25,260 nt of DNA from Candidatus Micrarchaeum sp. (GTDB lineage: Archaea > SpSt-1190 > DYHY01), in assembly GCA_020723935.1 (NCBI GenBank), contig DYHY01000016.1, positions 1 to 25,260 on the forward strand, given 5' to 3'. The notes under the pieces were generated by a model. That model was not told where the DNA came from, made no database searches, and saw only the letters and a list, made by a program, of their open reading frames with translations. This document shows positions 1 through 25,260 of the stretch, in pieces (position 1 is the first letter of the stretch; each line of letters begins with the position of its first letter). The translations under genes and the position numbers were made by a program.

Positions 1-76
1 CCCAAGGGGAACCCCAAGGGGAACCCCAAGGGGAACCCCAAGGGGAACCCCAAGGGGAACCCCAAGGAAGGGGAAC
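1..76. repeat. 12-bp tandem repeat at window edge
   Basis: Five perfect tandem copies of CCCAAGGGGAAC occupy 1-60, followed by a degenerate sixth copy (61-76) with a 4-base insertion. Alternating C4 and G4 blocks two bases apart can fold into short hairpins. The period is a multiple of three, so every forward frame stays open across it; frame 1 reads as a Pro-Lys-Gly-Asn repeat. The array starts at the first base of the window, so its full length is unknown and it may mark an assembly break. Confidence 0.95.
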
Positions 77-81
77 TCTGA
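1..81 (+). CDS. possible 3' end of an upstream gene with a PKGN-repeat tail (partial)
   Basis: Frame 1 is open from the window edge and reads five Pro-Lys-Gly-Asn units, then PKEGEL and a TGA at 79-81. It would be a charged, Gly/Pro-rich flexible C-terminal tail. The stop lies just before the TATA box of dnaJ, where an upstream gene could plausibly end, and dnaK or grpE often precede dnaJ, but nothing here identifies the protein. Because a 12-bp repeat keeps all frames open, coding is only inferred. Confidence 0.3.
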   Translation, partial: PKGNPKGNPKGNPKGNPKGNPKEGEL

Positions 82-88
82 AGGCAAC

Positions 89-98
89 AGATAAAAGA
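89..98 (+). promoter_or_regulatory. TATA box of dnaJ
   Basis: An A/T island (AGATAAAAGA) stands in very GC-rich flanks. Its centre is 31 nt before a GTG at 125 and 64 nt before the ATG at 158. By the spacing seen elsewhere in the window, transcription should begin near 121-125. Confidence 0.6.
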
Positions 99-157
99 GG
101 CCGCCCGGTCCGCCCCCCGGATAGGTGCCGGCACAGAAGCCGGCTGGAAAGGAGAAG

Positions 158-1234
158 ATGGCCGAAGACTATTACGCGACTCTTGGCGTTTCCAGGAGCG
201 CGAGCGCCGAGGAGATAAAGCGGGCCTACCGGCAACTGGCGAGGAAGTTCCATCCGGACGTCAGCAAGGACGCAGGCGCCTCGGAGAAGTTCAAGAAGAT
301 AAACGAGGCCTATTCGGTCCTCTCGGACGATTCCAAGCGCGCCCAATACGACAGGTTCGGGCCCGACCAGCCGGGCTCCACGCAATCGGCCCAGTGGCGC
401 GACTTCTCGGGCTTCGAGTCCTCTGGCCTGGGAGACATATTCGAGACGTTCTTCGGCGGTGCGAGCCCCTTCTCCTTCGGCGAGGGCATGGGGAATGAGG
501 GGCGGCCGAGGGCGAGGAACATACGCTATCCAATGACGATAACCCTCGAGGAGGCCTTCAAGGGCGCCTCCAAGGGGATAAGGGTCAAGCGGAGAGACCT
601 GTGTCCTGAATGCAGGGGCGAGGGCGGCTTCAGCCCGGCGAGGTGCGGAGAATGCGGCGGAACGGGCAGGATCGCCCGCACGAGGCGCACGATGATCGGG
701 CTCTTCCAGACCTTCTCGACGTGCCCCGAATGCAGAGGCCGCGGCGAGAGGTTCTCGCGCGCATGCTCGCGCTGCAGGGGTGAGGGCGAAGTGAGCGCCG
801 AGCACGACCTCACGGTCGAGGTCCCGGCAGGGGTGGACAGCGGGACGACCCTCAGCCTTTCCGGCGAGGGCGAGGCGGGCGGGGACCTCTACGTCCTCAT
901 CAACGTCGCGGAGCACAAGCTCTTTAGGCGCGACGGCGCCGACCTCATTTACCCTGTCAGGGTGTCCTTCGCGCAGGCCGCGCTCGGCGGGGAGATAGTC
1001 GTCCCGGCCCTCGACGGCGACGTTTCGGTGGAGCTGCCTGAGGGGACGCAGACTGGGGAGGAGCTGCGCATCGCGCGCCGCGGGATGCCCTCCCTGCGGG
1101 GCAGGGGCCGCGGGGACATCGTCGTCGAGGTGACGGTTGCGACTCCGACGCGGCTTTCCCAGCGCCAGAAGGACCTCCTGCGAGAGTTCGACGGCCTCCA
1201 GCAGCAAAAGAAAAAGGGCCTCTTCGGGCTATAG
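158..1234 (+). CDS. dnaJ: Chaperone protein DnaJ (Hsp40)
   Basis: Cytosolic Hsp40 co-chaperone that stimulates the ATPase of DnaK and delivers unfolded clients. A J-domain occupies the first ~70 residues with the invariant HPD (in KFHPDVS), followed by a Gly/Phe-rich linker ([12 protein letters not shown]). Next comes a zinc region with four complete CxxCxGxG motifs ([32 protein letters not shown], about residues 149-206), then the C-terminal substrate-binding domains. At 358 residues it has full type I length. I chose ATG 158 because [11 protein letters not shown] is the usual DnaJ N-terminus and GGAG precedes it, though only 3 nt away. An in-frame GTG at 125 sits at the spacing expected for a leaderless start and would add 11 residues. 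No dnaK or grpE is visible in the window. Confidence 0.96.
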
Positions 1235-1256
1235 GCGCGGGGACTTGCCGGGAAAG

Positions 1257-1264
1257 GATTAATA
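1257..1264 (+). promoter_or_regulatory. TATA box of the small Cys-rich gene
   Basis: GATTAATA lies in the short gap after dnaJ. Its centre is 31 nt before ATG 1292, which suggests a leaderless transcript. Confidence 0.55.
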
Positions 1265-1291
1265 CGCGCGCCCCGGCAAGAGCCTGCCATC

Positions 1292-1579
1292 ATGGGAGAT
1301 ACCAGTTCCAGGGTTCCCGACGCTTCGGCGGAGGAAATAAGCACCTTCTCGATGCCCTGCCCCCTCCTAAAGATGGAGAGGAGCGTCCCGCCCGCGACGT
1401 GCAGGGCGTGCAGGGACAAGCGCACGTGCCCGCAGGTCCAGGCGCTCCTCGGCGCCGAGAGGGAATACGCCGCAAGGTTCAAGGGGACGATCCTGGAGTC
1501 GGCGATGAAGCGGGTCTCGAGGGCGAAGAAGGACGTCGCCTCCTACATACTTGAAACGGAGCGCCCCCACGGACGGTAG
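1292..1579 (+). CDS. small Cys-containing hypothetical protein (95 aa)
   Basis: I do not recognise this protein. It has 95 residues. Four cysteines sit in the N-terminal half (C23, C37, C40, C46; spacing C-x13-C-x2-C-x5-C, within CRACRDKRTC), which could bind zinc or a metal cluster. The C-terminal half is basic and probably helical (AMKRVSRAKKDV). It has its own TATA box at leaderless spacing and ends next to the DUF167 gene, overlapping the longest possible version of that gene by 29 nt; the two may be co-transcribed. GC content and codon use match the neighbours, and the start, promoter and stop context make a real gene likely. Function is unknown. Confidence 0.7.
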   Translation: MGDTSSRVPDASAEEISTFSMPCPLLKMERSVPPATCRACRDKRTCPQVQALLGAEREYAARFKGTILESAMKRVSRAKKDVASYILETERPHGR

Positions 1580-1595
1580 GAGGGAAGAAGGAGCG

Positions 1596-1844
1596 TTGCT
1601 GATCAAGGTGCTTGTGAGGCCGGGGCGCAAGGAATCCGGGATTTCCGAGCCGTCCGACGAGTTCGAGTGCGCGAAATGCGACCTGGTCACGAGCTTGACT
1701 TCCAAGCCCGAAGGGGGCAAGGCCAACAAGGAGCTCTTCGCCCTTCTGCGCGCAAGGTTCGGCTCCGCAGAGCTCGTCTCGGGCGCGGCCTCCTGTCTCA
1801 AGGTCTTCCGGGTGCCGGGCGCGGCGGACGAAAAGGAAATATAG
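1596..1844 (+). CDS. DUF167 (YggU/UPF0235) family protein
   Basis: Small alpha/beta protein of the DUF167 family, found in bacteria, archaea and eukaryotes and lacking an established biochemical function. The recognisable core is IKVLVRPGRKESGI near the start, then LTSKPEGGKANKELFALLRARFG and ELVSGAASCLKVFRV; the P-x-GGKANKEL segment is the family signature. Length (about 82 residues) is normal. The start is uncertain: TTG 1596, preceded by AAGGAG, gives a compact DUF167 protein, while TTG 1551 would add 15 residues and overlap the upstream gene. It probably shares a transcript with the Cys-rich gene. Its 3' end contains the TATA element of the following radical SAM gene. Confidence 0.85.
   Translation: MLIKVLVRPGRKESGISEPSDEFECAKCDLVTSLTSKPEGGKANKELFALLRARFGSAELVSGAASCLKVFRVPGAADEKEI
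1837..1844 (+). promoter_or_regulatory. TATA box of the B12-radical SAM gene
   Basis: AAATATAG overlaps the last codons of the DUF167 gene. Its centre is 30 nt before ATG 1870. Confidence 0.5.
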
Positions 1845-1869
1845 GCCCCTTGCAGGCGCGCATCCGGAA

Positions 1870-3245
1870 ATGAGGGTGGTCCTCACGCGCCCGCGCTACC
1901 ACACCTTCCTGATAGCCCCGCCCCTCGGGATGGGATATGTGTCCTCTTACCTCAGGAGCAGGGGCCACGAGACGCTCCTCCTCGACGCCCTGAACCTGGA
2001 CCTGGGGAGCGAGGAGATAGTGGCCGAATGCAGGCGGTTCGGCGCGAGGATAGTAGGCATCTACCTCCTCTCGCCTTCTTCCTCCCTGGGATAGAGCTCG
2101 TGAAGAAGCTCAAGCAGGCAGGGATGTTTGTCGTCGTCGGAGGCGCCCAGGCGTCCTTCCTCCCCAAGGTGACCCTCGAGCGCACCGGCGCGGACGCCGT
2201 TGTCGTCGGCGAGGCCGAGCGGACGTTCCTGGAGCTCGTCGAGGCGGTGGAGGCGGGGCGCGGGCCCGAGGGCGTGCCCGGCGTGATGACTGGAAGGACC
2301 CGTCGGTTCGTGGCGAGGAAGACGATAGGGAGGCTGGATTCCCTCCCGTTCCCGGACTGGGAGCAGATGGATCCGCGGAAGTACAAGAAGGCCCCGCACG
2401 GGGGGTTCATCAAGAGCTTCCCCTATGCGCCGATAACGACGACGCGCGGCTGCCCCTACAGGTGCAAGTTCTGCGCAAGCCCCCATTTCTGGAAGACCTT
2501 CCGCGCGAGGAGCCCTGAGAACGTCGTGGACGAGATAGAGGTGCTCGCGACAATGTTCGGCGTGAAGGAGATACATTTCGAGGACGACAACCTGACGTTC
2601 TTCAGGAAGCACATTGCCGGAATCTGCGAGGGGATCATCAGGCGCGGCCTGAAGGTGAGCATGTTCACGCCCAACGGGATAAGGGCCGACAAGGTGAACC
2701 TCCCGCTCCTGAAGCTCATGAAGCGGGCGGGATTCTACGGCGTCGCGTTCGGGATGGAGTCGGGCGACCAGAAGATACTCGACAACGTCAGGAAGGATGT
2801 GAAAATCAGGACTCTGGAGAGGGCGGTGGGCATGGCAAAGGAAGCCGGCCTCATGACGCAGGGCTTCTTCATCTTCGGCCTCCCGGGCGAGACGAAGGAG
2901 ACGATAGACAAGACGATAGATTTCGCGTGCAGCCTGCCCCTTGACAGGGCGCAGTTCAACGTCCTGGACGTTATGCCCGGGACGGAGCTGTGGAACGACC
3001 TGGGGTACGACGCCAAGACCTATCCGTGGGACGCGAGGAGCTTCCACGAGGTGACCTGGAAATCCCCGGGCCTGTCGAGGAAGGACCTTCAGGACGCCCT
3101 CCCCCGCGCGTTCTGGCGCTTCTACTCCAGCCCCCGCAGGTTCCTTTCGGCGGCCAGGTTCATGCGGCCCGAGCAGCTGCCCTACCTCTTCAAGCGGTTC
3201 CTGGACTTCCGGATGGTTCCTTCCCCGGCGGCGAAGAAGGGCTAA
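1870..3245 (+). pseudogene. B12-binding-domain radical SAM protein, interrupted by a frameshift
   Basis: An N-terminal cobalamin-binding-like Rossmann domain (PPLGMGYVSSYLRSRGHE, then VVVGGAQASFLP and DAVVVGEAE) is followed by a radical SAM core with the CxxxCxxC cluster motif (GCPYRCKFC, Cys codons at 2451, 2463 and 2472), EIHFEDDNLTF and GFFIFGLPGET. This is the BchE/P-methylase-like architecture (class B); the substrate cannot be told. Reading from ATG 1870 reaches a TAG at 2092-2094, while the rest of the protein is one frame back. Adding a single G after 2073 joins both parts seamlessly as LLSAFFLPGIELVKKLKQAG. The repaired protein has about 459 residues, complete for the family. Only this one lesion is seen, so it is either a recent inactivation or a sequence error. 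Confidence 0.88.
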
Positions 3246-3267
3246 GAAGGCCGCGCAGACAAAATCC

Positions 3268-3275
3268 TATAATAA
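3268..3275 (+). promoter_or_regulatory. TATA box of the first GT-C-like gene
   Basis: TATAATAA lies just after the radical SAM stop. Its centre is 32 nt before ATG 3304, supporting that ATG as the true start even though the downstream frame is shifted. Confidence 0.6.
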
Positions 3276-3303
3276 GGCGCGGCCCCGCGGGCGCCGGCAG
3301 GAA

Positions 3304-4873
3304 ATGCCGACGACGCTCGCATCCGCAGCAACGACAGCCGGGCCCTTTCTGCTTCTCCTGGGGGATACTCCTCCTGCCGGCCCTGCCGTTCTGGACGCGG
3401 CGCGTGCGGGGCCTCGCCGTCCCAGCCGTCCTTTCCGCCGCGACATCGCTTGCGGCGGTGCCCTTCATCTCGGCCTTGCTGAAAATCATCGGAGCGGGGG
3501 CGATTCTGGGGCCTGCGCGCGTGCACATTCTTTCCGCGCTCGTCCTGTTCCTCGTCCTCGCCTACGTCCCGGCTCCCGGGGCAAGGAAAGAGAAGCTGCG
3601 GCCGGCGGGAACGGATGCGCCCTCCCTCGCCCTTCTCCTCGCGGTCGCGGCGGTCTATCTCCTCGCCTCCGTTGACCCGGCCTCCACCTCCGCCCTCTAC
3701 GAGCGCACCGCCGGGATTTTCGCGTCCGGCGCCGCCTTTCCCGGAGGCGCGAAGGTCCTGGGCGCGGCGCCCTCCGACTACGGGATGTCGACTCTAGGTG
3801 ACCAGCCGGAGGGCGCGCCGGTCGCCGCCGCGCTCCTCCTCTCCTTCCTCGGGCGGGCGGCTGCGACGGCGCTTTTCCTCCTTCTCCCGGCCGTCCTCGG
3901 GTTCGTCCTCGTGCGCGAAGCGCTCCTGCGGGCCGGCTCGCCCAAACTTGCTGCGCCCCTGCTCGCGGCGATCCTCTTCGTCAATCCGCTCGTCCTCAAG
4001 AGCGGGTTTGTCACGCATTTCGCCCTCCCGTTCCTCCTTTTCCTCTCATCTTTCCTCGTCTTCCTCATGTCTTCGGAGGACTTCTCCGGCCGGTCCCTCC
4101 TGGCAGGGGGGATCCTCGCCGCCCTCCTCTCCTCCCGCCACGAGCTCCTGGTATGCGCGCCGGCGGTCCTCCTCGCGCTCGGCCTTTGGAGGACGCCCTG
4201 GAGCAGGCCCGCCCTCTTCCTCGCCGGGTTCCTCGTCCTGATCTTCCCGTCGCTCTACTTCCACTGGACCGTTCTAGGGAGCCCCCTCGCCCACGAGACG
4301 CAGGTCGTCGCGCCCGCCGAGGGATTCTACCTCCAGTGCCTCGGGCCGGCGTGCTTCAGGTTCAACGGCCTCCTGAACTTCCAGGGCGGGACGATAGTCC
4401 GCACGCCTGGCTATCCTTACCCCGTCTTCCTCTACCTGCCGCTCCTGTTCCTGTCCTCCTTCGGGCTCCTCGCGTCCGCCCTCGCGCTCCTCGGCGCGTC
4501 CGCGGCCCCCCGCGCGGCGGCCCCCTGGATCCTCTGGCTCGCCTTCTCGTTCCTCCTCTTCGCCCCGATGGAGAACTGGGACGACAACAAGCTTTCCGCG
4601 TTCCTCTCCTCGGCCGCGCCCTTCCTCCTGCTCTGCGCGGCGGGCCTGCGGGAGCTGAAGGGGCGGCCCGCGGCGCTCCTCGCGATAATCGCCGCCCTCG
4701 CTCTCCTCCAGCTCCTCGCCGGCGCCCTGGAATTCCCCTTGGACGCGCGATGGAGCCTGAGGATGGCGGGCGTCCCGGGGGATCCGGACGCTGGCGCCCA
4801 TGTCCTGCGCGCAGCCCTCCTGGCGCCCCGGCTCCTGCCGCGCCTTCCGCAATTCGCAGGCTCCGCCGGCTGA
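3304..4873 (+). pseudogene. polytopic membrane protein, GT-C glycosyltransferase-like, frameshifted near its start
   Basis: About 522 residues rich in Leu, Ala and Phe, with roughly ten or more hydrophobic segments separated by short Arg-rich loops. An extramembrane loop carries DYGMSTLGDQPEGAP, and a C-terminal tail follows the last membrane span. Overall shape resembles lipid-sugar-dependent GT-C transferases (PMT/ArnT type), but I see no decisive motif. ATG 3304 has a TATA box at the right spacing, yet its frame leaves the membrane-protein frame after 20 codons. Removing one G from the G5 run at 3360-3364 gives GPFLLLLGILLLPALPFW, a perfect first membrane segment. Without that repair no convincing start exists for the long downstream frame. 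It may work in envelope or protein glycosylation. Confidence 0.65.
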
Positions 4874-4930
4874 CCCCCCCCGGTTCATCCGCTTCCGGTG
4901 GAATTGTTACCGGAAACTCGCATCGGAAGC

Positions 4931-4938
4931 AATTTAAC
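4931..4938 (+). promoter_or_regulatory. TATA box of mcm
   Basis: AATTTAAC lies in the gap before the MCM gene. Its centre is 36 nt before ATG 4971, slightly longer than the usual spacing here. Confidence 0.5.
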
Positions 4939-4970
4939 GGGCCAGGCGCCGGGCTGGCGAGTACCAGGGA

Positions 4971-7004
4971 ATGGGGCTAGACAACGAGGAGGCGGTGCGT
5001 CGGTTCAAGGAGTTCCTCATAAGGACCGATTACGAGAAGCGCCTGCGCGAGTCCGTGAACAAGGGCTCGAGGAGCTTCCTCGTCTCCCTCTCGGACCTCG
5101 AGAAGTACGACCCGGACCTCGCGGACACGATAATCCTGCGCCCCATCGAGATAATCGAGGAGCTTGAGGCCGTCGTCTCCGGGATGGACCTCTCCACGAA
5201 GGAGAGGGTCTACGTGCGCATCTACGACATGTGGTCCGACTTCGATGTGAAGCTCAAGGACCTGCGCACCAAGCACCTGGGGAAGCTCGTGCAGGTCGAG
5301 GGCCTCATCAGGCAGGCGTCCGAGGTGCGCCCCGAGGTCCTGGAGATAACATTCGAGTGCCTTGACTGCGGTAACAAGATATCAGTCCTGCAGACGGAGC
5401 ACGGCATAAAGAAGCCGACGAGATGCATCTGCGGCAAGAGCGTCTTCAAGGAGGTGGACAAGGCCTTCCGCGACAGCCAGGGCCTGAAGCTTGAGGAGTC
5501 GCCCGAGCGCCTCGTCGGCGGCGAGCAGCCCAGCAGGGTGGATGTCATCCTCCACGACGACCTGGTGGAGCCGACGCTGAGGGAGCGCCTCACTCCCGGG
5601 AACCGTGTGAAGGTGACCGGGGTGCTGAAGGAGAAGCCCAACATCCTCAGGACGGGCGCGCGCTCCAAGATATTCGAGATCTACCTGCACGCGATATACA
5701 TCGAGAACACAGTCCAGGAGTTCGAGAAGCTGGAGCTCACCAAGGAGGACGAGGACGCCATCAGGCAGCTCGCCTCCGACCCCAAGATAAAGGAGAAGAT
5801 AGTCGCCTCGATCGCCCCGTCCATCTACGGGAACGAGCGGATAAAGGAGGCGATCGCCCTGCAGCTCTTCGGCGGGGTCTCCAAGATCCGCCAAGACAAG
5901 ATGAGGACGCGCGGCGAGATCCACGTCTTCCTCGTGGGCGACCCGGGGAGCGGCAAGTCCCAGCTCCTCAAGTACGTGAGCATGCTCTCCCCCAAGTCCA
6001 TGTACGTCTCGGGCAAGGGCGCTACCGGCGCGGGCCTCACCGCGGCCGTCGTGAAGGACGAGTTCCTCGGCGGCTGGGCTCTGGAAGCGGGGGCGGTGGT
6101 CCTCTGCAACAGGGGCCTGTGCGCGATAGACGAGATAGACAAGATGGCCGAGGACGACAGGACCTCGATGCACGAGATCATGGAGCAGGGGACGGTGTCG
6201 ATAGCCAAGGCCAACATCCACGCGAACCTGCGCGCCGAGACGTCGATTCTTGCCGCGGCGAACCCCAAGTACAGCCGCTTCGACCCCCATAAGGAGATGA
6301 TAGACCAGATAGACATGCCCGAGACCCTCCTCTCGCGCTTCGACCTCATCTTCGTCCTGCGCGATGTCCCGGACAGGGAGAAGGACGAGAGCCTCGCCGA
6401 CCACATCCTGATGCTCCACAAGCAGCCCAAGAGCCACCTCAAGGCGGCGATCGACAGCACCCTGATGAGGAAGTACATCGCGTACGCCAAGAGGACCTTC
6501 GAGCAGACGCACCTCACCAGCGAGGCAGTCGCCGAGATCAAGTCATTCTACGTGGGCCTGCGCACCAAGCACCTGGGGGAGCGCGAGGAGCTCCAGTCGG
6601 TCCCGATAACCGCGAGGCAGCTGGAGGCGATGGTGCGCCTCGCGGAAGCGAACGCCCGGCTGCGCCTCTCGGACACCGTGACGGCCGAGGACGCCCTCAA
6701 GGCGATAGACCTAATGAAATACTGCCTCTACCAAATAGGATTCGACCCGGAGACAGGGAAGCTGGACATCGCGCGCCTCGAGGGGAGCGTATCAACGGCC
6801 AAGAGGAGCAAGATAAACACCTTCGAGCAGGCGCTCAAGGAGATAGAGAAGGACGGATCGCTCCCCTTCAAGCAGGTCGACCTCGTGGCGAAGGCCGTAG
6901 AGCTCGGGATGTCCCAGGAGGACGCCGAGGGCATAATGGACAAGCTCATTAAGCAGGGGACGCTCTACTGCCCGAGGCCGGGCCTCGTCCAGCGCGTCGG
7001 CTAA
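4971..7004 (+). CDS. mcm: Replicative DNA helicase MCM
   Basis: Archaeal MCM, the hexameric ATP-driven 3'-5' replicative helicase. The N-terminal domain holds a zinc site (CLDC at residues 130-133 and CIC near 152-154) and an OB-fold (GKLVQVEGLIRQASEVRP). The AAA+ core has Walker A GDPGSGKS (about residue 323), Walker B CAIDEIDKM (about 385) and the arginine-finger segment LLSRFDLIF (about 454). A winged-helix tail follows (DGSLPFKQVDLVAKAVELG). The 677 residues are normal length, and no intein interrupts the Walker region, a common insertion site in other archaea. The start matches a TATA box and the usual N-terminus. It lies directly upstream of the RPA-like gene, whose own promoter sits in the short gap. 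Confidence 0.98.
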   Translation: MGLDNEEAVRRFKEFLIRTDYEKRLRESVNKGSRSFLVSLSDLEKYDPDLADTIILRPIEIIEELEAVVSGMDLSTKERVYVRIYDMWSDFDVKLKDLRTKHLGKLVQVEGLIRQASEVRPEVLEITFECLDCGNKISVLQTEHGIKKPTRCICGKSVFKEVDKAFRDSQGLKLEESPERLVGGEQPSRVDVILHDDLVEPTLRERLTPGNRVKVTGVLKEKPNILRTGARSKIFEIYLHAIYIENTVQEFEKLELTKEDEDAIRQLASDPKIKEKIVASIAPSIYGNERIKEAIALQLFGGVSKIRQDKMRTRGEIHVFLVGDPGSGKSQLLKYVSMLSPKSMYVSGKGATGAGLTAAVVKDEFLGGWALEAGAVVLCNRGLCAIDEIDKMAEDDRTSMHEIMEQGTVSIAKANIHANLRAETSILAAANPKYSRFDPHKEMIDQIDMPETLLSRFDLIFVLRDVPDREKDESLADHILMLHKQPKSHLKAAIDSTLMRKYIAYAKRTFEQTHLTSEAVAEIKSFYVGLRTKHLGEREELQSVPITARQLEAMVRLAEANARLRLSDTVTAEDALKAIDLMKYCLYQIGFDPETGKLDIARLEGSVSTAKRSKINTFEQALKEIEKDGSLPFKQVDLVAKAVELGMSQEDAEGIMDKLIKQGTLYCPRPGLVQRVG

Positions 7005-7037
7005 TCCCCAATTAGCGGCAAGGCGGGCGATAAACCG

Positions 7038-7045
7038 TTATAAAT
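7038..7045 (+). promoter_or_regulatory. TATA box of the RPA-like gene
   Basis: TTATAAAT, a near-ideal archaeal TATA box, is centred about 30 nt before ATG 7072, with no Shine-Dalgarno sequence in between. Confidence 0.7.
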
Positions 7046-7071
7046 CGGCGCGCGCGGTTTTTGCCAGCAAC

Positions 7072-7959
7072 ATGGCGCAGGACACATTCCCCCAAGCCAA
7101 CCCAGGCCCGGCAGGGACGGGGCAGCCCCAGCAGCAGGTACAGCCCAGGCTCGTCGCGGTCAAGGCCAGCATTTCCGAGATAGCGGGCGGGAACTACTTC
7201 GAGGTCTCCGGGAGGTGGGAGCCCGACTACCTGATAAGCCCCTCGGGAAGGAGGATGTCGCGCGTCAACCTCCTGGGCGTAGTCGTCGCCAATTATTTCG
7301 CCGAGGACGGCAATTACGGGACCGTCACGATAGACGACGGGACGGAGACCATCCGCCTCAAGGCTTTCAAGGGCGAGGTGAAGATCCTCAAGGAGCTCCA
7401 GTTCGGGCAGGTCGTCTCGGTCATCGGGAAGCTTCGCAAATACCGAGACGAGGTCTACATCTCGCCCGAGGCCATCTTCCCCTCGGACCTCGACAAGCTC
7501 ATGCTCAGGCGCCTGGAGCTCGTCAGGGAGACGAGGAAGGTCTCGTCCCTGCGCGATCTCGTGGCCAAGACCTCCGCCGAGTTCGACGATCCGTCCAAGA
7601 TGGTCGAGTTCCTGTCGACGAAATACGGCTTCGATCGGAGCGCGATCGAGGCGGTGATAGTCTCGCAGAACCCCTCCGCAGGCCCGGGTTCCCCTGCGGC
7701 CCGGGAGCAGCAGGCGGCCGCGGCCGAGGAGGGGGCAGAGGGCGGGGCGCCGGAGGCGCCGCCATCCGCGGCGGCGATCAAGGCAAAGCAGGCCGTCCTC
7801 TCCGCGATAGAGAAGACAGGCTCGAGCGGCGCCGAGTACGGCGCGATCCTGCGCGAGACCGGCCTCTCCTCCTCGGCCGTCGACGAGTCAATAAAGGAGC
7901 TGATAAGCGAGGGCGAGATCTTCGAGCCCAAGAGCGGAAGGTTCCGAAGGCTGCTCTAG
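7072..7959 (+). CDS. RPA-type single-stranded DNA-binding protein (OB fold plus winged helix)
   Basis: Single-stranded DNA-binding subunit of the RPA32-like kind. After a low-complexity Gln/Pro/Gly head, an OB-fold spans roughly residues 60-125 (VNLLGVVVANYF, GTVTIDDGTETIRLKAF, GQVVSVIGKLRKY, VYISPEAI). A long Ala/Glu-rich linker (about 205-235) leads to a C-terminal winged-helix domain (about 238-295: GAEYGAILRETGLSSSAVDESIKELISEGEIFEP) of the kind used for protein contacts. The 295 residues and domain order match archaeal Rpa2/RPA32-like proteins. ATG 7072 is fixed by the TATA spacing. Adjacency to MCM fits a role at the replication fork; whether a large RPA subunit exists elsewhere cannot be told. 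Confidence 0.88.
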   Translation: MAQDTFPQANPGPAGTGQPQQQVQPRLVAVKASISEIAGGNYFEVSGRWEPDYLISPSGRRMSRVNLLGVVVANYFAEDGNYGTVTIDDGTETIRLKAFKGEVKILKELQFGQVVSVIGKLRKYRDEVYISPEAIFPSDLDKLMLRRLELVRETRKVSSLRDLVAKTSAEFDDPSKMVEFLSTKYGFDRSAIEAVIVSQNPSAGPGSPAAREQQAAAAEEGAEGGAPEAPPSAAAIKAKQAVLSAIEKTGSSGAEYGAILRETGLSSSAVDESIKELISEGEIFEPKSGRFRRLL

Positions 7960-7985
7960 GCCTCCCCGGGGCCGCGGCCGATTAC

Positions 7986-7993
7986 AATATAAA
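7986..7993 (+). promoter_or_regulatory. TATA box of the aIF2-beta gene
   Basis: AATATAAA is centred about 30 nt before ATG 8020; no ribosome-binding site is evident between them. Confidence 0.65.
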
Positions 7994-8019
7994 GCCCGTT
8001 TCCGGCCTCAAAGCGACAG

Positions 8020-8445
8020 ATGGCGAAATCCGAGTTCTACTTGTACGACGAGATGCTCTCGAGAGCGAAAGCCAAGCTCCCCCAGACGACCGGTAGCGAG
8101 GTCCTCTTCAGCGTGCCCAAGGCCGACGTCTGGATATCTGGCTCAAGAACAGAGATAAGGAACTTCCTTGACTTGTGCGACGTCATAGACAGGAAGCCCG
8201 AGCATATGCTAAAATACCTCAACCGCGAGCTCGCGACGCCGGGGAACATGGACGGTCCGCGCCTGATACTCAAGGGCAAGATAGGCCCGAACCAAGTGAA
8301 CCAGCGCATCTCCGACTACGTGAAGGAGTTCGTCCTCTGCCCCGCCTGCGGACGCCACGAGACGGTGCTCCTCAAGGAGGACCGCGTGACGATCATGAAG
8401 TGCAACGCGTGCGGTGCCCAGAATTCAGTGCGCGCAATTGCATAG
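8020..8445 (+). CDS. Translation initiation factor aIF2 subunit beta
   Basis: Beta subunit of the heterotrimeric factor that brings initiator Met-tRNA to the ribosome. The N-terminal helix is followed by the alpha/beta core (TEIRNFLDLCDVIDRKPEHMLKYLNRELATPG, then LILKGKIGPNQVNQRISDYVKEFVLCP) and a C-terminal zinc ribbon with CPAC (107-110) and CNAC (128-131). The 141 residues are normal length and all four zinc ligands are present. The protein ends QNSVRAIA. The start is set by the TATA box. Two more decayed copies of its final codons follow downstream (see the repeat at 8410-8549). Its grouping with NMD3-like and DUF424 genes is familiar in archaea, although here an opposite-strand gene intervenes. 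Confidence 0.97.
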   Translation: MAKSEFYLYDEMLSRAKAKLPQTTGSEVLFSVPKADVWISGSRTEIRNFLDLCDVIDRKPEHMLKYLNRELATPGNMDGPRLILKGKIGPNQVNQRISDYVKEFVLCPACGRHETVLLKEDRVTIMKCNACGAQNSVRAIA

Positions 8446-8549
8446 GGGCATCCGGCCCAGGGCCGGCGCCTCAGAACTCGGTGCGCGCCATAGCTTAGAT
8501 AGGCGCGCATGGCCGGCGCAGCAGAACCACCGTTCGGGCCGTCGCCTGA
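8410..8549 (+). repeat. three tandem copies of the aIF2-beta 3' end (one live, two decayed)
   Basis: Copy 1 is the true gene end (CAG codon at 8419 to TAG 8445). Copy 2 (CAG at 8472 to TAG 8498) again encodes QNSVRAIA-stop, with five of eight sense codons changed, all synonymously. Copy 3 (CAG at 8522 to TGA 8549) encodes QN-T-VRAVA-stop once one extra C (8528-8531) is discounted. Copies 2 and 3 also share the preceding block 8456-8477 and 8506-8527 (18 of 22 bases identical) and both have one extra base just before the CAG. Unit lengths are 50-53 nt. This fills the gap before the convergent gene; no other gene is visible there. Confidence 0.8.
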
Positions 8550-8553
8550 TAAA

Positions 8554-9924
8554 TCACAATCCGAACCAGACCATCGCGGTCGAAACAAGGACGAGCACCG
8601 CCAGTAGTAGCACGGCTCCCGCCGCGAGGAGCAGGTACCCGTTCTGCGTGAGGGTCGCGAAGAACGCGAAAATCGCGAGGACGACGACGAGTGAGGCTAT
8701 CTGCGGGAGCGGGAACCATTTCTGCGTCATCTGGTAGACCGTGGCCCAGAGGCTCTTCTCGATCCTCACCTCCTCAGCCGGGAACTTGAAGGCGTCGTAC
8801 TTGTTCCCGAGGGCGTCCGTGTAGACGACCGTCCCCGCCGGAACGGCCACCTTCTCGCCGGAGACGACGGACACGGCCCTGAGCTTCTGCTCGCTCCCTC
8901 CCGGGATTTTGAGGGACGCGACGATGGAGGACGATTCAATCACGGGCGGGACCTCCTGCTGGAGGGAGACGGAAGCCTCCGCCGAGCCCGCGTTCCTGAG
9001 GATTATCTCCGTCTCCAGGACCGCCTGTATCGCGTTCCCCGCCTTCCTCCATTTTATCGTCTCGGTCCTCTTGGCCGAAAGCGCCGGCATCTGCATGAGG
9101 ACTGTGAGCGGCGCGGAATAGGAGCGCAGCCTCCCCGCATCCACCCAGGTGGCGGTGTAGTTGAATTCGGCGATGCCCTCGCTGAAGTTCCCTACCGACG
9201 GCGCGGTGACTGTCGCGAGGAGCCCGCCGGAATCGCCGGCGGCAAGGGTCTGCATCGAGGCGAGGACCTTCCCCGAGGAGAGCGTCCAGCCCGCGGGGAG
9301 CTTCAGCGAGAGCGCGACGGCGTCGGCCGAGAGGGCCCCTGCGTTCCTAGCAGTTATCCCGATCCTCAGCCTCGAGCCCGGGAGGGCGTAGGCCTGCACG
9401 GCCGCCTGCCCGTCTACCTCAAGGACGCTCACGCTCGTGTTGATGAGCGAGCGGCCGACGTAGTAGAAGCCGTCTATCTCGTTTGACGAGCGCGACTCGG
9501 AAAGGCCGTCCTGCGTTGTGTAGGAGATCCTGGCGGGGAGGAAGACGACCTTCTGGCCCGCCCCGACCGCGACGAGGTCGTATGTGAAGCTCAGGTTGCT
9601 CGTCGTGACGCCGATCATGCACGTGAGCGCGCCGGGGGAAAAGGCGCAGAAGGACGGATAGTTGAGGGCGGAGAACGCCTCGGGGACCGGATCGTCGAGC
9701 CTCTCGAGCTTGAGCTGCTCGGCGGAGGAGACGGAGACGCTCACGCGCACGCCCGACCCGAAATCCACTATCTTGTCGCCCGTGACGTTCTTTGCGACGC
9801 GCACGTCCGCCGCGCCGGCTAGGGGCAGGGCGAGGACGACGAGCGCCGCCGAGAGGACGGCGAGGAAGGTCAGGGCGCCGGAGAGGCGCGGCCCACTCCA
9901 AAGGGGCCAATTTCTCTCCACCAT
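8554..9924 (-). CDS. predicted secreted, membrane-anchored cell-surface protein (456 aa)
   Basis: I do not recognise a named family. A signal peptide or membrane anchor spans about residues 12-38 (hydrophobic run ending in LAGA). A large extracellular beta-rich region follows, with Asn glycosylation sequons (NVT, NLS, NTS, NFS, NYT) and repeated segments resembling CARDB/NEW3-type Ig-like modules (LRIGITARNAGALSADAVALSLKLPAGW; later TEIILRNAGSAEASVSLQQEVPP). Two hydrophobic segments close the C-terminus (SLVVVLAIFAFFATL and YLLLAAGAVLLLAVLVLV). This suggests a surface or S-layer-associated protein with a short cytoplasmic end. It is the only opposite-strand gene in the informational block, and its ATG lies exactly 30 nt from the shared TATA element centred at 9954. 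Confidence 0.82.
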   Translation of the reverse strand: MVERNWPLWSGPRLSGALTFLAVLSAALVVLALPLAGAADVRVAKNVTGDKIVDFGSGVRVSVSVSSAEQLKLERLDDPVPEAFSALNYPSFCAFSPGALTCMIGVTTSNLSFTYDLVAVGAGQKVVFLPARISYTTQDGLSESRSSNEIDGFYYVGRSLINTSVSVLEVDGQAAVQAYALPGSRLRIGITARNAGALSADAVALSLKLPAGWTLSSGKVLASMQTLAAGDSGGLLATVTAPSVGNFSEGIAEFNYTATWVDAGRLRSYSAPLTVLMQMPALSAKRTETIKWRKAGNAIQAVLETEIILRNAGSAEASVSLQQEVPPVIESSSIVASLKIPGGSEQKLRAVSVVSGEKVAVPAGTVVYTDALGNKYDAFKFPAEEVRIEKSLWATVYQMTQKWFPLPQIASLVVVLAIFAFFATLTQNGYLLLAAGAVLLLAVLVLVSTAMVWFGL

Positions 9925-9950
9925 AATGGCTTTAAACGGCTCCCCGGCGC

Positions 9951-9957
9951 TATATAT
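9951..9957. promoter_or_regulatory. symmetric TATATAT box shared by divergent genes
   Basis: TATATAT is centred at 9954, precisely midway between the minus-strand ATG (9924) and the plus-strand ATG (9984), 30 nt to each side, which is the usual TATA-to-start spacing in this window. A second A/T element, TTTAAA at 9931-9936, could drive the plus-strand gene with a leader that includes AGGAGG at 9967-9972. Confidence 0.6.
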
Positions 9958-9983
9958 CTATCTAAGAGGAGGCTCGCATAAAA

Positions 9984-10322
9984 ATGGCCCAAGAGGGATT
10001 CGTTTTCAAGCTCCATTCGCTCGAGGGGCACCTCGTCCTCGCGGCGGCGGATTCGTCCCTCGTCGGCGCCCCCCTGTTCAGGGAGAAAGGCGACATGCTG
10101 AAGGAACCCTTCACGCTCAAGGCGGGCTTCTACGGCGAGGCGGGCGGCAGCCCGGAGGATCTCAAGGAAGCCTTCTCCAAGGCGACTGTGGGGAACCTCG
10201 TCGGCAAGGATGTCATCGGGATCCTGGGCCTCACGGGCGATCCCAGCACCCTCTTCTTCTACGATTCCAAGGGGCGGACGGTCCCCCACCTGCAATCCAT
10301 CGTCCTTCCGGCGGAGGACTGA
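9984..10322 (+). CDS. DUF424 family protein
   Basis: Small archaeal protein of the DUF424 family, function not established. The family pattern is visible: an N-terminal strand (FVFKLHSLEGHLVLAAADSSLVG), a central F-R-E-K-G turn, then KAGFYGEAGGSPEDLKEAFSKATVGNLVGKDVIGI, corresponding to the family's FYGGE and A-x-x-x-NLVG segments. The 112 residues are typical. It is followed after 6 nt by the NMD3-like gene, so the two are co-transcribed; that pairing recurs in archaea and hints at a translation or ribosome link (inference). The start could be leaderless from the TATATAT box or, with AGGAGG 11 nt upstream, leadered from TTTAAA; the ATG is the same in both cases. Confidence 0.8.
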   Translation: MAQEGFVFKLHSLEGHLVLAAADSSLVGAPLFREKGDMLKEPFTLKAGFYGEAGGSPEDLKEAFSKATVGNLVGKDVIGILGLTGDPSTLFFYDSKGRTVPHLQSIVLPAED

Positions 10323-10328
10323 GCAGGG

Positions 10329-10880
10329 ATGCCGGGCGAGCCGTTCTGCTGCATCTGCGGGAAGACGGGCATCTTCCAGGAAAACATCTGCCCCGAATGC
10401 AGGGAGGCGGAGCTCTCGGAGGAGCTGCCAAAGGAGAAGGGCGACCGGGTACTTCGCTGCCGCTGGTGCAAGCGCATCTTCCGCCGCGGCGGGTGGAGGA
10501 AGGTGCCGGAAAACAAGACCTTCGAGTACAAGAACGCGAAATGCCCCGACTGCCACAAGAAAGATTCCCACCATTTCACGACGGTCCTGAAGTTCGTCGT
10601 CGAGGAGCTGACGCCCGAGAGGAAGGCGCTAGTGGAGGAGATGGCAAGGAAGGTCATCGCCGAGGAGAACTCGCGGGGGAAGGTGACGGCCCTCACGAGG
10701 CGGAACCCTGACAAGGCCGAATACTACTTCACCCACGTCTCGACCGCCCGCTCGATTGTCCGCCGCCTCGCGCGCGGGCAGCCCGTACAGACCCGCGAGG
10801 ATTCAAAGCTCATAGGCTACGAGCATTCCGAGGGCCACGGGAAATACAAGCGCTCCATTCTCGTGAAGTTTCTTTCCTGA
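10329..10880 (+). CDS. NMD3-like zinc-ribbon protein
   Basis: Archaeal relative of the N-terminal part of eukaryotic NMD3, the adaptor for large ribosomal subunit maturation and export. Two zinc ribbons are visible: C7-x2-C10 with C21-x2-C24, and C44-x2-C47 with C72-x2-C75. A helical/basic region follows (about 85-183) ending in GHGKYKRSILVKFLS. At 183 residues it is much shorter than eukaryotic NMD3 and lacks its export-signal tail, as expected in a cell without a nucleus. It is the second gene of the DUF424 operon (6-nt gap, with CAGGG just upstream of the ATG). Role in archaeal ribosome assembly or recycling is inferred from the family. Confidence 0.8.
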   Translation: MPGEPFCCICGKTGIFQENICPECREAELSEELPKEKGDRVLRCRWCKRIFRRGGWRKVPENKTFEYKNAKCPDCHKKDSHHFTTVLKFVVEELTPERKALVEEMARKVIAEENSRGKVTALTRRNPDKAEYYFTHVSTARSIVRRLARGQPVQTREDSKLIGYEHSEGHGKYKRSILVKFLS

Positions 10881-10908
10881 AAGCCTTCCGGGGGCCGAGC
10901 CGGGAACC

Positions 10909-10916
10909 TTTAAAAG
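10909..10916 (+). promoter_or_regulatory. TATA box of the aIF1A-RIO1-KH-topo VI operon
   Basis: TTTAAAAG is centred 28 nt before ATG 10940. It is the last clear TATA box before the closely packed genes that run to 15432. Confidence 0.65.
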
Positions 10917-10939
10917 AGGCCTTTGCGCCCCCTCCCGCA

Positions 10940-11266
10940 ATGGCAGAAAGGAAGTTTCGCCCTCCACTCACGCTAAGCGAGGAGATCGCGCGCGTCCAGC
11001 TCCCGGTCGGAAACGAGACGTACGGCATAGTCGAGCAGCGCCTCGGGTACAGCAAGATGTACGTTAGGTGCCTAGACAACAAGATACGCCTCGGGAGGAT
11101 CCCGGGCAAATACGCAAGGCGCCTCTGGATACGCGAGGGCGACCTCGTCCTCCTGAAGCCCTGGCCAGTCCAGGCCGACGAGAAGTGCGACCTCATCTAC
11201 CGCTACAGCAACGCCCAGTGGGACTGGCTCGTGAAGAAGAGCAAGGTCCCGGCCGACTTCAGGTGA
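10940..11266 (+). CDS. Translation initiation factor aIF1A
   Basis: Archaeal homologue of eIF1A, an OB-fold (S1-like) protein that occupies the ribosomal A site during initiation. The OB core is clear: RVQLPVGNETYGIVEQRLGYSKMYVRCLDNKIRLGRIPGK, split by the expected YSKM/VRCLD strands, then WIREGDLVLLKPW and the helical end SNAQWDWLVKK. The 108 residues are typical. It has a good TATA box at leaderless spacing and appears to head the operon with RIO1, KH and topo VI genes. The aIF1A-RIO1-KH order is widely conserved in archaea. Confidence 0.97.
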   Translation: MAERKFRPPLTLSEEIARVQLPVGNETYGIVEQRLGYSKMYVRCLDNKIRLGRIPGKYARRLWIREGDLVLLKPWPVQADEKCDLIYRYSNAQWDWLVKKSKVPADFR

Positions 11267-11285
11267 GCTGAAAGAAGCGCCCAAC

Positions 11286-12116
11286 ATGGCCGGCGGGGAA
11301 GAGAATGTCGAAGGCGAGAAGGACGAGGAAATAACCGGGGAGCGCTGGGACGACGAGGAGGAGGCCCAGCCGCCGAAGCGGGGCCCCCGCAAGATCCGCC
11401 AGGTGGACAAGAACTTCCAGGACGTCTTCGGCAAGAGCACCCTCCTTATCCTGCACAAGCTCATGGCCGCGGGCCACTTCGCCAAGTTGAATGGCGAGTT
11501 CAACAGCGGCAAGGAGGGGAACATCTACGCTGGCGAGGATTCCAACGGCCGCCTCGTCGCGGTGAAGATCTACCGGATAGACACCTCCGACTTCAAGAAC
11601 ATGCTCCCGTACATCAAGGGCGACGAGCGCTTCGAGAACATAGGAAAGAGCAAGCGCGACATCGTCCTCGCCTGGACGAAGAAGGAATATTCCAACCTCG
11701 TGAAGCTCGAGGACGCGGGCGTCAGTGTCCCGCACCCGATAGCCTTCATGGAGAACGTCCTCGTCTTCGAGCTCGTGACGGACGGCGATTCCATCTCCCC
11801 GCAGCTCAAGAAGGTGGGCTCCGGCCTGAAGGACCCCGCCGGCTTCTTCAAGAAGGTCGTCGAGAACATGCGCCGCATCCACAAGGCGGGCCTGGTCCAC
11901 TCCGACCTCTCCGAATACAACATCCTCGTGAAGGGCAGGAAGCCCGTGATAATAGACTGCGCGCAGGCGGTGCTCCTCACTCATCCGTCCGCGATGGAAT
12001 TCCTGGCGCGCGACTGCGAGAACGTCGCGGGTTATTTCTCCAGGAAACTCAGGGTGAAAGCCGCTCCCGATGACGTTTTAAAGCGCGTTACGGACGGTGC
12101 CGAGGAGAAGAAATGA
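11286..12116 (+). CDS. rio1: RIO1-type serine protein kinase
   Basis: Atypical protein kinase/ATPase of the RIO1 family, which acts in late small-subunit ribosome maturation. After an acidic head, the ATP-binding loop reads SGKEGNIYAG (about residues 73-82, where the family has STGKEANVYHA). The catalytic Lys is in VAVKIY (about 93). The catalytic loop is HSDLSEYN (His205, Asp207, Asn212), and the metal-binding Asp is D224 in IIDCAQAV. The 276 residues are normal. It starts 19 nt after aIF1A and ends in an ATGA overlap with the KH gene, so translation is probably coupled. Its partner in ribosome assembly, the KH protein, is the next gene. Confidence 0.96.
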   Translation: MAGGEENVEGEKDEEITGERWDDEEEAQPPKRGPRKIRQVDKNFQDVFGKSTLLILHKLMAAGHFAKLNGEFNSGKEGNIYAGEDSNGRLVAVKIYRIDTSDFKNMLPYIKGDERFENIGKSKRDIVLAWTKKEYSNLVKLEDAGVSVPHPIAFMENVLVFELVTDGDSISPQLKKVGSGLKDPAGFFKKVVENMRRIHKAGLVHSDLSEYNILVKGRKPVIIDCAQAVLLTHPSAMEFLARDCENVAGYFSRKLRVKAAPDDVLKRVTDGAEEKK

Positions 12117-12652
12117 CATCCTTCCTCTCGATCCCCAAGGAGCGCGTCGCCATACTCGTGGGAACGGAGGGGCGGACGAAGCGCATGATAGAATCCCGGT
12201 GCCAGATAGACATGGAGATATCGCGCGACGGCCAGGTCTCCATCCAGGAGAAGAAGGCGGGCGACCCGTTCCTCGCCTACCGCGCCCGCGACGTCGTCAA
12301 GGCGATAGGCCGCGGCTTCGCCCCGGAGAAGGCGCTCGAGCTCCTAGAGGACGGGATATCCTTCTTCCTAGTGGACCTCGAGGAGTTCTCCAAGAATGAG
12401 AAGACGCTCATGCGCCTGCGTAGCCGGCTGATAGGCGAAGGGGGCAAGTGCAGACGCGTTTTCGAGGAGACGCTAGGGATATATATGTCGGTCTACGGCG
12501 ACACGGTCGGCGTGATAGGGCCCGACGACGCGGTCGCCATCGCGAGGGGGGGCATCGAGAGGCTCCTAGGGGGCGCGATGCACGCCACGGTGTACAAACT
12601 CATAGAGAGGAAGAAAAGGGAAGTGTCGTTTGACATATGGCGACGGGAGTGA
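12113..12652 (+). CDS. KH-domain ribosome-assembly protein (Dim2/Pno1-like)
   Basis: Archaeal relative of Dim2/Pno1, an RNA-binding factor at the 3' end of small-subunit rRNA. Two KH domains are visible: the first with the GxxG-type loop GTEGRTKRMIE (about residues 18-28), the second with GEGGKCRRVFEETLGIYMSVYG (about 105-126), followed by IARGGIERLLGGAMHATVY. The 179 residues fit. Its ATG overlaps the RIO1 stop by 4 nt, and its own stop lies 16 nt inside the topo VI-B gene. The RIO1-KH pairing reflects a shared role in small-subunit biogenesis. Confidence 0.94.
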   Translation: MTSFLSIPKERVAILVGTEGRTKRMIESRCQIDMEISRDGQVSIQEKKAGDPFLAYRARDVVKAIGRGFAPEKALELLEDGISFFLVDLEEFSKNEKTLMRLRSRLIGEGGKCRRVFEETLGIYMSVYGDTVGVIGPDDAVAIARGGIERLLGGAMHATVYKLIERKKREVSFDIWRRE

Positions 12653-14343
12653 CCCCGCCGGCGGAGAGGATCACGGACAACACCGCGGAGTTCAACTCCG
12701 AGGACTTCTTCAAGAAGACTTACCGCGAGTCCAACGTCGCCGAGTTCTTCAGGCGGAACCTGCACATGCTCGGCTACGCGGGTCCCCTGAGGAACCTCAC
12801 GACGATAGTGCACGAGTTCGTGACGAACGCCTTGGACGCCTGCGAGGAGGGGAACATCCTCCCTGAGGTGACGGTCGAGCTCCAGGAGATAGGCGAGCGC
12901 GACTTCATGGTCTCCGTCCAGGACAACGGCACCGGGATGCCGGAAAGCTACATCCCCAAGCTCCTGGGGAAGATGCTTGCGGGGACGAAGTTCCACCGCT
13001 ACATCCAGTCCAGGGGCCAGCAGGGGATAGGGGCCGCGGGCGCGATAATGTTCGCGCACATGACGACGGGCCAGCCGATAAAGATCGTGACGTCCGGCGG
13101 CAACGGGACGATCCTCACGGCCGTCATGGACATCGACATCAAGAAGAACGAGCCGGTCATCTTCGAGCTCCAGAAGGCCAAGGGCAAGTGGCGCGGGACC
13201 AAAATCATCGCCCACTACAAGGACGTCCTCTACCAAAAGTCCGAGCAGGGCGTGACCGAGTACCTCAGGAGGACCGCGATGGCGAACCCCCACGCGAAGA
13301 TCGTCCTCAAGGAGCCCGACGGGAACATCGTCACGTTCGACAAGAGCGCGAAGAAGATCCCGCCCAAGCCCGTCGAGATGCAGCAGCACCCGCTGGGCAT
13401 AACCGCCGACGACCTCAGGGGCCTCGCCGCCAACACCGAAGCTAGGAAGCTTGGCACGTTCCTCTCTGCCTCCCTCTCGCGCGTCTCCTCAGCGAAGGCG
13501 GAGGAGATAGCGAAGCTGTGCCCCGGCGTGAACTTCGCGATGGATCCCAAGGAGATGACGCACCTGCAGGCCGAGACGATAATCAAGGCCTTCAAGCAGG
13601 TGAAGTTCATCGCCCCCGCGACCGAGGGCCTCGTCCCCATAGGCGAGGACCAGGTGGCGGAGAGCCTCAAGAACCTCCTCAAGCCGAATTTCTACTCGGT
13701 GGTCACCCGGCCCCCCGCCATCTACCGTGGAGGCATCCCGTTCCAGATAGAGGTGGGCTTGGCGTACGAGGGCGGGGCGGGGAAGATTGCGACCCTCAAG
13801 CAGGACGGCTTCACCGTGACCGCCCGGGTCGCCGAGATCATGCGCTTCACCAACAGAGTCCCCCTTCTCTTCGACGCCGGCGGGTGCGCGATAACGCAGG
13901 CCGTGAAGAGCGTCGAGTGGAAGCGCTACCACATATCCGACTTCGAGAACTCGCCGATGACGGTCGTCGTGAACTTCATCTCGCCGCACGTGCCCTACAC
14001 GTCCGCGGGCAAGCAGGCACTCTCCGACGACGAGGACATAATACAGGAGCTGCGCTTCGCGCTGATGGACGCAGGGAGGAAGCTCAAGAGCCACCTTTCG
14101 GGGATAAGGCGCGAGCAGGCGCGCACGAGGCGAAACGAGCTCTTCAACAAGTACATCCCGGAGATCTCCCGCAGCCTGTCCAAGATAACGAAGGCCAGCG
14201 AGCCGGACATCAGAGGCCGCCTCCAGAAGATAGTCAACGCCAAGCTCAAGAAAGGCGACATCGAGGGCGAAGAGGAGCTCGAAGCCGAGGCTTCCGGCCC
14301 GAAGAGGAAGCCTTCTGACGAGAACGGGCCGGGGGAGGACTAG
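12637..14343 (+). CDS. top6B: DNA topoisomerase VI subunit B
   Basis: ATPase subunit of the type IIB topoisomerase that relaxes and decatenates DNA. The GHKL (Bergerat) fold shows HEFVTNALDACEE (N-box, about residue 59), DNGTGMP (96-102) and the SRGQQGIGAAGA lid (about 125-136). An H2TH-like region (about 235-310) and a transducer domain with the switch-Lys region AGKQALS follow. The C-terminal tail is short, charged and probably disordered. The 568 residues are normal. ATG 12637 lies within the end of the KH gene (16-nt overlap) and subunit A starts 9 nt after the stop, so expression of A and B is coupled. Confidence 0.98.
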   Translation: MATGVTPPAERITDNTAEFNSEDFFKKTYRESNVAEFFRRNLHMLGYAGPLRNLTTIVHEFVTNALDACEEGNILPEVTVELQEIGERDFMVSVQDNGTGMPESYIPKLLGKMLAGTKFHRYIQSRGQQGIGAAGAIMFAHMTTGQPIKIVTSGGNGTILTAVMDIDIKKNEPVIFELQKAKGKWRGTKIIAHYKDVLYQKSEQGVTEYLRRTAMANPHAKIVLKEPDGNIVTFDKSAKKIPPKPVEMQQHPLGITADDLRGLAANTEARKLGTFLSASLSRVSSAKAEEIAKLCPGVNFAMDPKEMTHLQAETIIKAFKQVKFIAPATEGLVPIGEDQVAESLKNLLKPNFYSVVTRPPAIYRGGIPFQIEVGLAYEGGAGKIATLKQDGFTVTARVAEIMRFTNRVPLLFDAGGCAITQAVKSVEWKRYHISDFENSPMTVVVNFISPHVPYTSAGKQALSDDEDIIQELRFALMDAGRKLKSHLSGIRREQARTRRNELFNKYIPEISRSLSKITKASEPDIRGRLQKIVNAKLKKGDIEGEEELEAEASGPKRKPSDENGPGED

Positions 14344-14352
14344 ACTAGGAAC

Positions 14353-15432
14353 ATGGCCAGGAAGGAGATCCAGGACAAGCTTCTCAGGCTCGGGACCGAC
14401 GTCGTCGGCCAGATAAAGAAGGGTGACAACCCCTACGTGTCGATCCCCGTGCGGGCGCTCTCGAACGTGAAGTTCAGCGAATCCAAGAAGACGCTCTCCC
14501 TGGGGACCCAGGAATCGAAGCGCTACTTCGTGAACGTCGCGCACGCGAGGAAGTTCATGCAGACCCTGCTCGTAACATCCTTCTGCAAGGACCTCGTCGA
14601 GCACGACATCCACGCGTCGATCAGGGAGGCGTACTACTCGCTCAAGAGGAACATCGCGGACACCCACGAGAACACCTTCGAGGAGCAGGGGGAGAGCGAT
14701 CCGATAATAGTCGACCTGGAGGTCATGCTCGACATCCTCCGAGAGCAGCTGCACCTCAACGCCGACCGCTCGGGCGTCGCGGCGGGGAAGGTGACGGTGG
14801 AGGACCGGGGCGACATCATCGACTGGTCAAAGCTTGGCAGCGGCGGCTGGTCGATTCCCAGCAACGTTGAGGACATCAGGTTCAGGAAGATAGACGCGAA
14901 GTTCGTCCTGGTCGTCGAGAAGAACGCGACGTTCGATCGACTGAACGAGGACAAGTTCTGGGCCAAGCACGACTGCGTCCTGATCGGCACGCACGGCCAG
15001 GCGGCGCGCGGGACCAAGAGGCTGATACACAACATCCATCTCCAGTCCAAGCTCCCCGTCTACGTCTTCACGGACGCGGACGCCTACGGGTACTATATCT
15101 ACTCCGTCATCAAGAGCGGGTCGATCAACCTCGCGCACGCCTCCGAGGAGTTCGCGACGCCGTCTGCCAAGTTCATAGGCCTCACGATGGCAGACATCGA
15201 GAACTTCGGCCTGCAGAAGTACACGATACGCGCGACGGACCAGGACATCAAGCGCGCCCGCGAGATGCTGAAATACCCCTGGTTCGGCGCCAAGGAGTGG
15301 CAGGCCGAGCTCAAGCTCATGATAGAGCGCAAGATCAAGGCCGAGCAGGAGGCTCTCGCCAGCCGCCACCTCAAGTTCGTCTCCGAGGAGTACCTCCCGC
15401 AGAAGATCAAGAAGAAGGAATTTCTCCCCTAG
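14353..15432 (+). CDS. top6A: DNA topoisomerase VI subunit A
   Basis: DNA-cleaving subunit of topoisomerase VI, homologous to Spo11. The 5Y-CAP winged-helix domain holds the catalytic Tyr in REAYYSLKR (Tyr94/95). The TOPRIM domain has its Glu in LVVEKNATFDRL (about 189) and the DxD motif in FTDADAYGYYIY (about 240-242). The 359 residues are full length. It is the last gene of the run starting at 10940; the next gene on the strand has its own TATA box. Present intact with subunit B, so the enzyme should be functional. Confidence 0.98.
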   Translation: MARKEIQDKLLRLGTDVVGQIKKGDNPYVSIPVRALSNVKFSESKKTLSLGTQESKRYFVNVAHARKFMQTLLVTSFCKDLVEHDIHASIREAYYSLKRNIADTHENTFEEQGESDPIIVDLEVMLDILREQLHLNADRSGVAAGKVTVEDRGDIIDWSKLGSGGWSIPSNVEDIRFRKIDAKFVLVVEKNATFDRLNEDKFWAKHDCVLIGTHGQAARGTKRLIHNIHLQSKLPVYVFTDADAYGYYIYSVIKSGSINLAHASEEFATPSAKFIGLTMADIENFGLQKYTIRATDQDIKRAREMLKYPWFGAKEWQAELKLMIERKIKAEQEALASRHLKFVSEEYLPQKIKKKEFLP

Positions 15433-15473
15433 GGGAATCCTCTGCGGATGATTGCCGTGCAAGCCCGCAACAG

Positions 15474-15480
15474 TAAAAAG
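15474..15480 (+). promoter_or_regulatory. TATA box of the second GT-C-like gene
   Basis: TAAAAAG is centred 30 nt before ATG 15507, in the gap after topo VI-A. Confidence 0.55.
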
Positions 15481-15506
15481 GGGCCCTGGCGCCCAAGCTT
15501 CCGCAG

Positions 15507-16874
15507 ATGGCAGAAAGGCGCGGCCGCACCGAGCTAGCGTTCATCTTCCTCCTCCTGGCGCTCCTGGCCCTGCGCGGCGCCGGCCTCGAGGGCGCTCCGG
15601 CGCAGCTCTACGTTGACGAGCCGGCGCAGCTGGACGTCTTCTCCTCGGCGGCACGCTCGGGGGGCCCGATCCAGGCCTTCAGCTTCTATATCGGCCCCTA
15701 CGGATCGATCGTCCAAGGCCTCTCCGACTATGCGTTCTCGCGCGCCCTCGGGCCCGTCTTCGCCCTGCGCCTCGCATCGTACCTACATTTCGCCCTCGCC
15801 GTCCTCCTGCTCTACCTTGTCGCGGCGAGATTGACAGGCTCCAAGACGCTGGGCGCCCTTTCTTCCCTGTTCCTCTTCTTCCTGCCCTATTCCCGCTACG
15901 TCTTCGCCCTCGGCTCGCTCCCAGAAGGGACGACCCTGGCATACGACCTTCTGTTCATCTTCCTGATCCTGAAATGGAGGGACCATCGGCGCGCCCCCCT
16001 CCTCGCCCTCGCTTTTTTCGCCCTCGGCGTCTCGACGGGCGCGAAGCTTTCGGCGCTCTTCATGGCGGTCCCGATGCTCGTAGCGATCATGGGATTCGAC
16101 AGGAGGTTCCTTTCGGCGGCGGCCATCGCCCCCTTCGCCCTGGGATTCTTCGCGCATCCCCTGGCCCTCGCCCTCTCCTCCGTGAGCGGCCTCCCCAGCG
16201 GGACGTTTTCCGGCGTGGCGGCGGGGCTCACGCAAGGGCTCCCGGACAAGTTCCTCGCGCGCATCTACCAGCTCGCCAACCTCCACGACGCCCAGACGTC
16301 GCCCACGGCTTTGGGCTCCACGATTCCCTTCCTGTTCGCCGCGATCTGCGCGGCGGCACTCCTCCTCTCGAGCCCGCGCACCTAGGGCCTCGCCGCGCGC
16401 TACGGCCTCGCCCTCCTCGCAGTCTTCCTCGCCCTCGCCCCCGCCCCGACCGGGATCACGATATACCAGGCTAGCGCCTTCCTCGTCCCGGCGATAATTT
16501 CCCTCGCGCTCCTCCTTTCCGAGAGGCCCGCGGCCCTCGCCTGCATCGTCGCGATCCTCGCGCTCACGCCCGCCTTCGATTTCGTCCGCGGGAGCCCGTC
16601 GGACCTCCCGGCGTACATAGGCGAGAACATCGCGGGCAGGGGCGCGGCCCTCGATCAGCCCTACCTGGGCCCCGCCTTCCGCTTCTTCCTTCCGGGCTTT
16701 TCGGAAAACGCGGGACGGTGGCGCGTCGCGTTCCTCCCCGACCTTCGCGATGGCGCGGCGCCCACGGAGGCGGATTTCGTCGCGAAACTGGTCTTCGAGA
16801 GGACGGAAGGGACGCCCCAGTACGTGCTGTACCGCCGGCCGGCTAGAGCCTCGTCTCCATCAGATGCTTCATGA
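15507..16874 (+). pseudogene. GT-C glycosyltransferase-like membrane protein interrupted by an in-frame TAG
   Basis: Multi-spanning membrane protein. The first segment (LAFIFLLLALLALRGAG) is followed by a loop with YVDEPAQLDVF, resembling the acidic first-loop motif of PMT/ArnT-type GT-C transferases, and then many hydrophobic helices. A TAG at 16383-16385 stops it at 292 residues, but the same frame stays open for another 162 codons with matching composition: further helices (LALLAVFLALAPAPTG, then ASAFLVPAIISLALLL) and a soluble C-terminal domain to TGA 16872-16874. The whole, about 455 residues, is a usual GT-C size. The stop therefore looks like a nonsense change or sequence error. The 3' end overlaps the convergent M20 relic by about 30 nt. 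Sugar donor and acceptor are unknown. Confidence 0.7.
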
Positions 16875-18288
16875 GGATCGTCTCGCCCACAAGCCTCATC
16901 AGGTCGACGTATTCGTCCGGGCCGTGGCCCGGGATGTCGCTGATTATCCCGCCGCCGTAGGCGGGTATCCCCATGCGCCTCAGGGGGATCGCCACCGACC
17001 CGCCGGCGACCTGGTACATCTGCGGCCTCTCGCCGCATATCTTCTCCGTCTCCGCGACGAGCGCGAGGGCCAGGGGGTCGTCCGCAGGGGAGATCGGCGC
17101 GTGCGTCCAGTTCTCCTTCGAATACGCCTCGACGGCCATCCCGCCCTCGGCGGCGCCCCCTTTCGCGTATTCCAGGACGTCCCTGGGCTCGTGGCGCGCG
17201 AGAAGCCGGCAGTCCATCTTCATCCTCAGGGGATGCTCCGCGCCGACGATCCTCCCCTCGGAAGAGGAGGCGACACTCCCGACCGCGCCGTAGACGAGGG
17301 GCTCGGCGACGGAGGCCGCGAGGACGGCGCTGGCGGCGTTGCCAGGGATTGACGCGTGGCTGCTCTTCCTGTTGTAGGAGACCCTGAAGCCTCCGGGGAC
17401 CCGGTAAACCGCGACGTCCACCTGCCATAGTCCCGGCCGGCGAGCGCCTCCCGCGCCAGGCCCGCCGCCCTGCGCCTGCTCCCGCCCCGGACGATTCATT
17501 CCGTCTCGAGGTTCCCGGGGATGGTGTTCGTGTCTGTCTAGGGGATGCCTAGTATCGCGGTCGGCTCGAATGTGGACCTGTCCCCCTCGACGAACTCCTC
17601 GACGTCCGGATAGCGGTCCATGAGGCGTCTCCTGAACCGCGAGAGCATTCCGAGGGACCGCGGATGGCTCATCGCGGCGTCGAAGGACAGCTTCAGCCAG
17701 AGGTTGCTCTTCTTCGAGTTCTGCACGATCTTCCCGTCCGCGCCGCAGTCGGGGACGTACGCGACGTCGCGCGAGGGGTCAAAGACCCCTCCTCTATGAG
17801 CCTGTATATCCCGTGATGGTTGAGGAATTCCTCGTCGGCGCTGTAGACCAGGAGGACGTCCTGCGCCGGCTCCTTGACGAGGCTCGCGGCTACAAGGGAT
17901 GCGGCAAGGGGCTCCTTGTTGTCCGCCGAGCCCAGGCCGTAGAGCCTGCCGCCGACGACCCTCGGCTCGAAGGGCTTGGTGATATTCCAGTCTTCCTCGT
18001 TAGCGCCCACAGTGTTCATGTGCGTGGCGATGACGAGGCGCCTGTCCTTGGATCTTCCTGGGATGAGCGCGACGTAGTTGGGGCGCACCCCCTCGAGGGC
18101 CGTCGGGTCCGGATAGGAACGGAGCGTGAACTGCGCGACGATGCGCTCAAGCTCGCGCGCGACGATGCGCTCAACCTTCGCCTCGCCGTACCACTGCCAG
18201 AATGCGGGGTTCACTGAGGGCGTTCCCACAAGTTCCGCGAGAAGTGACTCTAGCCTCCCCTCCCAGCTTTGCTGCAAGTTCCCCCCAT
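16843..18288 (-). pseudogene. M20-family metallopeptidase/deacylase, degenerate
   Basis: Remnant of a zinc hydrolase of the M20 (ArgE/DapE/CPG2) family, read in at least three frames. The N-terminal part (from TTG 18277, or ATG 18288 if the C6 run at 18281-18286 lost a base) has LLAELVGTPSVNP, ATHMNTVGA (Asn where the family's H-x-D has Asp), YGLGSADNKE and YSADEE. One base is missing in the C4 run at 17786-17789; restoring it continues as EEGVFDPSRDVAYVPDCGAD. That frame ends at a TAG (17538-17540), and more stops and a shift lie between 17490 and 17540. A last frame (17499-16843) carries SSHASIPGNAASAV and HGPDEYVDL. Dimerisation-domain signatures appear in unusual order, so a rearrangement or fusion of two copies is likely. 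Confidence 0.85.
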
Positions 18289-18310
18289 TTCCCGCAAGGG
18301 CGGCTTCGAT

Positions 18311-18316
18311 TATAAA
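18311..18316 (-). promoter_or_regulatory. TATA-like element of the M20 relic
   Basis: TTTATA on the minus strand is centred about 26 nt upstream of the ATG at 18288, suggesting that ATG was once the start codon. Confidence 0.4.
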
Positions 18317-18362
18317 TTCACTAGGGCCGGATGTTGAGCCTTATAATGCATTTTTCTATGAT

Positions 18363-19574
18363 TTAAGAAACAAATTTGACTTTTCCGTAGACACTGTCAT
18401 AGCCTGCATCTATTGCGACCTTCCCCCTCCTGCACGCGGCAATCGCCCTTCCGACCGCGGGGTCCACCCTCGCAAGCTCCTCCTCCGGTGCGAAGAGCAG
18501 GGCAGAGAGTTCCGAGCCGAAGGCCGAGATGAACTTCTCCTGGATCCTTTCCGCCTTCGCGGTCCCCGCGCCGACGCCCAGGGCCGCGGAGACGATCTCT
18601 GGTATCGGAAGCGTCGTCACGTAGGGCTTCTTGGTCCGCCCCGCGGCCCGGGACTGCAGCTCCTCGATCCTGTGCTCGACGCCGAGGGTCAGGCGCTTGC
18701 TGCACTCCGGGCAGAGGTTTCCGGTTTTCAGGGAGTCGGCGGGAGCGAGGCTTACGCCGCAGTTCCTGTGGCCGTCCAGATGGTATTTGCCGAAGGCCGG
18801 GAAGACCTCGACAGTCCCGAGGATGCTGTTCTTCCTTATCTGGGAGATGACGCCAGAGTAGCTCTTCACTTTCTTCATCGCGGTCGCCTCCCTCCCGAGC
18901 CTCGCGAGCGAATGCGAATGCGCGTCGGAGAAGGAGACTATCGTCCTGGCGTTGAGGAAGGCCATCCGCCTGTTCATCTCCGGGTCGGAGGAAAGGCCTG
19001 TCTCCACCGCGTGGATCCTGCCGGCGAGGTCGCCGAAAGCCTCCTCCAGCGAGCCGTAGTGCACCCCCTCGCCGAACATTCCGAAATGCGGCGTCCAGAC
19101 GTGGGCGGGAATGACCTCGATCTTCTTATCCGTCCCAAGGCACGTCTCGAGGAGCGCGCGCGAGCCGAAATGCAGGAAGGGCCGGCCCATCTTCTCGATC
19201 TTCCCCACCTTGGCCAGCTTGGAGAAGAGGGTCTTGGCGCAGTCCCTGTCGGGGATCAAGACAACGTGGTGGGACTTGTCCGAGCAGCAGACCTCCATGG
19301 AGAGGACGAAGGGGAATTCATCCGCGGTCGGCGGGCTGCCTCTGGCCGGCCCGGACCGGCCTTCGGCCCACTGGAGGCCGTCGCTCTCGCAAGTCTCCGA
19401 ATAGAGGATCTCGCGCCAGCGCCGGTTCGTGAGATCGCCCGTGCCGAGGAGCCCCAGGCCCTTCTTCCCCGCGAGGCCCGCGAGCTTCAAGACGTCCCCC
19501 TTTTTCGAGAGGTTCCCGCAGTAGTTGGAATGGATGTGCAGGTCGGCGAAGATCGCGCTCTTGGGGATCGTCAC
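18363..19574 (-). CDS. Endonuclease Q (EndoQ), PHP-domain DNA repair nuclease
   Basis: EndoQ cleaves DNA 5' of deaminated bases (hypoxanthine, uracil, xanthine) and abasic sites; it is known from Thermococcales, some methanogens and some bacteria. The N-terminal PHP metal site is clear: ADLHIHSNYCG (His12, His14), LGLLGTGDLTN, FVLSMEV, VIPAHVWTPHFGMFG and VSFSDAHSHS. A zinc-binding region follows (NCGVSLAP, then GNLCPECSKRLTLGVEHRIEEL); only three cysteines are obvious in it. The C-terminal helical part has LPIPEIVSAALGVG and ends VAIDAGYDSVYGKVKF. The 403 residues are close to the family norm. GTG 19574 is the only sensible start. It stands intact between decayed genes, suggesting it is under selection. 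Confidence 0.9.
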   Translation of the reverse strand: MTIPKSAIFADLHIHSNYCGNLSKKGDVLKLAGLAGKKGLGLLGTGDLTNRRWREILYSETCESDGLQWAEGRSGPARGSPPTADEFPFVLSMEVCCSDKSHHVVLIPDRDCAKTLFSKLAKVGKIEKMGRPFLHFGSRALLETCLGTDKKIEVIPAHVWTPHFGMFGEGVHYGSLEEAFGDLAGRIHAVETGLSSDPEMNRRMAFLNARTIVSFSDAHSHSLARLGREATAMKKVKSYSGVISQIRKNSILGTVEVFPAFGKYHLDGHRNCGVSLAPADSLKTGNLCPECSKRLTLGVEHRIEELQSRAAGRTKKPYVTTLPIPEIVSAALGVGAGTAKAERIQEKFISAFGSELSALLFAPEEELARVDPAVGRAIAACRRGKVAIDAGYDSVYGKVKFVS

Positions 19575-19609
19575 TTGTTTTTCCCTTCCCCCGCGGCTTC
19601 CCGCCCCGC

Positions 19610-19617
19610 TTTAAAAT
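19610..19617 (-). promoter_or_regulatory. TATA box of the EndoQ gene
   Basis: ATTTTAAA on the minus strand is centred about 39 nt upstream of the GTG start, leaving room for a short leader of about 10 nt. Confidence 0.5.
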
Positions 19618-19649
19618 ACGCGCGGGCCCCGCCTCGGACCTGTGGAGGA

Positions 19650-20039
19650 TTACGCCAGCTTCATCAGCGTGTCCGTGGACGCGACGCCCTTCACCGCACG
19701 GATCCGATCTACCTTCTTGTTTATCTCCTCGACGCTCTCGGCGTCTAGGAGGATTGCGAGGTCGTATGCGCCGGACGTCTCGAAGATGTCGGGGGCGGCC
19801 TGCTTGATGGAGGCGATCGCCGCCGCCGCGACCTTCGGATCGAGCTTCGCTAGGACTATCGCTCGGGCTTCGGAGGCGAGGACCGCCGAAAACCTCCTGA
19901 TGTCGCCGGAGGAGACGAGGGCCCCGACGCGCCGCCTGACCGCGCCCTCCGTGAGGCTGACCTGGCGCGCCATCTCGGTGTAGCTGGCCCTTCCGTTCTT
20001 CCGAAGTATCGATGTCAGCTTCTTGTCTATTTCGTCCAT
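19650..20039 (-). CDS. Lrp/AsnC-family transcriptional regulator
   Basis: DNA-binding regulator of the feast/famine (Lrp/AsnC) family. The N-terminal helix-turn-helix reads IDKKLTSILRKNGRASYTEMARQVSLTEGAVRRRVGALVSSGDIRRF (about residues 4-50, the canonical AsnC HTH), followed by a short RAM/SAM-like ligand domain (AIVLAKLDPK, AYDLAILLDAESVEEINKKVDRIRAVKGVASTDTLM). The 129 residues are slightly short for the family but both domains are recognisable. ATG 20039 has GAGG five nt upstream. Its promoter lies beside a cluster of TTTCGTAG-like repeats that may be its own operator. Regulated genes are unknown; the divergent broken gene at 20168 is the nearest candidate. Confidence 0.92.
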   Translation of the reverse strand: MDEIDKKLTSILRKNGRASYTEMARQVSLTEGAVRRRVGALVSSGDIRRFSAVLASEARAIVLAKLDPKVAAAAIASIKQAAPDIFETSGAYDLAILLDAESVEEINKKVDRIRAVKGVASTDTLMKLA

Positions 20040-20080
20040 TTCTTCCTCGTCCGGCCTCCCTTGCCAGTATGGGTATCCAT

Positions 20081-20128
20081 CTTTTTACTATTTTCGTAGA
20101 TACGCATTTCGTAGTAATTTTACGATAA
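20081..20128. promoter_or_regulatory. A/T-rich divergent regulatory region with TTTCGTAG repeats
   Basis: TTTCGTAG occurs twice as a direct repeat (20092-20099 and 20107-20114, 15 bp apart, about 1.5 helical turns), followed by a partly inverted copy TACGATAA (20121-20128). TACTA (20086-20090) and TAGTA (20112-20116) form an inverted pair around them. The cluster abuts the CTTTTTACT element (20081-20089) that probably serves as TATA box of the minus-strand regulator gene. Autoregulation by the Lrp protein is inferred. Confidence 0.5.
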
Positions 20129-20135
20129 TAGCAAC

Positions 20136-20145
20136 GTATTTAAAC
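20136..20145 (+). promoter_or_regulatory. TATA box of the broken GNAT-like gene
   Basis: GTATTTAAAC is centred about 28 nt before ATG 20168, consistent with a leaderless transcript. Confidence 0.6.
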
Positions 20146-20167
20146 GGTGGGGCGCCGGGCTTGCGAC

Positions 20168-20571
20168 ATGTCGAGCCTGTCTTGGGAGGACAGCCTTGCG
20201 CAGTACGCCCAGGGCCTGGGAAGGGATCTGTCGCCGCTGGAGGTCTCACACTTCTCGCAGCCCGGGGCCCGCCCCTGGACCTACCTGGGCGCGGGCGGTT
20301 CCCCGCTCGCGGCGGCCATCCTCCTTCCCGCAGGGAGGGCCGCATCAAGCCAACCGCGGATGGCGGGGCGACATACCTGGATTTCCCCTCGCTCCTCGGC
20401 GCGCTCCTCGCCATCCGCGGCGAGTTCCCGGATGCCACGCGCTTCACCGGCATAAGGATCCAAGACCCCGGGCCGGAGGCCCGCCTCCTTGCCGCCCGCG
20501 AGGGCTTCAGGACGGAAGCGGTCTACCCCGCGGGCTTCGTCTCCGACTGCGAGGGCATCTTCCTCTCCTAG
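20168..20571 (+). pseudogene. broken small gene, possibly GNAT-like
   Basis: ATG 20168 has a well-placed TATA box and begins MSSLSWEDSLAQYAQGLGRD. After about 55 codons the protein-like frame moves back by one. Adding one G to the G3 run at 20333-20335 joins ILLPAGEGRIKPTADGG to LDFPSLLGALLAIRGEFPDA and a stop at 20569-20571, giving about 134 residues. The ending PEARLLAAREGFRTEAVYPAGF resembles the last helix and strand of GNAT acetyltransferases (the A-x-x-x-GF-x-x-E pattern), but no acetyl-CoA loop is evident, so that match is weak. It is divergent from the Lrp gene and could be its former target. Confidence 0.5.
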
Positions 20572-20948
20572 AACGCGCCCGAAAGAAGGGGCTTCTTGCC
20601 CTACAACGGGCGGGCTCTTCGCGAGAGCGTCTCCTCGGCCGTGCGCAGCAGGGCCTCCTGGGAGGTGAGGTGGATGGAGAGGCCGACCCCTTTCTGGGAG
20701 CCCTTCTTCACCACAGACAAGGACGCCGTCCTTGCGGCGACCCACGCCTTCCGTTCGGCGGGCCTGGAGCCGCGCCCGTCCGTCCTCGCATCCACGTTCG
20801 ACGGCGCGATAACCACGAACCTCGCCAGAATCCCGACAATAGTGATAGGCCCGGCCGGGAGGGGGATACACTGCGGGGCGAGTTTGTCCATGTCGAAAGC
20901 GTGAGGAAGGCGCACGAAGCGACGCGTAACCTCCTGCTCGGGCGCTGA
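20572..20948 (+). pseudogene. C-terminal remnant of a second M20-family peptidase
   Basis: Only the C-terminal catalytic part of an M20-like hydrolase remains: a helix and strand (ALRESVSSAVRSRASWEVRWM), a helix (DKDAVLAATHAFRSAGLEP), LARIPTIVIGPAG, then H-C-G and, one frame away, EFVHVESVRKAHEATRNLLLG. Adding one G to the G4 run at 20875-20878 joins them as GIHCGGEFVHVESV, matching the M20 H-x-x-x-E-x-v pattern. The N-terminal catalytic half is absent, and the frame continues directly after the TAG of the preceding broken gene. No promoter or start is convincing. It is oriented opposite to the other M20 relic. Confidence 0.6.
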
Positions 20949-20954
20949 CCTATC

Positions 20955-22250
20955 CTATTTCGGCTTGTAATGCCCCCACTTCTCCAGGGCCTGGGCGAGC
21001 TCCGGCGATTTCCTCGCCTGCTCCTCCAGGGTCCTTTCATCCTCCCATGCCTCTATCGCCTGCATTGACGCTTTCGCGCCGGCGCGGGTCCCTTTCGGAT
21101 GGCCGTGGATCCCGCCGCTCACGAGGAGGATGATGTCCTCGCCGTAGATGTTGAGGACGTCCGGGACGAGGCCCGGGTGCAGGCCGCCCGACGCGACGGG
21201 GAAAGCCGATCTGATGTTCCCCCAGTCCTGGGCGAGGAGGACGTGCTCAAGGGGCTTCACCCTCTTCTCGCGCAGGACGTCGGCGTTCGCCGTGACCTCG
21301 CGCCTGTTCCCGACGAGCTTCCCGACTGTGGTCCCGGTGTGGATCTGCGTGACGCCTATCAACCTCATGAGCTTGGCGAGGAACTCCATCGAAATGCCGT
21401 GCTTTGGGTTCCTGTCGAAGGCGGCGTGCATTGCCCTGTGGGCATGTATCGCGAGGCCGAGGTCGGAGCAGTAGTCGCGCATCGTCATCACGGACGCCGT
21501 CCCCGCGACGACGACGTCTATCATGCAGTAGTTCCAGCCGCTGTCCGCGAGCAGGCGCGCCCGCCGCTTCATCGTCTCGACGTCGGCCGTGATGTTGAGG
21601 AACGCGCCCTTCCTCTCGCCCGTCTCCCTCTCGGCCCTGTCGCGAAGCTTCGTCATGAGCCTGACGCGCTCGTCGAACCCGTTGAATTTCGTCGACGTCA
21701 GGTTCTCGTCGTCCTTGACGAAATCGAAGCCCCCCATCCAGGTCTCGTACCCTATCTGCGCGTGCTCGGCCGCGGAGAAGCCGATCTTGGGCTTCGGGAC
21801 CGCCCCGGTGAGCGGACGCTTTGGCACCCGCATCATCCTCCTCACGCCAGCTATCCCGTGGCGGGGGCCCTTGAAGCACCTCACATATTCGCGGGGGAAC
21901 GAGACGTCTATCAGCCTGAGGTTCTTCACCGCCTTCATCCCGAAGATGTTCCCGGCGATGCCGGAGAGCAGCTGCGCCGCGTTCCCCTCCTCCCAGAGGT
22001 CCAGGGGATAGGAGATCTTCACGTAGTTCCCGTCCAGCTCGTACGCCGTCGCCTGCAGGGCCCGCATCCTCGGCGGCATCTTGAAGAGGGTTGTCCAGGT
22101 TCCGGTGGAGCTCTCGGACGCTATCCTTCCGATGGCCTCACGCTTGCTGATCCCCTCCTCCGGCTCGAAATAGAAGAGGCAGACGAGGTCCGTCTTCGCC
22201 GGCCTGTACCCGAAGTCTATGAACTCGTCGTACCAGTCGATTTTCGCCAT
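20955..22250 (-). CDS. rbcL: Ribulose-1,5-bisphosphate carboxylase, archaeal form III
   Basis: RuBisCO large-subunit-type enzyme. In archaea, form III consumes ribulose bisphosphate derived from AMP/nucleosides, giving two 3-phosphoglycerates. Active-site residues are visible: Lys153 in VPKPKIGFSAAE, the carbamylated Lys179 in GGFDFVKDDEN, the loop-6 Lys311 in HTGTTVGKL, and the phosphate-binding PVASGGLHPG and LLVSGGIHGHP. The 431 residues fit form III; no small subunit is near. I chose the ATG at 22250 (MAKIDWYDEFIDFGYRP); a TTG or other start farther upstream would place coding within the promoter. AMP phosphorylase and ribose-1,5-bisphosphate isomerase are not in this window. The gene is intact beside several eroded ones. 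Confidence 0.96.
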   Translation of the reverse strand: MAKIDWYDEFIDFGYRPAKTDLVCLFYFEPEEGISKREAIGRIASESSTGTWTTLFKMPPRMRALQATAYELDGNYVKISYPLDLWEEGNAAQLLSGIAGNIFGMKAVKNLRLIDVSFPREYVRCFKGPRHGIAGVRRMMRVPKRPLTGAVPKPKIGFSAAEHAQIGYETWMGGFDFVKDDENLTSTKFNGFDERVRLMTKLRDRAERETGERKGAFLNITADVETMKRRARLLADSGWNYCMIDVVVAGTASVMTMRDYCSDLGLAIHAHRAMHAAFDRNPKHGISMEFLAKLMRLIGVTQIHTGTTVGKLVGNRREVTANADVLREKRVKPLEHVLLAQDWGNIRSAFPVASGGLHPGLVPDVLNIYGEDIILLVSGGIHGHPKGTRAGAKASMQAIEAWEDERTLEEQARKSPELAQALEKWGHYKPK

Positions 22251-22283
22251 TGTCGTGCCACCGGCGCAATGCCCGCGCAGGTA

Positions 22284-22293
22284 GCATAAATGC
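22284..22293 (-). promoter_or_regulatory. TATA-like element of the RuBisCO gene
   Basis: GCATTTATGC on the minus strand is centred about 38 nt upstream of the ATG at 22250. It argues for this start over upstream alternatives. Confidence 0.5.
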
Positions 22294-22404
22294 TTTGTTT
22301 TCGCCATCCTCCCCCGGAACAGATAAAAGCCCCCGGCGCCTCAAGGAAGCAGGGCGGGGGAGGAATAAGGGGACGGAAGCGGGCCTTTCGCAAGCCTCAA
22401 GGAC

Positions 22405-22765
22405 ATGTATTCGGCGATGGGCTGCCGCGTGAGGGTCAACAAGATGGATCCGACGGCAAGGAAGGTCCTTGGGAAAGCGCGCCGAAAAGGTCGGGCGGGC
22501 CCTGGACCTGGTCTACGAGGGCAAGTTCCTTCCGGATTATCCCATAAGCTCGGTGCCGCCCGCGAGGGCTTATCAGGAGCGGTTCGGCGTCGTCCCCTGG
22601 AAGGTCCTTGCCGCGGACGGCACAACGCACACGGGAATCACCGCGCCCGACGGGGTCTCGGCCAAGGAGGCTGCCCAAATTCTCTACGGCGAGAGGTGGG
22701 GGCTAGAGAAGGAGGCCAACGTCAAGTACAGGATGGTCCCGCTCGAAAGCTTTGAGCGCGCCTGA
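22405..22765 (+). pseudogene. small unrecognised gene with a one-base frameshift
   Basis: I do not recognise the family. ATG 22405 opens MYSAMGCRVRVNKMDPTARKVLG; then the protein-like frame shifts by one at GGGAAA (22471-22476). Removing one base there continues as KRAEKVGRALDLVYEGKFLPDYPISS and runs to TGA 22763-22765 (about 119 residues). Without the repair, the downstream part could start only at TTG 22469 and give 98 residues. A weak A/T element (AATAAGG, 22364-22370) lies about 38 nt upstream. It is divergent from RuBisCO. No signal peptide, membrane segment or metal motif is visible. Confidence 0.55.
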
Positions 22766-22804
22766 ACGGAGGGGGAGGGGCGCGGGAAGGCCCGAAAGAA
22801 ACCG

Positions 22805-22812
22805 TTATAAAC
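22805..22812 (+). promoter_or_regulatory. TATA box of tRNA-Asn
   Basis: TTATAAAC is centred about 28 nt before the first base of the mature tRNA (22837). This equals the spacing to start codons of leaderless genes here, so little or no 5' leader would be transcribed. Confidence 0.7.
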
Positions 22813-22836
22813 GTCCTTGCGGCAAGGCTATCTGAA

Positions 22837-22909
22837 GCCTTGGTAGCTCAGTTGGTAGAGCGCCAGACTGTTAATCTGGTGGTCGTAGGTTCAAGTCCTG
22901 CCCAAGGCG
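22837..22909 (+). tRNA. tRNA-Asn (GTT)
   Basis: A complete cloverleaf. The acceptor stem is GCCTTGG paired with CCAAGGC, the D-arm GCTC/GAGC, and the anticodon stem CCAGA/TCTGG encloses CTGTTAA with anticodon GTT (22870-22872). A 5-nt variable loop and T-arm GTAGG/CCTGC (one T-G pair) with loop TTCAAGT follow; the discriminator is G at 22909. No intron and no encoded CCA. A T4 run starts at 22911. Asn identity follows from the anticodon. Confidence 0.97.
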
Positions 22910-22948
22910 CTTTTCCCATCTTATCCAGCTTCATCTAGGAAAAGCGCC
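22906..22948. repeat. 11-bp perfect inverted repeat straddling the tRNA 3' end
   Basis: GGCGCTTTTCC (22906-22916) and its exact complement GGAAAAGCGCC (22938-22948) are separated by 21 nt. The left arm begins inside the tRNA acceptor stem. It could be a terminator or processing hairpin, or the trace of an integration site. The rest of the gap to 23026 shows nothing clear. Confidence 0.75.
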
Positions 22949-23025
22949 CCGGACTTCCCCGCCCACGGGCTCGCCGGCCCAAGGCAAGGCGCGCGTACTA
23001 ATTTTGCCCCATTCCCGACCGAGCG

Positions 23026-24321
23026 CTATTTCCTGAGCTCAATCCCGAGCTCCCTGTACGCCGCGCGGATCTCGTCGCGCTGGTCGCACGTCGCGGCGTC
23101 CCAGAAGCCCACCGACTTGTCTGGGGTGTGGAGCGAGAATTCGGCCGGCCGCCCCGTCCTGAGGTCGTAGGCGGAGAATGGGCCGGCGCCCTTGAGCTTC
23201 TCCACCGCGTCCTTGAGTATCCCCTGCTCCGGAGCCACCAGGCCCACCGATTTCCCCGTCGCCTCAATTTTCACGAAATAAGGGACCTTGTGCTGCGCGT
23301 CGAAGACCAAGGCGTAGGACTCGTCCTTCCCAACCGAATAGACATATCCGGCGGTCCTTGTCGGCTTCCCGCCCCTCGGCCCCCCGTCCGTCTCCCCGAG
23401 ATAGGCTATCCCCTCGCGCCTGCCGATGCCCGCCACCTTGCCCTTGGAAACCCTGCCGTCGAACGATTTGAAAGCGCCCGCCGCGGCCGGCCCTTCCATC
23501 TCCCCACCCTTGATGCATTTCACCTCGGCGCGCTCGGCGCACGAGCCGTCACGTAGGAGTTTGACGAGGTACGGATGCGCGAAGACGCTGCTTGCGTCCG
23601 GGGCCCAGATCCCGGTCTCGGTCACGCCCCCAGAATTCCCGGCCATCTCCGAAAGGAGCCTGATGTCCAGATTCACGAGGCTCTCGCCCCTGCAGTATCT
23701 TGCGGCGACCTCGCGCCACGCCCTTTCCGGAGGGACCATATAAGGAAGGAGGACGGGCGCGTTCACCTTCTCCCCTTCCTTGACCTCCCCGCCCTTGCAC
23801 CTCCTTATCGGGTTGGCCCGCCCGCCGTGGCTTATGCCGTAGAAATAGGAAAGCAGCGCCTCCGCGTGCCTGTCGAGGACCTCCATCTTTGAGAGGCTCT
23901 CGTCCATCTTCGCCGTCTGCTCCGCCCTCTCGCCCCCGACGATCACCTGGCTGAGGACCGGCACGCCGACAACGGGGTTGACATAGGGGTTCCTTACCGT
24001 CACGTGGACGAAGCTCCCGATCCCCGGCCCCCCGGCCCCCGCGCGGCGCACGTCCCCGGCAAGTATCACGCCGCCGAATTCGGCGTTCCGGATCCTGGGC
24101 CCCGGATAGGTCGCGAGGATTTCGGAGCCGTGCGCGTCCCGCAGGCCCTTCTTTAGGGAGGCGAGCGTCTCCCCGGTCTCCTGTTTGAACCGCGCGTCGG
24201 GCCTTTCCCGGTGGGGTATTTCGAGGGCCGCGGCGCTCGGAGGAAGGTAGAGCTCGCTCCTCCCGCTCGGGCCGTCCCTCACGATGACGATCGCGACATC
24301 GGATATCGGCGGGACTGACAT
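23026..24321 (-). CDS. hypothetical protein (431 aa), no recognised family
   Basis: I do not recognise this protein. It has 431 residues and is intact, with no signal peptide or membrane segment, so it is probably cytosolic. Predicted mixed alpha/beta; notable segments are SDVAIVIVRDG at the start, FKQETGETLASLKKGLRDAHG (loosely like part of a Nudix box but missing its spacing), a Gly-rich stretch near 85-105, FVHVTVRNPYVNPVVG, and a C-terminal YALVFDAQHKVPYFVKIEATG. The ATG at 24321 (MSVPPISD) is preferred over one at 24348 because a TATA box is centred 30 nt upstream of it, and the earlier ATG overlaps that box. The GT-B-like gene lies just upstream on the same strand but the promoter between them suggests separate transcripts. 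Confidence 0.75.
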   Translation of the reverse strand: MSVPPISDVAIVIVRDGPSGRSELYLPPSAAALEIPHRERPDARFKQETGETLASLKKGLRDAHGSEILATYPGPRIRNAEFGGVILAGDVRRAGAGGPGIGSFVHVTVRNPYVNPVVGVPVLSQVIVGGERAEQTAKMDESLSKMEVLDRHAEALLSYFYGISHGGRANPIRRCKGGEVKEGEKVNAPVLLPYMVPPERAWREVAARYCRGESLVNLDIRLLSEMAGNSGGVTETGIWAPDASSVFAHPYLVKLLRDGSCAERAEVKCIKGGEMEGPAAAGAFKSFDGRVSKGKVAGIGRREGIAYLGETDGGPRGGKPTRTAGYVYSVGKDESYALVFDAQHKVPYFVKIEATGKSVGLVAPEQGILKDAVEKLKGAGPFSAYDLRTGRPAEFSLHTPDKSVGFWDAATCDQRDEIRAAYRELGIELRK

Positions 24322-24346
24322 ATGCTTCCTGCAAGAGGGCGGCCGC

Positions 24347-24354
24347 ATTATAAC
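24347..24354 (-). promoter_or_regulatory. TATA box of the 431-aa hypothetical gene
   Basis: GTTATAAT on the minus strand is centred about 30 nt upstream of the ATG at 24321, which decides the start. Confidence 0.65.
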
Positions 24355-24369
24355 ATTTGCCAGTGGTGG

Positions 24370-25260
24370 TTATAACCCGGCAAGGAGTTTGGTGTAGATG
24401 CTCTCCGCCCGCTCCTTCCCAGCTAGCGGTATCCCCGCGACCAGCGCCGCGGCGACGGCCCGCTCGGCGGGGCATCCTTCGTCGATTATCGCATCCCAGC
24501 TGCGCCTGACCGCCGCTATCCTCCTGTTGTCGTTGCAGGTGAAGGCGGCGAAGTCGTCAGGCGTCCTCGCCTCATAGGCTCCCTGCTTGACGTAATGGCT
24601 GCGCAGGGGACCTTCCTGCGGGCCCTCGTTCCTGCCGAAGATTGCGACGGCCTTCTCGCCCGGGATGTTCATGTTCTGCCCCAGCTTCGCGCGCGGCCTC
24701 TCGCCGCTCTTCGTCCCGAGGAGGCCGGAGTTAGCGAGACGGATGTTTACCTCTCCTATGGCCTCGACCCGGTTCTTGGACCTGAACGAATAGACCTCTG
24801 TTTCCGGGAACGAGCTCCTTGCCGCGGCCTCAATTCCCTCGGGAAGCGGGCCGGCGAGGACGATCTCTAGGTCAGGCCTCGCCTCGTGTATGAGCCTGAT
24901 GGCCTCAAGCATGTAGGGGCCGTTCGTCCCGCTCCCGCCCATGACGAACGTCACGTTCTTCTCCGCCTGGGGATCCTTCATCTTCGCCGCAGCCAGTATT
25001 GCCGGGTGGTTCGGATAGCCGGTCGCCCACGTCTTGCTCCCTATCCTCGCGAACCCCTCCTTCTCCTCGCCATCCGGGACGAGTATGACGCCGCCGTCCA
25101 TCTCCCTTGGCACCCAGAAGAACCTCGTCGGCGGCTCGCCCAGAATCCTCGCGCTCCCCTCCCTAGAAAGGTTGTCTGCGACGAGGTTGACGACCTCTAC
25201 CTGCCTTCCCGCGGCCTTGGCTTCCAGGCCGAGGAGCGCCCCCGAGGGATGCACGCCGAC
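24370..25260 (-). CDS. GT-B-fold glycosyltransferase-like protein (5' end beyond the window)
   Basis: The frame is open to the window edge, so the N-terminus is missing; a GTG at 25252-25254 is possible but unlikely to be the start, since HPSGALLGLEAKAAGRQVEVVNLV looks like the first strand-loop-helix of a Rossmann domain already in progress. A second Rossmann unit begins with NVTFVMGGSGTNGPYMLEAIRLI and continues EIVLAGPLPEG, the layout of MurG/GT28-like nucleotide-sugar transferases. The C-terminal part (about the last 100 residues) is helical and contains TCNDNRRIAAVRRSWDAI. At least 296 codons are present. Sugar and acceptor are unknown; the family assignment rests on fold-like patterns only. 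Confidence 0.55.
   Translation of the reverse strand, partial: VGVHPSGALLGLEAKAAGRQVEVVNLVADNLSREGSARILGEPPTRFFWVPREMDGGVILVPDGEEKEGFARIGSKTWATGYPNHPAILAAAKMKDPQAEKNVTFVMGGSGTNGPYMLEAIRLIHEARPDLEIVLAGPLPEGIEAAARSSFPETEVYSFRSKNRVEAIGEVNIRLANSGLLGTKSGERPRAKLGQNMNIPGEKAVAIFGRNEGPQEGPLRSHYVKQGAYEARTPDDFAAFTCNDNRRIAAVRRSWDAIIDEGCPAERAVAAALVAGIPLAGKERAESIYTKLLAGL

Follow-up and report, generated by a model that had tools for sequence, protein, structure and literature searches.

Gene-end copies behind aIF2-beta and other genes of an archaeal class as possible traces of serial insertion

Introduction

Attachment-site arrays are already known. In Dehalococcoides, tandem islands at ssrA leave over a dozen short repeats of the ssrA end, each preceded by a motif (PMC3146451). 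As in the genome described here, copies of a 3' end standing in a row mark island borders and some islands lack integration genes; unlike here, there is one target gene, the islands are large and many of them carry a serine integrase (PMC3146451). In the present case the targets include many protein and tRNA genes, numerous steps contain no gene and an integrase was not found. The pattern is thus a variant of known arrays, set apart by its many targets, by tiny steps that hold no gene and by the absence of a detected integrase.

Archaeal counterparts have been described in the Thaumarchaeota, whose elements integrate into protein genes at the 3' end, sometimes supply their own stop codon and can stack in tandem (PMC6563490). 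These elements and the EF-2 casposons resemble the present case in being archaeal, in using protein-gene 3' ends, in replacing the stop codon and in occurring in tandem at one target. However, they are large and carry genes for a tyrosine recombinase or Cas1, and the accessible part of that source reports no ladders with 50-nt steps (PMC6563490). In fungal mitochondria, mobile ORFs replace the C-termini of genes and the native end stays downstream (PMC3630166). A foreign and largely synonymous C-terminus as the live end is common to both situations, although the fungal carriers are homing endonuclease genes, the events are single and tRNA genes are not targets (PMC3630166). Integrons also exist in archaea, and their cassettes are likewise small, hold one or a few genes, form arrays, end in a structured site and often occur in genomes without an integrase (PMC9668308). 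Integron cassettes use attI and attC (PMC9668308), whereas the sites here are host gene ends and those tested have no attC match.

The ladder behind the aIF2-beta gene

The window is the whole stretch of DNA that was analysed, 25,260 nt, and represents one entire contig (C18) of a 1.14-Mb archaeal assembly of 47 contigs with 91% completeness. It contains the gene for aIF2-beta, a protein with a match in 61 of 61 archaeal genomes. A preliminary description of this DNA reported three serial copies of the gene's end at positions 8410-8549 with a spacing of 50-53 nt, and the sequence is as claimed (Table 1). The repeated unit is the gene's last nine codons, of which two extra copies follow downstream, copy 2 at 53 nt from the live end and copy 3 at 50 nt from copy 2. 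These direct repeats are separated by only 23-26 nt and fill almost all of the gap between aIF2-beta and its convergent neighbour (8446-8553). Spacers 1 and 2 are alike at 19 of 23 nt, CAGAAC included. With a simple tandem repeat the ladder shares a near-constant unit length (53 and 50 nt) and related spacers.

Table 1. Features of the aIF2-beta gene end and its surroundings, in window coordinates.
Feature	Position	Strand	Remarks
aIF2-beta gene, 141 aa, its end copied	8020..8445	+	ORF; Pfam PF01873 eIF-5_eIF-2B, E 1e-32
Live gene end, QNSVRAIA-stop, candidate attachment site	8419..8445	+	CAG AAT TCA GTG CGC GCA ATT GCA TAG
Spacer 1	8446..8471	+	Hairpin CCGGCCC-A-GGGCCGG at 8452-8466, just 5' of copy 2
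Copy 2 of aIF2-beta end	8472..8498	+	CAG AAC TCG GTG CGC GCC ATA GCT TAG; stop TAG retained
Spacer 2, related to spacer 1 (GCGCATGGCCGGCGCAG / GCCCAGGGCCGGCGCCT)	8499..8521	+	
Copy 3 of aIF2-beta end	8522..8549	+	CAG AAC (c) ACC GTT CGG GCC GTC GCC TGA; QN-T-VRAVA-TGA
Convergent neighbour gene, NPCBM-associated / NEW3 domain	8554..9924	-	

A degenerate pattern for QNSVRAIA-stop matches twice in the window, where shuffles predict 0.12 matches. Across the 1.14-Mb genome, with a tolerance of three mismatches, it finds only the live end and copy 2, and the reversed-pattern control finds nothing. The viral contigs searched for this pattern gave no match. The divergence of the copies had been called almost only synonymous, which is true of copy 2, where five of five differences from the live end are silent third-position changes. 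Copy 3 fits loosely, with one extra base to discount, the conservative replacements Ser>Thr and Ile>Val, and TGA in place of TAG. Comparison with relatives had been proposed, and no ladder was present in the aIF2-beta downstream regions compared; this absence is little informative because the nearest protein among the genomes compared, from the same family (G001), is only 54% identical. The C-terminus of aIF2-beta is poorly conserved among relatives.

Gene-end copies at other protein and tRNA genes

Gene-end copies occur behind numerous other genes of this genome, for proteins as well as for tRNAs. When the last 24 nt of 841 genes, covering 870 kb, were compared with the next 200 nt downstream, 13 genes had a copy matching at 17 or more of the 24 nt, against 1.8 in shuffled pairs. 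The excess is found in the direct orientation only, the reverse-complement control of the same scan giving 1 copy against 2.05 expected; gene starts compared with upstream DNA gave 4 against 2.3. A protein-level scan over 595 kb, in which a gene's last 8 codons before the stop were sought within 250 nt at 5 or more of 7 residues, yielded 12 copies against 0.2 in shuffled gene/downstream pairs; the first amino-acid-level scan was skewed to coding-like copies, and because it favoured them the statistics are taken from the nucleotide-level scans. For exact copies lying farther away, the shuffled null stayed at about 3.6 at every match length and is uninformative because the shuffled pairs matched the genes' own ends.

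Among tRNA genes, at least 15 of 20 nt of the 3' end recur within 400 nt in 6 of 29 cases in this genome (about five without an adjacent tRNA gene) and in 7 of 23 in the sister genus G001 (about six without one), where tRNA-Leu, -Arg, -Asn and -Val are affected. Four protein-gene cases were found in 100 kb of G002, which belongs to another family of the class, and the gene-end scans of two unrelated archaeal controls (200 kb each) showed no clear excess. Relative to the live gene, the end copies occupy all three frames, and on contig C16 a copy lies directly behind two stops (TAATAG). Weak hairpins lie just 5' of the copies and surpass those of control sequence in strength (p 0.008). An Rfam search returned tRNAs only.

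The preliminary description had singled out aIF2-beta as the target. Integration specific to this gene is rejected, the pattern being genome-wide and not special to it.

A row of genes for proteins with class-III signal peptides (pilin-like) also lies on C16 (7428-11993), as near-identical tandem copies with several end copies behind.

Inserted DNA between gene-end copies

Direct repeats of the target's 3' end stand at both borders of inserted DNA, in the manner of attL and attR of a tyrosine-recombinase element, at four loci, two in this genome (C20 and C30) and two in the sister genus (L058 and L170 of G001). On C20, the gene for a transporter (58973-59846) has a 929-nt insert behind it (59846-60775), beyond which 25 nt of the gene end recur without a mismatch. 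This insert has 40% GC, compared with 62-65% in the adjoining genes and 63% in the genome, and holds a split DUF3800 gene; just before the copy, its right end forms a GC hairpin similar to that of aIF2-beta spacer 1. On C30, about 600 nt with a small, AT-richer ORF (46% GC) separate a tRNA-Gly gene from an 89-nt exact repeat that begins with the tRNA-Gly end.

Both loci of the sister genus start from a tRNA-Leu gene. At L058 a gene-less insert of 161 nt separates the tRNA-Leu gene from the copy at 7281, and a ParE-like/RHH pair separates that copy from the next, at 7959. At L170 a gene-less insert of 125 nt lies between the tRNA-Leu gene and the first copy (875); a 4.1-kb island then leads to the second copy (4975), and guaA to the third (6831). 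The island holds five genes (PIG-L, glycosyltransferase, GTP cyclohydrolase II, SLOG and radical SAM). Gene-less and gene-bearing steps thus occur within the same arrays. A structured sequence is common to the gene-less inserts at several loci of G001 and to the end of the 4.1-kb island, in each case just before the copy of the tRNA end. At L058, L170 and C30 there are sites on both sides, no recombinase within and a stacked arrangement, as in a CIME or att-site accretion.

The last interval of L170 is an observation in its own right. Within 657-6850, a housekeeping gene stands between two copies of the tRNA-Leu 3' end as if it were a member of the array; from its own sequence we take it to be guaA (GMP synthase).

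Copies that bracket inserts in this way are the signature of attachment sites stacked through serial insertion. The integration of mobile elements into gene ends, proposed earlier, is thereby supported in kind in this genome and its sister genus. No integrase-bearing element lies between the aIF2-beta end copies, and the tyrosine recombinase families PF00589 and PF16795 had no match in G000 (this genome), G001 or G002 (84-91% complete). In this genome (about 91% complete) no IS110 transposase (PF01548) exceeded the threshold, and the serine recombinase family PF00239 was absent, its one sub-threshold match being in G001 only. Cas1 (PF01867) is likewise missing from this genome, which does not fit a casposon or a CRISPR-like duplication. 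As regards integrons, no PF00589 match could stand for intI, and neither the aIF2-beta ladder nor five other stretches contain a pair of the attC consensus (RYYYAAC ... GTTRRRY). The enzyme may be encoded on elements missing from the assembly or be of an unrecognised kind.

Of ten genomes of the class (G000-G009), eight have no PF00589 protein match, not even a XerA-like one; such matches were limited to G006 (at L177) and G003.

A proposed explanation: serial insertion at gene 3' ends

In this class there is good support for serial insertion at the 3' ends of genes. It is also the single explanation that best accounts for the copies, a judgement in which confidence and doubt are about balanced; for aIF2-beta, local duplication comes close behind. 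The observations behind it are the copies themselves, their recurrence in direct orientation at unrelated gene ends, their presence at both borders of AT-rich gene-bearing inserts and the structured sequences shared within the sister genus. Protein and tRNA genes would offer their 3' ends as repeated landing sites for small DNA inserts, with the last 20-30 nt of the gene as the attachment site and a site-specific recombinase acting in trans. With each insert would come another version of the gene end that takes over as the live one, and the old end would be displaced downstream behind a short hairpin-bearing flank. Inserts could be gene-bearing or gene-less, the latter measuring 50-180 nt and including the two aIF2-beta steps. 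For aIF2-beta we infer the same origin of the steps, a live end that is the youngest version and a recombinase working in trans. We put at about even the chances that the aIF2-beta ladder consists of two gene-less insertion scars at a gene-end attachment site.

Several observations weigh against insertion. No recombinase of the families searched was found in this assembly of about 91% completeness, the aIF2-beta steps hold no genes, other gene ends (C5, C28 and C14/C17) carry identical arrays with the same period, one unit on C17 has no stop, and the silent divergence is not significant in a generous model of drift.

A broader proposal is a cassette system of this archaeal class, in which many protein and tRNA 3' ends act as recombination sites, a putative recombinase stacks small inserts with or without genes and silently recoded ends keep the host genes intact; this is offered as a speculative possibility. 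If serial insertion is correct, short end copies would allow earlier insertions to be read off in archaea with almost unknown mobile elements, and would show where these elements and the recombinase should be sought. Serial insertion would further represent a multi-target, integrase-poor way for genomes to collect cassettes, with a toxin-antitoxin pair and even the housekeeping gene guaA lying between attachment-site copies.

Alternative explanations

The strongest alternative for aIF2-beta is local tandem duplication, which we regard as a realistic prospect somewhat short of an even chance. Replication slippage at a hairpin behind the stop would have duplicated the gene end together with its hairpin spacer twice, with no mobile element involved; the first copy, being live, would have accepted silent changes only, and the outer copies would have drifted. 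Plain local duplication does occur in this genome. Identical tandem arrays of similar period straddle gene ends on C5 (53 nt, 2.5 units) and C28 (92 nt), a 45-52-nt array of at least seven copies extends across a contig break from C14 to the start of C17, and a 75-nt array of 2.7 units is found at tRNA-Pro on C11. Identical local copies, named in the preliminary description as an observation that would count against integration, are therefore real at other gene ends such as those on C5 and C28. Because such identical arrays occur elsewhere, local duplication stays a strong rival for aIF2-beta, and the 53/50-nt ladder could be an aged array of this kind. The related spacers and a divergence that rises with distance from the gene agree with it. 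Copies around foreign AT-rich genes are left unaccounted for.

The silent differences were examined by simulation under two rate models, with the live copy limited to silent changes and the outer copy free to change. Drift at equal mutation rates on the branches predicts more replacements than are seen, both for copy 2 (p 0.012) and for 14 copy pairs combined (p 4e-4). In a generous model, in which half of all changes fall on the live branch, the values are 0.10 and 0.75, and the combined bias is compatible with drift of the live branch. An individual case is IERTFGQ-stop of G002, where seven of seven differing codons are silent (p 0.001 at equal rates, 0.04 in the generous model). Mismatches in the nucleotide-level set number 23, 25 and 53 at the three codon positions. 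Serine switches between AGC and TCC at C17:70717 and on C16 need two changes each and are harder to account for by drift. Silent-only divergence had been taken as proof that the copies evolved as gene ends. The bias points weakly in that direction (p 0.01-0.10 for copy 2) and is insufficient alone to carry the argument, because the live copy's own silent drift accounts for much of it.

Whole aIF2-beta duplicates deleted down to their tails, an alternative already raised in the preliminary description, would give coding-type divergence without a mobile element. Every copy, however, ends after about 20-50 nt, whether behind one of many unrelated protein genes or behind a tRNA gene, and hairpins mark the junctions. 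No longer remnant of a gene was seen, and the full tandem copies found are limited to pilin and similar paralogues. Collapsed tandem genes are therefore very unlikely. The chance of an assembly artefact that joined strain variants of one gene end is slighter still: the source is a metagenome assembly and several tandem arrays lie at contig ends, but the spacers are distinct from the gene and from one another, and G001 and G002, which are separate assemblies, show the pattern too. Least credible of all is that the copies are translated, so that ribosomes which frameshift or run past the stop codon would still add an unchanged C-terminus; the frame of copy 2 is open from 8175 to 8498, yet the copies occupy random frames, one follows the TAATAG double stop on C16 and tRNA genes are affected likewise, which speaks against functional translation.

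Other repeated sequences

On C17, at 18475-18723, at least five gene-end-like units (VATDLPSGRPLATFF-stop) follow a scaffold gap and are mosaics of each other; the unit without a stop, mentioned above, has lost it within this array. Copies of a 55-nt AT-rich sequence (CTATAATATCGGCAGAAAGTTTTTAATATAAATTGAACTTTCTTATTTGTTGAGG) border AT-rich DNA at the start of C37, at about 2.8 kb on the same contig and at the end of C22 of this genome, and possibly represent a second insertion family. The window itself begins with a tandem array at positions 1-63, in which a 12-nt unit (CCAAGGGGAACC) is repeated about five times.
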